DNA of 64,000 bases from Arthrobacter zhaoxinii (GTDB taxonomy: Bacteria > Actinomycetota > Actinomycetes > Actinomycetales > Micrococcaceae): NCBI RefSeq assembly GCF_024385505.1, contig NZ_JANFLT010000001.1, forward strand, positions 434,001 through 498,000, given 5' to 3'. The notes under the pieces are model-generated. The model saw only the letters and a list, made by a program, of their open reading frames with translations. It was not told the DNA's origin and ran no database searches. This document shows, one piece after another, positions 1-64,000 of this stretch (position 1 is its first letter; each line of letters opens with the position of its first letter). The position numbers were made by a program, and so were the translations under genes.

Positions 1-537
1 GTCCGGGTCCGTGACGGTGCGCTCCGTCAGGGGGCGCAGCTGCGCACCGGAGACGTAGTCCTCGAAGCGGTCCTCGGGAAGCCCTGCCAGCAGCACCCTG
101 CCCATGGAGGTGGCGTAGGCGGGGAACCGGGTGCCCACGCTGATGCCGACGGTCATCAGCCTGCGGGTGTGGATGCGGGCAATGTAGACAATCTCGTCTC
201 CGTCCAGCACGGACGCCGAAGTGGATTCGGAGATCTCCCGGGAGAGGTCCTCCAGCACCGGCTGCGTGAGCTGGGGCAGGGACTGGCCGGACAGATAGGA
301 GTACCCCAGCTGCAGCACCAGCGCCGTGAGTTCAAAGGTCCGTCCGTCCGTGCGGACGTAGCCCAGCTCCGCGAGGGTGAGCAGGAAGCGGCGGGCCGTT
401 GCCCGGGTCAGCCCGGTGCGGCGGGAGACCTCGCTGAGGGTCATCTGCACGTGCTCGGCGTCGAACGCCCGGATCACCAGCAGCCCGCGGGCCAGCGACT
501 GAACATACTGGCCGCTGGCCGGTGCCGTCGTGCTCAT
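1..537 (-). CDS. pcaR: IclR-family regulator of the pca operon (partial, C-terminus beyond the window)
   Basis: This is the last visible gene of the leftward pca cluster, with its ATG 19 bp after the pcaJ stop; the C-terminal part is cut off by the window edge. The N-terminus has an IclR winged helix-turn-helix (MTLSEVSRRTGLTRATARR, about residues 31-49), followed by the start of the IclR effector domain (SGQSLPQLTQPVLEDLSREI, then SASVLDGDEIVYIAR). In Pseudomonas and Corynebacterium, IclR-type PcaR proteins control protocatechuate genes in response to a pathway intermediate such as beta-ketoadipate. Position at the end of the operon supports that role; whether it activates or represses here cannot be read from the sequence. 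The 17-bp palindrome at 7315-7331 is the best candidate operator. Confidence 0.85.
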   Translation of the reverse strand, partial: MSTTAPASGQYVQSLARGLLVIRAFDAEHVQMTLSEVSRRTGLTRATARRFLLTLAELGYVRTDGRTFELTALVLQLGYSYLSGQSLPQLTQPVLEDLSREISESTSASVLDGDEIVYIARIHTRRLMTVGISVGTRFPAYATSMGRVLLAGLPEDRFEDYVSGAQLRPLTERTVTDPD

Positions 538-556
538 GTATCCCCCAGGTGCTTTG

Positions 557-1222
557 TTACTGCCGGCCGTCTGCCGCGGCGCGGATCAGCGGGATGTCCA
601 TCTTTGCCGCCAGGTCTTCGAAGGTGGTGCCGAAGGTCTCACGGACATGGACGCCGTCCTCCTTCAGCAGGAAGACCGCCTCACTAGTGTAGACGCGGGT
701 GACGCATCCCACGCCGGTGAGCGGGTAGCTGCATTCCTTCACCAGTTTGCTGAGGCCGTCCTTGGTGAACAGGGACATCATGACGTAGACGTCCTTCGCA
801 CCGGTGGCCAGGTCCATGGCGCCGCCCACGGCGGGGATGGCGTCGGGAGCGCCGGTGTGCCAGTTGGCCAGGTCGCCGGACGCGGAGACCTGGAAGGCGC
901 CCAGGACACAGACGTCCAGATGCCCGCCGCGCATGATGGCAAAGGAGTCTGCGTGGTGGAAGTAGGCGGCACCGGGCAGTTCGGTCACCGGGATCTTGCC
1001 GGCGTTGATCAGGTCCGGATCAACCTCGTCGCCGGTGGCCTCGGGGCCCATGCCCAGCATCCCGTTTTCAGTGTGCAGGGTGACGTTCTGCTCGGGCCGA
1101 AGGTAGTTCGAAACCAGAGTCGGCTGGCCGATGCCCAGGTTCACGAAGGATCCGGGGGCAATGTCCGCTGCCACCAGGGCAGCGAGGTCGTTCTTTCCCA
1201 GTTTTTCGGTGCTGTTGCTCAT
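557..1222 (-). CDS. pcaJ: 3-oxoadipate CoA-transferase subunit B
   Basis: Small subunit of the succinyl-CoA:3-oxoadipate CoA-transferase, which activates 3-oxoadipate to 3-oxoadipyl-CoA in the penultimate step of the beta-ketoadipate pathway. The 221-residue length fits subunit B. The family motif around the catalytic glutamate is present (TLHTENGMLGMGP, with Glu52 in TENG), preceded by the glycine-rich stretch FVNLGIGQPT. The ATG overlaps the pcaI stop by 4 bp (ATGA), the usual translational coupling for the two subunits of one enzyme. Acetoacetate:succinyl-CoA transferase (ScoB) is close in sequence; the pca neighbours favour PcaJ. Confidence 0.92.
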   Translation of the reverse strand: MSNSTEKLGKNDLAALVAADIAPGSFVNLGIGQPTLVSNYLRPEQNVTLHTENGMLGMGPEATGDEVDPDLINAGKIPVTELPGAAYFHHADSFAIMRGGHLDVCVLGAFQVSASGDLANWHTGAPDAIPAVGGAMDLATGAKDVYVMMSLFTKDGLSKLVKECSYPLTGVGCVTRVYTSEAVFLLKEDGVHVRETFGTTFEDLAAKMDIPLIRAAADGRQ

Positions 1223-1902
1223 GCTGCAGCCGGCGCTTTCTCCCGGTCCACGCGGACCAGGCTGTTGACGTAGATTCCCGGGGTAACCACGGCTTCGGGG
1301 TCTATCCCGCCGATGTCGACAATCTCCCGGACCTGCACAATGGCGGTCTTCGCGGCGGTGGCCATGATCGGACCGAAGTTCCGGGCAGTCTTCCGGTAGA
1401 TCAGGTTGCCTGCCCTGTCGGCGCGCAGTGCCTTGACCAGCGCAAAGTCCGCGTGCAGCGGAGTTTCGAAGACGTAGCCGCGGCCGTCGATCATCCGGGT
1501 TTCCTTGCCTTCCGCCAGCGGCGTGCCGTAGGCGGTGGGCGTAAAGAATCCGCCGATGCCCGCACCGGCGGCGCGGATCCGCTCGGCCAGGTTGCCCTGG
1601 GGCACCAGTTCCAGTTCAATCTCCCCCGCGCGGTACCTGGCGTCAAAGATCTGCGAGTCGGACTGGCGCGGGAAGGAGCAGATGATCTTCTTCACCCGGC
1701 CGGCGCCGATCAGGGCGGCCAGGCCCTGTTCGCCGTTGCCGGCATTGTTGTTGACCACGGTCAGGTCCTTGGCGCCCTGGCGCAGCAGCGCCTCGATGAG
1801 CTCCACCGGCTGCCCGGCCCGTCCGAACCCGCCGATCATGACGGTGGCGCCGTCATGGATGGGCGCGACTGCCTCATCGACGTCCTGCACAATGTTGAGC
1901 AC
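1219..1902 (-). CDS. pcaI: 3-oxoadipate CoA-transferase subunit A
   Basis: Large subunit partner of PcaJ in 3-oxoadipate activation. The 227-residue protein shows the subunit A pattern: MIGGFGRAGQPVELIEALL near residue 22, NNNAGNG near residue 51, and GGFFTPTAYGTPLAEGKE around residues 116-133. The start is GTG, preceded by AAGGAAT with good spacing. It lies 32 bp after pcaF and overlaps pcaJ by 4 bp. As for pcaJ, a generic 3-oxoacid transferase is the only serious alternative, and the complete pca cluster argues against it. Confidence 0.92.
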   Translation of the reverse strand: MLNIVQDVDEAVAPIHDGATVMIGGFGRAGQPVELIEALLRQGAKDLTVVNNNAGNGEQGLAALIGAGRVKKIICSFPRQSDSQIFDARYRAGEIELELVPQGNLAERIRAAGAGIGGFFTPTAYGTPLAEGKETRMIDGRGYVFETPLHADFALVKALRADRAGNLIYRKTARNFGPIMATAAKTAIVQVREIVDIGGIDPEAVVTPGIYVNSLVRVDREKAPAAA

Positions 1903-1934
1903 GTTATTCCTTACGTCTTGTAGCGGCTGGATTC

Positions 1935-3134
1935 TTAGTTGGCGTTTTCAAGCACGACGGCGAGGCCCTGGCCCACGCCGATGCAGATCGCGGCCACGCC
2001 CCAGCGCTCACCCGATTCCTGCAGCCGGCGGGCGAGCGTGCCCAGGATGCGGGTGCCGGAGGCGCCGAGCGGGTGGCCGATGGCTACCGCGCCGCCCCAG
2101 GCATTGACGATGCCGGGGTCCACGTCCCAGGCGTCCAGGCAGGCCAGGGACTGGGCTGCGAAGGCCTCATTGAGTTCGACAGCGCCGACGTCGCTCCAGC
2201 TGATGCCGGCGCGCTTCAGCGCGGTGTTTGCCGCCTGCACCGGGGCGTAACCGAAGAACTGGGGTTCGTTGGCTGCGGCTCCGCGGCCGGCGATCCGGGC
2301 CAGCGGGGCCAGGCCGAGGATCCCGGCGGCGTTTTCGCTGCCCAGCCAGGCGGCGGAGGCGCCGTCGTTCAGCGGTGAGGCGTTGCCGGCGGTGACGGTG
2401 CCGCCTGAGACATCCTCGGAGGCCGGGCGGAAAACGGTGCGCAGCGTGGCGAGCTTCTCCACGGTGGAGCCGGCGCGGATGCTTTCATCGCGGTCCAGGT
2501 CCACGCCGTCGACGGCGACCGTCAGGTTCGCGTACTTGCCCTCGTCCCACGCCTTTGCGGCGAGGGCGTGCGAGGCTGCGGCGAACGCATCCTGGCGCTC
2601 ACGGGTGATGCCGTACTTCTCGCGCAGCTGCTCGGTGGCCTCACCCAGGGAAACGGTCCATTCCTTCGGCATGGCGGGGTTGACCAGACGCCAGCCCAGC
2701 GTGGTGGAGGCCAGGGTCTGGTCCCCGGCCGGGTACGGTTTTTCGTTCTTGGGCAGCACCCAGGGGGCGCGGCTCATGGACTCGACGCCGCCGATCAGCA
2801 TCAGGTCCGCTTCACCGGTGTTGATCTGCCGCGAGGCGATCATTGCCGCGTCCAGGGAGGAGCCGCAGAGCCGGTTGACCGTGGTGCCCGGGATCGAGGT
2901 GGGCAGGCCGGCCAGCAGGGTGGCCATACGGGCCACGTTGCGGTTTTCCTCGCCGGCGCCGTTGGCGTTGCCGAAGACCACTTCGTCAATCCGCTCGGGG
3001 TCCAGGCCGGGGGCCCGGGACACGGAGGCCTTCAGGACCTGTGCGGCCAGGTCGTCCGGGCGGACTCCGGCGAGGGCCCCGCCGAATTTGCCGAAGGGGG
3101 TACGGACTGCGTCGTAGATATAGGCCTGGTTCAC
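1935..3134 (-). CDS. pcaF: 3-oxoadipyl-CoA thiolase
   Basis: Thiolase that cleaves 3-oxoadipyl-CoA into succinyl-CoA and acetyl-CoA, the last step of the pathway. At 399 residues it has normal thiolase length. The nucleophilic Cys90 (TTVNRLCGSSLDAA), the His354 motif (AIGHPLGASG) and the C-terminal Cys384 (AAICIGVGQG) are all present. The start chosen is GTG giving MNQAYIYDAVRTPFG, the conserved N-terminus, with AAGGAG a few bases upstream; an in-frame extension further upstream reads through the pcaC end and looks non-native. It sits between pcaC and pcaI, 58 and 32 bp away. Confidence 0.93.
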   Translation of the reverse strand: MNQAYIYDAVRTPFGKFGGALAGVRPDDLAAQVLKASVSRAPGLDPERIDEVVFGNANGAGEENRNVARMATLLAGLPTSIPGTTVNRLCGSSLDAAMIASRQINTGEADLMLIGGVESMSRAPWVLPKNEKPYPAGDQTLASTTLGWRLVNPAMPKEWTVSLGEATEQLREKYGITRERQDAFAAASHALAAKAWDEGKYANLTVAVDGVDLDRDESIRAGSTVEKLATLRTVFRPASEDVSGGTVTAGNASPLNDGASAAWLGSENAAGILGLAPLARIAGRGAAANEPQFFGYAPVQAANTALKRAGISWSDVGAVELNEAFAAQSLACLDAWDVDPGIVNAWGGAVAIGHPLGASGTRILGTLARRLQESGERWGVAAICIGVGQGLAVVLENAN

Positions 3135-3192
3135 CGGTGCTCCTTGAACTGAAAAAGCGGAAACTGAAAGAGGGGGAAGGGCTGCCGCCGGC

Positions 3193-3597
3193 TCAGGCCG
3201 CAGCGTCAATCTCCCGGAAGACGCCCTGGGCCACCTTGAAGGCGGAGTTGGCGGAAGGGACGCCGCAGTAGATGGCGGACTGCAGCACAATCTCCTTGAT
3301 CTCGTCGCGGTCCAGGCCGTTGCGCAGCGCGGCGCGGACGTGCATGGCGAACTCCTCCAGGTGGCCGTGGGCGATCAGGGCGGTCAGCGTGACGGCGCTG
3401 CGCATGGTGCGCGGCAGGCCTGGGCGGGTCCAGATGGTGCCCCAGGCGTACTGGGTGATCAGGTCCTGGAAGTCGGTGGTGAATTCGTCCTTGCCGGCGT
3501 TGGCCCGGTCCACGTGTTCGGCGCCGAGGACCTCGCGGCGGACTGCCATGCCCTCGTTGTATACGTCCTGCCGGCTCTTGTTGGCATCTGCGATCAC
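3193..3597 (-). CDS. pcaC: 4-carboxymuconolactone decarboxylase
   Basis: Decarboxylates 4-carboxymuconolactone to 3-oxoadipate enol-lactone. The 134-residue size and the AhpD/CMD fold pattern match stand-alone PcaC: RPGLPRTMRSAVTLTALIAHGHLEEFAMH in the middle and DEIKEIVLQSAIYCGVPSANSAF near the C-terminus. In many actinobacteria PcaC is fused to PcaD as PcaL; here they are separate, adjacent genes 4 bp apart, with pcaD upstream. It is part of the minus-strand pca operon. Confidence 0.93.
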   Translation of the reverse strand: MIADANKSRQDVYNEGMAVRREVLGAEHVDRANAGKDEFTTDFQDLITQYAWGTIWTRPGLPRTMRSAVTLTALIAHGHLEEFAMHVRAALRNGLDRDEIKEIVLQSAIYCGVPSANSAFKVAQGVFREIDAAA

Positions 3598-3601
3598 TGG
3601 G

Positions 3602-4414
3602 TTAGTTCCCTTCGAGGTACTGTGCGCCGAAGAAATCCTTCAGCAGTTCTGCGGTGGCCGCCGGCTGCTCCACCGGGACCAGGTGTGCGGCGTCGTCGAC
3701 GACGGCGGCAGTTCCGTTGGTTACGCGGTCGGCAATGAGGTGCGCGAACGACGGCGGGGTGACGGCGTCGTCGGCGCCTGCGACGGCGAGCACGGGGACC
3801 GTGATGTCCGCGAGGCGGTCCCGGATGTCAAAGCCGGCCAGTGCCCGGCAGCACAGGGCGTAGGAGAAGCGGTCTGCGTCCTGGAGCGAGTGCAGCAGTG
3901 CCGCTGCGGCGGCCGGCTCCCGGTCCATAAAGCCCGGCGCGAACCACCGCTGCCCCGAACCCACCACCTGGGTGGGCGTGCCCTGGAGGCGCACCGTTTC
4001 GGCCCGTTCCTCCCAGGCGTCTGCCTCACCGATCTTGGCGCCGGAACACAGGACGGCCACGCCGTCGAACAGGAACCCGTGGTCCAGGCCCAGCTGCAGC
4101 CCGACGGCGCCGCCCAGCGATACCCCGGCATAGAAGACCGGGACATCCGCGGGAATATCTCCGGCGCTGCGGGCACCGGTCACCAGTGCGGCCACGGCGG
4201 AGGCCAGATCCGCGAGGCTGAAGGGTTCCCCTGCAGCGGGGCTGGCGCCGTGGCCGGGCAGGTCCCAGGCGATGACCGTGAAGGTGTCCAGGGCGGCGGC
4301 CGCCCGGCTCCACAGCGGCATGGACGCGGTGCCCAGTGACGGGCCGGCGATCAGGACGGGGGCCGCGGGGCCGGCGTTGGAAAGGCGGGACGCCTTGATG
4401 GCGGGGATGCTCAT
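3602..4414 (-). CDS. pcaD: 3-oxoadipate enol-lactonase
   Basis: Alpha/beta hydrolase that opens 3-oxoadipate enol-lactone to 3-oxoadipate. The 270-residue protein has the nucleophile elbow GVSLGG (Ser99), an acid candidate in AVAGADDAVTPP and the histidine in DDAAHLVPVEQP (about His244). The oxyanion region GPSLGTASMPLWS near residue 24 is typical of enol-lactonases. Its ATG overlaps the pcaB stop by 4 bp and pcaC follows after 4 bp, so the three intermediate steps are translated as one unit. Confidence 0.92.
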   Translation of the reverse strand: MSIPAIKASRLSNAGPAAPVLIAGPSLGTASMPLWSRAAAALDTFTVIAWDLPGHGASPAAGEPFSLADLASAVAALVTGARSAGDIPADVPVFYAGVSLGGAVGLQLGLDHGFLFDGVAVLCSGAKIGEADAWEERAETVRLQGTPTQVVGSGQRWFAPGFMDREPAAAAALLHSLQDADRFSYALCCRALAGFDIRDRLADITVPVLAVAGADDAVTPPSFAHLIADRVTNGTAAVVDDAAHLVPVEQPAATAELLKDFFGAQYLEGN

Positions 4415-5823
4415 GCTGAGGGCTTTCCGGGGTAGGCAGCGGTGATCCGCTCAATGAGGGCGGCGGCCTCCCCTAGGTATTCGGCGGGGTCGAGGACACT
4501 CTTGAGTTCCGCATCGGAAAGGACCTCCGGGGGAACCGCAGCGCGCAGCAGTTCCTCGAAGGGCTCGCCGGAGGACAGCGAGCGGGCCACCGTGGCGGCG
4601 ACGATTTCCTTGCCGCGTCCGGGCATGCCGTCGTCGAGCAGGGGCGCCACGACGGCCATGATCTTTTCGCTGACCACGAGCGGTCCGGCGGATTCGAGGT
4701 TCCGGGTCAGGGCGTCCGTGGACACCTGCAGGCCTTCGGCCAGTTCAGCCAGCTTGGCCGCCGCTCCCCCGGCGAGGCGCAGCAGGGAGCGCAGGGCCTG
4801 CCATTCCACGTGCCAGGAGCCGCTGGGCCGTTCATCATCTGCGGCTGCGGCGGCGGCGTTGAGCTGCATGCCGTAGCCGGGAGCGGCCAGGGCCGCGCTG
4901 CGGATCAGGACGGACAGGACGGGGTTCTGCTTCTGCGGCATGGCGGAGGAGCCGCCGCGGCCGGCGGCGCGTGGTTCGGAGACCTCACCGATTTCCGGGC
5001 GGCTGAGCAGCAGGACGTCGTTGGCAACCTTCCCGGCTGCTGCGGTGAAGTCCTGCAGCGCGGCACCCAGCGCGGTCACCGGCAGCCGGTTGGTCTGCCA
5101 GGGTGCCACGGGGTCGGCCAGGCCGAGGCCGTGGGCCAGCCGTGCGGTGAGGTCGAAGGCAGTGGCAGTTCCGCCGCCGGGTGCGGAACCGGCGGCCAGG
5201 GTGAGCGCCGCCAGTGTTCCGGAGGCACCGCCCCACTGCAGCTGGAGGTTGTCGGAGGCTGTGCGCAGCCCCTGGGCGGCGGAGCCGACGCCGTGCAGCC
5301 ACTGGGCGGCACGCAGGCCGAAGGTGGAGGGCAGCGAGTGCTGGGTCAGGGTCCGGGCCACGCACAGGGTTGCTGCGTGGCGGCGGGCCAGGTCGCCCAG
5401 GGCGGCCGCAGCGCGGTCCGCATCCGCCAGGACCGTGTCCAGGGCGCGGCGGGCCAGCAGCATCAGGGCGGTGTCCATGATGTCCTGGCTGGTGGCACCG
5501 CGGTGGATCGCGGCCGCACCCTTCGGCGAAACTTCCCGGGCCTGGGCACGGAGGTCGGCCAGCAGCGGGATGACGGGGTTTCCGCCGCCCTGCGCACGCT
5601 CTGCGAGGGAGGCGGCGTCGTACCGGGAAGCGTCGCTGACGGCCGCAACGGCAGCCGGGGCGTCCGGATCGGCCAGCCCGGCGGAGGCCAGCACACGGAC
5701 CCATTCCAGTTCCACGTCCAGGAGGGCTTGGAGCAGCTGGCGGTCTCCGGTCAGTTCCGCGGCCGGCGTTCCCGCCCAGGCCGGGGAGAGCAGCCCGTAG
5801 TCCGCGCTGTCCGCTGCACCCAC
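4411..5823 (-). CDS. pcaB: 3-carboxy-cis,cis-muconate cycloisomerase
   Basis: Lactonises 3-carboxy-cis,cis-muconate, the ring-cleavage product of PcaHG, to 4-carboxymuconolactone. It is a fumarase/argininosuccinate lyase superfamily member with the signature GSSAMPQKQNP at residues 291-301 and the upstream motif HRGATSQDIMDTA (107-119). The start chosen is GTG two bases after the pcaG stop, with GGAG about 7 nt upstream, giving 470 residues beginning VGAADSADYGLLSP; longer frames run into pcaG in another reading frame. The 4-bp overlap with pcaD indicates coupling. Confidence 0.93.
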   Translation of the reverse strand: MGAADSADYGLLSPAWAGTPAAELTGDRQLLQALLDVELEWVRVLASAGLADPDAPAAVAAVSDASRYDAASLAERAQGGGNPVIPLLADLRAQAREVSPKGAAAIHRGATSQDIMDTALMLLARRALDTVLADADRAAAALGDLARRHAATLCVARTLTQHSLPSTFGLRAAQWLHGVGSAAQGLRTASDNLQLQWGGASGTLAALTLAAGSAPGGGTATAFDLTARLAHGLGLADPVAPWQTNRLPVTALGAALQDFTAAAGKVANDVLLLSRPEIGEVSEPRAAGRGGSSAMPQKQNPVLSVLIRSAALAAPGYGMQLNAAAAAADDERPSGSWHVEWQALRSLLRLAGGAAAKLAELAEGLQVSTDALTRNLESAGPLVVSEKIMAVVAPLLDDGMPGRGKEIVAATVARSLSSGEPFEELLRAAVPPEVLSDAELKSVLDPAEYLGEAAALIERITAAYPGKPSA

Positions 5824-5825
5824 CG

Positions 5826-6392
5826 CTACGCTCCGGGGTAGGTGAGGAAGACGGTCTCGTCCTCGCCCTGCAGGCAGATGTTCCAGCGCAGTCCGCCGTC
5901 GGCTTCGCGGGCGGCAATCAGGGTGCGGCGGCGCTCTTCGGGCAGCGAGGACAGCAGCGGGTCGCGGGCCAGGGCCTCTTCGTCGTCCGGCAGGTACATC
6001 CGGGTGTGCAGCTTGTTCAGCAGGCCGCGGGCAAAGACGACGAAGGAAATGAAAGGGGCCGATCCCTCTTCCGTCGGACCCGGGTTCACAGTCGTGAAGG
6101 TGTAGTTGCCGGTGTTGTCGACGGCGGTGCGGCCCCATCCGGTGAAGGTGTAGCCGTCGCGGACCAGGGAGCCGGTCCGCTGCGGGATGTTCCCGTCGGC
6201 ATCGGCCTGCCAGATTTCCAGCAGGGCGTCCGGAATGGTGTCACCGCCGCCGTCGGTCACGGTGCCCTGCAGGCGGATACTGCCGGGCATGCCCGGGGGC
6301 AGCAGCTGGTTGTCCTTTTCGAAGGGGAGGGCGTAGCCGTAGAACGGGCCGATGGTCTGGCCCGGGGTGGCGGTTAGCTTCTGCTCGCTCAT
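5826..6392 (-). CDS. pcaG: Protocatechuate 3,4-dioxygenase alpha subunit
   Basis: Structural alpha subunit of the intradiol ring-cleaving dioxygenase. The 188-residue protein opens with TPGQTIGPFYGYALPF, typical of PcaG, and carries the dioxygenase core (LEIWQADADGNIPQR, GWGRTAVDNTGNYTFTTVNPG). It lacks the Tyr/His iron ligand set found in the beta subunit, as expected. The ATG overlaps the last base of the pcaH stop (TAATG), which fixes the start and points to coupled, equimolar synthesis with PcaH. Confidence 0.94.
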   Translation of the reverse strand: MSEQKLTATPGQTIGPFYGYALPFEKDNQLLPPGMPGSIRLQGTVTDGGGDTIPDALLEIWQADADGNIPQRTGSLVRDGYTFTGWGRTAVDNTGNYTFTTVNPGPTEEGSAPFISFVVFARGLLNKLHTRMYLPDDEEALARDPLLSSLPEERRRTLIAAREADGGLRWNICLQGEDETVFLTYPGA

Positions 6393-7216
6393 TACTCTGC
6401 GTCCTCGTCTTCCATCCAGGTGCGGTTGCTGCCGGTGAGCACAATGTCCCAGTTGTAGCCGGTGGCCCATTCATGCGAGGTGATGTTGTGGTCGTACGTA
6501 GCCACGAGGCGGTCGCGGGCCTTGGAATCGGTGATCGACTGGTAGATCGGATCCAGGGCGAACAGCGGATCGCCGGGGAAGTACATCTGGGTGATCATGC
6601 GCTGGGTGAAATCGGTGCCGAAGAGCGAGAAGTGGATGTGTGCGGGCCGCCAGGCGTTGTAGTGGTTCTTCCACGGGTACGGTCCGGGCTTGATGGTGGT
6701 GAACTCGTAGAAGCCGTCATCGGTGGTGATGCAGCGGCCGACGCCGGTGAAGTTCGGGTCCAGCGGTGCGGGGTGCTGGTCGCGCTTGTGGATGTAGCGG
6801 CCGGCGGAGTTGGCCTGCCAGATTTCCACCAGCTGGTTGCGGACCGGGTGCCCGTCGCCGTCGAGGACGCGTCCGCGGACGATGATCCGCTCCCCCATCG
6901 GCTCGCCGTTGTGCTGGATGGTCAGGTCGCTCTCGAGCGCATGGACATCCTGGTGGCCGAAGGCCGGGGACCACAGTTCAATGGTTTCGGGGTCCACGTG
7001 GTGCGGATCCTTGGTGGGGTGGCGCAGGAGGGAGCTGCGGTAGGGAGAGAAATCGATGCGGGGCTGGGTCTCCTCCGCGGCGCCGTCGTCCACCCCCTTG
7101 GCGTACTCGGCGTGGACCGACGCGATTTCAGCGGAGATCTGGTCCTGCGAGGCCTCGGCGGCGTCCAGCTTCTCGATGACATGGCTGTTCGAGAAAAGAT
7201 CCTCTTCCATTTCCAT
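6392..7216 (-). CDS. pcaH: Protocatechuate 3,4-dioxygenase beta subunit
   Basis: Catalytic, iron-binding subunit that cleaves protocatechuate between its hydroxylated carbons. The non-haem Fe(III) ligand set is visible: a tyrosine in NSAGRYIHKRDQHPAP and a tyrosine plus two histidines in NHYNAWRPAHIHFSLFG. The start chosen is the ATG at 7216 (274 residues, MEMEEDLF), with AAAGGAAG just upstream. It is the first gene of the pca transcription unit, separated from pobA by a 116-bp gap holding the palindrome at 7315-7331. The N-terminal extension of roughly 60 residues is acidic. Confidence 0.94.
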   Translation of the reverse strand: MEMEEDLFSNSHVIEKLDAAEASQDQISAEIASVHAEYAKGVDDGAAEETQPRIDFSPYRSSLLRHPTKDPHHVDPETIELWSPAFGHQDVHALESDLTIQHNGEPMGERIIVRGRVLDGDGHPVRNQLVEIWQANSAGRYIHKRDQHPAPLDPNFTGVGRCITTDDGFYEFTTIKPGPYPWKNHYNAWRPAHIHFSLFGTDFTQRMITQMYFPGDPLFALDPIYQSITDSKARDRLVATYDHNITSHEWATGYNWDIVLTGSNRTWMEDEDAE

Positions 7217-7314
7217 GGGTCTTCCTTTCAATGAAGCGCGCCCTCGCGCTCCGGCTTTCCAAGCATCCACGTGGTCGAAACCACAGTACACGGCTTGTTC
7301 ATGGGATGTACAGG

Positions 7315-7331
7315 TGTTCGCTATACGAACA
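7315..7331. promoter_or_regulatory. Perfect palindrome, candidate PcaR operator
   Basis: The sequence TGTTCG-CTATA-CGAACA is a perfect 6+5+6 inverted repeat just after the pobA stop and 98 bp before the pcaH start. IclR regulators of aromatic catabolism in Pseudomonas and Acinetobacter bind GTTCG...CGAAC-type repeats, and an IclR gene closes this operon. The assignment is inference; it could be tested by binding with PcaR. Confidence 0.6.
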
Positions 7332-7332
7332 T

Positions 7333-8529
7333 TTAGTCGTTCGGCCAGCCGGTGTAGGCCTCGGCCAGGTAGGCGCTGCCGTGCCGGGAGGCGGCGACGC
7401 CGCTCAGTTCTCCCAGCGCACGCTTGCGCTCGAAGGGGCCGGCATCCGCCCGGGTGTGCAGCATCGAGGTCATCCAGTAGGAAAAGTTCTGTGCCCGCCA
7501 GACCCGCTTCAGCGCCTTGTCGCTGTACCCGTCCAGCAGGTCCGCGGACCGGGTGGCGTAGAACGAATCGATGGCCTCGAACAGCACCCGAACGTCGGCC
7601 AGGGCGAGGTTCAGCCCCTTTGCTCCCGTGGGCGGAACAGTGTGCCCGGCGTCGCCGGCCAGGAACAGGTTTCCGTACCGCAGAGGTTCGCAGACGTAGC
7701 TGCGGAACTTCAGCACGGTTTTTTCGAAGATGGGTCCCCTCGTCAGTTCGAATCCGTCCGGGCCGTCCACCCGGGCCTGCAGCTCGTCCCAGATCCGGTC
7801 TTCGCTCCAGGCATCCGGGTCTTCGTTCGGATCGGACTGGAAGTACATCCGCTGGACCTCGTCGTTGCGCTGGCTGATCAGGGCGAAACCGCGGTCCGAG
7901 TTGGCGTAGACCAGTTCCGGTGCGCTGGGGGCTGCCCGGGTGAGGATGCCGAACCAGGCGAAGGGGTATTCGATGAAGTTGTCCGTGCGGGCTTCCTTGG
8001 GGATGGAGCGCTTGCAGATGCCGGCGGAGCCGTCGGAGCCCACCAGGATCTCGCAGTGGATCTCATAGTCCCGGCCGTCGCTGTCCGTGAAGAGGATCTT
8101 CGGGGTGTCGGTTGCCAGGTCCACCACTGCGGTGTCGCTGACTCCGTAGCGGACATCCCCATGGTCCCGTTCCCGGGCGGCGGCCAGATCGGTGAAGACT
8201 TCATTCTGCGGATACAGCCACACGGACTCCCCCACCAGGTCTTCAAAGTCGATGCGGTGGCTCTCGCCGCCGAAGCGCAGGTCAATCCCCTCGTGCCGGT
8301 AACCCTCGGTAAGCACCCTGTTGCTGACGCCGGTCTCGGTGAGCATCCGAACACTGCCGTGCTCCAGGATCCCGGCCCGGTGCGTGGTGCGGATGGTCTC
8401 GTGGTCCCGCTTCTCCACCACGATGTTTTCAATGCCGGACTTGGCCAGCAGGTGCGAAAGCATCAGTCCGGCCGGGCCGCCGCCCACAATGCCGACCTGC
8501 GTCTTGAGAATTGTGCGCTCTGCACCCAT
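7333..8529 (-). CDS. pobA: 4-hydroxybenzoate 3-monooxygenase
   Basis: Flavoprotein hydroxylase that converts 4-hydroxybenzoate plus NAD(P)H and O2 to protocatechuate, feeding the pca genes downstream. FAD motifs are present: GIVGGGPAGLMLSHLL near residue 12, DGSAGICKRSIP in the middle and NLFLAGDAGHTVPPTGAKGLNLA near residue 282. The start chosen is the ATG at 8529 (398 residues, MGAERTILKTQVG), preceded by AAAGGAG; family members are about 390-395 residues. It may be read with pcaH or from its own promoter, since a palindrome lies immediately upstream of its ribosome binding site. Confidence 0.93.
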   Translation of the reverse strand: MGAERTILKTQVGIVGGGPAGLMLSHLLAKSGIENIVVEKRDHETIRTTHRAGILEHGSVRMLTETGVSNRVLTEGYRHEGIDLRFGGESHRIDFEDLVGESVWLYPQNEVFTDLAAARERDHGDVRYGVSDTAVVDLATDTPKILFTDSDGRDYEIHCEILVGSDGSAGICKRSIPKEARTDNFIEYPFAWFGILTRAAPSAPELVYANSDRGFALISQRNDEVQRMYFQSDPNEDPDAWSEDRIWDELQARVDGPDGFELTRGPIFEKTVLKFRSYVCEPLRYGNLFLAGDAGHTVPPTGAKGLNLALADVRVLFEAIDSFYATRSADLLDGYSDKALKRVWRAQNFSYWMTSMLHTRADAGPFERKRALGELSGVAASRHGSAYLAEAYTGWPND

Positions 8530-8550
8530 CTGGAACTCCTTTGGAAACTT

Positions 8551-8566
8551 TGTAGCGGACACTACA
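8551..8566. promoter_or_regulatory. Inverted repeat upstream of pobA
   Basis: TGTAG-CGGACA-CTACA is a perfect 5+6+5 inverted repeat centred about 30 bp upstream of the pobA start. On the minus strand it overlaps a possible -10 box (TAGTGT). It differs from the pcaH palindrome, so it may bind a separate pob regulator such as the IclR protein encoded at 9433-10200. This is inference from position only. Confidence 0.4.
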
Positions 8567-8796
8567 TCCCAGTGTGACTGCCGGCACACGGGGTGTTCCA
8601 AGGAGATTCTCATTCATTGGGAAACCGGCCGGCATCCGGTGCCACGGATAGCCAGGGTGGCGGGCCCGGTGCCACGGTCAGGCTGGAAGCCGGAAGGCGG
8701 GTTGATCCGGATCCGTTCGATGTCGGAAGCCAAGGGGCGCGTCCTTCGGATAGGCAGAATTCTCTGCCCCGTGAACGTGTGTAGATCTGCTTAGTG

Positions 8797-8828
8797 TTGA
8801 CTGCATCAGTCGGACGGCGCACTATGAT
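8797..8828 (+). promoter_or_regulatory. Possible promoter of the lipoprotein gene
   Basis: TTGACT (8797-8802) and TATGAT (8823-8828) resemble -35 and -10 boxes, but the 20-bp spacer is long. CACTAT at 8820-8825 would give a 17-bp spacer with a poorer box. The start codon is about 40 bp downstream. Confidence 0.4.
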
Positions 8829-8866
8829 CGCGCCGGGGTGGCCAGGGAATACCTGGAGGGAATGCC

Positions 8867-9355
8867 ATGAACAGGACGGCCACCGGAACCTTCCTTGTGT
8901 TTGCGCTTATGCTCAGCGGATGCTCGTCCGTGGCAAAAGGCGGCACCAACATGGCGGATGACATTGCGAGATCGCTCGGTACTTCCACCGACGATGTGCT
9001 TGAGCCCTTGGAAAGGCAGGCTGCCCAAACAGGGACCACCGTGGACAGTCTGGCTTCCCAAGTCAGGAGCAGGGCTGATGATGTTCCGGCCCCGGGCGGT
9101 GCAGGTGAGCTCCGCAGCCAGGCAGTCGAGGTGGCATGCAGTGCGTTAGTGGACTCGATCGGCACGTACAGGGAGAACGGCTCGTTGACGCAGTTGGATG
9201 CACTCGAGGCACTCTACGACGCAGTCCTTGCCCAGAACACGAGCGTGGGTGTCGAAGACACACTCGAGGACATAGAGACCGCTCTCGTGAAGCTTTACAA
9301 CGGACAGGACCCCGGTATTGACCTGCTGGTGATCAGCCTCGCCTACTGCTCGTAG
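8867..9355 (+). CDS. Putative lipoprotein of unknown function
   Basis: The 162-residue product begins with a lipoprotein signal: a short charged start (MNRTATG), a hydrophobic core and the lipobox LMLSGC, so it is probably lipid-anchored to the outer face of the membrane at the cysteine near residue 19. The mature part is acidic and probably helical, with two or three further cysteines. No family is recognised. A GGAGGG site lies 7 nt upstream of the ATG. It stands alone between the pob/pca genes and a convergent IclR gene; no functional link is visible. Confidence 0.75.
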   Translation: MNRTATGTFLVFALMLSGCSSVAKGGTNMADDIARSLGTSTDDVLEPLERQAAQTGTTVDSLASQVRSRADDVPAPGGAGELRSQAVEVACSALVDSIGTYRENGSLTQLDALEALYDAVLAQNTSVGVEDTLEDIETALVKLYNGQDPGIDLLVISLAYCS

Positions 9356-9432
9356 GGCTGACCCGGACTGAATACATACTCGTTGTCACCGCGGACTTCC
9401 AGGTGATGAGCGCCGCGATCACGGCCGGCGGA

Positions 9433-10200
9433 TCAGCGCCGGTAGTGCGGTCCCGCCGCTTCGGTGCGCACTCCCAGTCCCCGTGAAATGCCGCGGGCAG
9501 CGGTCATCAGGGCCGGGACGGTTGCGGGGATATCCTCCCCTCCGGTAGGCACGACAACGCCGATCGCCGCCACCGCGGTGCTGCCCGCTCCGAACACGGG
9601 CACCGCTATCCCGGTGGTCTCCGGGACGACGGCGCCGGGCAGGCTCGCGCTGCCTTCCAGACGCATCCGGGCCCAGGAAGCCCGGAGGACCTTCTCAGCG
9701 GCGGCATCCAGGTCCCGCCGCTGCAGATAGGCCTCCTGCACATGCCGGGGCGAATGGGCCATCATCACCATCCCCGAAGACGAGACGTGGACGGGGAGCC
9801 GGCCGGCGACCTTGGCGTGGTTCAGTACCGAGCCGTGGCTGGACAGCCGTTCGATGAACAGGACCTCGTCCTGGCGCAGCACGGACAGCTGCGTGTGCTG
9901 CCGGACCACTGCCTGGATGTCCTCCATGAACGGCATCGCGATCTGCTTCAGGCCCAGCGCCGCAGAACTGCGGTTGGCCAGTTCCCACAGGCGAAGGCCG
10001 AGGCGGATGCCGCCGTCCGGCTCGCGCTGGAGGAAGCCGTGCCCCATGAGGTCCTTCACGATCCGGTGGGCGGTGGACAGGGGCAGCTCCGCGCGGCGGG
10101 CCAGCACGGCCACGGGCATGGACTGGTGCGTGTCGTCGAAGGCGCTGATAATCCGGACGATCCGGCTGGTCATGGATTCGCCGGTCGGGGAATTCGCCAT
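9433..10200 (-). CDS. IclR-family transcriptional regulator
   Basis: The 255-residue protein has an N-terminal winged helix-turn-helix (MPVAVLARRAELPLSTAHRIVKDLMGHGFLQR, about residues 28-59) and a C-terminal IclR effector domain (QLSVLRQDEVLFIERLSS, GRLPVHVSSSGMVMMAHSP, TGIAVPVFGAGSTAVAAIGVVVP). It differs clearly from PcaR at the left edge. The gene follows the rpoC terminator on the same strand and converges on the lipoprotein gene. Proximity to pobA suggests it may sense an aromatic acid, for example 4-hydroxybenzoate, but no neighbouring target is fixed by the sequence. Confidence 0.85.
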   Translation of the reverse strand: MANSPTGESMTSRIVRIISAFDDTHQSMPVAVLARRAELPLSTAHRIVKDLMGHGFLQREPDGGIRLGLRLWELANRSSAALGLKQIAMPFMEDIQAVVRQHTQLSVLRQDEVLFIERLSSHGSVLNHAKVAGRLPVHVSSSGMVMMAHSPRHVQEAYLQRRDLDAAAEKVLRASWARMRLEGSASLPGAVVPETTGIAVPVFGAGSTAVAAIGVVVPTGGEDIPATVPALMTAARGISRGLGVRTEAAGPHYRR

Positions 10201-10230
10201 GTTCCCAGTCTGGCACAGCCGTTAAACGCG

Positions 10231-10263
10231 GCAGGTCCCGCACCACGAGGGTGCGGGACCTGC
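10231..10263 (-). terminator. Hairpin terminator of the rpoBC operon
   Basis: A perfect 14-bp stem (GCAGGTCCCGCACC and its complement) with a 5-nt loop lies 18 bp after the rpoC stop. The minus strand continues CGCGTTTAAC, a weak U-stretch. The strength of the stem and the position support termination. Confidence 0.75.
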
Positions 10264-10280
10264 CGTTGGTTGCGCTTTCC

Positions 10281-14171
<3,891 letters not shown>

Positions 14172-14360
14172 GGGTCCCTGTTCTCTCTTGTTCTCTAAAT
14201 CTGAATGTCTCGGGTGCGGAAAAGATTGAAGGTGACCCACCCCGGGTCCGTCGGACGGTTCGGGTTAGGCGGCTTTAATATTCCAGCGAGCTCTGCGAGC
14301 TAGGAATTTCGTTGCCGCCGTTCCGAACCGCCCGACGGACTCCCCGGGCGGATCTACCAG
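14172..14360 (-). other. rpoB-rpoC intergenic region with a large hairpin
   Basis: This 189-bp gap is within the rpoBC transcript. It folds into one long imperfect hairpin from 14247 to 14341. Outer arms pair GTCCGTCGG...CGGTTCGG with CCGAACCG...CGACGGAC, then GGCGGC with GCCGCC, then ATTCC with GGAAT, then GCTC with GAGC around a GCA loop. The inner 52 nt are a copy of the repeat described at 14269-14320. Confidence 0.8.
14269..14320 (-). repeat. Structured 52-nt dispersed repeat, copy A
   Basis: Read on the minus strand (the rpoBC mRNA), this copy begins GGCGGCAACGAAATTCC and ends GGAATATTAAAGCCGCC, with GCTC-GCA-GAGC at the tip. Copy B at 62351-62402 matches at 48 of 52 positions. All four differences lie in the upper internal loop. 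The three stems and a 6x6 internal loop (AACGAA opposite ATTAAA) are identical. I do not recognise the family. Confidence 0.85.
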
Positions 14361-17300
14361 CTAAACCTCTTCGACGGAGCTGGGCTCTGCACGGGACAGA
14401 TCGATACCCAGTTCCTCCGCGGCCCGGAAGACTTCTTCATCCGAGTCACGCATTTCAATCGTGTTGCCTTCGGTGGAGAGGACTTCCACATTCAGGCAGA
14501 GCGACTGCATTTCCTTGATCAGGACCTTGAACGATTCCGGAACGCCGGGCTCCGGGATGTTCTCGCCCTTGACGATGGCTTCGTAGACCTTCACGCGGCC
14601 ATGGATGTCATCAGACTTGATCGTGAGCAGTTCCTGCAGCGTGTAGGCAGCGCCGTACGCTTCCAGGGCCCAGACTTCCATCTCACCGAAGCGCTGGCCG
14701 CCGAACTGTGCCTTACCACCCAGCGGCTGCTGCGTGATCATGGAGTACGGTCCGGTGGAGCGTGCGTGGATCTTGTCGTCCACCAGGTGGTGGAGCTTCA
14801 GGATGTACATGTAGCCGACCGAGATCGGGTCCGGGAACGGCTGGCCGGAGCGGCCGTCGTACATCCGGGCCTTGCCCGAGGCACCGATCAGGCGGTTGCC
14901 GTCACGGGTCACGTTGGTGGAGTCGAGCAGGTTGATGATCTCGTCCTCGCTGGCACCGTCGAACACCGGGGTGGCAACCGTGGTGGGACCGGTCTCGCGG
15001 GGCAGGTTCGGCAGGTCTTTGACCCAGTCCGGCTCGCCCTCGATCTTCCAGCCCTGCTTCGCAGCCCAGCCCAGGTGGATTTCCAGGACCTGTCCAACGT
15101 TCATTCGGCCCGGAACACCCAGCGGGTTCAGGATGATGTCGACGGGGGTTCCGTCTTCCATGAACGGCATGTCTTCGATCGGGAGGATCTTGGAGATGAC
15201 GCCCTTGTTGCCGTGGCGGCCGGCCAGCTTGTCGCCGTCCGTGATCTTGCGCTTGTGCGCCACGTAGACGCGGACCAGCTGGTTGACGCCCGGGGGCAGC
15301 TCGTCGTCGTTGTCGCGGTCGAAGATGCGGACGCCGATGACGGTGCCGGACTCGCCGTGGGGAACCTTCAGGGAGGTGTCGCGGACTTCGCGGCTCTTCT
15401 CGCCGAAGATGGCGCGCAGCAGGCGCTCTTCCGGGGTCAGTTCCGTTTCACCCTTCGGGGTGACACGGCCAACCAGGATGTCGCCTGCTTCAACCTCGGC
15501 ACCGATGTGGATGATGCCGCGCTCGTCGAGCTGCGAAAGCACCTCTTCGGAGACGTTGGGGATGTCGCGGGTGATTTCCTCGGCACCAAGCTTGGTGTCG
15601 CGGGCGTCAACCTCGTGCTCCTCAATGTGGATGGAGGTCAGGACATCGTCGGAGACCATGCGCTGGGACAGGATGATGGCATCTTCGTAGTTGTGGCCTT
15701 CCCATGACATGAATGCCACGAGCAGGTTCTTACCAAGGGCCAGTTCACCCTGGTCCGTTGCGGGACCGTCGGCGATGATGCTGTTGACCTCAACCCGGGC
15801 ACCTTCGGAGACCAGCACGCGCTGGTTGTAGGCGTTGCCCTGGTTGGAGCGCTCGAACTTCATGATCGGGTAGCTGGTCTCGGTGCCGTCGTCGTTCATG
15901 ACGGTCACGATGTCAGCGGAAACCTCGGTGACAACACCGGGCTTCTTGGCGGTCACGGAGTCGCCGGCGTCAACTGCGGTGTACTTCTCCATGCCGGTGC
16001 CCACGACGGGGCGCTCGGAACGGAGCAGCGGCACAGCCTGGCGCTGCATGTTCGCACCCATGAGGGCACGGTTGGCATCGTCATGCTCGAGGAACGGGAT
16101 CAGGGCCGTAGCCACCGACACCATCTGGCGCGGGGAGACGTCCATGTACTCGACCTCGTTGGGTTCAACGAGGACGGGCTCACCGGAGCCGCCGCGGGCA
16201 CGGACGAGGACGAGGTCCTCGGCGAAGTGCTGGTCGGCGCGCAGCGGGGCGTTTGCCTGGGCAATGGTGCGCTCAACTTCGTCATCGGCGGTCAGGTAGT
16301 CGACCTTGTCGGTGACTACGCCTTCCTCGACCTTGCGGTACGGGGTTTCGATGAAGCCGAAGGCGTTGATGCGGCCGTAGGAAGCCAGCGAACCGATCAG
16401 GCCGATGTTCGGGCCTTCAGGGGTTTCGATGGGGCACATACGTCCGTAGTGGGACGGGTGCACATCTCGGACTTCCATGCCTGCACGGTCACGGGACAGA
16501 CCGCCCGGGCCCAGTGCGGACAGGCGGCGCTTGTGCGTCAGACCGGCCAGCGGGTTGTTCTGGTCCATGAACTGCGAGAGCTGGGAGGTTCCGAAGAACT
16601 CCTTGATCGCAGCAACCACGGGACGGATGTTGATCAGGGTCTGCGGCGTGATGGCCTCGACGTCCTGGGTGGTCATCCGTTCGCGGACCACACGCTCCAT
16701 ACGGGACAGGCCCGTGCGGATCTGGTTTTCGATCAGTTCGCCGACGGCGCGGATACGGCGGTTGCCGAAGTGGTCGATGTCGTCGACCTCGACGCGGATG
16801 TCCACGTCGGCACCGTTGCGCTTGCCCGGAACCGTCTTCTCGCCGGCGTGCAGTGCCACGAGGAACTTGATCATGGCGACGATGTCGTCATTGTTCAGTA
16901 CCGAGGCGTCGGAATCCGTCAGGGGCTTGTCGATGCCGAGCTTGCGGTTGATCTTGTAGCGGCCAACCTTGGCCAGATCGTAGCGCTTCGGGTTGAAGTA
17001 CAGGTTGTCCAGCAGCGTCTGGGCAGCCTCGACCGTGGGCGGCTCGCCCGGACGGAGCTTGCGGTAGATGTCCAGCAGGGCATCTTCGCGGGTTTCCGTG
17101 GGGTCCTTTTCCAGGGTGGCCCGGATGGAGTCGTATTCGCCGAAGGTCTCGAGGATCTGGCCTTCGGTCCAGCCCAGTGCCTTGAGCAGCACGGTGACGG
17201 ACTGCTTGCGCTTGCGGTCCAGGCGGACGCCCACCTGGTCACGCTTGTCGATTTCCAGTTCGAACCATGCACCGCGGGAAGGAATGATCTTCGCGGTGTA

Positions 17301-17861
17301 GATGTCCTTGTCGCTGGTCTTGTCAGCGGTGCGCTCGAAGTAGGCGCCCGGGGAACGGACCAGCTGGGAAACAACAACACGCTCGGTGCCGTTGATGACG
17401 AACGTTCCCTTGTCTGTCATGAGGGGGAAGTCGCCCATGAACACGGTCTGCTGCTTGATCTCACCCGTGTTGTTGTTCATGAATTCGGCTTTAACGTACA
17501 ACGGGGCCGAGTACGTAGCGTCCCGGTCCTTGCACTCCGCCATGGTGTACTTCGGGTCGGCAAACTCCGGCTCCGAGAAGCTCAGGGACATGGTGCCCTG
17601 GAAGTCTTCAATCGGGGAGATTTCCTCGAAGATGTCGGCCAGGCCGGATGTGGTGGCAATACCCTGTTCGCCGGTCTCCCGCGCCTTTTCAACGCGCGCC
17701 TTCCAGCGCTCGTTGCCGACGAGCCAGTCAAAGCTGTCCGTCTGCAGGGCAAGAAGATTGGGAACGTCAAGCGGTTCGTGAATCTTTGCGAATGAAATCC
17801 GGGAAGCTGCGTTCTCCGGATTAGTAGCGGTTTCGTTATTAGAGGTGCTCGAGGCGACCAA
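14361..17861 (-). CDS. rpoB: DNA-directed RNA polymerase subunit beta
   Basis: Second-largest RNA polymerase subunit, 1166 residues. The start chosen is TTG (then [13 protein letters not shown]), because GGAAGGA lies 6 nt before it; a GTG five codons upstream has no usable ribosome site. The rifampicin region reads [17 protein letters not shown] followed by [13 protein letters not shown], with the wild-type histidine and serine at the common resistance positions, so no resistance change is visible. Conserved C-terminal motifs such as [24 protein letters not shown] are present. rpoC follows on the same strand. Confidence 0.98.
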
Positions 17862-18367
17862 GAGGGATCCTTCCACAGACCTTCAGGCGTGTTTCACGCC
17901 TCCTCCCCTGCACAATGCGGACCGAGTCCGTGTGCGTCCCTATGTCCGGCGTGCGGCACATCCACAGGTTGCGGATACTGCCCGGCACGGAACGAAGCCC
18001 ACCGCTATATGAAGGCTGAAGGTTAACAGGAGGAAGCAAATATCCACTATAGGGCATTATGGGCAGACAAGTCTACCCGGTATTTGAACCCTGCTTCGCT
18101 CAACCCCTCCAAACGGAGGTTCCCGGGTGGGGATCCAGTCTCGGATCCCGGCAATCGATTCCCGGTCAAGGGGGAGCTACAGGCAACACCGGCGTACCGT
18201 TTCCGCATCGGATACAGATACCTTACCGCACAACGGGGCTTTTATGCTTGCCGGGGCGGTGTGCGGCGCCGCCGCCCTCTGTGACGGCGCTCTCCCCGGG
18301 GCTCCCGGGTTGGCGTAGCCTTATCCGTGTCTTCAATGACGAATACAACGACGAAAGCGACCCACGA
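17862..18367. other. Divergent promoter region between rpoB and a thiolase gene
   Basis: No gene is supported in these 506 bp. Toward rpoB there is a leader of nearly 200 nt ending in the GGAAGGA site, with a possible -10 box at 18046-18051. Toward the thiolase there is a possible -10 (TAGCCT, 18316-18321) followed by a tiny 11-codon frame at 18336. The rest shows no repeat or RNA gene that I can identify. Confidence 0.6.
18046..18051 (-). promoter_or_regulatory. Possible -10 box of the rpoB promoter
   Basis: TATAGT on the minus strand, about 185 bp before the rpoB start, is the best -10 match in the region. The -35 position carries only GACTTG/AGACTT, a poor match, so the call is tentative. 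Confidence 0.35.
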
Positions 18368-18371
18368 GTGA
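18336..18371 (+). CDS. Possible 11-residue leader peptide overlapping the thiolase start
   Basis: The short frame MTNTTTKATHE starts 8-15 nt after a possible -10 box (TAGCCT at 18316) and its TGA overlaps the thiolase GTG (GTGA). It has no ribosome site and would have to be read from a nearly leaderless message. The overlap is the pattern used for translational coupling, but such a short frame can arise by chance. Confidence 0.3.
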   Translation: MTNTTTKATHE

Positions 18372-19603
18372 CTCACGCACCCATAAACACCTCCGCAGCC
18401 CGTGAGGGCGCAGCCGTTCCCGAAGTGGTTATCGTTGGGGGCGCGCGCACTCCCCAGGGCCGTCTGAACGGCCAGCTGTCCGCGTTCACGGCCGTCGAAC
18501 TCGGCGCCTTTGCCATCAAGGGCGCACTGGAGAAGTCCGGTGTTGACGCCGCCGACGTGGATTCGGTCATCATGGGCCACGTTGTGCAGGCCGGCTGCGG
18601 GCAGAATCCCGCCCGCCAGGCATCCATCAAAGCCGGCATCGGCTGGGACGTCCCGGCGGTCACCGTCAACAAGGTCTGTCTCTCCGGCCTGGCTGCGGTG
18701 ATCGACGCCGCCCGGCTGATCCGGGGCGGCGAGGCCACTGTGGTGGTGGCCGGGGGCCAGGAATCCATGACGCGCGGCCCGCACCTGCTTCCCGGCTCCC
18801 GCCAAGGCTGGAACTACGGCAACATCTCGGCCCTGGACTCCGTGGCCCACGACGGCCTGACCGATGCCTTCGACAATGACTCCATGGGCATTTCCACCGA
18901 GCGGGGCAACACGAAGCTGGCCATCAAGCGGCTGGAACAGGACGAAGTAGCCGCAGCCTCCCACCAGCGGGCGGCAGCGGCGATGGCGGCGGGGATCTTC
19001 GACGCGGAAATTGTTCCCGTGACCGTGCCGCAGCGCCGCGGCGAACCCGTGGTGCTTACTGCAGACGAGGGCGTCCGCCCCGGCACCACGGTGGACACCC
19101 TGGCGGGCCTGAGGCCGGCCTTCGATGCAGAGGGAACCATCACGGCCGGCAACTCCTCCCCCCTTTCGGACGGGGCCGCAGCACTGATCCTCACGACCCG
19201 GGACTTCGCCGAAGCCAACGGGCTGAATGTCCTGGCCGCCGTCGGGCTCCCCGGCCAGGTGGCCGGTCCGGACAACACGCTTCATTCCCAGCCGTCCAAC
19301 GCCCTCTTCGCCGCCCTTCGCCGGGCGGGTTGGAGCACCTCGGACCTGGACTTCATCGAGATCAACGAGGCCTTCGGTGCCGTGGCGGTCCAGTCCCTGA
19401 ACGAACTGGGCATGGACCTGGAACAGTGCAACCTGCACGGCGGAGCCATCGCGCTCGGGCATCCGATCGGCGCCTCGGGCGCCCGCCTGGCCCTCACCGC
19501 AGCACATGAACTCGCCAGGCGCGGATCCGGCCGGGCCGGGGTTTCCCTCTGCGGCGGCGGCGGCCAGGGCGAGGCCCTGCTGTTGTACCGCGAAGAGGCC
19601 TAA
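18368..19603 (+). CDS. Acetyl-CoA C-acetyltransferase (thiolase)
   Basis: Biosynthetic/degradative thiolase acting on acetoacetyl-CoA or longer 3-ketoacyl-CoA. The nucleophilic cysteine (TVNKVCLSGLAAVIDAAR, about residue 104), the histidine motif (IALGHPIGASGARLA) and the C-terminal cysteine (VSLCGGGGQGEA) are intact. The GTG start giving 411 residues (MTHAPINTSAAREG) was chosen because the conserved core PEVVIVGGARTP begins 17 residues later and no nearer start exists. It stands alone on the plus strand between rpoB and rplL and shares a terminator with rplL. Substrate range cannot be set from sequence. Confidence 0.88.
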   Translation: MTHAPINTSAAREGAAVPEVVIVGGARTPQGRLNGQLSAFTAVELGAFAIKGALEKSGVDAADVDSVIMGHVVQAGCGQNPARQASIKAGIGWDVPAVTVNKVCLSGLAAVIDAARLIRGGEATVVVAGGQESMTRGPHLLPGSRQGWNYGNISALDSVAHDGLTDAFDNDSMGISTERGNTKLAIKRLEQDEVAAASHQRAAAAMAAGIFDAEIVPVTVPQRRGEPVVLTADEGVRPGTTVDTLAGLRPAFDAEGTITAGNSSPLSDGAAALILTTRDFAEANGLNVLAAVGLPGQVAGPDNTLHSQPSNALFAALRRAGWSTSDLDFIEINEAFGAVAVQSLNELGMDLEQCNLHGGAIALGHPIGASGARLALTAAHELARRGSGRAGVSLCGGGGQGEALLLYREEA

Positions 19604-19632
19604 CCGCCCCGGAGCAGCCGCTCCCAAGGAAT

Positions 19633-19670
19633 ACAAAAGGCCCCGTTCCTTTCGGAACGGGGCCTTTTGT
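19633..19670. terminator. Bidirectional terminator between the thiolase gene and rplL
   Basis: A 17-bp stem (ACAAAAGGCCCCGTTCC and complement) around a TTTC loop has A-runs on one side and T-runs on the other, so it can stop transcription from both converging genes. Confidence 0.9.
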
Positions 19671-19701
19671 AAAGCGTTTTTATGCGGTGAGGCAGTAAAA
19701 A

Positions 19702-20076
19702 CTACTTGACGGTGACGGTGGCGCCGGCAGCTTCGAGAGCTTCCTTGGCCTTGTCAGCGGCTTCCTTGTTGGCGCCTTCGAGGACGGCCTTCGGAGCGCT
19801 GTCAACCAGGTCCTTGGCTTCCTTCAGACCCAGCGAGGTCAGGGAGCGAACTTCCTTGATCACTGCGATCTTCTTGTCGCCGGCTGCTTCGAGGATGACG
19901 TCGAATTCGGTCTTCTCTTCAGCGGCTTCAGCGGCACCGGCAGCGGGGCCGGCAACTGCGACAGCAGCAGCGGTGACGTCGAACGTCTCCTCGAAGAGCT
20001 TCACGAAATCGGAGAGCTCGATGATGGACAGTTCCTTGAAAGCTTCAATGAGCTCTTCGTTGGTGAGCTTCGCCAT
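19702..20076 (-). CDS. rplL: 50S ribosomal protein L7/L12
   Basis: Stalk protein that recruits translation GTPases. The 124-residue product has the helical dimerisation domain ([21 protein letters not shown]), an alanine-rich hinge ([14 protein letters not shown] region) and the globular domain ([36 protein letters not shown]). It follows rplJ after 61 bp and ends at the shared terminator at 19633. Confidence 0.98.
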
Positions 20077-20137
20077 GGTGTGGCGTCCTTCCTATAGTTG
20101 GTGCACGCAGGCACCGGAGATTGATGGAGAAGAGGTT

Positions 20138-20707
20138 CTACTCTTCGGTGGCTGCTTCTGCTGCCGGAGCTTCTTCTGCAGCGGCCGGAGCCTCTTCTGC
20201 AGCGGAGTCAGCGGGGGCGCCGCTTTCCTCTTCAAGCTTCATGCGCAGTGCATCAGCCGTGCGGGCGAGCATGGACATCGGTGCCTTGAGGACACCGGCG
20301 ACGCGTGCAAGCTGGAACTCACGGGACTCAAGGGCAGCCAGTGCGGCTACTCCGGCGGCATCCAGGGCATTGCCCTCGAAGACACCGGTCTTGATGACGA
20401 GCTGCGGGTTGGTCTTGGCAAAATCCGTCAGGCTCTTTGCAGCTGCAACTGCGTCACCCTTGATGAAGGCAATTGCAGTAGGTCCGGCAAGCTGGCCTTC
20501 GAACGCGTCGATGCCGGCTTCCTTGGCTGCAATGCCAGTCAGGGTGTTCTTTACGACCGAGTACTTGGTGTCCTGGCCGAGCGAACGACGCAGCTCCTTG
20601 AGCTGTGCAACGGTGAGCCCGCGGTATTCGGTTAGGACAGCAGCGGTCGATTCCTTGAAATCGGTGGTGATCTCCTCGACTGCTGACACCTTTGTTGGCG
20701 TTGCCAT
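20138..20707 (-). CDS. rplJ: 50S ribosomal protein L10
   Basis: Base of the ribosomal stalk, binding 23S rRNA and L7/L12 dimers. The 189-residue product begins MATPTKVSAVEEITTDFKES, with AGGAGG just upstream fixing the start. Conserved patterns are EYRGLTVAQLKELRRSLG and GPTAIAFIKGD; the acidic alanine-rich C-terminus is the L7/L12 docking tail with an unusually long EEAPAAAEEAPAA stretch. A promoter and an attenuator lie in the leader upstream. Confidence 0.97.
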   Translation of the reverse strand: MATPTKVSAVEEITTDFKESTAAVLTEYRGLTVAQLKELRRSLGQDTKYSVVKNTLTGIAAKEAGIDAFEGQLAGPTAIAFIKGDAVAAAKSLTDFAKTNPQLVIKTGVFEGNALDAAGVAALAALESREFQLARVAGVLKAPMSMLARTADALRMKLEEESGAPADSAAEEAPAAAEEAPAAEAATEE

Positions 20708-20754
20708 AACCCTCCTTCCGGGGAAATAGTGCCGGTGGATCGGGTCCCGAACAT

Positions 20755-20783
20755 AAAAAACGCCCCGGGCAGATGCACGGGGC
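20755..20783 (-). terminator. Attenuator hairpin in the rplJ leader
   Basis: On the minus strand GCCCCG pairs with CGGGGC around a 10-nt loop and is followed directly by TTTTTT. It lies 48 bp before rplJ, so it would reduce read-through into rplJL when the leader is free to fold. Confidence 0.7.
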
Positions 20784-20953
20784 TTCACTCAACGGACACA
20801 CAAAGTTCCGGAGTTCAGTTCGTTCACCTGCGCAGGCCGCCCTATCAAGGGACTTTCGGATGTTTCTCCAACCGGGTTCCACGCGTGGAGGGCTGAAGGT
20901 TCAGCCTTACGGTGGGATTGAATGCACATCGACCGACGGTCTTTGGTAGTTCC

Positions 20954-20982
20954 AGAGTACGGGAGAATCCGGCAGGGAACAA
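20954..20982 (-). promoter_or_regulatory. rplJ: Promoter of the rplJL operon
   Basis: Minus-strand TTGTTC (20982-20977) and TACTCT (20959-20954) are separated by exactly 17 bp, a good sigma-70-type match. It lies 44 bp after the end of the acetyltransferase gene and gives a leader of about 240 nt. Confidence 0.7.
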
Positions 20983-21026
20983 ATCCCGGCGGCGGGCCCT
21001 GCGCGGACGGCAGCCGCTGCCGGATC

Positions 21027-22109
21027 TCACTCGGCGGACAGCTCCTTTTGCCACTCTCCGGAGTAGCCGATGGCCCGGAACCCCAGCTGCTCATTGATGG
21101 AGAGCATGTGGCGGTTTTCCTCGGCGTTCCAGGTGTAAACCCGGAGCGCTTCGGGAACCGCCTCCCGGAGGCAGACCAGGTTCGCCGCTTTGAGCAGCAT
21201 GCCCAGCCGGTTCCCCCGGTGGCCTTCCAGCACCAGGGTGTCGTCCTGGTAAACCACGGCGGGGTTGTTGCGGAAAACCTCCAGGACAGTGTGGCCGGCA
21301 AGCTCGCCGGTGGCAACGTGCCGGGCGGCGCTGACCAGCACCTCGGCGTCCATGTCGCGGGCCAGACCCTCGGCTTCCCGCACCCGGGCTCCGTCCCAGA
21401 CTTCCTCCGCCAGGTCCAGTCCTCCCATGGGTGCATCGGTGCTCATCTTCTGCCGCAGCCGTGCGTAGGCCGCTATCAGGTCCTCGGGACATGCGCCGCT
21501 CCAGAACACGAGTTCGTAGCCTGCTCCCGCAGCGGTCCTCGCCTGTTCCAGCACGGCCTCATCATCGGCAGGGCTTCCCAGCTCGAGCCGGCTGACGCGG
21601 TCCACCAGTTCCAGCCGGAACCCCAACGCGGAAGCGAATAAGGCGGCGGCGTCCTGCGGGACCAGCGACGCCGTGCCGGCGATCGGTCCCGCCGTCTCAC
21701 CGGAGAGCAAATGGTCCGTCTCCGCCATGAGCATGCGCCGGTTGTCGGACAGCGCCAGTTGCTCCGCCGCGGCGTAGAGCCGCGTTCCAACGCCGCGGCG
21801 CCGGGCGGAAGGTGCCACCACAATGTCGACCGTTCCGCTGTGCAGGTTGTCGGTCAACGGGAGGTTTATCTGGGCCACCCCCACGATGTCGGACCCGGCA
21901 CGGGCGGCCAGGAGCTCGCGCCGCCGGGTCGGGGTGCTCCCCCGGCCGGCAAGCTGCGCCTGCGGCGGACCGTAAAAGTCATTGTTGCCCCAGAATTCCT
22001 GCTGCTGGGCATTGAACATTTCGGCAACGGCAACGAAGTCCGCCGCCCCCGGTGCGTCCAGTCCGGCCGGAACGGCAATCGGCTCAATCGAGACCTGCAT
22101 CTGCGTCAT
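21027..22109 (-). CDS. GNAT acetyltransferase with two GNAT domains
   Basis: The 360-residue product has two acetyltransferase folds in tandem. The first carries the acetyl-CoA motif VAPSARRRGVGTRLYAAAEQLA (about residues 98-119); the second includes TVLEVFRNNPAVVYQDDTLVLEGHRGNRLGMLLKAANL near residue 290. The ATG at 22109 was chosen since GGAAGGA is 9 nt upstream. Substrate is unknown; MshD-like and Eis-like enzymes share the tandem layout but the mycothiol enzyme is encoded elsewhere in the window. It lies between rplA and the rplJ leader, flanked by their transcription signals. Confidence 0.82.
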   Translation of the reverse strand: MTQMQVSIEPIAVPAGLDAPGAADFVAVAEMFNAQQQEFWGNNDFYGPPQAQLAGRGSTPTRRRELLAARAGSDIVGVAQINLPLTDNLHSGTVDIVVAPSARRRGVGTRLYAAAEQLALSDNRRMLMAETDHLLSGETAGPIAGTASLVPQDAAALFASALGFRLELVDRVSRLELGSPADDEAVLEQARTAAGAGYELVFWSGACPEDLIAAYARLRQKMSTDAPMGGLDLAEEVWDGARVREAEGLARDMDAEVLVSAARHVATGELAGHTVLEVFRNNPAVVYQDDTLVLEGHRGNRLGMLLKAANLVCLREAVPEALRVYTWNAEENRHMLSINEQLGFRAIGYSGEWQKELSAE

Positions 22110-22165
22110 GGCCGACATCCTTCCGCACGCAGTCCCCGATACCAAACGCCAATGCCCGGGAACAC

Positions 22166-22198
22166 AAAAAAGCGGCCGCAGCGAAAAGCTGCGGCCGC
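22166..22198 (-). terminator. Terminator after rplA
   Basis: An 11-bp stem (GCGGCCGCAGC and complement) with a GAAAA loop is followed on the minus strand by TTTTTT, 37 bp after the rplA stop. It closes the secE-nusG-rplK-rplA unit. Confidence 0.88.
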
Positions 22199-22234
22199 CC
22201 TTTGAGGGGAAGAATCCCCAGGTACTACTGCTGA

Positions 22235-22942
22235 CTATGCGTCTGCGAGGACCTTGGTGACGTTGGGGTCAACGCTGATGCTCGGGCCGAACGTGGTGGA
22301 CACGGTCGCCTTGGAGATGTAGCGGCCCTTTGCTGCGGACGGCTTGAGGCGAAGGACCTCTTCCAGAGCTGCTGCGTAGTTCTCAGCCAGCTTCTGGGCG
22401 TCGAAGGACACCTTGCCGATGATGAAGTGCAGGTTGGAGTGCTTGTCGACGCGGAAGTCGATCTTGCCACCCTTGATGTCCGTGACAGCCTTGGCCACGT
22501 TCGGGGTAACCGTACCGGTCTTCGGGTTCGGCATGAGGTTACGCGGGCCGAGCACGCGGCCCAGGCGGCCGACCTTGCCCATCATGTCCGGGGTAGCCAC
22601 TGCGGCGTCGAAGTCGGTCCAGCCTGCTGCAACCTTTTCGATCATGTCGTCGGAACCAACGAAGTCGGCGCCGGCAGCGATTGCTGCTTCAGCCTTCTCG
22701 CCGGTTGCGAAAACGAGGACGCGGGCCGTCTTGCCGGTGCCGTGGGGCAGGTTGACCGTGCCGCGGACCATCTGGTCAGCCTTACGGGGGTCAACGCCCA
22801 GGCGGAAAGCCACCTCAACGGTTGCGTCGAACTTGGAAGGATTGGTGTCCTTCGCCAGCTCTACAGCCTCGACCGGTGCGTACTGCTTGTCCGCATCGAT
22901 CTTGGCTGCAGCTGCTTCATATGCTTTGCTGCGCTTTGCCAT
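22235..22942 (-). CDS. rplA: 50S ribosomal protein L1
   Basis: Ribosomal L1-stalk protein, 235 residues from [16 protein letters not shown]. The signature region [20 protein letters not shown] and [20 protein letters not shown] are conserved. L1 is also the usual autoregulator of the rplKA unit. It follows rplK after 113 bp on the minus strand. A GGAG lies 8 nt upstream of the start. Confidence 0.98.
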
Positions 22943-23055
22943 CTGCTTTTTCTCCTTGTGCAGTTGTGGTCTATCGGACCGCGCCCGGCCCTGCCACACG
23001 CCGTCCCCTGTAAGGGGCGGCGACAGTTATGTGAAATTGAAACCAGTACGGGGAC

Positions 23056-23487
23056 TTAGCCCTGTACGGTGATGCCCATCGAGCGGGCGGTGCCTGCGAT
23101 GATCTTGGCAGCTGCCTGGACATCGTTGGCGTTGAGGTCTTCCATCTTCATGGTGGCGATCTCTTCGACCTGAGCCTGGGTCAGGTTGGCAACCTTGGTG
23201 GTGTGCGGGGTTGCGGAACCCTTGGCTACACCGGCAGCCTTCTTGATCAGCTGTGCAGCCGGAGGGGTCTTCGTGATGAAGGTGAAGGAACGGTCTTCGT
23301 AGACGGTGATTTCCACCGGGATAACGTTGCCGCGCTGGGATTCCGTTGCAGCGTTGTACTGCTTGCAGAATTCCATGATGTTGACACCGTGCTGGCCAAG
23401 TGCCGGACCAATCGGAGGAGCCGGGTTGGCGGCGCCTGCGTTGATCTGCAGCTTGATGAGGCCGGTGACCTTTTTCTTGGGGGCCAT
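23056..23487 (-). CDS. rplK: 50S ribosomal protein L11
   Basis: Binds the GTPase centre of 23S rRNA. The 143-residue product has the standard N-terminus ([20 protein letters not shown] then [19 protein letters not shown]) and the C-terminal rRNA-binding domain ending [25 protein letters not shown]. The proline-rich loop targeted by thiostrepton is unchanged from the usual form. It sits between nusG and rplA. Confidence 0.98.
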
Positions 23488-23616
23488 GAAAGGGTCCTTC
23501 TCTAAATTATGTTCCCGAAGGACAGGAGCGTCCGTCCGGGGTGGTGGCCGCCATGGCTTGGCGGCCGGACGCTGCCTGCAGGTTAAAGCGGACCTGCGGG
23601 CAGCGAAGTCTGAAAG

Positions 23617-24390
23617 CTACTGGAGCTTGGTGACCTGGCCGAAGCCAAGGGTTACCGGCGTCTCGCGCTCGAAGATGGTCACGAGAACCACCAGCTGCTG
23701 GGACTCGGGCTTGATCTCGGAGATCGTGGCCTGAAGGGTTTCGAACGGCCCTTCGTTGACCGTGACGGGCTCGCCGATTTCGAAGTCCACTGCAATGTTC
23801 GACGACTGCTGCTGCGCGGGCTTGCCGGCCTCGGTCTTGGGCGAAACCACGGTGTGCTCGAGCATCGAGTACACCTCGGAGAGGCTCAGCGGAGTCGGGT
23901 TGTGTGCGTTGCCAACGAAGCCGGTGACGCCGGGAGTGTGCCGGACAACGCCCCAGGACTCATCGGTGAGGTTCATGCGCACCAGCACGTAGCCGGGGAT
24001 ACGCACGCGGTTGACGATCTTCCGCGTGGTGTTCTTGATCTCGACGACTTCCTCCATCGGGACCTGGATCTCGAAGATGTCCTCTTCCATGTCCAGTGTC
24101 TGGATGCGGGTCTCAAGGTTGGACTTCACGCGGTTTTCGTAGCCGGCGTAGGAGTGGATGACGTACCAGTCACCTTCCTGGCGGCGCAGCTTGGCCTTGA
24201 AGGCCTCGGCCGGATCTTCCTCAGGCTCAGCGTCTTCTGCGGAATCAGCAGCTTCTTCAGCTGCGTTTTCTTCGTCGGCCGATGCATCAACAGCAGCGGG
24301 CGCCTCGTCGACGTCGGCTGCGGCGATCTGATCCTCGGTATCCAGATCAGCGTTGTCATTGATCTGTGATTCGAGTTCTTGCTCGGACAC
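23617..24390 (-). CDS. nusG: Transcription termination/antitermination protein NusG
   Basis: RNA polymerase-associated factor linking transcription to Rho or ribosomes. The 257-residue protein starts at GTG with AGGA 7 nt upstream. It has a long acidic, alanine-rich N-terminal tail of about 75 residues, typical of actinobacterial NusG and absent in E. coli. Then come the NGN domain ([47 protein letters not shown]) and a KOW domain ([21 protein letters not shown]). It follows secE. Confidence 0.97.
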
Positions 24391-24486
24391 GTAGATTCCT
24401 GCTTTCTTCTTCAGAGCACTATCGGGTTTGTCACTAGCTCATGGTCTCCGGTTCCGCGCCCAGCGGGCGGAGCCTTAGGTCTTTGG

Positions 24487-24768
24487 CTAGCTTTCGCCGC
24501 CGCCCGAGCCGAAGATCCACAGTGCGCCCCTGCCAAAGGCAAAGTCGAGAGCCGTAACGATAAGCATCATCACCAGCACGAACGCGAGGACAACGAGTGT
24601 GTACCTCAGCAGTTCCTTACGGGTGGGGGTGACGACCTTTTTGAGTTCGGCGATCACCTGGCGCAGGAAGAGAGCGATACCGGCGAAGAAGCCCCGCTTT
24701 TTGGGCCCGCTGGAGGGGTGTCCCTTGGAGCTGCTGGCAGCTGTCTCGGTCACCTTCGCCTCACTCAT
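24487..24768 (-). CDS. secE: Preprotein translocase subunit SecE
   Basis: Clamp subunit of the SecYEG channel. The 93-residue product has a polar N-terminus (SSSKGHPSSGPKKRGFF), an amphipathic stretch IALFLRQVIAELKKVVTPTRKELLRY and one membrane span (TLVVLAFVLVMMLIVTALDFAFG). The ATG at 24768 is given as the outer start; a GTG at 24753 has a better ribosome site (GAGG 5 nt upstream) and may be the real one. The gene lies 84 bp after tRNA-Trp and before nusG. Confidence 0.93.
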   Translation of the reverse strand: MSEAKVTETAASSSKGHPSSGPKKRGFFAGIALFLRQVIAELKKVVTPTRKELLRYTLVVLAFVLVMMLIVTALDFAFGRGALWIFGSGGGES

Positions 24769-24852
24769 CTGTGTCGGTTCACAATCGCAGCATGCGCTGG
24801 GACTGCTCATTCCATGAAGGACTGCTGAGCTGCCGGAAATGACAGTTCTGCG

Positions 24853-24925
24853 CAGGGCAGACAGGACTCGAACCTGCAACCTGCGGTTTTGGAGACCGCT
24901 GCGCTACCAATTGCGCCACTACCCT
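24853..24925 (-). tRNA. tRNA-Trp (CCA)
   Basis: The minus strand folds into a cloverleaf: acceptor AGGGTAG with CTGCCCT, D arm GCGC...GCGC, anticodon arm GCGGT-CTCCAAA-ACCGC with anticodon CCA, and T arm with GTTCGAGTC. The CCA end is not encoded. Placement before secE and nusG is the usual actinobacterial order. Confidence 0.96.
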
Positions 24926-24951
24926 ATGGAGGAAAATTTCCCTACCGCACC

Positions 24952-24957
24952 ATTGTA
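24952..24957 (-). promoter_or_regulatory. Probable -10 box for tRNA-Trp and secE-nusG
   Basis: TACAAT on the minus strand lies 27 bp upstream of the mature tRNA 5' end. No good -35 box is seen at the standard distance. Confidence 0.5.
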
Positions 24958-25219
24958 GCCACAGCGGAAGGACGTTAGTTTCCCAACAAGTCCGCTTGCA
25001 AGACACAATCCACTCGAAAGACACGAGACAGCGCGGTGAGGACAACCACCGAAGAACCAGTCTACGCAAACTTTGGCGTCCCGTCGAACCGGGCGGCTCT
25101 GCCGCGGGCCGGGCGTGCCTGCGGCGCGGATTCCGAGCGCCTAAACTGGTGGAATGCCGCCGTCGTCCGGCAGGACCGACGGGGCGCACCTAAGCTGCCA
25201 CACACCAGACGGGAACCCC

Positions 25220-26440
25220 ATGTCTTCCACCGGCCGTATATCAGAGCGCATCGCATCCATTGCCGAGTCCGCAACCCTGGCAGTGGATGCCAAGGCCAAG
25301 GCACTCAAGGCGGCCGGGCGCCCGGTGATCGGTTTCGGCGCCGGGGAACCTGACTTTCCCACCCCCGACTACATTGTCGACGCCGCCGTGGACGCCGCCC
25401 GCCAGCCGCGCTTCCACCGCTACTCCCCCGCCGGAGGGCTGCCTGAACTGAAAAAGGCCATTGCGGCCAAGACCCTGCGGGACTCCGGTTACGCCGTCGA
25501 GCCCGCACAGGTCCTGGTGACCAACGGCGGCAAGCAGGCCGTCTACGAATCCTTCGCCACGCTGCTGGATCCGGGCGACGAAGTCCTGGTTCCCACGCCG
25601 TACTGGACCACGTACCCGGAGGCTATCCGGCTGGCCGGCGGTGTTCCCGTGGAGGTCTTCGCCGGGCCGGAACAGGGCTACCTGGTGAGCGTAGAGCAGC
25701 TCGAGGCCGCCCGCATGGAACGCACCAAGGTGCTCCTTTTCGTCTCGCCGTCCAACCCGACGGGCGCGGTGTACCCGCCGGAGCAGGTGGCGGAGATCGG
25801 GCGGTGGGCTGCGGAACACGGGCTGTGGGTCGTCACGGACGAGATCTACGAACACCTGACGTACGACGGCGTGCCCTTCACTTCCATTGCCACGGCCGCG
25901 CCGGAGCTCGGCGACAAGGTAATTGTGCTCAACGGCGTGGCCAAGACCTACGCCATGACCGGCTGGCGGGTCGGCTGGATGATCGCCGCCCCGGACGTCA
26001 TCAAGGCCGCCACCAACCTGCAGTCCCACCTGTCCTCCAACGTGTCCAACGTGTCCCAGATGGCGGCGCTGGCTGCGGTGTCGGGACCGCTGACCGCCGT
26101 GGACGAAATGAAGCAGGCCTTCGACCGCCGCCGCAAGGCCATGGTTTCGGCCCTGAACTCGATTGACGGTGTGGAGTGCCCCATGCCCGAAGGCGCGTTC
26201 TACGCCTACGCGGATGTCCGCGGACTGCTTGGACGCGAGTTCCCGGGCAAGAACGGTCCGGTCCGGCCGCAGACCTCCGCCGAGCTGGCAGCCCTGATCC
26301 TGGATACCGTGGAAGTTGCAGTGGTGCCGGGCGAAGCCTTCGGCCCCTCGGGCTACCTCCGCCTCTCCTACGCCCTGGGCGACGAAGACCTCGCCGTCGG
26401 CATGGAGCGGCTGCAGGACTTCCTCGGCAAGGGCCGGTAG
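25220..26440 (+). CDS. Pyridoxal-phosphate aminotransferase, aspartate aminotransferase type
   Basis: Class I aminotransferase exchanging amino groups, most likely aspartate/2-oxoglutarate. The 406-residue form begins [17 protein letters not shown] and carries [29 protein letters not shown], the PLP lysine Lys242 ([16 protein letters not shown]) and the C-terminal arginine motif [13 protein letters not shown]. The start at 25220 matches family N-termini and has GGGA upstream. However, an in-frame ATG at 25154 follows TAAACT by 6 nt, the leaderless pattern seen elsewhere here, and would add 22 residues. It diverges from tRNA-Trp. Confidence 0.88.
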
Positions 26441-26444
26441 GCAG

Positions 26445-27104
26445 CTAGAGCAGGCGGCGGTCCGCGGCCCAGCGGGTGAGCTCGTGCCGTGAGGAGAGCT
26501 GGAGTTTGCGCAGCACCGAGGAAACATGGGTTTCCACGGTCTTCACGGAAATAAACAGCTCGCGGGCCACCTCCTTGTAGCTGTAGCCGCGGGCGATCAG
26601 CCGCATGACCTCCAGTTCCCGGGCCGAGAGACGGTCCAGTTCGTCATCGACCGCCACGCTCGCCGTACCGAAGGCATCAAGCACGAATCCGGCCAGGCGG
26701 GGCGAGAAGACGGCGTCGCCGCCGGCCACCCGGACAACGGCGTCGGAAATCTCCGGCCCGGAGATGGTCTTGGTGACGTAGCCGCGCGCACCGGCACGGA
26801 TCACCGTCACCACGTCTTCGGCGGCATCGGACACGCTCAGCGCCAGGAACCTGGTGACCCCGAGCAGCCCGGCGCACCCGGCCAGCACTTCCGCGCCGCC
26901 GCCGCCGTTGCCGCCGGGCAGGTGGACGTCCAGGAGGACGACGGCGGGCCGCCGGGCCGTGATCACTGCAACTGCCGTTTCCACGCTGTCTGCTTCGGCC
27001 ACCACGTTGATCCGTGCGTCCAGGTCCGCCCGGAGGCCGGAGCGGAAAATGGCGTGGTCATCGACCACCACGACGTCGATGGGCAGCTGCGGGTGGGCCG
27101 TCAT
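26445..27104 (-). CDS. LuxR-type response regulator paired with a PspC-histidine kinase
   Basis: The 219-residue protein has a receiver domain (acidic pair VVDDHAIFRSGL, phospho-acceptor Asp in VVLLDVHLPGG near residue 58, lysine in GYVTKTISGPEI) and a C-terminal LuxR helix-turn-helix (LSARELEVMRLIARGYSYKEVARELFISVKTVETHVSSVLRKL). A glycine-rich insertion (GGNGGGG) follows the phospho-acceptor. The ATG overlaps the kinase stop by 4 bp, so the pair is coupled. By analogy with EsrR of Corynebacterium and LiaR it probably controls an envelope stress response. Confidence 0.9.
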   Translation of the reverse strand: MTAHPQLPIDVVVVDDHAIFRSGLRADLDARINVVAEADSVETAVAVITARRPAVVLLDVHLPGGNGGGGAEVLAGCAGLLGVTRFLALSVSDAAEDVVTVIRAGARGYVTKTISGPEISDAVVRVAGGDAVFSPRLAGFVLDAFGTASVAVDDELDRLSARELEVMRLIARGYSYKEVARELFISVKTVETHVSSVLRKLQLSSRHELTRWAADRRLL

Positions 27105-28486
27105 TGAGGTTGCGCTCCGTTGCTTGAGACATGGATTGGAGAGTTCTTCCCGGCTTCCCGGGGGCGTGCTGCCCTGGCGCCGTGCGCCGTACTACCGGCG
27201 GAGCCGCCCGTTCCCGGCTCACCGGAACCGTTGTCGGGGCCGTTCGGCAGCGGCAGCACCAGCCGGACCTCGGTTCCGTCCGAAGTGCTGCGGATGGCGG
27301 CGCTGCCCCCGGCGCGCTGCATCCGTCCGATGATGGAGCCGCGCACACCGATGCGGTCCGGGGGCACTGCCTCCGGATCGAATCCGGGCCCGCGGTCCCG
27401 CACAAAGACCTCGAGCTGCTCGGGGCGGCATTCAACATAAACCGAAACCGTTCCGCCCGCATGCTGGGCGGCGTTGAGCACGGCTGCCCGGGCGGCGGAG
27501 GCCAGGGCTTCGGTCCGCTCATCCAGCTCCGCGTCCGAAACGGCCACCAGCTCAATCGGATGCCCGTAGGCGTCCTCTATCTCGGCAGCCATGCGGCGCA
27601 GGCATTCAACGAGGTGGTCTTCCGCCCGGGCCCGGTCAGAGTACAGCCACTGCCGCAGCTCCCTTTCCTGGGCCCGGGCGAGCCGGATCACATCCTGCTC
27701 GGAACCGGCCCGTTTCTGGATCAGGGCCAGGGTCTGCAGGACCGAGTCGTGCAGGTGGGCCGCAATTTCAGCCCGCTCGGTCTGCCGGATCCGTCCGGAC
27801 CGTTCCGCTTCCAGGTCCCGCCAGTGTTTTACGGCCCACGGTGTAAAAACCAGTGCCACGCCGGCCAGTACGGCGGCGGAGGCCAGCAGCCCGGACATCA
27901 GGACATCCCAGCTCACGGCCCCCGAGATCACCACCAGCACCCCGGCCACCACCAACAGCAGGCCTGCTGTGAGCCGGATCAGGCCGGAGGCACGGTCCGC
28001 GCCGGCGCTGTTCATCAGCCCCGCCCGCCGGCGCTCGTCCAGCTGGGACCAGGCCAGCACCGCACCGCCGGCAATCGCGGCGACCGGAACAAACAACCCC
28101 CAGTTCAGGTCTGCGCCCAGCCGCTGGGCAACGACGGCTGCAGCCACCAGCAGCAGGGCAAGACCGGCTGCCACTTCCCGCTGCCCAGCCTTTCCCGGAC
28201 CCTTTCCGGGACCGTGCGAGGGCACTGCGCCTTCCCGCAGCTGCCGGGCATAGTTCTCGGCAATACTGCGCGGGTTGGCGGAGACCTGCTCCTTTTTCTC
28301 CTGCTCCTCCTGCGTCGGCACCATGACCCACAGCCAGCCGTAGAGAATGACGCCGCTTCCGGCACCCAGCACCAGCACGGCCATCAGGATCCGGGTCAGC
28401 TTCACGGGCCAGCCCAGATGTGCTGCGAGTCCGGCGCAGACGCCGGCAATAATCCGGTCCCGGGGACGCACCAAGGGTTCTCTCAT
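27101..28486 (-). CDS. Sensor histidine kinase with N-terminal PspC domain
   Basis: A PspC domain (REPLVRPRDRIIAGVCAGLA, AHLGWPVKLTRILMAVLV, ILYGWLWVMVP) opens the 461-residue protein, followed by about four more hydrophobic segments (residues 100-240), a HisKA_3 phosphorylation site (IAAHLHDSVLQTLALIQ) and an HATPase domain (N box VLNAAQHAG, FVRDRGPGFDP, GVRGSIIGRM). It resembles EsrS of Corynebacterium glutamicum, part of a cell-envelope stress system with a PspC-family inhibitor. A divergent PspC gene starts 134 bp away. The response regulator overlaps its stop codon. Confidence 0.9.
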   Translation of the reverse strand: MREPLVRPRDRIIAGVCAGLAAHLGWPVKLTRILMAVLVLGAGSGVILYGWLWVMVPTQEEQEKKEQVSANPRSIAENYARQLREGAVPSHGPGKGPGKAGQREVAAGLALLLVAAAVVAQRLGADLNWGLFVPVAAIAGGAVLAWSQLDERRRAGLMNSAGADRASGLIRLTAGLLLVVAGVLVVISGAVSWDVLMSGLLASAAVLAGVALVFTPWAVKHWRDLEAERSGRIRQTERAEIAAHLHDSVLQTLALIQKRAGSEQDVIRLARAQERELRQWLYSDRARAEDHLVECLRRMAAEIEDAYGHPIELVAVSDAELDERTEALASAARAAVLNAAQHAGGTVSVYVECRPEQLEVFVRDRGPGFDPEAVPPDRIGVRGSIIGRMQRAGGSAAIRSTSDGTEVRLVLPLPNGPDNGSGEPGTGGSAGSTAHGARAARPREAGKNSPIHVSSNGAQPQ

Positions 28487-28620
28487 GGCCCCATCCAAGC
28501 ACGCCGGAGGTGCCGGGGACCGGCCCGGAGGCCAATTTGTGTGTTTCTTCAGGGCACGTTCAGGGGCAGCTCAGGGTAGTCCCTGATGCGGCCGGGCGGC
28601 AGCGGGAGAAGACTGGAGGC

Positions 28621-30108
28621 ATGAACCCTTCCCCATTTCCTGATTCCGGAGCACAAGACCCCGCATCGCAGCCTCCAGCTGAGCAGCGGCCTGCCCCGGC
28701 AGGCAGCCATGCGGCCGGCACCGGTGCGGAGGGTGCCGGGCCGGCACCTGCCGGCATCCACGGCGGTTTCTTTCGCTGGGTCCGCACGTTCGGCGTCGTG
28801 CGCGGCGGTGACCGGTGGTTCGGCGGAGTAGCCACCGGGATCTCCGCGCGGACCGGACTGGATCCGGTGCTTATCCGCGGCCTGTTTGTAGTCCTGGGCG
28901 TCTTCGGAATCGGTTTCCTGGTATACGGGGTCGCCTGGGCACTGCTTCCGGAACCGGACGGCAGGATCCATCTCGAAGAGGCGGGCCGCGGAACCTGGAC
29001 ATCGGGCATGACCGGGGCGCTCATTTTCGCCCTCATCGGCATGGGCGGCCCCGGCGCTTCCTTCCTCGCAGACAGCTGGTTCGGCGCCGCCGTCTGGACG
29101 CTGTTCTGGATCGGTGCGGGTGTGGCCGCCGTTTACTGGTTCTCCACGGGGAAGGGACACAAGCTCCTTTCCGGCCATGGAGCCGCTGCGGATGCGTCCG
29201 GGGACCCGGCGACCTCAGTCGCCGTCACTCCTCCCGCCGGTGCCGGAACTGCCGGCACCAGGGACTCCCGACCCGGGAAGCCCGTTTCGCTGGCCAAACC
29301 CGGCATGCCCGCCGCCGGCAATGTCCCTGCCGGTTCTGCACCTGCCGGCGGCACAGCTCCCTTTACCGCCGCACCGCACGGCGGGTTTGCCGTTCCGCCC
29401 GGGCCAGTTCCGCCGCTGGCAGCCGACTCGAAGCGGAACGCCGAACGCGCCGAAAAGGCAAAGCGCGTCCCGGGAGCCCCGGGGTCCTTTGCAGCGGCTC
29501 TCTTCGGTGCCGCCCTTCTCGCGGGCGGAACCGTCCTCGCCCTGGATTACGTCAATGTCATTTCCCTGGGCGCACCGGTATCCGTTGCCTTGGCAGCGGC
29601 CGCTGCCGTCCTGGGCATCGGCATCGTGATCCTGGGTGTGGTCGGCAGGCACTCCGGCGGGATCGGCACGGCGGCAGTGGCAGCCCTCGTAGCCTCCCTC
29701 CTGACCCAGGGCAGCATGGTCAACGCCAACCTGCTGGTGGCCAGCGATGCGGAGTGGGCGCCGCGGGACGCTGCTCAGGCGGGCGGCGGCTACACCGTGA
29801 TCGCCGCAAACGGCACAGTTGACCTGCGGGAGACCGAGACTTCGGGGAGCTTCGAGATCCCGGCCAGCGTCGCCGCAGGGAACCTCGCCTTCCTGGTTCC
29901 CGAGGATGCGCCGGTAACCATCCGGTTCGGCATGGCTGCGGGAAATATCGAGGTAAACGACGGGTCGGACCGGCAGGAATACAGCGGGCTGTGGCTGCCA
30001 TCCGACGAGCGCACGCTCAACGACGGCGCCGACGGCGACCGGATCACCATTGATGTCCGCGGACTCGCGGGGAACGTACTCGTCACGACGGAAGAAAGCG
30101 ATCTCTAG
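28621..30108 (+). CDS. PspC-domain membrane protein with LiaF-like C-terminus
   Basis: The 495-residue product begins with a proline/alanine-rich cytoplasmic stretch, then a PspC domain (FGVVRGGDRWFGGVATGISA to FLVYGVAWALLPEPDGRIHL, about residues 57-122), two membrane segments, a long low-complexity linker (about 190-280), three further segments (285-375) and a C-terminal domain (YTVIAANGTVDLRETE, VTIRFGMAAGNIEVNDG, ITIDVRGLAGNVLVTTEE) like the beta-rich domains of LiaF/DUF4097 proteins. It is divergent from the kinase and probably modulates it, as EsrI does in Corynebacterium. Confidence 0.85.
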   Translation: MNPSPFPDSGAQDPASQPPAEQRPAPAGSHAAGTGAEGAGPAPAGIHGGFFRWVRTFGVVRGGDRWFGGVATGISARTGLDPVLIRGLFVVLGVFGIGFLVYGVAWALLPEPDGRIHLEEAGRGTWTSGMTGALIFALIGMGGPGASFLADSWFGAAVWTLFWIGAGVAAVYWFSTGKGHKLLSGHGAAADASGDPATSVAVTPPAGAGTAGTRDSRPGKPVSLAKPGMPAAGNVPAGSAPAGGTAPFTAAPHGGFAVPPGPVPPLAADSKRNAERAEKAKRVPGAPGSFAAALFGAALLAGGTVLALDYVNVISLGAPVSVALAAAAAVLGIGIVILGVVGRHSGGIGTAAVAALVASLLTQGSMVNANLLVASDAEWAPRDAAQAGGGYTVIAANGTVDLRETETSGSFEIPASVAAGNLAFLVPEDAPVTIRFGMAAGNIEVNDGSDRQEYSGLWLPSDERTLNDGADGDRITIDVRGLAGNVLVTTEESDL

Positions 30109-30110
30109 CC

Positions 30111-30491
30111 ATGGAACAGGACAACGAGAGGGATTATCTGGGACGCCAGTACGGACCCGAAAGCTATAAAGCCCCGGACCGTCTGTCGGCACCAGCCGCG
30201 GACCCGGGTCCCGGCAGTCCCGAAACAGACGCGGTGGATCCCCGCGGCTCCGCTGCACCGGCGGTGGAGACCGACGACACCCCAGCTCCCGTCCCGCCCC
30301 GCGCACTGCAGGTGGGGACAGTGGTGTGGGGCCTGGTGCTGACCGTCCTGGCCGTACTCGTACTGCTGATCAACACCGTGAACCTCTCGGTGGATCCGAT
30401 GGTGCTGGCCCTTTGCCTCGCCCTTGGTGCCGGTCTGGCCCTCCTGGTGGGCGGGTTCCTGTCCGGCCTTCAACGGAACCGCTCCCGCTGA
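30111..30491 (+). CDS. Small two-span membrane protein in the PspC cluster
   Basis: The ATG lies 2 bp after the preceding stop, so it is probably co-translated with the large PspC protein. The 126-residue product has a polar, proline-rich N-terminal half and two hydrophobic spans (VGTVVWGLVLTVLAVLVLLI and MVLALCLALGAGLALLVGGFL) ending in a basic tail. No family is recognised beyond similarity in layout to actinobacterial proteins next to PspC genes. Confidence 0.75.
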   Translation: MEQDNERDYLGRQYGPESYKAPDRLSAPAADPGPGSPETDAVDPRGSAAPAVETDDTPAPVPPRALQVGTVVWGLVLTVLAVLVLLINTVNLSVDPMVLALCLALGAGLALLVGGFLSGLQRNRSR

Positions 30492-30568
30492 CGCGGATTC
30501 CCCTCCGCACCCTCCCGCAGCCGGTCCCTCATTTCCCTATTCCGACACCATCAGATAAGGCTTAGTCC

Positions 30569-30811
30569 ATGGAAAAGTTCTTCAGCATTGTGCGTTCCTC
30601 CCCGATCAAACGGCGGAAAGGCTGGCTCGGCGGGATCTGCGCCGGTGTCGCCGCCGCCTACGGCTGGGATGTGTCCCTGGTCCGGATCGGCGTCCTCCTC
30701 AGTTTCCTGCTGCCCTTTGTAGGGATCGGCACCTATCTGGTGGCCTGGCTGCTGCTGCCGAAAACCGATGGAACCATCCTCCTGCAGTCACTGGTGAGTC
30801 CCCGCGCTTAG
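30569..30811 (+). CDS. Stand-alone PspC-domain protein
   Basis: The 80-residue protein is almost only a PspC domain: RRKGWLGGICAGVAAAYGWD, VSLVRIGVLLSFLLPFVGIG and TYLVAWLLLPKTDGTI. It is the third PspC domain within 4 kb, after those in the kinase and in the large membrane protein. It follows the preceding gene by 77 bp on the plus strand and may be part of the same stress-response unit. PspC domains sit in the membrane and affect envelope stress signalling. Confidence 0.88.
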   Translation: MEKFFSIVRSSPIKRRKGWLGGICAGVAAAYGWDVSLVRIGVLLSFLLPFVGIGTYLVAWLLLPKTDGTILLQSLVSPRA

Positions 30812-30837
30812 TCGGTGCCCTCAGGGCTGGCTAGAAT
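30809..30837 (+). promoter_or_regulatory. pfkA: Promoter of pfkA
   Basis: TTAGTC (30809-30814) and TAGAAT (30832-30837) are 17 bp apart. Transcription would start near 30844, leaving a leader of about 40 nt with AGGGG before the ATG. Confidence 0.55.
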
Positions 30838-30882
30838 CAAGGGCAAGACCCACCCACCGCCAGCAGATCCAGGGGTAATCAC

Positions 30883-31914
30883 ATGAAAATCGGTATCCTC
30901 ACCAGCGGAGGCGACTGCCCCGGGCTGAACGCCGTGATCCGCGGTGCCGTCCTCAAAGGCATCAAGGAATACGAGGACATTGAGTTCGTCGGCTTCCGTG
31001 ACGGCTGGCGCGGCGTCGTCGACGGCGACATCATGGACCTCCCGCGCTCCAGCGTCCGCGGTATCTCCAAGCAGGGCGGCACGATCCTCGGAACCTCCCG
31101 TACCAACCCGTTTGAAGGTCCCAACGGCGGCCCGGAAAAGATCAAGGCAACGCTGGAGCGCCTGGGGATCGACGCAGTCATCGCCATCGGCGGCGAGGGC
31201 ACCCTTGCCGCTGCACAACGGCTGACGGACGCCGGACTGAAAATCGTCGGCGTCCCCAAAACCGTCGATAACGACCTGGACGCCACGGACTACACCTTTG
31301 GCTTCGATACCGCTGTGGAGATTGCCACCGAGGCCTGCGACCGGCTGCGCACCACCGGTGAATCCCACCACCGCTGCATGGTGGCCGAAGTGATGGGCCG
31401 GCATGTCGGCTGGATTGCCCTGCATACCGGTATGGCGGCCGGCGCCCACGCCGTCCTGATTCCCGAGCACCCGGTCAGCATTGACCAGATCTCCCAGTGG
31501 GTCAGCGACGCCCGGGACCGTGGACGTGCACCGCTGGTGGTGGTGGCCGAAGGATTCGTCACCACTGACATGGAGATGCCGCATTCGGAGCGCGGCCTCG
31601 ACAGTTTCGGCCGTCCGCGGCTGGGTGGGATCGGCGAACTGCTGGCCCCGGAGATCGAGGCACGGACCGGCATCGAAACCCGGGCCACGGTGCTGGGCCA
31701 TATCCAGCGCGGCGGCGTCCCCACTGCCTTCGACCGGGTCCTGGCCACCCGGCTGGGCATGGCGGCAGTGGATTCTGTGGTGGACGGCCTGTGGGGAACC
31801 ATGGTGGCGCTGCACGGTACGGATATTGTCCACGTCGGCTTCGAAAAGGCCCTGGGCAACCTCAAGACGGTGCCCGAGCAGCGCTACGACGAGGCTGCCA
31901 TCCTCTTCGGCTAG
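30883..31914 (+). CDS. pfkA: 6-phosphofructokinase (group III)
   Basis: Phosphorylates fructose 6-phosphate at the committed step of glycolysis. The 343-residue enzyme has the phosphate-binding start (ILTSGGDCPGLNAVIRG), GGEGTLAAAQRL, the catalytic loop VPKTVDNDLDATDYTFGFDT and the allosteric-like region ATVLGHIQRGGVPTAFDR. At the positions that decide phosphoryl donor (104 and 124 in E. coli numbering) it has Gly and Lys. Gly favours ATP; Lys124 is shared with PPi enzymes and is usual in actinobacterial group III enzymes of the Streptomyces ATP type. ATP use is therefore likely but inferred. Confidence 0.95.
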   Translation: MKIGILTSGGDCPGLNAVIRGAVLKGIKEYEDIEFVGFRDGWRGVVDGDIMDLPRSSVRGISKQGGTILGTSRTNPFEGPNGGPEKIKATLERLGIDAVIAIGGEGTLAAAQRLTDAGLKIVGVPKTVDNDLDATDYTFGFDTAVEIATEACDRLRTTGESHHRCMVAEVMGRHVGWIALHTGMAAGAHAVLIPEHPVSIDQISQWVSDARDRGRAPLVVVAEGFVTTDMEMPHSERGLDSFGRPRLGGIGELLAPEIEARTGIETRATVLGHIQRGGVPTAFDRVLATRLGMAAVDSVVDGLWGTMVALHGTDIVHVGFEKALGNLKTVPEQRYDEAAILFG

Positions 31915-32065
31915 GCCGGGTCCGGGGTTCCTGCCCGCCCCGTTGCCCGCCGCGCGCCCTGCCGCCGTACCGAATCCGTCAGCGATCCTGTGTATTTGCT
32001 GAGGATTCCGTCCGCCCGGCAGGGCGTTTACGTGGGCGCACAGTGCGCGGTGTAGTTTGAAAACC

Positions 32066-32782
32066 ATGAATCTGGACTCGGGAACCATCGCGATTATCCA
32101 GCTGGCCTGGTCCCGCCACCTGGGCCTGGCAGACAATGCCCTCGCAGAGACAGGGACCGGTGAACGCATTTACCGGGTTAACGAGCAGGCTGAAACCGCC
32201 TGCTTCCTGCGCCTTTTCGGCACCGAGGTGTTCAGCGGACCGGAATGGGCCGCAGACCGGGCCCGTTCCCAGAGCGCAGCGGAGCTTACCCGCGATTCCG
32301 GACTCATCAAGATGTCCATGGAACACGGCGGGAGGGTGCTGGGCGCCGAACAGCTGTTTTTCGCCGATGCCTTTCCCAGCATGGTTCCGCTCGAAGACCT
32401 CGCCGTAGCCTACGAACCGGACCTGGCCGCCGCCCTGGAGCGGCTCTGCCCTCCGGACGACGTGGCCGAGGCCTCGCTGGCCGGCAAGGAAGAAGTCTTT
32501 GTCCTGGTGGATGATTCCCTCGACACCCCCCGGCCGGTGGCCGGCGCCGGCTACAGCGTGACCGACGGCATCCTGGCGGATATGAGTGTGCTGACGGCGC
32601 CCGGCCACCGGCTGCAGGGACTGGGCAGCTACATCAGCGCGGTGGCCCTTGAAGACGCCATGGCCGGCGGCCTCATCCCGCAGTGGCGGGCCCGGCTGGA
32701 CAACATCGGTGCCGCCAGGACCGCCGTCGGCTCAGGATTCATCCCGGCAGGCAGCCGGACTTCCGTAGCCCTGTCCGCGTAG
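32066..32782 (+). CDS. GNAT-like acetyltransferase (tentative)
   Basis: The 238-residue product starts at an ATG 7 nt after TAGTTT, so the message is probably leaderless. The C-terminal part looks like a GNAT acetyl-CoA fold (PVAGAGYSVTDGILADMSVL, TAPGHRLQGLGSYISAVAL, LIPQWRARLDNIGAARTAVGSGFIPAG): the HRLQGLGSY and late N...A pattern are the usual acetyl-CoA and tail motifs. The N-terminal half is not recognised. Substrate is unknown. It lies after pfkA and converges with the ankyrin gene. Confidence 0.7.
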   Translation: MNLDSGTIAIIQLAWSRHLGLADNALAETGTGERIYRVNEQAETACFLRLFGTEVFSGPEWAADRARSQSAAELTRDSGLIKMSMEHGGRVLGAEQLFFADAFPSMVPLEDLAVAYEPDLAAALERLCPPDDVAEASLAGKEEVFVLVDDSLDTPRPVAGAGYSVTDGILADMSVLTAPGHRLQGLGSYISAVALEDAMAGGLIPQWRARLDNIGAARTAVGSGFIPAGSRTSVALSA

Positions 32783-32789
32783 GGCAGGG

Positions 32790-33191
32790 CTAGCCGAGCA
32801 GGTCCAGCATTTCCTGCCGCTTGAAGAAGCCGGCCGTGTCCCGTCCCGTGGGAGATCCGGCGTCGGGATCCGCGCCCGCCTCGACAAGGAGACGGAAGAT
32901 TTCGACGTACCCCTTGAACGCGGCACCGGCCAGCGGGGTCTGGCCGCGGTCATTCCGGGTGTTGACGTCCGCACCGCGCTCCACCAGCAGTGCCGTGAGT
33001 TCTGCGTGCCCGTGGTACGACGCAAGCATCAGCAGGTTGTCCCCCGAACCGTTGGTCAGGTTCACCGGCACGCCTGCGTCGAGATAGTGGCGGATGCCTT
33101 CGGTGTCGCCGGCCCGTGCGGCGTCAAAGACCATGCCTGCAAGCTCAATAACGTCGTCGTCGATTTCGGGGCGGGATTCGGGGGTGCTCAT
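32790..33191 (-). CDS. Ankyrin-repeat protein
   Basis: The 133-residue product contains about three ankyrin repeats: GDTEGIRHYLDAGVPVNLTN, SGDNLLMLASYHGHAELTALL with VERGADVNTRN, and RGQTPLAGAAFKGYVEIFRLL with VEAGADPDAGS. No signal peptide or span is seen, so it is probably a cytoplasmic protein-binding module. In other bacteria short ankyrin proteins sit beside catalases or unrelated genes; here it is followed by ygfZ upstream on the same strand with a 57-bp gap. Confidence 0.87.
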   Translation of the reverse strand: MSTPESRPEIDDDVIELAGMVFDAARAGDTEGIRHYLDAGVPVNLTNGSGDNLLMLASYHGHAELTALLVERGADVNTRNDRGQTPLAGAAFKGYVEIFRLLVEAGADPDAGSPTGRDTAGFFKRQEMLDLLG

Positions 33192-33248
33192 GGCGCTCCT
33201 GGAGATATTGGTTTTCTTCGGCTGTACGTGGTGCAGGGGGAAGCGGGG

Positions 33249-34340
33249 TCAGCGCCGCGGCGCCTTCAGGAAGCCCGAGGCACGTCCTACCACTGCCCCT
33301 GCATCGGGGGCGACGATGGGTTCCTGCGCGGCCGCGTACAACTCACCGTCGTCGTTCACCACCAGCTGGACGGTCGGATCGACGGAGCGCTTCACCATGG
33401 CAAGGCCCACCGGGCCCATTTCGTAGTGCGCTCCGACGGAAGTCAGGGTTCCCACCTGACGCTCCCCCAGCAGAACCGGACTGCCGGCGGCCGGAAGGGT
33501 GTGCTGCGAACCGTCCAGCTGCAGGAACACCAGCCGGCGCGGCGGGTGCCCCAGGTTGTGGACCCGGGCCACGGTTTCCTGGCCCTTGTAGCAGCCCTTG
33601 GCCAGGTGCACTGCGGTGCGGATCAGGTCCAGTTCGTGCGGGATGGTCTTCTCGTCCGTTTCCGCTCCCAGCCGCGGCCGCCAGGCGGCGATGCGCAGGG
33701 CCTCGGAGGCCATGGAGCCGGCGAGGGTGCGGCCGGAGGCATCGATGGCGCTTTCGAACCCGGCGCGCGGAATCAGGTATTCGAACCAGGGCCGCTCGTA
33801 TCCGGGGTGCTCGTCCTCCGGCACGGCGGTATAGGCAAATCCCCCGGTTCCGATGTGCGGCCAGGGATCGGTCCAGCGCAGGTACTGCTCCCACTGCGGC
33901 ACCTCGGCGGTGGCACCGGCGACCGCCCACTGGTCAGTGACATCCGCGATGTCGACGCGGAGCATGAACTTCATCCGGTTCAGCCATTCGGTCAGGCCGG
34001 GCGCTTCGGCGGCCTCCACGAGCAGCCAGGCCGTGGCGCCGTCGTCAATGATCCGTGCGTCGTAATCGATGCGGCCCTGCACGCTGAGCAGCAGCAGTTC
34101 GGAGCTCACTCCGGGCTGCAGATCGGCCACCTGCTGGGACGACAGGGTGTTCAGCCAGCTGAGCCGGTCGGGTCCGGTAACGGTGACAACACCGCGGAAG
34201 GACAGGTCGACGACGGCGGTCCCGCGGGCGAGGTCGCGTTGTTCACGCAGCGGATCGCCGTAATGCGAGGCCGTACCGGCGTCGAGTCCGCCGGCTTCAA
34301 CGGCGCCGTGGCGGGAGAGCAGGGGGCTGGAATACGTCAT
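33249..34340 (-). CDS. ygfZ: Folate-binding protein YgfZ (iron-sulfur cluster protein repair)
   Basis: The 363-residue protein belongs to the YgfZ/GcvT family that uses tetrahydrofolate to support synthesis or repair of Fe-S enzymes. The diagnostic motif KGCYKGQE is present, with cysteine at about residue 247, after the GcvT-like region VVDLSFRGVVTVTGPDRLSWLN. A C-terminal barrel (LVFLQLDG, SPVLLGERQVGTLTSVG, VGLAMVKR) completes the fold. Its neighbour upstream is a nitrobindin-like protein on the same strand. Confidence 0.92.
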   Translation of the reverse strand: MTYSSPLLSRHGAVEAGGLDAGTASHYGDPLREQRDLARGTAVVDLSFRGVVTVTGPDRLSWLNTLSSQQVADLQPGVSSELLLLSVQGRIDYDARIIDDGATAWLLVEAAEAPGLTEWLNRMKFMLRVDIADVTDQWAVAGATAEVPQWEQYLRWTDPWPHIGTGGFAYTAVPEDEHPGYERPWFEYLIPRAGFESAIDASGRTLAGSMASEALRIAAWRPRLGAETDEKTIPHELDLIRTAVHLAKGCYKGQETVARVHNLGHPPRRLVFLQLDGSQHTLPAAGSPVLLGERQVGTLTSVGAHYEMGPVGLAMVKRSVDPTVQLVVNDDGELYAAAQEPIVAPDAGAVVGRASGFLKAPRR

Positions 34341-34363
34341 AACAGATGCAACGTCCTAGCGGC

Positions 34364-34386
34364 GCGGGCCTATTCCTGAGGCCCGC
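34364..34386 (-). terminator. Hairpin between the nitrobindin-like gene and ygfZ
   Basis: GCGGGCCT pairs perfectly with AGGCCCGC across a 7-nt loop, directly after the upstream stop codon. There is no U-run, so it may be an mRNA stability hairpin rather than a true terminator. Confidence 0.35.
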
Positions 34387-34387
34387 T

Positions 34388-34987
34388 TCAGGAGGTCTTG
34401 TTCAGGATGGCCGACGCATGGGCCTTGAGGGCTTCGCCCTCGGAAGCAACGTCCCAGCGCCAGTAGAGGTCTCCGTTAACCAGCCCGTAGATACGGGTGG
34501 CTGCGGAGTACTGCTTGGAGTTCACGCCCCGCATGACCACGTCCGTGGTGAGCTGGATCTGCGGTCCCTTGATCTGGCCGTAGTACAGCTCTGCGATGCC
34601 GCCCGGGTGGACGATGGTTGCGGTGATATCGAAGCCGCCCGCATCGTTGCGCAGCTCTTCGACCTCGTCCGCACTGCGGAGCGCGGGCACAATGTCCGCC
34701 GGTACCAGGCCGGGGCCGCCGTCGGCGTCATTGAGGGGACGGTCGAGGGCCCAGAAACCCGTTTCCACTGCCAGCGGCCGCAGCCGGGTGCCCTGCTCAT
34801 CGGTGAGCCAGCTTTCCGCGGTGTACTGCAGGTACGGCAGGCCGTTCTGGGTGAAAGTGACCTTCTGGGCGAAGTGCTCCGAATCGGCTTCCCCCTCGCC
34901 CAGGCGTCCGGACCCTTCCCAGGTACCGATGAGCCAGGACAGCGGTACCAATTCCGGGGTCAGATCGGTGGGGATCTCCATTGGCAT
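34388..34987 (-). CDS. Nitrobindin-like / FABP-family haem beta-barrel protein
   Basis: The 199-residue product matches the nitrobindin (DUF1794, THAP4-like) family: PLSWLIGTWEGSGRLGEGE near the N-terminus contains the diagnostic GxWxGxG, and TATIVHPGGIAELYYGQIKG near residue 145 contains the histidine expected to bind haem iron. Known members bind ferric haem and react with NO or peroxynitrite. Two in-frame ATGs 6 nt apart compete; the outer one is given. It lies between a 35-residue membrane protein and ygfZ. Confidence 0.87.
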   Translation of the reverse strand: MPMEIPTDLTPELVPLSWLIGTWEGSGRLGEGEADSEHFAQKVTFTQNGLPYLQYTAESWLTDEQGTRLRPLAVETGFWALDRPLNDADGGPGLVPADIVPALRSADEVEELRNDAGGFDITATIVHPGGIAELYYGQIKGPQIQLTTDVVMRGVNSKQYSAATRIYGLVNGDLYWRWDVASEGEALKAHASAILNKTS

Positions 34988-35045
34988 GGCGGGACCTGTC
35001 CTTCGGTATTACGGGTGGGAAGCCGGTGTTTGCTTCAGGCGGTGT

Positions 35046-35153
35046 TTACTTCTGGCCCTTGTACAGGCGGGAGACGACCAGTGCAGCGAATCCGGCCATG
35101 CCGAGGCCGGTGATGCCCAGCAGGGCAATAAAGAAAATTTCGAGAGCAACCAT
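35046..35153 (-). CDS. 35-residue single-span membrane protein
   Basis: A short frame reads MVALEIFFIALLGITGLGMA then GFAALVVSRLYKGQK. Residues 4-28 are hydrophobic enough for one membrane span, followed by a basic C-terminus. It stands 58 bp upstream of the nitrobindin-like gene on the same strand. No usable strong ribosome site is seen (GGATGTAGCC precedes ATG), yet the amino-acid pattern (hydrophobic run with charged end) is not what random GC-rich DNA gives. No function is known to me. Confidence 0.6.
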   Translation of the reverse strand: MVALEIFFIALLGITGLGMAGFAALVVSRLYKGQK

Positions 35154-35216
35154 GGCTACATCCTAACGCGCGGAAGGAACAGTTTCCTTTCCGCCATTCG
35201 ATCATGACAGGCACCC

Positions 35217-35237
35217 GCGGGCAAAAACCATGCCCGC
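35217..35237 (-). terminator. Hairpin after the membrane protein gene
   Basis: GCGGGC pairs with GCCCGC across a 9-nt loop 7 bp after the stop codon at 35244. The minus strand lacks a U-run after it, so the assignment is weak. Confidence 0.35.
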
Positions 35238-35243
35238 CGAGGC

Positions 35244-35987
35244 CTAGGAAACCAGGAGCCTGCCGAGGAAGTAGACCACGGATCCCAGAACGAGGACCGG
35301 GGCCAGGCCCAGTGCCAGCTTTCCGGCAGCGTTGGACGCGTCATTCCGGGAAAGGGCCAGACGGCGGAAGGCCATCACGACGGCGGCAATCACCACGCCG
35401 CTGAACGCTGCCACGTGCCAGGGAATGCCTGCAACGACCAGTGCCACCAGGGATGCGGCCAGGCCGCCGACGAGCAGGCCCAGCGGTGCAGCCATCCGGT
35501 CCGGAAGCGGAATCAGGGACACGGCAACGGCTGCCAGCGCGGCGCTGCCTGCCACTGTAAGGAGCCCCGGATCCCCGTCCGTGCCGGCCAACCGGGCGGC
35601 GGCCACCCAGCCGGAGCCCAGGGCGGCAACCAGCACGCCGGAGATGATGCCGACGATGGACTCGAGGCGGTGCGCCTGTCCCGTGCCGCGGAGCAGCTGG
35701 ATCAGGAAGACGGCGCCGACGCCCACCGCGACGGCGGCCGGCAGCCAAGTCAGCATGGCCGCGGCGGGCGCGAAGTACGTTGCGGCCACTGCTGCTGCAC
35801 CCACCAGACCCAGCGCCGCACCCTGCGTCCTGCGGACCGGCACCCCTATCAGGTGCGGCCAGCAGACGCCGGTCAGGAGGGCGGCCACGCCGCTGATCAC
35901 TGCCACCGCGGGCACGGACACGTAGGAAGCGCTCACGATACCGATAATGGCAAGCGCCGCCGGCACCGCTAAACTCCAAAGTTTCAC
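35244..35987 (-). CDS. Polytopic membrane protein of unknown function
   Basis: The 247-residue product is hydrophobic throughout, with about eight predicted spans: for example [73 protein letters not shown] and a final [17 protein letters not shown]. Few charged residues lie within the membrane parts. No transporter signature is seen. It is read leftward from a region shared with the divergent glnR gene. Confidence 0.78.
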
Positions 35988-36050
35988 CCTAGTTATCCTG
36001 CCTTATTACGGCCTCCAGAAGAAAAGCGACAGGCCCGGCAGCTCGATGGG

Positions 36051-36056
36051 TATACT
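36051..36056 (+). promoter_or_regulatory. glnR: -10 box of the glnR promoter
   Basis: TATACT lies 73 bp before the glnR start codon and is a near-consensus -10. No clear -35 is present, so an activator or extended -10 contact may be needed. Confidence 0.5.
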
Positions 36057-36128
36057 TCGATCACTTCAAGCCAAGCGGATCGGCGAAGAAACGTGCCCAA
36101 CGATGTGCGCCCAACACTCGGAGGACCT

Positions 36129-36827
36129 ATGTCGCACATTTTGCTCCTGACCAACAGTTCCGGTGCTTCTGTGCACATCCTTCCTGCCCTGGAACTCCTT
36201 AACCACAAGGTCCATGTGGTGCCGGCGGAACCGACGGCCCTGCTGGATACCGATCCCAGCGACGTGATCCTGGTGGATGCCCGCAGGGACCTGGTCGGTG
36301 CGCGTTCCCTGACCCAGCTCCTGAAGGCGACGGGCCTGGGCACCCCGCTGATCCTCATCCTCACTGAGGGCGGAATGGCCGCCGTCGCCCCGAATTGGCT
36401 CGCCGACGACGTCATCCTGGATTCGGCCGGTCCCGCCGAACTGGAAGCACGGCTGCGGCTGGCCTCGGCGCGGGGCGCCGCCGAGGCACCGTCCACCGAG
36501 ATCCGCGCCTCCGGCGTCGTCATTGACGAGGCCAGCTACACCGCCCGTGTCAACGGAACGGCCCTGAACCTGACCTACAAGGAGTTTGAGCTCCTTAAAT
36601 ACCTGGCGCAGCATCCCGGCCGGGTCTTCACCCGCGACCAGCTGCTCCACGAGGTGTGGGGCTACGACTACTACGGCGGCACCCGGACCGTGGACGTGCA
36701 TGTCAGGCGGCTGCGGGCAAAGCTGGGACCGGACCACGAGACCCTGATCGGCACGGTCCGCAACGTCGGCTACCGGTTCACCCGGTCCCGGGCGGAAACG
36801 GCGGCAGCCGCCAGCCAGGACGCCTGA
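36129..36827 (+). CDS. glnR: GlnR-type orphan response regulator
   Basis: OmpR-fold regulator of nitrogen metabolism in actinobacteria. The 232-residue product starts [20 protein letters not shown] with GGAGG 5 nt upstream. The N-terminal receiver-like domain lacks the usual acidic phosphorylation pocket: only [16 protein letters not shown] remains, as in Streptomyces GlnR, which works without a kinase. The C-terminal winged helix is well conserved ([53 protein letters not shown]). mshD follows, the same order as in mycobacteria, which supports the identification. Confidence 0.9.
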
Positions 36828-36889
36828 CTCCTTGCCCTGCACTCGGCGCCGCCCCTGCGGAGCCGCACCGGCCGCGCTAGGCTTTCGTC

Positions 36890-37879
36890 ATGAGTGAAGA
36901 ACCGCAGACAGCCTGGCCCGTGGTCGAGACCCGTGGCACGCCCGAGCCCGCCGCCCTCGCCGACATCCTGCAGCTGGCGTCCGCCGCGCAGGACGCCGAC
37001 GGCAATCCGCCGCTCTCCGAGCAGACGCTCGTGGACCTGCGGTCCCCCGGCGCCGATCCGGACACGCTGTCCGTCTTCACCACCCATGCCCTGGACACCG
37101 GCCCTGACACCGGCAGCGGACAATGGCTGGCCGGGGTTGCCGTCCTGATCTCCGAAACCCCGCAGGACCCGGGCGTACTGGAACTGGTAGTGCACCCGAA
37201 CTACCGCAGCCAGGGCGTCGGCACTGCCCTTGCCGCCGCCGTGCAGGACTCGGTGCGGAACACCTCCTCCCCCGGCGAAGGCGACCCCCGGCCCGCTGCC
37301 TGGTCGCACGGAAACCACGAGGCCGCCGTCGAGCTCGCTGCCCGCTTCGGCTACCGGCCCGTGCGCGACCTCTGGAGGATGCGCCTGAGCCGGTCCAATG
37401 CCTCCCTGCCTGAGGCGGAATTCCCGGCGGGGGTGTCGCTGCGTGCCTTCGAACCCGGCCGCGACGAGCAGGCCTGGCTGGACGCGAACGCCGCCGCGTT
37501 TGCGCACCACCCCGAGCAGGGATCCATGAGCCTTGCAGACCTGCAGGCCCGCATGGACGAGGACTGGTTTGATCCGGCAGGTTTCCTCCTCGCCGTGGAC
37601 GACGACGGGAAGATCCTCGGCTTCCACTGGACCAAGGTCCACCCGGGCACCGGCGGACACCCGCCCATCGGGGAGGTCTACGTGGTGGGCGTTTCCCCCG
37701 AGGCGCAGGGCCGGGGCCTGGGCAAGGCCCTGACCGTGGCCGGCATTGAGCACCTGCACGCCGCGGGCCTGGACGCCGTCATGCTGTACGTCGATGCCGA
37801 CAACACGCCCGCAGTCGCGCTGTACCGGCGGCTCGGCTTTGTCCGCTGGGACCAGGACGTGATGTACGCACCCGCATAG
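36890..37879 (+). CDS. mshD: Mycothiol synthase
   Basis: Acetylates Cys-GlcN-Ins with acetyl-CoA in the last step of mycothiol synthesis, the main thiol of actinobacteria. The 329-residue protein has two GNAT halves: LELVVHPNYRSQGVGTALAA (about residues 98-117) and GFHWTKVHPG followed by GEVYVVGVSPEAQGRGLGKAL (about 245-280), the second being the active one. ATG lies 6 nt after TAGGCT, so the transcript is probably leaderless. It follows glnR and precedes ppk. Confidence 0.94.
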   Translation: MSEEPQTAWPVVETRGTPEPAALADILQLASAAQDADGNPPLSEQTLVDLRSPGADPDTLSVFTTHALDTGPDTGSGQWLAGVAVLISETPQDPGVLELVVHPNYRSQGVGTALAAAVQDSVRNTSSPGEGDPRPAAWSHGNHEAAVELAARFGYRPVRDLWRMRLSRSNASLPEAEFPAGVSLRAFEPGRDEQAWLDANAAAFAHHPEQGSMSLADLQARMDEDWFDPAGFLLAVDDDGKILGFHWTKVHPGTGGHPPIGEVYVVGVSPEAQGRGLGKALTVAGIEHLHAAGLDAVMLYVDADNTPAVALYRRLGFVRWDQDVMYAPA

Positions 37880-37968
37880 GGTGAGCAGCTTGTAATGTTG
37901 TTTGCAGGGCCAGGCGGTCCGCCCGTACCGCCTGCCCTGATCCGCCGCCAGCACCCCAGGGAGACACT

Positions 37969-40194
37969 ATGAGTTTCGATACCGACGCCGAGCCCCGGTC
38001 GACCTTTGGGTCCGCAGAGGCCATGTCGGCACCGCGGGCCACCCAGGACCGCATCGACATCCCGGACTTCGGTCCAGCCCTTGTTCCCAGCGGGGAGATC
38101 ACTCCGGAACGTTTCCTGGACCGGGAGATCAGTTGGCTGGACTTCAATGCCAGAGTGCTGGAACTGGCCGAAGATCCGGATCTGTACCTGTTGGAACGGG
38201 TGAACTTCCTGTCCATTTTCGCCTCCAACCTCGACGAGTTCTTTATGGTCCGGGTTGCCGGACTCAAACGGCGCATCGCCACCGGGCTGGCCGTCCCCTC
38301 CGCTGCGGGCATGAGCCCGATTGAACAGCTCGAGGAAATCGTGGCTGCCGGCTATCAGCTGCAGCAGCGCCATGCGGACGTCTTCGCCCACCAGATCCGC
38401 CCGGCGCTGGCGGAGGAACAGATTTACCTGGTCAGCTGGGACGAGCTGGACGATGCCGCCAAGGCGAGCCTGCACAAGCAGTTCGCGGCGAAGGTCTTCC
38501 CCATCCTGACCCCGCTGGCCGTGGACCCTGCCCACCCCTTCCCGTACATTTCAGGCCTTTCCCTGAACCTGGCCGTGGTGGTGCGCAACCCGGTGAGCGG
38601 CAAGGAGTTCTTTGCCCGCGTCAAGGTTCCCGACCAGCTCCCCCGGCTGATCTCCGTGGACGGTCCCCGCGCCGGAAACGTCGCCGGCCGCACCGCCCGG
38701 TTCATCACGCTCGAAGACGTTATTGCCCAGCACCTGGACCAGCTTTTCCCCGGCATGGACGTCATTGAGCACTACACCTTCCGCGTCACCCGCAACGAAG
38801 ACCTTGAGGTGGAGGAGGACGACGCCGAGAACCTCCTCCAGGCCCTGGAAAAGGAACTGCTGCGCCGCCGTTTCGGACCGCCCGTGCGCCTGGAAGTCAC
38901 CCCGGAAATGAACCCCAACATCCGGGAGCTGCTCGAACGCGAACTGGGTGTGGAGTCGGACGAGGTCTATGTCCTGCCCGCACCGCTGGACCTGCGCGGC
39001 CTTTCCGGCATCAGCCGGATCGACCGGACGGACCTGCACTACCCGAAGCAGGTGCCGCACACCAACCGGCACCTGAAGGAGTCCGAGACCTCCAAGCCGG
39101 CGAATGTGTTTGCCGCGATGCGCCGCCGTGACATCCTGCTGCACCACCCGTACGACTCCTTCTCCACGTCCACGCAGGCCTTCCTGGAGCAGGCGGCCGC
39201 CGATCCGCGCGTGCAGGCCATCAAGCAGACGCTGTACCGCACCTCGGGCGATTCCCCCATTGTCGACGCGCTGATCGACGCCGCCGAGGCCGGCAAGCAG
39301 GTCCTGGCACTGGTGGAAATCAAGGCCCGGTTTGACGAGCAGGCCAACATTTCCTGGGCGCGCAAGCTCGAGCAGGCCGGCGTGCACGTGGTGTACGGCA
39401 TTGTGGGCCTGAAGACGCACTGCAAGCTGTCCCTGGTGGTCCGGCAGGAAGTGGACGGACTGCGCCGCTACTGCCATATCGGTACGGGCAACTACCACCC
39501 GCGCACGGCCCGCTATTACGAGGACCTGGGCCTGCTGACCGCGAACGAGCAGGTGGGCGAGGACCTCACCAAGCTGTTCAACCAGCTCTCGGGCTACGCC
39601 CCGAAATCCACGTTCAAGCGCCTGCTCGTGGCCCCTCGGTCCGTCCGGTCCGGCCTGATCGACCGGATTGAGCGCGAGATTGCGAACAAGAAGGCCGGGC
39701 TGAACGCGCGGGTGATCATCAAGGTCAACTCGATGGTCGACGAGGCAATCATCGACTCGCTTTACCGTGCCTCCCAGGCCGGGGTACAGGTGGACGTGAT
39801 TGTCCGCGGCATCTGCTCTGTCCGCCCCGGTGTGCCGGGACTGAGCGAGAACATCACGGTCCGCTCCGTGCTTGGCCGGTTCCTGGAGCACTCCCGTGTG
39901 TTCGCCTTCGCCAACGGCGGGGACCCCGTGGTCTTCATCGGCTCGGCGGACATGATGCACCGCAACCTGGACCGCCGGGTTGAAGCCCTGGTCCAGCTTG
40001 TGGCCCGTGACGACGTCGCCGACCTCATCGCCCTGATGGACCGGTACATGGACCCGGGCACGGCCAGCTGGCATCTGGATCCGGAAGGCACCTGGACCCG
40101 GCACCACAAGGATGAGGAAGGCAACCCGCTCCAGGACGTACAGTCTTGGCTGCTGGCCTCACGGTCCCGCCAGCGTTCGGTGGCCCGGCGCTAA
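37969..40194 (+). CDS. ppk: Polyphosphate kinase
   Basis: Makes polyphosphate from ATP. The 741-residue enzyme has the PPK1 domains: N-terminal ([39 protein letters not shown]), middle, and two C-terminal phospholipase D-like domains. The autophosphorylated histidine is His503 in [18 protein letters not shown], and the second conserved region is [11 protein letters not shown]. Its stop overlaps the start of the NUDIX/phosphatase gene (TAATG), the order found in mycobacteria (ppk1 then mutT1). Confidence 0.96.
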
Positions 40195-41159
40195 TGGAGG
40201 CAATGCAGTCCCCGGCCCCCGCAGCTCAGGAAGACACCCCCATCAAGGTGGTGGCAGCGGGGGCCCTGTGCTGGCGTGTGCGTGAAGGCAGGCTCCAGGT
40301 CCTGATGATCCACCGGCCCCGGTACGACGACTGGTCCTGGCCCAAGGGCAAACTGGATGAGGGCGAGACAACCCCCGAATGCGCAGTGCGCGAGGTCCGG
40401 GAGGAAGTGGGCCTGCGGATCAGCCTCGGCATCCCCCTGCCGTCCACCGTCTATCCGGTGGGCTCGGGCATGAAGATGGTGCACTACTGGGCATCCCACG
40501 TGGATTCGGACAAGGCCCGGCCCGACGGCAAGGAAGTGGACGGAACGCGCTGGTGCAGCCCGGAAGAGGCTGCCGAAGCACTAACCAACCCCACGGACAA
40601 ACTGCCGCTCGAGGAACTCGTGGCGGCCTACAACGAGCAGCGGCTGAGGACCTGGCCGCTGATTGTGGTCCGGCATGCCAAGGCCAAGCCGCGTTCCGCG
40701 TGGACCCGTGCCGAAGGGGAACGTCCGCTGGTCGCCACGGGACTGCGCCAGGCCATGGCCGTCTCCCGGCTGCTGGTGTCTTGGCGGCCCAAACGGGTGG
40801 TCTCCAGCCCCTGGGTACGCTGCGTGCAGACCGTCCGCCCCTATGTAAAGGCCGAGGGCTCCAAGTTCAAGACGGTCGACGCGCTCACGGAGCACAACGC
40901 CAGGCGCAAACCCGGAAAGGCCCGCAACGCCGTCGAGGGTCTGTTCGACAAAGCCAAGCCCGTGGCGGTGTGCACGCACCGGCCGGTGCTGCCCCTGGTC
41001 TTCGACGTGCTGGCTGCGCACATGCCCGTGGACATGGCCGCCGGACTGCCGGCCAAGGACCCGTATCTGGCCCCGGGCGAGTCCGTCATCTGCCAGGTGA
41101 GCAGCGCGGACGAGGGACGGATTGTGTCCCTGGAAAAATACCGCGCGTTCGACGACTAG
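40194..41159 (+). CDS. mutT1: NUDIX hydrolase / histidine phosphatase fusion, MutT1-like
   Basis: The 321-residue product fuses a NUDIX domain with a histidine phosphatase domain. The NUDIX box GKLDEGETTPECAVREVREEVG is at about residues 54-75 and the phosphatase arginine-histidine motif LIVVRHAKAKPRS near 158, with late VCTHRPVLP. Mycobacterial MutT1 of the same layout clears 8-oxo-dGTP and diadenosine polyphosphates. The ATG at 40194 overlaps the ppk stop by one base, favouring coupled translation; a second ATG three codons later lies too close to GGAGG. Confidence 0.9.
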   Translation: MEAMQSPAPAAQEDTPIKVVAAGALCWRVREGRLQVLMIHRPRYDDWSWPKGKLDEGETTPECAVREVREEVGLRISLGIPLPSTVYPVGSGMKMVHYWASHVDSDKARPDGKEVDGTRWCSPEEAAEALTNPTDKLPLEELVAAYNEQRLRTWPLIVVRHAKAKPRSAWTRAEGERPLVATGLRQAMAVSRLLVSWRPKRVVSSPWVRCVQTVRPYVKAEGSKFKTVDALTEHNARRKPGKARNAVEGLFDKAKPVAVCTHRPVLPLVFDVLAAHMPVDMAAGLPAKDPYLAPGESVICQVSSADEGRIVSLEKYRAFDD

Positions 41160-41216
41160 CGGCGCCGGTTGCTGTGGCCGCCGTCGCATTCCGGCAGCCT
41201 CCGGACTGACCTGTTC

Positions 41217-41231
41217 TAGACTGGCGGGGTG
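41217..41231 (+). promoter_or_regulatory. thyA: Leaderless promoter of thyA
   Basis: TAGACT (41217-41222) is followed after 6 nt by the GTG start codon, so transcription would begin at or next to the start codon. There is no ribosome site in the gap. Confidence 0.6.
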
Positions 41232-42032
41232 AGTATTCCTACCCCCTATGAAGACCTGCTGCGCGACGTTATGGCCAACGGAACGCAGAAGTCGGACCGC
41301 ACCGGCACCGGCACGCGCAGCGTGTTCGGCCGCCAGATGCGCTTTGACCTGAGCGAATCCTTTCCGCTGATCACCACCAAGCGGGTGCACTTCAAGTCCG
41401 TTGCCCTTGAGCTGCTCTGGTTCCTGCGCGGCGACTCCAATGTCCGCTGGCTGCAGGAGCGCGGCGTGAGCATCTGGGACGAGTGGGCGGATGACGACGG
41501 CGAGCTGGGCCCGGTTTACGGCGTGCAGTGGCGTTCCTGGCCCACCCCGGATGGCGGGCACATTGACCAGATCGCGAAGCTGGTGGAAGGGATCCGGAAG
41601 AACCCGGATTCCCGCCGCCACATCGTCACGGCCTGGAACCCGGCCGAGGTCGAGAACATGGCCCTGCCGCCCTGCCACGCCCTCTTCCAGTTCTACGTTG
41701 CGGACGGGAAGCTGTCCTGCCAGCTGTACCAGCGTTCAGCGGATACCTTCCTCGGCGTTCCGTTCAACATCGCCTCCTACGCGCTCCTGACGCTGATGGT
41801 CGCCCAGCAGACCGGGCTGGAGCCCGGCGAATTCGTCTGGAGCGGCGGCGACGTCCACATTTACGACAACCACGTGGACCAGGTCCGCGAACAGCTCAGC
41901 CGGGAGCCCTTCCCGTATCCCCAGCTGCGCATCCGCCGCACCCCCGAGAGCATCTTCGACTACACCCTGGAGGACTTCGAGGTCCTCAACTACCGGCACC
42001 ACCCCGGCATCAAAGCGCCGATTGCCGTCTGA
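41229..42032 (+). CDS. thyA: Thymidylate synthase
   Basis: Methylates dUMP to dTMP with 5,10-methylenetetrahydrofolate. The 267-residue ThyA has the catalytic Cys149 ([12 protein letters not shown]), the dUMP-binding arginine pattern and the [20 protein letters not shown] motif. It begins at GTG. Dihydrofolate reductase follows 10 bp later, which recycles the dihydrofolate this enzyme makes. Confidence 0.97.
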
Positions 42033-42042
42033 GAGGACCTGC

Positions 42043-42729
42043 ATGAGCTCCCCAGCACCCATCCCCACCCGCTACTACCCCGTAGGCGGCGCAGCCCGTG
42101 ACGGCGAAGACCTGGAGCAGGTCCTCGCCCGGCACGGCACGGTACCCGACGGAGAGCCGCTGATCGGCCTGGTGTGGGCCCAGACCGTCGACGGCGTCAT
42201 CGGGCTCGACGGCGGCATGCCGTGGCACCTGCCGGAGGACATGGCGCACTTCAAGGCCACGACGTCGGGACACCCGGTGATCATGGGCCGCCGGACCTGG
42301 GAGTCCTTCCCCGCGGCGTACCGTCCGCTGCCCGGCCGGACCAACATCATTGTGTCCTCCAGCCCCGGGCTACGGGACGAAGCAGCAGGGGCCGGCGCCG
42401 TCGTCGTCGGCTCATTGGAGGATGCCCTGGCGGCGGCCGGCACCAGTCCCGGCAGCGGGGAGATCTGGATCATCGGCGGTGCGCAGCTGTATGAGGCTGC
42501 CGTTCCGCTGGCCAACACCGCGGTGGTGACGGTGATCGACATGGAAACCGAAGGCGACACCTTCGCCCCTCCCCTGGGACCGGACTGGACCTTCACCGGC
42601 GTCAGCCCGGCCGCCGATTGGTACACGTCCGCCAACGGCACGCGGTACCGGATTGCCCTCTCGACCCGGAACCGCGAGGCCGCCGGCCGTGACGCAGACA
42701 ACGCAGACGCAGCCGCACCGCTGGCCTAG
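42043..42729 (+). CDS. folA: Dihydrofolate reductase
   Basis: Reduces dihydrofolate to tetrahydrofolate with NADPH, completing the thyA cycle. The 228-residue product has an N-terminal extension of about 40 residues before the fold ([20 protein letters not shown] then [20 protein letters not shown]), with the active-site aspartate-like acidic residue in LPEDM, then [19 protein letters not shown] and [13 protein letters not shown]. The start at 42043 has AGAGG upstream. It lies between thyA and asd. Confidence 0.95.
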
Positions 42730-42742
42730 AGTGGAAACCATG
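42727..42742 (+). promoter_or_regulatory. asd: Leaderless promoter of asd
   Basis: TAGAGT (42727-42732) precedes the ATG by 7 nt and overlaps the end of the dihydrofolate reductase gene. Asd can therefore be made from its own leaderless message as well as by read-through. Confidence 0.55.
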
Positions 42743-43888
42743 ACTTCTTCCCCCGTTTCCCCTGCAGGCATTCCCACTGCGGGTTTCATCGGCTGGCGCG
42801 GCATGGTCGGCTCCGTCCTGATGCAGCGTATGCAGGACGAAGGCGACTTTGACCTGATCAACCCGGTGTTCTTCTCGACCTCCAACGCCGGCGGCGACGC
42901 GCCGGCCTTCGCAACAGGTGCCGGGCCGCTGCAGGATGCGTACGACGTCGACGCGCTGGCCAAGCTGCCGATCATCGTCACCGCCCAGGGCGGAGACTAC
43001 ACGGCGGAAATCTTCCCTAAACTGCGCGCAGCGGGCTGGGACGGCATCTGGATCGATGCCGCTTCCACGCTGCGGATGGAAGACGACGCCATCATCGTGC
43101 TGGACCCGGTGAACCGCGAGGTCATCGACGCCGGACTGGCCCGCGGCGTGAAGAATTTCGTGGGCGGCAACTGCACGGTGTCCTGCATGCTGATGGGCCT
43201 GGGCGGACTATTCCGCAACGGCCTGGTCGAGTGGGGTACCTCCATGACCTACCAGGCGGCCTCCGGCGGCGGCGCCCGGCATATGCGCGAACTGCTCAAC
43301 CAGTTCGGAGCGCTCAACGCTGCGGTGGCGCCCAACCTCGCCGATCCGGCCTCGGCCATCCTGGAGATTGACCGTGCGGTCCTGGCCCAGCAGAAAAACC
43401 CCTCCATGGACTCCTCCCAGTTCGGCGTGCCGCTGGCGGGATCCGTCATCCCGTGGATCGATGCGGACCTGGGGAACGGCATGTCCAAGGAAGAGTGGAA
43501 GGGCGGGGCTGAGACCAACAAGATCCTGGGCCGCGGGACCGCCGGACGGATTCCGTTCGACGGGCTGTGCGTACGGATCGGTGCCATGCGCTCCCACTCG
43601 CAGGCCCTGACCCTGAAGCTGACCGAGGACCTCTCCGTGGCCGAGATCGAAAAGATCATCGACGCGGACAACGAGTGGTCCAAGGTGGTGCCCAACACCA
43701 AGGAAGCCACCATGGCCGAGCTGACTCCGGTGGCGGTGACGGGCACGCTGGACATCCCCGTGGGCCGCATCCGCAAGCTGGAAATGGGGCCGGAGTACAT
43801 CAGCGCGTTCACCATCGGAGACCAGCTGCTCTGGGGTGCTGCCGAGCCGCTGCGCCGGATGCTGCGCATCGCCACCGGCAACCTCTGA
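42740..43888 (+). CDS. asd: Aspartate-semialdehyde dehydrogenase
   Basis: Reduces aspartyl phosphate to aspartate semialdehyde for lysine, methionine and threonine. The 382-residue protein has the NADP motif [17 protein letters not shown], the active cysteine Cys145 ([16 protein letters not shown]) and the histidine region [21 protein letters not shown]. It is the form closest to Gram-negative Asd (with [10 protein letters not shown]) rather than the shorter type, which is seen in some actinobacteria. No ask gene lies next to it. Confidence 0.95.
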
Positions 43889-43902
43889 TTTTCCCTTCCC
43901 CA

Positions 43903-43934
43903 CCGGGTCCGCCTCCTTCGGGAAGCGGTCCCGG
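43903..43934 (+). terminator. asd: Hairpin after asd
   Basis: CCGGG-T-CCGC pairs with GCGG-T-CCCGG with one T-T mismatch, 15 bp after the asd stop. The T-run is weak, so termination is possible but not certain. Confidence 0.35.
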
Positions 43935-44054
43935 TCCGGGTTAAGGGGCGATGGCGGAACTGGCGGCGAGGTGACGGGCGGTAGCGCCGAGGACCGGTTG
44001 GTGGCTTAACCTACAGGGCCTCAAATTGTCAGTGCCGGGTGGCATGGTGTCCGC

Positions 44055-44486
44055 ATGGAGCAGCAAAGCGTGGATGCCATCCTCAACACTTTCTTCACCT
44101 TCAGCTGTGTCGGAAAGCAGACCCCCACCCGGGCCCGCTATCTCCGTGTGGCCCTGCAGCTGCGCCGGTATCTGGAGGCCGAGGGGTTCGGCATCCTCGG
44201 TGCGGAGGACCGGGCGCTGCTGGCGCTTGAGCAGAGCCTTGAGCCGGAGGCGGCCTTTGCCCGGCTGTTCGGCGCCCACGAGCTCGCCTATGCCCTCAGC
44301 GGGTTCCTGGAGCCGGAGTGGCTGCTGCCGGACCTGCAGGACCGGCGGACCCAGGTGGCCCTGACACCGCGGCTCATCCAGTGGCTGTGCAACAGCTGCC
44401 TGCTGGACGCACGCCGGGACAGTCCTGCCATCCGGAGTGCGCGGGCAGCCGCCGCGCAGGCGCGGAAGCGACCGGCACGGGAGTAG
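44055..44486 (+). CDS. Conserved-looking protein of unknown function
   Basis: The 143-residue product reads like a real protein: charged helices (TRARYLRVALQLRRYLEAEG, RALLALEQSLEPEAAF) and an aromatic patch near SGFLEPEWLLPD. Three cysteines are present (FSCVGK, LCNSCLLDAR). It has no signal peptide or spans. No family is recognised. It lies alone on the plus strand between asd and the convergent murB gene. Confidence 0.65.
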   Translation: MEQQSVDAILNTFFTFSCVGKQTPTRARYLRVALQLRRYLEAEGFGILGAEDRALLALEQSLEPEAAFARLFGAHELAYALSGFLEPEWLLPDLQDRRTQVALTPRLIQWLCNSCLLDARRDSPAIRSARAAAAQARKRPARE

Positions 44487-44537
44487 TCCTGCAACTTGTG
44501 CAGCGGCTAATCCCAGCCGGGCCGGCAGCGGGACTCG

Positions 44538-45611
44538 TTAGAGCGTGCAGTTCACCAGCAGCGGCTCGGGGTGGAGCCGGATGCCGAAGGCCTTCTCTAC
44601 GCCGGACGCGACCGCCCGGGCGACCACCAGCAGGTCTTCGGCAGTGGCCTCACCGCGGTTCGTCACAGCCAGGGTGTGTTTGGTGGACAGTGAGGCCCGC
44701 CCGCCGGTCCCGTCTTCCGGTGCCAGCCCGAAGCCCTTGCGGAAACCGGCGTGGCTGATGAGCCAGGCCGCGCTGAGCTTCACTCTGCCGGGCTCCGCCA
44801 CGGGGTAGCGGGGGGCGTCGGCGGGCAGTTGTGCCGCCGTCGCTTCGTCCACGATGGGGTTCGTGAAGAAGGAACCGGTGCTGTAGGTGTCCGGGTCCGA
44901 AGCATCCAGGACCATACCCTTGCCTGCCCGCAGCTGCAGGACCTCGCGGCGCACGTCCACGGCGTCGGCGCGTTCGCCGATGTCCACACCCAGTGCCCGG
45001 GCCAGCTCGGCGTAGCGGACCGGGGCGCTGGTGGATCCCTTGGAGAGGGCAAACTCCACGGTCAGCACCACGTAGCGGGGCGATCCGTTGACCGTGCTGC
45101 GCTTGAGCACCGAGTCCCGGTAGCCGAACCCCAGGTCTGCATTGGCGAATTCCACCACCGTGCGTTCTTTGCGGTCCCAGGCGCGCACCGAAGTGATGGA
45201 CTGCGAGACGTCGGCGCCGTAGGCACCCACGTTCTGCACCGGCGTCGCCCCGGCCAGTCCGGGAATGCCGGACAGCGCCTCCAGGCCGGAGTAGCCCTGG
45301 GACAGCGTGTACGCGACCAGTTCGTCCCACGGGTGCCCGGCCTCGGCACGCAGGACGGCCGTGCCGTCGCCGGCCTCACGGAGGTCCACGCCGCGGCTGG
45401 CGATGTGGATGACGGCGCCGTCGAACCCGTCGTCGGAAATCAGCAGGTTGGAGCCGCCGCCGATGATCAGCAGGGGCTCCCCCGCTTCATCCGCGGCGCG
45501 GACGGCAATGATCAGTTCGTCTTCGGTTTCCGCCTCGAGGTAGCGGCGGGCGGGGCCGCCGACGCGTGCCGTGGTCAGGGAGGCCAGCGGCATCCGGGTC
45601 AATGCTGTCAC
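44538..45611 (-). CDS. murB: UDP-N-acetylmuramate dehydrogenase
   Basis: FAD enzyme that reduces UDP-GlcNAc-enolpyruvate to UDP-MurNAc in peptidoglycan synthesis. The 357-residue protein has the FAD region EPLLIIGGGSNLLISDDGFDG, the SGIPGLAGATPVQNVGAYGA patch with the substrate region, and the catalytic serine area STGSFFTNPIV. It starts at GTG that overlaps the upstream MaoC gene stop by 4 bp (GTGA). The MaoC pair upstream makes a cell-envelope set. Confidence 0.96.
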   Translation of the reverse strand: MTALTRMPLASLTTARVGGPARRYLEAETEDELIIAVRAADEAGEPLLIIGGGSNLLISDDGFDGAVIHIASRGVDLREAGDGTAVLRAEAGHPWDELVAYTLSQGYSGLEALSGIPGLAGATPVQNVGAYGADVSQSITSVRAWDRKERTVVEFANADLGFGYRDSVLKRSTVNGSPRYVVLTVEFALSKGSTSAPVRYAELARALGVDIGERADAVDVRREVLQLRAGKGMVLDASDPDTYSTGSFFTNPIVDEATAAQLPADAPRYPVAEPGRVKLSAAWLISHAGFRKGFGLAPEDGTGGRASLSTKHTLAVTNRGEATAEDLLVVARAVASGVEKAFGIRLHPEPLLVNCTL

Positions 45612-46039
45612 CAGATCCGCACCACTGCCTGGGCCTTGACCAGCACCTTCTGGCCGTTGAACGTCACCGTGAGGTCAACGCGGGCCGTCGAGTTGTCCGC
45701 GTCGATGGCTCCGATAACTCCCACCACCTCCACGACCGCCCCGGGGGCGCCGTCGATGTCCTCCACCAGGACCGGCCGGGTGAAGCGCGTCTGGTAATCG
45801 ATCACCGCTCCCGGGTCGCCGATCCAGTCGGTCACCAGCTGGACGGCGGTGCCCATGGTGAACATGCCGTGTGCAATGACGCCGGGCAGTTCCACCCCGC
45901 GCGCGAAGCGCTCGTTCCAGTGGATGGGGTTGAAGTCGCCGGAGGCACCGGCGTAGCGGATCAGGTCCGCGCGGGAGATTTCCAGCGCGGTGGAACCGAT
46001 CTCGCTGCCCTTGGACAGTTCACTCAGTGCAATGGACAT
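45608..46039 (-). CDS. MaoC-family hydratase, HadB-like
   Basis: Hot-dog fold hydratase of 143 residues. The catalytic Asp/His pair occurs in GASGDFNPIHWNERFARGVE, and LPGVIAHGMFTMG follows, as in mycobacterial HadB. HadA-HadB complexes dehydrate 3-hydroxyacyl-ACP in mycolic acid synthesis; an Arthrobacter-like host has no mycolates, so another fatty-acid role is likely here. It follows the HadA-like gene by 5 bp and overlaps murB. Confidence 0.9.
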   Translation of the reverse strand: MSIALSELSKGSEIGSTALEISRADLIRYAGASGDFNPIHWNERFARGVELPGVIAHGMFTMGTAVQLVTDWIGDPGAVIDYQTRFTRPVLVEDIDGAPGAVVEVVGVIGAIDADNSTARVDLTVTFNGQKVLVKAQAVVRIW

Positions 46040-46044
46040 AGCGG

Positions 46045-46494
46045 TTACTGCCCCTCTCCGCGGACGAGGATGGATGAAAGGGTGGTGGCTACCTGCTCGC
46101 CCTCGGTCGTGGAGATCTCCGCGCGGGTGGTGATCAGGGCGCCGTCACCCATCGCCCGGACGGCGTCCACGTGCAGCTCGGCCACCAGTTCGTCTCCGGC
46201 CACGATGGGACGGTGGTGGGTGAAGCGCTGGTCGGCGTGGACCACCCGGGAGAAGTCGATGCCGGCGTCGGGATCCGCGACCAGCAGTGCATCGGCACGC
46301 TGGGCAACAATGATGGCGAAGGTGGGCGGGGCGACAAGGTCGGCGTAGCCCAGCTCCTGCGCACGGGCGACGTCGAAGTGGGCCGGGTGCGTGGCTTTGA
46401 CGGCCGTGGCGAATTCGCGGATCTTTTCACGGCCCACGGAGTATGCCGCCCCTGCCGGGTAGGTGCGGCCCAGGAGTTCGGGGTTGATGCTCAT
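46045..46494 (-). CDS. MaoC-like N-terminal-domain hydratase, HadA-like
   Basis: The 149-residue product resembles the HadA/HadC or FAS1-type dehydratase half: PELLGRTYPAGAAYSVGREKIREFA, APPTFAIIVAQRADAL and HADQRFTHHRPIVAGDELVAEL. It lacks the Asp-His catalytic pair of the HadB half, as expected for the partner subunit. It overlaps the membrane protein gene upstream by 4 bp and precedes the HadB-like gene, so both halves are translated together. Confidence 0.88.
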   Translation of the reverse strand: MSINPELLGRTYPAGAAYSVGREKIREFATAVKATHPAHFDVARAQELGYADLVAPPTFAIIVAQRADALLVADPDAGIDFSRVVHADQRFTHHRPIVAGDELVAELHVDAVRAMGDGALITTRAEISTTEGEQVATTLSSILVRGEGQ

Positions 46495-46730
46495 TTGTTG
46501 CCTTCCATGCCCTTGATACGGCGCCGGGTATCCCTGGCGCGGACCACCATGCCGGTCAGGTGTGTGCTCAGGCCCACCACAATCAGGGGAAGGGCAATGT
46601 ACATCAGGACCTGGTTGTCCAGGACCGCTCCCAGGAGTACCAGCAGCACCCCGGCGCCGCTGATGGCCAGGGCGCTCACGACAAGTTTCCGGTACAGGGG
46701 CGAGCCGGTTTCCCAGGGGGTATTTAGCAT
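46491..46730 (-). CDS. Two-span small membrane protein
   Basis: The 79-residue product has two hydrophobic segments (LVVSALAISGAGVLLVLLGAVL and LMYIALPLIVVGLSTHLTGMVV) and a basic tail (RARDTRRRIKGMEGNK). Its stop overlaps the HadA-like start by 4 bp. Four genes therefore form one tightly packed unit ending with murB. No family is recognised. Confidence 0.75.
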   Translation of the reverse strand: MLNTPWETGSPLYRKLVVSALAISGAGVLLVLLGAVLDNQVLMYIALPLIVVGLSTHLTGMVVRARDTRRRIKGMEGNK

Positions 46731-46761
46731 GTCTTCAGAATACAGGGGCGGCCGGGGCGGC

Positions 46762-47709
46762 TTAGAACAGCGCGGCCTGCAGCGCCGGGACCGCGGTACG
46801 GAAGGGGCCGTACTCCAGCCGTCGGCCCTTCAGCCGGGACAGATCCGCGGCGAACAGGGTTTCCTCGCCGTCCACCCGGACCAGGGCCGTGGCGCCCAGG
46901 ACCGCCGATATGACCATGCCGTGCTCCCCGGCTCCGGGATCGCACGGATACAGTTCACACGGCGTGTCCAGGACGGTGGCGAACTGGGCCGGCGGCTCCC
47001 AGACTTCGTCGGCCGTCCGGAACCCGGTAACCCCCGTGTCCGCCAGCATGGTCCGCACCGACTCGGCAGCTTCGGCGTTGCGGGCATCCAGTTCCCCGGC
47101 GGCCAGCGGGCGGGTCAGCGCTGCCGTTTTGGTTCCAGCCCGGACTGCCTGCTGCAGACCCACTACGGCGGTGACGGCGTCCTCCAGCACCCGCACCACC
47201 ATGCCGTCGCCGGCCCGGGCAACGTACCGGGCGCAGACCGCCCCCTGCTCGATCAGGCGGAGCTGTTTGCGTCCGTCCGCGGCAGTGCCGACCTTGGTGG
47301 ACCCGTCGGCGAACGTGGCCACGTACAGCCAGTGCGGCTGCTCCAGGTAGCGGCGCAGCGCCTCGGGGATGTTGTCCGCACGGTGGCTGTTGTGGATGCC
47401 GCGCACCTCGTCGCGGATGAAGCAGCTGCTGCACTGGTAACCGCGCTCGGCGGGAGCCTGTCCGGGACAGGGCGTGTGGGACTGGACGCCGTCGTTCACC
47501 TGCCAGGAGCCAAGGCAGAACTTCCCGTTCCCGTTGGTGTCCGCCAGGACACGGAACCGGAGTTCGGTGCCCGGGGAAAGCCGCTGCCTGGAAGGCGTCC
47601 CGTCGGGCCGGTACAGTACCAGATTCGGTCCGGAGGAGTCCCAGGACGTCCCCGAGCACAGGAACCTGCCGGCATCGGCGGACGCTGCGGTGCTCCCGGC
47701 TGCGGGCAT
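46762..47709 (-). CDS. DUF2797 family protein
   Basis: The 315-residue product matches the DUF2797 family, which has no settled function. A cysteine cluster suggests metal binding: LCSGT, KFCLGSW, HTPCPGQ and YQCSSCFIRDEVRG. The central region includes HWLYVATFADGSTKVGTAAD and LRLIEQGAVCARYVARAGDG, a GIY-YIG-like look is possible. The start at 47709 was chosen because GGGAGG lies 6 nt before it; an upstream in-frame ATG lacks one. Confidence 0.8.
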   Translation of the reverse strand: MPAAGSTAASADAGRFLCSGTSWDSSGPNLVLYRPDGTPSRQRLSPGTELRFRVLADTNGNGKFCLGSWQVNDGVQSHTPCPGQAPAERGYQCSSCFIRDEVRGIHNSHRADNIPEALRRYLEQPHWLYVATFADGSTKVGTAADGRKQLRLIEQGAVCARYVARAGDGMVVRVLEDAVTAVVGLQQAVRAGTKTAALTRPLAAGELDARNAEAAESVRTMLADTGVTGFRTADEVWEPPAQFATVLDTPCELYPCDPGAGEHGMVISAVLGATALVRVDGEETLFAADLSRLKGRRLEYGPFRTAVPALQAALF

Positions 47710-47733
47710 GGTGGACCTCCCGGAAAACGCCAA

Positions 47734-47770
47734 AAGGGTGGGATAACGTTTTTCACGTTACCCCACCCTT
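47734..47770 (-). terminator. Terminator after the PfpI-like gene
   Basis: A 15-bp stem with one G-U pair (AAGGGTGGGGTAACG with CGTTATCCCACCCTT) around a 7-nt loop, followed on the minus strand by TTGG, lies 20 bp after the stop codon at 47791. Confidence 0.7.
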
Positions 47771-47790
47771 CGGCGGTGTTTCGGGAGGCG

Positions 47791-48357
47791 TCAGGCGTGC
47801 TGGCCCGCGTGTTCCCCTTCTGCGATTTCCTCAACGAGCTTGTCGTTGAAGGCCGGCAGATCGTCCGGGTTGCGGCTGGTGACGAAGCCCTGGTCCACCA
47901 CCACTTCCTCGTCGGTCCAGTTTGCGCCGGCGTTCTTCAGGTCCGTTGCCAGCGTGTGGTACGACGTCAGATCGCGTCCCTTGACGACGCCGGCCTCGAT
48001 CAGCAGCCACGGGCCGTGGCAGATGGAAGCGACGGGCTTGTGCGCCTCGAAGAAGGCACGGGCAAACTGCTGGGCGTTCTTGTCCACGCGGAGGAAGTCG
48101 GCGTTGACGACGCCGCCGGGCAGGACCAGCGCGTCGAAGTCGCTCGCGTCGGCGTCGGCAACGTCCAGGTCGACGGTGAAGGTTTCACCCTTGTCCATGC
48201 CGTCGAACCCCTGGACGGTGCCCTTCTTCGGGGACACGAGGACCGGCTGTCCGCCGGCACTCTTCACCGCTTCCCAGGGGCTGGTCAGCTCAATCTGCTC
48301 CACGCCGTCGGTGAGGAGGAAAGCTACCTTCTTGCCGGAAATGTCGTGCTCTGCCAT
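47791..48357 (-). CDS. DJ-1/PfpI family protein
   Basis: The 188-residue product has the PfpI-type fold with nucleophile Cys113 in ASICHGPWLLI and the acidic residue in LLTDGVEQIELTSPWEA. Members act as glyoxalases, deglycases or heat-inducible peptidases; the true activity cannot be read here. It belongs to the YhbO/PfpI group rather than eukaryotic DJ-1, since the GVEQIE and SICHGPW motifs fit that group. It is a single-gene unit between two hairpins. Confidence 0.9.
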   Translation of the reverse strand: MAEHDISGKKVAFLLTDGVEQIELTSPWEAVKSAGGQPVLVSPKKGTVQGFDGMDKGETFTVDLDVADADASDFDALVLPGGVVNADFLRVDKNAQQFARAFFEAHKPVASICHGPWLLIEAGVVKGRDLTSYHTLATDLKNAGANWTDEEVVVDQGFVTSRNPDDLPAFNDKLVEEIAEGEHAGQHA

Positions 48358-48525
48358 GGGAACTCCGTTCGTTTCAGCTGCGGCGGAAACATTCAGCCGC
48401 AGCGGTTCTTCTACGGTGGTGGTGATCGATCCGGAAACCTTCCGGTTCCCGCTATGGCCACCCTATGGAAAACCGGCATTGATAAGCAACCTTATGGAGC
48501 TTCCGGCGAGCGGGGCCAGGCAACG

Positions 48526-48560
48526 AAAAAACCCTCGGAATCCTAGGATTCCGAGGGTTT
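48526..48560 (-). terminator. Terminator after tRNA-Met
   Basis: A perfect 32-nt palindrome (AAACCCTCGGAATCC with its complement) is followed on the minus strand by TTTTTT, six bases downstream of the mature tRNA-Met end. It terminates the tRNA-Thr/tRNA-Met transcript. Confidence 0.88.
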
Positions 48561-48565
48561 GTCCG

Positions 48566-48639
48566 TAGCGGTGGGGAGGCTCGATCTCCCGACCTCACGA
48601 TTATGAGTCGTGCGCTCTAACCAACTGAGCTACACCGCC
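48566..48639 (-). tRNA. tRNA-Met (CAT)
   Basis: Cloverleaf on the minus strand: acceptor GGCGGTG with CACCGCT, D loop with GTTGGTTAGAGC, anticodon arm CACGA-CTCATAA-TCGTG with anticodon CAT, T arm GGGAGATCGAGCCTCCC. It looks like the elongator form; a lysidine-modified tRNA-Ile with the same anticodon cannot be fully excluded. CCA is not encoded. Confidence 0.93.
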
Positions 48640-48714
48640 AAAAATGAGTGAAGCCCGCCCTACCTAGGCCTCTGCAAAACAAACAGCCTTAGCAACGCGG
48701 GCCCTCCCATTGAG

Positions 48715-48786
48715 AGCCCCGACCGGGAATCGATCCCGGGACCTCCATCTTACCAAGATGGCGCTCTACCACTGAGCTATCGGGGC
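48715..48786 (-). tRNA. tRNA-Thr (GGT)
   Basis: Cloverleaf on the minus strand: acceptor GCCCCGA with TCGGGGC, anticodon arm CCATC-TTGGTAA-GATGG with anticodon GGT, T arm CCGGGATCGATTCCCGG. It precedes tRNA-Met by 75 bp in the same orientation, and one terminator serves both. Confidence 0.95.
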
Positions 48787-48962
48787 AACGACATAAAACT
48801 CTACCAGCACTTTTCGGGAACATGAAATCGAAACGTGCCATATCCGGGAAAGGTGACCAGCGACACTTTTCCACCCGTCCGACACACGGTCCGGGACGGT
48901 CCCAAAAGTGAGCCCGGGAACCATTTTGTCAGTATGCTTATGCTACGAGAAAGCGAGGGCAC

Positions 48963-50345
48963 GTGAGCATAGTGCCGAACCACGTTTCAGACGGCCTCTT
49001 CCTGGGTGGAAGATACCGGCTCCTGAATCAGATCGGGGCAGGTGCCATGGGCACCGTCCACCGGGCCAAGGATGAATTCCTCGGCCGCGACGTAGCGGTG
49101 AAGATCATCCGCCCGTCGGCCACCAGCGACGTGGACCTTCGGCGCAGCGACGCCGAGGCCAAGATCCTGGCGCGCCTGAACCACCACAGCCTGGTCACCC
49201 TGCTGGATGCCGGGTCCGACTCCTCCGACCCGGACTCGCCGCTGATTTATCTTGTGATGGAACTTGTCCAGGGCCTGGACCTGCGCGAGCGACTGAAAGA
49301 GGGCGCACTGCCCCGCCGGCAGGCCGCCCTGCTGGGGTATGACCTGGCCATCGGCCTGGAGTACATCCACGACAACGGCGTGGTGCACCGGGACGTGAAG
49401 CCCGCGAATATCATGCTGTTCGACTACCGCAGCGCCGATGCCCGTATCCGGGCCAAGCTCACCGACTTCGGTGTCGCCCTCGTGGCCAATGATCCGCAGT
49501 CACAGCACGGCACGTTCTCCGGCACCGCGGCGTTCATGAGTCCCGAGCAGGCCCGCGGAGAACAGGCCGGCCCGTGGAGCGATGTCTATTCCCTGGGCCT
49601 GGTGCTGCTGCAGTGCCTCACCGGGAAACCCGCCTTCCCCGGTCCCGCCCTGGAAAGCGCCCTCGCACGCCTCCTGAGGGACCCTGAGATCCCGTTGGAG
49701 CTCGGTTCTGACTGGGAACCCCTGCTGCGGGCCATGACCGCACAGGACGCGGCAGAGCGCCCCAGCGCCCATGACGTCTCCCAGGTCCTCTATGACATGA
49801 TCGTCGCCGCACGCGGCCGGCACCGCGTGAATCCGGAAATCCTGCCCGCCGATGAAGCGCAGCGCATGGATGCGGTGCGCCGCTACGAGCTGCTGGACAC
49901 TCCCCCGGACGGTGCCTTCGACCGGGTCACTGCGCTGGCATCCCGGCTCTTCGACGTGCCGGTGGCCATCGTCAGCGTGGTGGACACGGACCGGATCTGG
50001 TTCAAGTCCCACCACGGCACCGAAGCCGTGGAGATTGGCCGGGACCCGGGCCTGTGCGCCTCTGCCATCCTGCAGGACGGCGTCTATGTGGTCGACGACG
50101 CCCGGCGGGATTCGAGGACGCTGGCCAACCCGCTGGTGGCCGGGGACTTCGGCCTGCAGTTCTACGCAGGCGTTCCGCTGCAGACCAGTGACGGGTTCAA
50201 TCTGGGCACGTTCTGCATCCTGGACACGAAGCCTCGGACTTTCTCCCCCGAGGACGAGGCAACCCTCTCGGACCTGGCCGCGATTGTCATGAACGACCTG
50301 GAAATGCGCCTCGAGAGCCGCCGTGCCGGCGGGTCGGGGCAGTAG
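48963..50345 (+). CDS. Soluble Ser/Thr protein kinase fused to a GAF domain
   Basis: A Hanks-type kinase occupies residues 15-285: GAGAMG loop, Lys47 in VAVKII, VHRDVKPANI with Asp144, DFG 168-170, and FSGTAAFMSPEQARG. Residues about 302-450 form a GAF sensor domain (RRYELLDTPPDGAFDRVTAL, ASRLFDVPVAIVSVVD, RIWFKSHHG). There is no membrane span or PASTA repeat, so it is cytoplasmic, unlike PknA/PknB. The GTG start has GAGGG nearby; tandem TATGCT boxes lie just upstream. It is not next to a phosphatase or target gene. Confidence 0.9.
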   Translation: MSIVPNHVSDGLFLGGRYRLLNQIGAGAMGTVHRAKDEFLGRDVAVKIIRPSATSDVDLRRSDAEAKILARLNHHSLVTLLDAGSDSSDPDSPLIYLVMELVQGLDLRERLKEGALPRRQAALLGYDLAIGLEYIHDNGVVHRDVKPANIMLFDYRSADARIRAKLTDFGVALVANDPQSQHGTFSGTAAFMSPEQARGEQAGPWSDVYSLGLVLLQCLTGKPAFPGPALESALARLLRDPEIPLELGSDWEPLLRAMTAQDAAERPSAHDVSQVLYDMIVAARGRHRVNPEILPADEAQRMDAVRRYELLDTPPDGAFDRVTALASRLFDVPVAIVSVVDTDRIWFKSHHGTEAVEIGRDPGLCASAILQDGVYVVDDARRDSRTLANPLVAGDFGLQFYAGVPLQTSDGFNLGTFCILDTKPRTFSPEDEATLSDLAAIVMNDLEMRLESRRAGGSGQ

Positions 50346-50386
50346 CCGGACGAGCCAACCGGACAAACAACCACCCGGACAAACAA

Positions 50387-50429
50387 AAGAAGAAGGGCGC
50401 CTCCCGCTTCGGGAGGCGCCCTTCTTCTT
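50387..50429. terminator. Bidirectional terminator between the kinase and helicase genes
   Basis: A 20-bp perfect stem (AAGAAGAAGGGCGCCTCCCG and complement) with a 3-nt loop lies between the two converging genes, with A-rich and T-rich flanks. Confidence 0.88.
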
Positions 50430-50476
50430 GTCCGGCACTGCGGTGCGGCGCCCTAGGCTACGGGCGCCGCTGCTTC

Positions 50477-52375
50477 CTAGTCGCGGAAGCGGGGCTTGCG
50501 GGCACCGGTGGCGGCAGCGTCGCGGAAGCCGCCTTCACGCTTCTTGAACGGGCGGTCGCTGCCGCGGTCCCCGAAGGAACGCTCGCCGTCGCGCTTCTTG
50601 AAATCCTTCTTGAAGCCGCCGCGGTCGGCGCGGTCGTTGAAGCTGCCGCCGCCTTCACGCTCGCGGGCCGGCTTGCGACCCTTGTCCAGCTCGAGGTGGA
50701 TCAGCTCGCCGCCGATCCGGGTGCGGGACAGGGCACGCAGCTGATCCTTGGACAGGTCAGCGGGCAGCTCCACCAGGGTGTGGTCGGCACGGATATCGAT
50801 GCCGCCGATCTGTGCGGAGGACAGGCCGCCCTCGTTGGCAATGGCGCCGACAATCGAGCCGGGCAGGACGCGCTGGCGGCGGCCGACGGCGATGCGGTAC
50901 GTTGCATTGCCTTCGGTCAGCGGGCGCGTCGGGCCGCGGGAGCCGACGCCGTCGTTGCGGCCTTCGGAACGCTCGCGCTGGCGGGCCGGAGCCACCGGGA
51001 TTTCCCGCAGCAGCAGGTCGCGGCCACCCTGGGCCATGACGGCCAGGGCTGCTGCAACGTCTTCGGCGGGAACTTCGTGCTCGGCCAGGTACTTGGTCAC
51101 CAGGTCCCGGAACACCGCGATGTCCTCGGAACCGAGGGTTTCCGTGATCTTCTCGGAGAACTTGGCCAGGCGCTTCTCGTTGACAACGTCGACGCTGGGG
51201 AGCTGCATGTGCTCCACCGGCTGGCGGGTTGCCTTTTCAATGGCCCGCAGCAGGTACTTCTCGCGGGGGGTCATGAACAGGATGGCGTCGCCGGTGCGTC
51301 CTGCACGGCCGGTGCGGCCGATGCGGTGGACGTAGGACTCCGTGTCGTGCGGGATGTCGTAGTTGACGACGTGGCTGATGCGCTCGACGTCGAGGCCTCG
51401 GGCGGCAACATCCGTGGCAACCAGGATGTCGATCTTGCCGTCGCGGAGGGCCTCGACCGTGCGTTCGCGCTGCTGCTGCGGGATGTCGCCGTTGATGGCG
51501 GCGGCGTTGTAGCCGCGGTCCTTGAGCTTGTCAGCCAGGTCTTCGGTGGCAGCCTTGGTCCGGACGAACGCGATAACGCCGTCGAACTCTTCGGTTTCCA
51601 GGATGCGGGTCATTGCATCGAGCTTGTGCGGGCCCATGACCTGCACATAGCGCTGGCGGGTGTTGGCACCGGTGGTGGTCTTGGACTTGACCGTGATTTC
51701 CGCAGCGTTGTTCAGGTACTTCTTGGCAATCTTGCGGATGGCCGGCGGCATGGTGGCGGAGAACAGGGCAACCTGCTTGCTCGCCGGAGTGGAGGAAAGG
51801 ATCTGCTCCACGTCTTCGGCGAAGCCCATGCGCAGCATTTCGTCAGCCTCATCGAGCACCAGGTACTCGAGGTTGGACAGGTTCAGGGAACCCTTGGCGA
51901 TGTGGTCAATCACACGGCCGGGGGTGCCAACAACAACCTGGGCGCCGCGGCGGAGGCCGTTGAGCTGGGGGCCGTAGGCGGAACCGCCGTACACGGGAAG
52001 CACGGTGATGCCATCCATGTGGACTGCGTAGGAGGTGAAGGCTTCTGCAGACTGCAGGGCCAGTTCACGGGTCGGTGCAAGCACCAGGACCTGGGTGTCC
52101 TTGGTTGCCGGGCGGCCGGCGAGCAGGGACAGGGCGGGAACCGCGAAGGCCGCGGTCTTGCCGGTACCCGTCTGGGCCAGGCCGACGACGTCGCGGCCTT
52201 CGAGCAGCAGGGGGATGGTAGCTGCCTGGATGGGAGACGGCGTTACGTAGCCGACATCCTTCAGGGCTGCCAGGACGCGCTCGTCCAATCCGAAGTCACT
52301 GAACAGCACTGTGTTCTCTTCGGTTTCGGGAGTGGCATTTTCGACGTTGGTGTTTTCCAGCGTGGCTTCAGACAA
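50477..52375 (-). CDS. deaD: DEAD-box RNA helicase, DeaD/CsdA-like
   Basis: The 632-residue protein has all DEAD-box motifs: PSPIQAATIPLLLEGRDVV, AQTGTGKT, PTRELALQ, VLDEADEM, FSATMPP and HRIGRTGRAGR. After the helicase core comes a DbpA-type RNA-binding domain (YRIAVGRRQRVLPGSIVGAI, GGIDIRADHTLVELP) and an arginine/glycine-rich charged tail of about 60 residues. The start chosen is TTG (MSEATLENTNVEN), as GAGG lies 8 nt upstream. Such helicases help ribosome assembly and mRNA decay in the cold. Its leader spans about 400 bp. Confidence 0.92.
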   Translation of the reverse strand: MSEATLENTNVENATPETEENTVLFSDFGLDERVLAALKDVGYVTPSPIQAATIPLLLEGRDVVGLAQTGTGKTAAFAVPALSLLAGRPATKDTQVLVLAPTRELALQSAEAFTSYAVHMDGITVLPVYGGSAYGPQLNGLRRGAQVVVGTPGRVIDHIAKGSLNLSNLEYLVLDEADEMLRMGFAEDVEQILSSTPASKQVALFSATMPPAIRKIAKKYLNNAAEITVKSKTTTGANTRQRYVQVMGPHKLDAMTRILETEEFDGVIAFVRTKAATEDLADKLKDRGYNAAAINGDIPQQQRERTVEALRDGKIDILVATDVAARGLDVERISHVVNYDIPHDTESYVHRIGRTGRAGRTGDAILFMTPREKYLLRAIEKATRQPVEHMQLPSVDVVNEKRLAKFSEKITETLGSEDIAVFRDLVTKYLAEHEVPAEDVAAALAVMAQGGRDLLLREIPVAPARQRERSEGRNDGVGSRGPTRPLTEGNATYRIAVGRRQRVLPGSIVGAIANEGGLSSAQIGGIDIRADHTLVELPADLSKDQLRALSRTRIGGELIHLELDKGRKPAREREGGGSFNDRADRGGFKKDFKKRDGERSFGDRGSDRPFKKREGGFRDAAATGARKPRFRD

Positions 52376-52779
52376 GAGGTAATCCTCATTCAATCGGGGA
52401 CCAGGCAACCAAGAGGCTGCGGGACGTAAGTCCGGCGCTGTTGCAATCCCAGGCAGGACTTTCCGTCACAGCTGTGGGCCGATTTCACTGGATTGTGTCT
52501 ACGACCGGTGTGACGATTTCTTTGCCGGCGCTCCCCAAAAGATGAATCTGCCCGCATAAGAAATGCGGGCCCCAACACAACGTACCGTACGGGTTTCGGT
52601 GGTGATTTTCGATGAAAATCTCGATGAACCGCAGGAAAATAAGGGAATACCGGAGTGGGGGATGTTTTCCAGTGTACGGCATACCGGCGTCGGGTACGTG
52701 GTCCGGGGCGGTGACCTTGGGCACAGGGCCTTCCAACAGGTCTCCGGCCAGTCCCCGCGGGTGGACTTTCCCCGGCAGT
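52376..52779 (-). promoter_or_regulatory. Long leader region of the DEAD-box helicase gene
   Basis: No gene is supported in this 404-bp gap between the glycosyltransferase gene (which ends at 52780) and the helicase start. It holds a perfect 8-bp hairpin at 52550-52570 (GCCCGCAT-AAGAA-ATGCGGGC) and is relatively AT-rich in the middle. Cold-shock helicase genes often carry long structured leaders; this may be one. No promoter boxes stand out. Confidence 0.5.
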
Positions 52780-54069
52780 CTAGGGCTGCGGCTCCGGGGC
52801 GCGCAGCAGCTCGGGCGGGTTGTTGCGCCACCACTGGCTGGGGCGGCTGCCCCAGTACCCCGCCAGCCACCAGGCCAGCAGTCCGATGCCCCAGAAGACA
52901 CCGATGCTGGAAGCCATCAGCCATGGCTCGGGCAGCTGGGAGTCCAGGTTCGGCGCGTTGAACAGCTCGCCGATTGTCTTGGGTGAGTAGATGAAGATGA
53001 CCAGCGAGGATGCGAGCAGGATGAGGCCGGCGATCCGCAGCTTCCGCTGCCCGGGACCGAGGTCCATGAGGTTCCGCGCCAGGACGGGGATGAAGAGGGC
53101 CACCCAGACCCAGTGGTGGGACCAGGACACGGGGGAAATCAGCAGCATCAGCAGTGCGGCGGCGGCCAGCGCGGTGAAGGTCTGTCCGCGGTTGCCGGCA
53201 ATGCGGATGATGACGGCCGTAGCGGCAACGGCTGCCAGGGACAGGATCAGCCACGGGAGGTCGACGGGGAAATCCGGGCCGCCGAAGTGCAGGATCGCGC
53301 CCTTGATGGAGAGGTTGTCCACGTAGCCGGCCCCGCCGATCCGTGAGGTGTCAGGCAGCAGGTCCAGCCAGTAGGTGCGTGATTCGCGCGGGAGGATCAG
53401 GAACCCCAGGGCGAAGGTTGAAAGGAAGCCGTAGGTCATGTTGCGCAGCCCGCGCCAGTCGCCCCGGGCCAGGAAGTACAGGCCGAACACCAGCGGGGTG
53501 AGCTTCAATCCGGCCGCCACTCCGGTCAGCAGGCCGGTGGGCCAGCCCTCCTTCTTGATCACGAAGTCGGCCATGATCAGCCCGAAGAGCAAAATGTTGA
53601 TCTGTCCGAAGGCCTGCGTTTCGCGCCACGGTCCGAACAGCACGATCAACCCTGTCCCGGCGATCGCCAGCGGCCGGAGCCAGGGGTGGCGGAGTACGTC
53701 CACCGCGCCCCGGCGGCGGAAGACATAGCGGACTGCCCAGACGGCGGTGGCTGCGGCAATGGCGATGGAGATCCCGGTGAAGATGTTCAGCCCCAGGCTC
53801 TGGCCGAACGGTGCCAGCACGGCAAAGACCAGCGCCGCGAAAGGCGGATAGGTGAAGAGCAGACTGCTGTCGGCGTCGTACTGGACCGACTTCGTATACA
53901 GTTCCCCGGCGGCGTCGAGGACGCTCTGCCCGCCGGAAAGGTAGACACTGAAGTCGAGGCCGTGGCGCGGCGACAAGTCGAAAGCTGTCCATACGAGCAG
54001 CCCGGCAAGTGCCAGCGCCCCCAGGGTCGCAACGGTCCGCACGAAGGCGGATCGGTGGATCTGGCCCAT
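52780..54069 (-). CDS. GT87/DUF2029-type membrane glycosyltransferase
   Basis: The 429-residue product has about ten spans and the GT-C layout: a first luminal loop with an acidic patch (PRHGLDFSVYLSGGQSVLDA, where the DFSVY acidic residue is the expected catalytic site), then SSLLFTYPPFAALVFAVLAP and GVAAGLKLTPLVFGLYFLARGDW. GT87 enzymes use polyprenyl-phosphate mannose to build phosphatidylinositol mannosides or lipoglycans outside the membrane. Which acceptor is used here is unknown. The ATG has GGGAG upstream. Confidence 0.87.
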   Translation of the reverse strand: MGQIHRSAFVRTVATLGALALAGLLVWTAFDLSPRHGLDFSVYLSGGQSVLDAAGELYTKSVQYDADSSLLFTYPPFAALVFAVLAPFGQSLGLNIFTGISIAIAAATAVWAVRYVFRRRGAVDVLRHPWLRPLAIAGTGLIVLFGPWRETQAFGQINILLFGLIMADFVIKKEGWPTGLLTGVAAGLKLTPLVFGLYFLARGDWRGLRNMTYGFLSTFALGFLILPRESRTYWLDLLPDTSRIGGAGYVDNLSIKGAILHFGGPDFPVDLPWLILSLAAVAATAVIIRIAGNRGQTFTALAAAALLMLLISPVSWSHHWVWVALFIPVLARNLMDLGPGQRKLRIAGLILLASSLVIFIYSPKTIGELFNAPNLDSQLPEPWLMASSIGVFWGIGLLAWWLAGYWGSRPSQWWRNNPPELLRAPEPQP

Positions 54070-54227
54070 TGTTCTCCCTGCAAAGACGCCGGCCGCGCAC
54101 GTGGCGCGGCATGGCGTTGTTCGGCGATATTGATCATGGCAAGTCTACCGGCCAGCCTGCCCCGCCTCCCCCGTCCAAAGGCAGGCGATAGGCTGGCCGG
54201 ACCAGATCAGCAAGCGAAAGGTCCTCC

Positions 54228-55406
54228 ATGTCCCCCGCGCTTCTAGCCCTCACCAATGCCCGCGTGGTTCCTGTCACGGGCGCCTCCTTCCACGGCACCG
54301 TCCTCATCGAGGACGGACGGGTCCGCGAACTGGGTCCCGACGTCGTTGTACCCGGGAACGCAGAGGTGCTCGACGCCGGCGGGCAGTGGCTGCTGCCCGG
54401 GCTCGTGGATGCGCATACCCACCTTGGCGTGCATGAAGAGGGCGAAGGCTGGGCCGGCAATGATTCCAACGAAATGACGGACCCCGTGATGGCCGGGGTC
54501 CGGGCGCTGGATGCCGTGAATCCCTTTGACACGGGGTTCGACGACGCCCTTGCCGGCGGAGTGACCACTGCGAACATCAATCCCGGATCCGGCAACCCGA
54601 TCGGCGGGCAGGCAGTGGCCCTGCACACGCACGGGCGCTATTTGGAGGAAATGGTGCTGCGTGCGCCCAGCGGGCTGAAGTCCGCGCTGGGCGAGAACCC
54701 GAAGCGGATCTACAGCGACAAGAAGCAGACCCCGTCCACCCGGCTGGGCACGGCGATGGTTATCCGGCAGGCGTTTATGGAGGCGCAGAACTATCTGGGC
54801 AAGGCCGACCCGAACACGCGGGACCCTCATCTGGAGGCTCTGGCCATGGTGCTGCGCCGGGAAATCCCGTGGCGCCAGCACGCCCACCGCGCCGATGACA
54901 TCGGCACTGCGCTGCGCCTCGCCGAGGAGTTCGGCTACGACCTGGTGCTCGACCACGGGACCGAGGCCCACCTGTTGGCCGATGTGCTCGCCGAACGCGG
55001 CGTGCCGGTTCTGATCGGCCCGCTGTTCACTACCCGCTCAAAGGTGGAGCTGCGTGGCCGCAGCATGGCCAACCCCGGGAAGCTGGCGGCGGCGGGAGTG
55101 GAAATCTCCATCATCACCGACCACCCCGTAGTACCCATCAACTTCCTGATCTTCCAGGCCGCGCTCGCCGTGAAGGAGGGCCTGGACCGCGACGAGGCAC
55201 TGCGTGCGGTGACCATCAATCCCGCTCGGGTTCTGGGCCTTGCGGACCGGCTCGGTTCGCTGGAACCGGGCAAGGATGCGGATCTTGTCCTGTGGAGCGG
55301 CGATCCGCTGGACGTTATGCAGCGGGTGCTGAAGGTGTGGATCGGCGGCCGCGAAGTCTACCGCTACGATCTTGAGGCCCGCGAACAGATTGTGGCGCCG
55401 CGCTGA
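54228..55406 (+). CDS. Amidohydrolase (imidazolonepropionase-like)
   Basis: Metal-dependent hydrolase of 392 residues. The metal motif HxH is in LLPGLVDAHTHLGVHEEGE, later histidines are in HAHRADDIGTAL and DLVLDHGTEAHLL, and the catalytic Asp is in SIITDHPVVP, followed by the C-terminal beta-sandwich NPARVLGLADRLGSLEPGKD. It is close to the uncharacterised amidohydrolases annotated as imidazolonepropionase-related. AAGGT precedes the start; TAGGCT lies 34 bp upstream. The stop overlaps the next gene (TGATG). Confidence 0.85.
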   Translation: MSPALLALTNARVVPVTGASFHGTVLIEDGRVRELGPDVVVPGNAEVLDAGGQWLLPGLVDAHTHLGVHEEGEGWAGNDSNEMTDPVMAGVRALDAVNPFDTGFDDALAGGVTTANINPGSGNPIGGQAVALHTHGRYLEEMVLRAPSGLKSALGENPKRIYSDKKQTPSTRLGTAMVIRQAFMEAQNYLGKADPNTRDPHLEALAMVLRREIPWRQHAHRADDIGTALRLAEEFGYDLVLDHGTEAHLLADVLAERGVPVLIGPLFTTRSKVELRGRSMANPGKLAAAGVEISIITDHPVVPINFLIFQAALAVKEGLDRDEALRAVTINPARVLGLADRLGSLEPGKDADLVLWSGDPLDVMQRVLKVWIGGREVYRYDLEAREQIVAPR

Positions 55407-55846
55407 TGGGACCGGGTTCAAGCAAGCCCGCGGGTCCGGGCACTACTCCGTGGCGCACTCCCCCGCCCGGCATCATCCGTGCTGCCGGGGCTGCCTGGCT
55501 GGTGGCTGCCCTCCTGGTTGCCGTTGCGGGCGTTTCCTTTATTGTTTCGGCCCGGACCCAGCATCAGGACAGTGCTGCGCTGACCCTGCTGGGGATCCTT
55601 GCGTTGGTGCTCGCCGCAGTGAGCGCCTACAGCGTGCTGCGGCTGCGTTCAGGTAAGCGCAGCGCCCGGGAAACTCTGAGCAGCATCGGAGTGATTGCCG
55701 GGTTCCCGTTCCTGTTTCGCGGGCCGGCCCTCGTAGCCGTAGGCGTGGTGCTGCTGGTCTGCACGGCGCTGCTCTGGCTGCCGCAGAGCAACAAGTATTT
55801 CCAGCTTCGCGACCCGAAGAAGCGTAAGCCCCGCAGGCCCCGCTAG
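55406..55846 (+). CDS. Four-span membrane protein coupled to the amidohydrolase
   Basis: The 146-residue product has four hydrophobic segments (AAGAAWLVAALLVAVAGVSF, LTLLGILALVLAAVSAYSVL, LSSIGVIAGFPFLF, PALVAVGVVLLVCTALLWLP) and a strongly basic tail (DPKKRKPRRPR). Its ATG overlaps the preceding stop by one base. No family is recognised. Confidence 0.78.
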   Translation: MGPGSSKPAGPGTTPWRTPPPGIIRAAGAAWLVAALLVAVAGVSFIVSARTQHQDSAALTLLGILALVLAAVSAYSVLRLRSGKRSARETLSSIGVIAGFPFLFRGPALVAVGVVLLVCTALLWLPQSNKYFQLRDPKKRKPRRPR

Positions 55847-55938
55847 ACCGGAAGCGGCAGGTTGAGGGGCACGGTATGCCCCGGGCGCTTTCGCATCGGC
55901 CAATTCGTTTATGCCGGGGAACACCCCAACCGTGTTTC

Positions 55939-56379
55939 TTATTTTCCAGCCGCTTCCTGAACCATAAAGGTCGCGCAGGCCAAATCGAGGCTTGTGTCCC
56001 GCTTACGCAGCTCCCTAATCAGGCGAACCTGGTCCTTTTGCAGGTCCAGGCCTGTCTCCCGGGCAACAGACTTGGTCCAAGCTACGGCAGCCTGGTCGGG
56101 GTCGGGGTGGCTGGCGAAAATCTCCCTGACGATTAGCCTCGGGTTCGCGGCCCGGTTTCCGAAGAGGTTCATAATTTTCTTCTCCACGTTCCAATAAGTT
56201 TTATCTAGGTGCGAAGTTAGCAGCGAAGAAGGTGTCATTGGAAGGCCCAGGAAAAGCCATTTGACAGCAATTTCCGAACGCGGGCTGTCGTCTCTGGCAG
56301 CTGCCGTGAAGAGTCGTCCGGGAATTTCTGCTTCCGCCCGAAAAGTCGCCGCTGCCGCGTTCAGTTCCCCAACCGTCAC
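55939..56379 (-). CDS. Protein of unknown function, AT-richer than its neighbours
   Basis: The 146-residue product starts at GTG and has no recognisable domain. It is rich in charged residues and helices (IMNLFGNRAANPRLIVREIF, DLQKDQVRLIRELRKRD), with one late cysteine. The base composition of the gene is visibly lower in GC than that of flanking genes, a possible sign of transfer. It lies 62 bp downstream of the DUF222/HNH gene on the same strand. No good ribosome site is seen. Confidence 0.6.
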   Translation of the reverse strand: MTVGELNAAAATFRAEAEIPGRLFTAAARDDSPRSEIAVKWLFLGLPMTPSSLLTSHLDKTYWNVEKKIMNLFGNRAANPRLIVREIFASHPDPDQAAVAWTKSVARETGLDLQKDQVRLIRELRKRDTSLDLACATFMVQEAAGK

Positions 56380-56441
56380 GACCGGTACTTGCGTCAGTGC
56401 GGCTGCCGCAGCGCGACTGCCTCAAGGGATGGTGTCTCCGC

Positions 56442-58238
56442 TCAGAACGGCGGCACCGATTCCGGTTCGGTCTGCCCTGAATCCTGTTGCTTGGGATCCT
56501 CTTGCTTGGAATCCCCTCCTTGATCCCGGCCCTGATCGCGACCCACATTCGGTGACGTATCCGGTGGCCCGAGTTCCAGAAAAGGTTCGGTCCGGTAGAT
56601 GCGTCCGGCGGGTGAGGTCCACTCGATCACTCCGGGTATCGGTTGGGAGGCTTTCCAGTAACCCAGGGTCTTGAACCGATGGTGGCGGAGGCAGAGGTGT
56701 TCCAGATTCCCGTGGTCCGTAGGGCCGCCGCGCGCCCAGTCAATGGTGTGGTCGATCTCCGCGTTCGCCGTATTGACCCGGCAGCCGGGGAACCGACAGG
56801 TTCCGTCCCGTGCGCGGAGCCAGCGGCGGAGCCCGGCTGGTACTTTTCTGCGCCGTCCCACTCCCAGGATCTCTCCGGTCTGCGGGTTTTGGGCGAGTCC
56901 TGTCCAGCCGACGGCGTTCCGGGCGAGCCTGCGGGCTGCTTCAGCGCTGATGGGTCCGTAGCCGTGCAGTTCTGCCGGCTGGTTATCGGCTCCGAAGAGG
57001 GTTTCAGCGTTGATCAGGACCATAATCTCCGCACGCGGCACGATACCGCCGTCATCGCATCCGGTCCCGCCCGCGCCGCCGGCCCCGCCGGTCTCCTTAC
57101 GGACGTCACTGCTGCCGGTCCCTGCGCTCACCAGTGTTGAGCCGACGCCGCCCATGAGCAACTGGGCGAGGATGTCCGCACGCAGCTGATCCGTGGAGCG
57201 GCTATCTCCGGCTACCTGTTCACCCCGTGCTGCGGTACTCAGGGTCGTGTAGATCTGCTGGGCTTCTTCTGCCCGTAGGTACGCGGACAGGCAGGACATG
57301 CCGTCTTCTTCCCGGTCCAGGGTGACCTTGCGCTGCTCGAACGCAGTCAGATGCCGTTTGGCCACGGTGTCCGGAAACTTCCTCTCGCGCAGCCGCCTGG
57401 CTTTACAGGCGAACTGGGCCCGGGTCTGGCCCTCCGCAGCCTTCAACAGATCGGCTTCAAACCCGGGCAGTTTCTCGGCCGGAACGTTCTGGCATTGATC
57501 CAGCACCACCTGCGCATGCTGGTAGGACAGCCGTCCTTCTTCCAGAGCCGCCAGTGTGGCGGCATGGGTGCTGCAGAGCATGCCCGCTTCGAACAACAGC
57601 CGCTGCCCGGTGACCTGCGGGACATTCAGGATGGCGGCGCATTCAGAAGCTGCGAGGCTGAACGCCATCCCGGGTTCGAGCCGCCCCGACGCGGCATGGA
57701 AATCGTCCCGGAAAATCTCCTTCATCCGGTTCATCAGGCGGGCCTCCAGCGCCTGTACCCAGGACATCGCATGCGCCATCCGGGACAGAGCTGCACCGAC
57801 CGCCTGCTCGTCAAAGGATTCGAGGTTCTTCAACGAGAGTGTTCCGGTAAAACCGTCCGGATATCCTTCGGCAGGATTCCGGGCTTCGGTATCGGAAGCT
57901 GTGGGACCCCCGGAATCGGGGGCTGAACTGTCGGTTCGGAAATTGGGGGCGGTGGGAGCTCCGGGATTGGCTGGTTCGGAGACGGATGGGTCCGCAAGGC
58001 CAGGCCCGGCATCAGGTCCGGGATTTTCGGCCTTGGCGTCGCCCTCGGGGGCAGTGCCAGTGGGAGGGGCGGCATTGTCGTCAGCACCGCCGACAGGCGC
58101 GACAGTCAGTTCAGCCTGGTAAACCGACAGTGTGCAGGCCGCGCAGGGCGCATCCGCTTCAGCAGTCTGCCCTGCCGACTGCTGGTCTTTACTGCCCTGC
58201 TCTTCGGTTATTTGTTCGGTGTTCCCGAGCTGATCCAT
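56442..58238 (-). CDS. DUF222 and HNH endonuclease domain protein (13E12 type)
   Basis: The 598-residue product has an acidic, low-complexity N-terminal 130 residues, a DUF222 domain (LEARLMNRMKEIFRDDFHAA, AILNVPQVTGQRLLFEAGML, AALEEGRLSYQHAQVVLDQC) and an HNH nuclease domain near residue 490-545 (CRFPGCRVNTANAEIDHTID, WARGGPTDHGNLEHLCLRHH). The last 40 residues are repetitive (RDQGRDQGGDSKQEDPKQQD). Such genes occur in many copies per actinobacterial genome and their function is unsettled. The linker holds a glycine-rich GAGGAGGTG stretch. Confidence 0.88.
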   Translation of the reverse strand: MDQLGNTEQITEEQGSKDQQSAGQTAEADAPCAACTLSVYQAELTVAPVGGADDNAAPPTGTAPEGDAKAENPGPDAGPGLADPSVSEPANPGAPTAPNFRTDSSAPDSGGPTASDTEARNPAEGYPDGFTGTLSLKNLESFDEQAVGAALSRMAHAMSWVQALEARLMNRMKEIFRDDFHAASGRLEPGMAFSLAASECAAILNVPQVTGQRLLFEAGMLCSTHAATLAALEEGRLSYQHAQVVLDQCQNVPAEKLPGFEADLLKAAEGQTRAQFACKARRLRERKFPDTVAKRHLTAFEQRKVTLDREEDGMSCLSAYLRAEEAQQIYTTLSTAARGEQVAGDSRSTDQLRADILAQLLMGGVGSTLVSAGTGSSDVRKETGGAGGAGGTGCDDGGIVPRAEIMVLINAETLFGADNQPAELHGYGPISAEAARRLARNAVGWTGLAQNPQTGEILGVGRRRKVPAGLRRWLRARDGTCRFPGCRVNTANAEIDHTIDWARGGPTDHGNLEHLCLRHHRFKTLGYWKASQPIPGVIEWTSPAGRIYRTEPFLELGPPDTSPNVGRDQGRDQGGDSKQEDPKQQDSGQTEPESVPPF

Positions 58239-58542
58239 ACCCTCAGGATTTCATCCGGCACTGACATTCCCGGCCCGAAAAGAGCCTCAAACCGGCGTTC
58301 CTGGAAACTCGGAATACCTGTCTTCCGAACGGCACTACCTAGTCATGAAAGGGCCATTGGGTTGGGCCTGAAACACCCAGTGGTTGCTCCCGAGGGGACC
58401 TCGACCGGAGCACCGGCAGCCATCAGCAGGTTGATGATCTGCCTGCCTTCCCGGGCACAGCGCATCAACGCCCCCCACCCGGAACAGCCCAGACCCCCGA
58501 CCACCCCCGAGGACCCCCGAACAACCGCCCGCGCCGGAACAG
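58239..58542. other. Intergenic region with a G-rich tract after metB
   Basis: No gene is convincing in these 304 bp. The minus strand holds a run of G-blocks at 58471-58518 ending 25 bp from the metB stop. Short frames on both strands lack start sites and known motifs, though one on the minus strand (MRCAREGRQIINLLMAAGAP and on, near 58380-58465) might be a gene remnant. Confidence 0.5.
58488..58518 (-). repeat. G-quadruplex-type repeat downstream of metB
   Basis: On the minus strand GGGGG occurs three times at a 10-bp spacing (58514-58518, 58504-58508, 58494-58498), followed by GGG (58488-58490) and a further G-run near 58471. This satisfies the four-block quadruplex pattern. It would be in the 3' end of the metB transcript. 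Confidence 0.65.
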
Positions 58543-59688
58543 CTAGAGCTGCCCGAACGCATGATCCAGATCCGCGATCAGGTCCTCGACGTCCTCCAGA
58601 CCCACCGACAGCCGAAGCAGGTTTTCCGGTACGGCCAGCTCGGTGCCCTTGACCGAGGCGTGGGTCATTTCCGAGGGGTAGTTCATCAGGGACTCCACCC
58701 CGCCCAGGGATTCGGCCAGCAGGAACAGCCGGGTGGCTTCAGCCACCTTCCGCGCCGCAGCCTCGCCGCCTTTGAAGGACACCGAAACCATGCCGCCGAA
58801 GTCCTTCATCTGGGCCTTGGCCAGGTCATGTCCCGGATGTTCTTCCAGCCCCGGATACAGCACGTGCTCCACGGCAGGCTGCTCCTTGAGCCACCGCGCC
58901 ACGGCCGTGGCACTGGCCGAGTGCCGGTCCATCCGCACCGCAAGGGTCTTCAACCCGCGGGTGGTCAGCCAGGCCTCCATCGGCGCCGACACCGCACCGA
59001 CAGCAAACTGGATGAACCCGATCTCCTCCGCCATGGCGTCGTCGTTCAGTATCACGGCACCGCCCACGGCGTCGGAGTGACCGCCGATGTACTTGGTGGT
59101 CGAATGCACAACGACGTCGGCACCCAACGACAGCGGCTGCTGCAGGTACGGCGAGGCAAAGGTGTTGTCGACAACCAGGATCGCGCCGGCGTCATGCGCT
59201 GCCTGGGCCGTTGCGGCAATGTCGCTGATCTTCATCATCGGGTTCGACGGCGTTTCCAGCCAGACGATCTTCGTGTTTCCGGCCGCGATGGCCGCCGCAA
59301 CAGCCGCAGTGTCGGACATATCCACCGCTGCGTTGGTGATCCCCCACTTGCCCAGCACCTTGTTGATCAGCCGGTAGGTTCCGCCGTAGGCATCGTTGCC
59401 CAGGACGATGTGGTCTCCGGGAGCCAGCAGCCCCCGGATCAGGGCGTCCTCCGCTGCCAGGCCGGAACTGAAGGAGAAGGCGTGCTTTCCGCCTTCCAGC
59501 GCCGCGAGCTGTTCCTGCAGCGAATCCCGGGTGGGGTTGGTGCCGCGGCCGTACTCATAGCCGTTGCGCAGACCGCCGATGCCGTCCTGGGCATAGGTGG
59601 TGCTCTGGTACAGGGGCGGAATGACCGCTCCGGTGGTGGGATCCGGTGCCTGGCCCGCATGGATGGCGCGGGTGCTGAAGCTCGTCAT
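58543..59688 (-). CDS. metB: Cystathionine gamma-synthase (or gamma-lyase)
   Basis: PLP enzyme of methionine/cysteine metabolism, 381 residues. The PLP lysine Lys199 (VVVHSTTKYIGGHSDAVGGA), the PLP ring contact region NPTRDSLQEQLAALEGGKHA and ESLGGVESLMNYPSEMTHAS are typical. It is 72 bp downstream of a cystathionine beta-synthase gene, so the pair could run reverse transsulfuration, in which case it would act as a gamma-lyase. Sequence alone does not separate the two. AAGGAG precedes the ATG. Confidence 0.9.
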   Translation of the reverse strand: MTSFSTRAIHAGQAPDPTTGAVIPPLYQSTTYAQDGIGGLRNGYEYGRGTNPTRDSLQEQLAALEGGKHAFSFSSGLAAEDALIRGLLAPGDHIVLGNDAYGGTYRLINKVLGKWGITNAAVDMSDTAAVAAAIAAGNTKIVWLETPSNPMMKISDIAATAQAAHDAGAILVVDNTFASPYLQQPLSLGADVVVHSTTKYIGGHSDAVGGAVILNDDAMAEEIGFIQFAVGAVSAPMEAWLTTRGLKTLAVRMDRHSASATAVARWLKEQPAVEHVLYPGLEEHPGHDLAKAQMKDFGGMVSVSFKGGEAAARKVAEATRLFLLAESLGGVESLMNYPSEMTHASVKGTELAVPENLLRLSVGLEDVEDLIADLDHAFGQL

Positions 59689-59760
59689 GGTGTTCTCCTT
59701 GCGCCGGCCGGAGCCGGCAGATTAGTGCAAATACAGCGCCCCTGCGAAGGCGTGCCGGGG

Positions 59761-61140
59761 TTAGAGGCTCAAGTACGAAAGTAGGTCGTGCCGGGTCAGC
59801 ATGCCAACGGCCGTGCCATCGGACGTAACCATCACGGCGTCGTCGTCCGTCAGTTTCGCGCGGGCGGAAGCTACTGTGTCTCCCGTCCCGACGAGCGCCG
59901 GACGCGGCCCCATATGCTCGCTGATCCGATCGGTGGGCTTGGCTTCGCCCCGGAAAAGCTTCTCCGTCAGCGAGCGCTCATCCACGGACCCGAGGACTTC
60001 ACCCAGCATCACCGGAGGTTCCTGCGAGAGCACGGGCAGGCAGGAGACGCCGTATTCGTTGAGGATGGCAATGACGTCCCGCACCGTTTCGTTCGGGTGG
60101 GTGTGGACCAGATCCGGCAGCGAGCCGTCCTTGGTGGCCAGTACGTCGCGGACCGAGGCCTGTTCCCCGCCGTCCTGCAGGAAACCGTAGGAGCGCATCC
60201 AGTCGTCATTGAAGATCTTGCCCATGTAGCCGCGGCCGCTGTCCGGGAGCAGGACCACGACGACGTCGTCGGGCCCCAGCGAGCGCGCAGCTTCCAGGGC
60301 TGCCGTGACCGCCATACCCGAGGAACCGCCTACCAGCAGGCCTTCCTCGCGGGCCAGGCGGCGGGTCATGGCGAAGGAATCGGCGTCCTTGACCGCAATC
60401 ACTTCATCCGGCACGGATGCGTCATAGTTGTCCGGCCACATGTCCTCCCCCACGCCCTCCACAAAGTAGGGGCGTCCCGTACCGCCCGAGTACACGGACC
60501 CGTCGGGATCGGCGGCGATCACGCGCACCGGACCGGAGTCCCGGCCGGCGGAGACTTCCTTCAGGTAGCGTCCGGTGCCGGTGATGGTTCCGCCCGTACC
60601 GGCACCGGCCACGAAGTGGGTGACCCGCCCGTCGGTGTCGGCCCAGATTTCCGGCCCAGTGGATTCGTAATGGCTGGCGGGTGCGGACGGGTTGGAGAAC
60701 TGGTCCGGCTTGTAGGCCCCGTCGATCTCGCGCACCAGCCGGTCGGAGACTCCGTAGTAGGAGTCCGGGCTGTCAGGGGCAACCGCCGTCGGCGTCACCA
60801 CTACCTCGGCACCGTAGGCCCGCAGGACATCCCGCTTCTCCACCCCTACCTTGTCCGGGGTAACGAAGATGCACTTATAGCCCTTCTGCTGGGCAACCAG
60901 CGCCAGGCCGACGCCGGTGTTGCCGCTGGTGGGCTCGACCACCGTGCCGCCGGGCAGCAGTTTGCCCTCACGCTCCGCAGTTTCAATCATCTTCACGGCG
61001 ATGCGGTCCTTCACTGAACCGCCCGGGTTCAGGTATTCCAGTTTCACCAGAACGGTGGCACGGATGCCCTCGGTCACGTGGTGGAGCTTCACCAAGGGAG
61101 TGTTGCCGATCAGGTCCAGGACAGTGTTGGCATACTTCAT
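59761..61140 (-). CDS. cbs: Cystathionine beta-synthase
   Basis: Condenses homocysteine with serine to cystathionine. The 459-residue enzyme has the PLP lysine Lys44 (EYLNPGGSVKDRIAVK), the phosphate loop PTSGNTGVGLALVAQQ, and a C-terminal pair of CBS domains from about residue 335 (VRDVLATKDGSLPDLVHTHP, VASARAKLTDDDAVMVTSDG). The start at 61140 follows TAACGT by 7 nt, so its message is probably leaderless. metB lies downstream on the same strand. Confidence 0.94.
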   Translation of the reverse strand: MKYANTVLDLIGNTPLVKLHHVTEGIRATVLVKLEYLNPGGSVKDRIAVKMIETAEREGKLLPGGTVVEPTSGNTGVGLALVAQQKGYKCIFVTPDKVGVEKRDVLRAYGAEVVVTPTAVAPDSPDSYYGVSDRLVREIDGAYKPDQFSNPSAPASHYESTGPEIWADTDGRVTHFVAGAGTGGTITGTGRYLKEVSAGRDSGPVRVIAADPDGSVYSGGTGRPYFVEGVGEDMWPDNYDASVPDEVIAVKDADSFAMTRRLAREEGLLVGGSSGMAVTAALEAARSLGPDDVVVVLLPDSGRGYMGKIFNDDWMRSYGFLQDGGEQASVRDVLATKDGSLPDLVHTHPNETVRDVIAILNEYGVSCLPVLSQEPPVMLGEVLGSVDERSLTEKLFRGEAKPTDRISEHMGPRPALVGTGDTVASARAKLTDDDAVMVTSDGTAVGMLTRHDLLSYLSL

Positions 61141-61264
61141 GTGACCCACGTTACGTGCTCCTTCGGCCTGCGGCAGCGGGGATGGAACGCAGCGTAGCAA
61201 AAGCCACAGGCGGGCGGCCCGCCGTGCGGGCAGGAGTGGGGGCGGCGCGTGCAACCATAGTTGC

Positions 61265-62302
61265 ATGTCCTTCACCGCCGCTGCTCCAGTGCGGTCTGTT
61301 CCAGCACCGTCTGTTCCGCTGCAACACGTTCCTGCGGCTCGGGATTCCGGCGCATCCGGCCCTGCGGGCCTGGTGCGTTACTGGGACTCCCCCGCCCCCT
61401 ACTGCCTGCAGACCTCGCTGCGCATCCTGGTCCGCGGCAAGCAGGATCCGACCATCCGGCTCGGACCGGGCATTGCCTGGCTGACCTTCCTCACCCCGGA
61501 AGGCCCGGCCACCCTGAACCTGCGCGAGGAACCCGTGCCCGCCCCCGGTGCCCGCGTCCGTGCCTCCGCCTGGGGGCCGGGTGCCGAGTGCGCCCTGGCG
61601 TCGGTGCCCGCGCTGCTCGGTGAACAGGACGACTGGTCGGAGTTCGACGACGCCGCGTTCCTCGCGACGCTGCCCCGGATGGTCACGGAGACCCGACGGC
61701 GGAACCTCTCCCTGCGGCTGCCAAGCACCGGCCGTATCATGGACACCCTGATCCCGGTGGTGTTGGAACAGAAGGTGACCGTGCTGGAGGCCTACTACGC
61801 CTGGCGCTACCTCGTGACGCGTTACGGCGTGGACGCCCCCGGCCCGGCACCGGCAGGCATGAAGGCCGCGCCGGCACCGGAAACCTGGCGGCGGATCCCC
61901 AGCTGGGACTGGCACCAGGCACGGGTAGACCATTCCCGGTCCACCACCATCCTGCGGGCCTGTTCGCAGGCGTCGGCGCTCCAGCGGCTGGCGGACGCTC
62001 CCCTGGGCGAGGATCTGACCGCCAAGCTGTGTTCGGTTCCGGGGATCGGAGTGTGGAGTGCAGCGGAAATCACGCAGCGGACGCACGGGGCTCCGGATTC
62101 GGTGTCCGTGGGCGATTACCACTTGGCCGCGTATGTGGGCGCCGCCCTGACCGGACAGCGCACCGACGACGCCGGCATGCTGAAGCTGCTCGAACCCTGG
62201 CAGGGACACCGGCAGCGGGTGGTGCGGATGATTATGCTCAGCGGCTACCGCAAACCCACCTACGGACCCAAGCTCGCCCCGATGGACCATCGGCGGCGCT
62301 GA
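61265..62302 (+). CDS. AlkA-type DNA glycosylase (HhH-GPD)
   Basis: The 345-residue product carries the helix-hairpin-helix and Gly/Pro/Asp loop of base-excision glycosylases: LCSVPGIGVWSAAEITQRTH followed by SVSVGDYHLAAYVG, in which the aspartate is the catalytic residue. The upstream part (LPSTGRIMDTLIPVVLEQKV) matches 3-methyladenine glycosylase II. It is expected to remove alkylated bases. An N-terminal stretch of about 40 residues is variable. It is divergent from cbs, and a copy of the 52-nt repeat lies 49 bp after the stop. Confidence 0.87.
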   Translation: MSFTAAAPVRSVPAPSVPLQHVPAARDSGASGPAGLVRYWDSPAPYCLQTSLRILVRGKQDPTIRLGPGIAWLTFLTPEGPATLNLREEPVPAPGARVRASAWGPGAECALASVPALLGEQDDWSEFDDAAFLATLPRMVTETRRRNLSLRLPSTGRIMDTLIPVVLEQKVTVLEAYYAWRYLVTRYGVDAPGPAPAGMKAAPAPETWRRIPSWDWHQARVDHSRSTTILRACSQASALQRLADAPLGEDLTAKLCSVPGIGVWSAAEITQRTHGAPDSVSVGDYHLAAYVGAALTGQRTDDAGMLKLLEPWQGHRQRVVRMIMLSGYRKPTYGPKLAPMDHRRR

Positions 62303-62333
62303 GGGTTCGTGCCCGGCGCTGAGGTGATCCCGG

Positions 62334-62350
62334 GACCCGGGGCCCGGGTC
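62334..62350. repeat. 17-bp palindrome beside repeat copy B
   Basis: GACCCGGG-G-CCCGGGTC is a perfect palindrome ending one base before repeat copy B begins. It could extend the hairpin or act as a strong separate stem. Its purpose is unknown. Confidence 0.6.
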
Positions 62351-62402
62351 GGCGGCAACGAAATTCCACGCTCGCAGAGCTCACAGGAATATTAAAGCCG
62401 CC
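62351..62402 (+). repeat. Structured 52-nt dispersed repeat, copy B
   Basis: This copy begins GGCGGCAACGAAATTCC and ends GGAATATTAAAGCCGCC on the plus strand, 48 of 52 positions identical with copy A at 14269-14320 (minus strand). It lies between the converging alkA-type and acyl-CoA synthetase genes, downstream of the glycosylase in the sense direction. Confidence 0.85.
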
Positions 62403-62404
62403 TC

Positions 62405-62515
62405 CTCCGGACCCCTCCCCCGCGAATGCCGACTCCGTCCCGCTACCTCTTACTCCCGCTTACTCCCGCATACCCGGTTCCTCCCGCCTCCTCCCACATA
62501 CCCCGCATCCTCCCG
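62405..62515 (-). repeat. G-rich purine tract downstream of the acyl-CoA synthetase gene
   Basis: On the minus strand this 111-bp stretch directly after the stop codon contains at least eight GGG blocks in a degenerate GCGGGAG pattern. It could form a G-quadruplex or be a degenerate tandem repeat. No gene is seen in it. Confidence 0.55.
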
Positions 62516-64000
62516 CTAGGAGACCGCAGGGGTGGCGGTGCCCGCCAGTCCGCTGATTGCCTCCTCGCGCATCGCCACCTTGCGGATCTTGCCGGAGACC
62601 GTCATGGGGAAGCTGCCCCGGATCTGGACATAACGGGGAATCTTGTAGTGGGCCAGCCGGTCACGGCAGAACTCCGCAATGGCCGCCGCATCCGGTTCCG
62701 GTGCGCCGGGAACCGGAATGATGCATGCCATGAGTTCTTCTCCGTAGCGTTCGTCCGGAACGCCGATGACCTGGACGTCCTGGATTGAGGGGTGTGTGTA
62801 GAGGAACTCCTCGATTTCCCGCGGATAGATGTTCTCCCCGCCCCGGATAACCATGTCCTTGATGCGTCCCTCCACGCTGACGTACCCCTCGTTGTCCATC
62901 CGGGCCAGATCCCCGGTATGCATCCAGCGCTCGGAGTCGACAGCCAGCGCGGTGGCCTCCGGCTGGTTCCAGTAGCCCGCCATCACGCTGTAGCCACGGG
63001 TGCACAGCTCGCCGATTTCACCGTAGGGCACCTGCTTCCCGGTTCCGGGATCCACCACCTGGGTTTCCAGGTGCGGCATGGTCCGTCCCACGGTGCGGGT
63101 GCGGCGGGCCAGGGAGTCGCCGCGGCGGGTCATGGTGGAAACCGGAGACGTTTCGGTCATGCCGTAGCAAATAGCCACCTCGGCCATATTCATCTCGCCG
63201 ATCACCCGTTTCATGACTTCCTCCGGGCAGGGCGAGCCAGCCATAACACCGGTCCGCAGCGAGGAAAGGTCGTACCGGTCGAAGTCCGGCAGCCCCAGTT
63301 CGGCGATGAACATGGTCGGCACCCCGTACAGGGATGTGCCGCGGTGTGTTTCGACGGCGGCGAGCGCCCGGCCGGCGTCGAAGGTGCGGGACGGAATGAT
63401 GGTCGCGGCACCGTGCGAGAGGGCCGCAAGGTTGCCGATCACCATTCCGAAGCAGTGATAGAAGGGCACCGGAAGCACCACCCGGTCTTCCTCGCTGTAG
63501 CCCAGAAGTTCGCCGATGAAGTATCCGTTGTTCAGGATGTTCGAATGGGTCAGCGTTGCACCCTTCGGGAAGCCCGTGGTTCCGGAGGTGTACTGGATAT
63601 TGATGGGATCGCCCGGCTGCAGCCCCGCCATCCGTTCGGCCAGTGCCGCCGCCCCCGGCCCGCCGGAGTCCCTTCCCTCCGCCTCCAGTGCCGCGAAGCT
63701 GCCGGCGCCGTCCCCGGACAGGAACACGAGCGTGTCCAGGCTGTCCCCGGTCTCGAGGGCGGACCGTGCCATGGCCTCATAGTCGTTGCGCTGGTCGCTC
63801 GGAGCGGTGAGCAGCATCCGCATTCCGCTCTGCTTCACCACGAAGTCCAGTTCAGCCTGCCGGTAGGCCGGATTCACGTTCACCAGAATGGCACCGGCCT
63901 TCGCAGTGGCGTACTGGGCAATGGTCCATTCCGCACAGTTCGGTGACCAGATGCCTACCCGGTCCCCGGCTTGGATGCCGCGCAGAAGCAGACCGACTGC
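62516..64000 (-). CDS. Fatty-acyl-CoA synthetase, AMP-binding (5'-truncated by the window)
   Basis: The 494 visible residues are the AMP-dependent synthetase fold without its first part. The ATP/AMP motif YTSGTTGFPKGATLTHSNIL, the GMTETSPVSTMTRRGDS region, and the C-terminal hinge WMHTGDLARMDNEGYVSVEG followed by RIKDMVIRGGENIYPREIEE are intact, with the catalytic lysine in VSGKIRKVAMREE near the end. It resembles FadD enzymes that activate medium or long-chain fatty acids with CoA. The start lies beyond the right edge. Confidence 0.92.
   Translation of the reverse strand, partial: AVGLLLRGIQAGDRVGIWSPNCAEWTIAQYATAKAGAILVNVNPAYRQAELDFVVKQSGMRMLLTAPSDQRNDYEAMARSALETGDSLDTLVFLSGDGAGSFAALEAEGRDSGGPGAAALAERMAGLQPGDPINIQYTSGTTGFPKGATLTHSNILNNGYFIGELLGYSEEDRVVLPVPFYHCFGMVIGNLAALSHGAATIIPSRTFDAGRALAAVETHRGTSLYGVPTMFIAELGLPDFDRYDLSSLRTGVMAGSPCPEEVMKRVIGEMNMAEVAICYGMTETSPVSTMTRRGDSLARRTRTVGRTMPHLETQVVDPGTGKQVPYGEIGELCTRGYSVMAGYWNQPEATALAVDSERWMHTGDLARMDNEGYVSVEGRIKDMVIRGGENIYPREIEEFLYTHPSIQDVQVIGVPDERYGEELMACIIPVPGAPEPDAAAIAEFCRDRLAHYKIPRYVQIRGSFPMTVSGKIRKVAMREEAISGLAGTATPAVS

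Follow-up and report, generated by a model that had tools for sequence, protein, structure and literature searches.

A palindromic element noticed as two near-identical repeats in a 64-kb stretch of DNA from Arthrobacter zhaoxinii (the window) belongs to a dispersed repeat family, of which 19 copies were found in the same genome and others in all 29 genus genomes and in four further genera; this bears out the preliminary description, in which a dispersed RNA element or palindromic repeat family had been proposed. Dispersed intergenic palindromes are an already known kind of element, while the family itself looks undescribed. The reading favoured here, which is given about an even chance, is that the element may act as a transcribed 3' or intercistronic stem-loop that sets mRNA ends or stability, is copied within genomes, and has arms in which pairing is maintained in part by DNA template switching. 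This reading is preferred on account of the position of the copies, their bias toward the sense orientation, and the occurrence of other hairpins at rpoB-rpoC.

Direct comparison of the two copies in the window (Table 1) revealed 48 identical positions out of 52, as had been claimed, and the four mismatches (copy positions 18, 19, 33, and 35) are indeed confined to the upper loop. Both copies are also sense relative to the upstream gene, according to gene calls that, here and below, come from an in-house gene finder (its codon model having been trained on the window itself) and not from an annotation. Copy 2 had been placed correctly, while copy 1 had been placed one base too high. The fold that had been described is possible in both copies, but complementary arms that were no part of that description extend the hairpin outward on each of them. 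The rpoB-rpoC copy has a predicted folding energy of -86 kcal/mol, with a z-score of -8.1 against shuffled sequences; copy 2, the flanks of which are very GC-rich, folds no better than its shuffles (z -1.2, with 25 of 200 shuffles equally good). The gene upstream of copy 2 matched no Pfam family at E <= 0.001.

Table 1. Positions in the window of the two element copies, their parts, and the neighbouring genes.
Feature	Position	Strand	Basis or remark
52-nt core, copy 1, rpoB-rpoC gap	14268..14319	-	Exact pattern and covariance model R1, 82.6 bits
Copy 1 outer stem, 5' arm (TCCGTCGGGCGGTTCGGAAC)	14320..14339	-	Pairs with 3' arm
Copy 1 outer stem, 3' arm (TAACCCGAACCGTCCGACGGA)	14247..14267	-	Pairs with 5' arm
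Copy 1 AACGAA, 5' strand of conserved asymmetric internal loop	14308..14313	-	Alignment A3
Copy 1 AUUAAA, 3' strand of conserved loop	14274..14279	-	Alignment A3
rpoB, upstream of copy 1	14361..17876	-	Own gene finder; stop codon 41 nt before core
rpoC start codon	14169..14171	-	96 nt past copy 1 core
52-nt core, copy 2, 3' of alkA-type gene	62351..62402	+	Exact pattern and covariance model R1, 80.6 bits
Copy 2 5' arm region, weakly paired, GC-rich	62328..62350	+	Arm comparison, folding
Copy 2 3' arm region	62403..62425	+	Arm comparison, folding
Copy 2 AACGAA loop strand	62357..62362	+	Sequence, alignment A3
Copy 2 AUUAAA loop strand	62391..62396	+	Sequence, alignment A3
alkA-type gene (label of the preliminary description), 48 nt upstream of copy 2	61373..62302	+	Own gene finder

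An exact two-arm pattern occurs at eight places in the 3.51-Mb genome, against none for the reversed control pattern. A covariance model (R1) built from seven of these copies, the eighth being identical to one of the seven, detected 19 full copies in the same genome (E <= 4e-7), as well as one half copy, palindromic in sequence, at C1:595931 (E 0.009); the copies are far beyond chance. Each of the 29 Arthrobacter genomes holds 2 to 21 copies (E <= 0.001), and 49 of 295 Micrococcaceae genomes match (E <= 1e-4), representing 5 of 32 genera, with 24 of the 49 belonging to Arthrobacter itself. The four further genera are designated g5, g8, g19, and g32. In g32 the element is present in 35 of 38 genomes, exactly two copies being found in 23 of the 35. 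When ten relatives were rechecked with a wider model, six carried the element and four (two of g8 and two of g32) did not. At the level of the order, 8 of 396 genomes matched, all of them in genera g1 and g32, in a coarse search that scored the best 14 candidates per genome under strict filters, missed known members in g5, g8, and g19, and is no proof of absence. A loose-pattern scan of named contigs led to tests of 80 out of 115 stretches, 33 of which hold a copy by R1 and 47 none; all of the 33 positive loci are among the listed stretches titled Arthrobacter or Paenarthrobacter. Many of the sampled copies are orthologues, and the counts are not independent of one another. The possibility that only two copies exist and that relatives lack the element, which had been raised at the outset, does not hold, and the search of the genome and of the Micrococcaceae by covariance model that had been recommended yielded more copies, compensatory changes in the stems, and a nearly invariant loop.

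The 52 nt first described form a real tip, but the whole unit is larger: they are the upper part of a hairpin of about 95-100 nt, the outer arms of which pair and vary from copy to copy. This size is based on paralogues of one subtype in the genome of the window, in which similarity reaches about 20-25 nt past the core and then drops to background. From the outside inward, the hairpin appears to consist of a variable outer stem, a GC clamp, a conserved asymmetric loop, a short variable stem, and a replaceable tip. The nearly invariant parts are the clamp, GGCGGC/GCCGCC with the variants CGGGCC/GGCCCU and GGGGGC, and the asymmetric loop, in which AACGAA lies opposite AUURAA. The apical hairpin varies, being GCTCGCAGAGC in most Arthrobacter copies and GGCCGCGGGCGGCC or quite different elsewhere, and the GCTC/GAGC tip pointed out in the preliminary description, although present in both window copies, is not general, other genera carrying different tips. 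In five copies of the same genome (C1:711663, C6:687623, C5:348190, C5:861450, and C5:700367), short stretches that adjoin the 5' arm upstream or sit within it are tandemly repeated two or three times, in a manner resembling replication slippage at a hairpin.

Pairing of the arms is copy-specific: in a test of 5' arms against the 3' arms of all copies, the copy's own partner was among the best 5% in 67 of 86 non-redundant copies. Of the cells in an alignment built from 99 matches, with 86 distinct rows, 97.5% are paired, compared with 34-47% when the partner is slid, and double changes occur in 104 cells, distributed over 12 of 17 pairs, figures that come from an alignment fitted to the covariance model and favouring the structure. 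Four of five covariation measures beat all 500 shuffles in an earlier alignment of 74 distinct rows; the fifth, for further pair types, did not, 357 of the 500 shuffles being as high. Compensatory helix changes and a conserved loop, the combination by which a structured RNA is recognised, are thus both found. The loop was counted in A3, a covariance-model alignment of 93 loci chosen for spread (L389, which is without the loop, was omitted), and not in the set of 188 copies described below, the loop counts of which are biased by a search pattern that itself requires ACGA and TT[AG]AAG. In A3, ACGA is present on the 5' loop strand in 86 of 86 distinct rows and AUURAA on the opposite strand in 75 of 86. 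Because some rows drop or change the first A of the AUURAA strand and two rows show UA for AU, that A may be a bulge, with two A-U pairs lengthening the inner stem, a register only slightly favoured over a rival one that scores almost equally.

Placement of the element is mostly sense and 3' of genes. In the genome of the window, 18 of 19 copies lie 31-136 nt past the stop codon of a sense gene. A wider set comprised 188 distinct copies, namely 189 pattern places minus a chance match in a coding region (L022), and did not include loci L379-L389. In this set, 168 copies have a sense gene directly upstream, and the distance from stop codon to core has a median of 47.5 nt, with quartiles of 37 and 76. 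Tandem contexts contain 77 sense and 15 antisense copies, 8 of the latter being situated at rpoB or grpE. Three of the 188 copies fall between called divergent genes, compared with 8 of 34 window gaps of at least 60 nt, a depletion for which P is 0.0016, a rough figure, when 48 site groups are counted. By nearest gene ends, the copies form 43 groups, a few of which represent doubtful short frames, and 5 copies stand outside any group. Most of the newly fetched copies from g5, g8, and g19 are again behind a sense gene; exceptions are L382, one of the two copies from g19, which runs antisense to the gene on either side, and L061, the rpoB copy from g8, which is inverted. A tRNA beside the copy at C6:318324 was rejected, as ARAGORN finds none there. 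At another locus (L003 1300-2514; G000:C1:628827-630041), the roughly 1.1-kb gap from a trkA-type gene to proC contains two converging copies, and between them a second repeated motif, GATCTACTGAGCAGATAACGGGGTTAT, occurs twice along with a partial inverted version.

The rpoB-rpoC and grpE-dnaJ gaps are, to judge from the sequences compared, old intra-operon sites of the element that are shared across genera. Among the 29 Arthrobacter genomes, the rpoB-rpoC gap contains a sense copy in 20, an inverted copy in 2, and none in 7, where a simple GC hairpin is found instead; the element is present in this gap in g8 and g32 as well. In the grpE-dnaJ gap (GrpE was identified by PF01025 and DnaJ from its start as read in the sequence), 24 copies were found in g32, 2 of them inverted, and L291 and L385 are g8 copies. 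Inverted copies account for 6 of 26 at rpoB-rpoC and 2 of 24 at grpE-dnaJ. A strong hairpin, defined as -31 kcal/mol or lower for the gap, is present in 26 of 30 Micrococcaceae rpoB-rpoC gaps, 7 with the element and 19 without it, and absent from the other 4; these 30 gaps were best query matches from 80 genomes searched and are not a random sample. In two other genera (L371 and L377), long stem-loops of different appearance fill rpoB-rpoC gaps of 184 and 277 nt, and are possibly parallel elements. The rpoB-rpoC gap of the window also contains, at 14181-14211 on the minus strand and ending 9 nt before the rpoC start, a 31-nt sequence (GAGACATTCAGATTTAGAGAACAAGAGAGAA) that is identical in 29 of 29 Arthrobacter genomes, in contrast to the highly variable rest of the gap. 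Sequences resembling it are present in other genera, and the segment is read as a conserved rpoC leader.

A position behind genes would also suit an element that is mainly a terminator or attenuator without a U-tract, complete at operon ends and partial in the rpoB-rpoC and grpE-dnaJ gaps. The sense 3' placement, often ahead of a convergent gene or a long gap, agrees with such a role, as do the very stable stem at rpoB and the simple GC hairpin that relatives carry in place of the element. However, two of the oldest sites are intra-operon, and the nearly invariant internal loop is not needed for termination. Furthermore, the 12 nt past the outer stem contain TTTT in 5 of 181 copies and TTT in 17 of 181, with a mean of 2.7 T versus 2.0 in flanking controls. 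A canonical intrinsic terminator with a U-tract is rejected on the TTTT count, and the version without a U-tract is considered unlikely.

Neither the two window copies nor five other loci matched an Rfam 15 family above the gathering cut-off, in agreement with the earlier failure to recognise the family, and a known RNA family was rejected, tRNAs elsewhere in the window being the only features to pass these cut-offs. The element is not named in the best-ranked matches from the open-access literature, a scope that excludes most subscription papers. The passages of RepRanger consulted give REP-candidate counts for one other Arthrobacter species and name no such element (PMC12306157), and those of a paper listing high-GC genomes have no Arthrobacter among them (PMC2267715). 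Several described families are comparable in kind. ERIC/IRU (127 bp) and YPAL/RU-2 (168 bp) are reported as dispersed intergenic palindromic MITEs of enterobacteria; ERIC is co-transcribed with its neighbours and has an orientation-dependent effect on the stability of adjacent mRNA, and YPAL is not A+T-rich, is without TA ends, and has targets that span or adjoin dyads (PMC2229807). NEMIS/Correia elements of Neisseria, of about 107-155 bp, have TA ends and target duplications according to the same source, which also gives cleavage by RNase III as the proposed fate of their stem-loop transcripts (PMC2229807). The Arthrobacter element can be likened to these MITEs, by description only, as a palindromic unit of about 95-100 nt, against some 100-200 bp for that type, with 19 intergenic copies. 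Unlike ERIC and YPAL, it occurs in another host phylum, is placed almost only 3' of genes at sites kept across genera, and combines variable arms with an asymmetric loop that is nearly fixed; no target duplication was seen at the one site compared and, in a further difference from NEMIS, no TA ends. REP and REPIN sequences are predicted to form hairpins in ssDNA or mRNA, and the distribution of REPINs over extragenic space is described as random (PMC3116915). The element shares with them the form of a dispersed extragenic hairpin unit, but differs from REPINs in being located 3' of genes and in the same operon gaps across genera, and no Y1 transposase was found in the genome of the window. In the malE-malF gap, a REP sequence is proposed to serve as an intercistronic stabiliser; the Arthrobacter element may resemble it, by analogy of position, as an intra-operon stem-loop proposed to protect the upstream message. 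What sets the family apart from the described kinds is the combination of the same operon gaps across genera, a near-fixed asymmetric loop between freely changing stems, and no RAYT detected in the genome of the window or target duplication at the one site compared.

These comparisons bear on a second alternative, that the element is a selfish, non-autonomous mobile palindrome of the REPIN, ERIC, or YPAL type, directed at 3' hairpins and without function for the host. Consistent with this, copy number ranges from 2 to 21 between species, paralogue similarity is unit-like, copies occur in close pairs, the alkA-type site of copy 2 is lineage-specific (6 of 29 Arthrobacter genomes), and YPAL is reported at targets spanning or adjoining dyads (PMC2229807). 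On the other hand, identical sites are kept across genera, and at the one site compared, the alkA-type site, neither a clean empty site nor a target duplication was seen, the element-free flanks being too diverged or rearranged. A search of the genome of the window, limited to Y1/RAYT transposases, found none (0 of 1, with controls positive in 5 of 14), on the basis of which a REP/RAYT system was rejected; the known transposon end that the preliminary description had named as another outcome likewise gained nothing from this search. Phages gave no match to one copy and viral contigs none to the exact pattern, while plasmids queried with one copy gave a single 26-bp match (E 0.3) inside a coding gene, attributable to chance; a phage, plasmid, or viral origin was rejected on these searches. 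Taken as a whole, selfish spread with no host function is regarded as doubtful.

The changes within the stems provide information on the molecule in which pairing is maintained. Core helices contain 7 G-U and 12 A-C mismatches among 1409 cells (85 of 86 rows, the palindromic half copy being omitted), and in the outer arms of the 86 non-redundant copies the ratio of G-U to A-C is 37:29, 32:20, and 17:16 as the rule is tightened. Pairing is held at the Watson-Crick level with no clear preference for sense RNA, and because there is no clear wobble excess, sense RNA pairing is not clearly the selected property. The stems show many double changes and few G-U steps on one side alone. The near absence of G-U intermediates, the lack of a clear sense wobble excess, and the existence of some inverted copies count against a pure RNA reading; the loop is intact in the inverted copies, the mRNA of which would contain the complementary sequence. 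Reports on template switching between inverted repeats describe homogenised arms and an inverted spacer (PMC8604942; PMC8794818), and the process might account for the double changes, for the copies in inverted orientation, and for the self-complementary loop of the half copy. This half copy (G000:C1:595931-595974; L054 4325-4368) is a perfect palindrome with AACGAA opposite TTCGTT, a product expected of template switching. Because template switching should erase an asymmetric loop, survival of the loop would imply that selection acts on it. A site in DNA for a topology protein behind transcribed genes has been proposed in the case of BIMEs and gyrase. It is improbable that the active form of the element is DNA, whether a cruciform or a double-stranded site of two half-sites for a nucleoid or topology protein behind transcribed genes: Watson-Crick pairing in which neither strand shows a clear excess of wobble, and the tolerance of inverted copies, would fit this, but a sense bias of 168 of 188 is unexpected for a DNA site, and the missing wobble is also explained by template switching (PMC8794818).

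According to the preferred reading as a transcribed stem-loop, the element would be part of the mRNA, either in the 3' tail behind a gene or in the spacer that separates two operon genes, as its position alone would lead one to expect, and would then fold. The stem-loop in the mRNA may block 3'-to-5' exonucleases, as 3'-end stem-loops are reported to do (PMC7509114), or may mark a point of processing or partial termination. The upstream cistron (rpoB or grpE) would in this way gain stability or be set apart from its downstream partner (rpoC or dnaJ), and at operon ends the element would leave the message with a stable 3' end. A putative protein, either a ribonuclease or an RNA-binding protein, probably docks at the conserved loop. 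The unit would be copied onto new 3' ends inside one genome, and its arms would be kept complementary largely by template switching of DNA polymerase, which would also account for the occasional inverted copies. Counting against the transcribed stem-loop are the 7 Arthrobacter genomes without the element at rpoB-rpoC, the 4 of 10 rechecked relatives without any copy, the fold of copy 2, which shuffles equal, and the one covariation measure that did not exceed its shuffles.

A more specific proposal, offered tentatively and with somewhat low expectation, is that a putative dedicated protein of Arthrobacter and its relatives reads the bulged loop, ACGA-A / (A)UURAA, and might set rpoC:rpoB and dnaJ:grpE output. 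With copies following as many as about 20 genes in an Arthrobacter genome, the element would constitute a 3'-end regulon, with template switching rewriting the arms and sometimes flipping the element.

Palindromic repeats scattered over a genome are usually regarded as random insertions or as selfish DNA. A single family that several genera retain in the same gaps of two basic operons, and that in one genus has also reached many gene ends, may provide a natural series on how a repeat becomes a regulatory part. Its two-sided stem changes, with almost no G-U intermediates, would make it a good test case for template switching as a maker or keeper of hairpins, and serve as a warning that covariation alone is no proof of RNA function.
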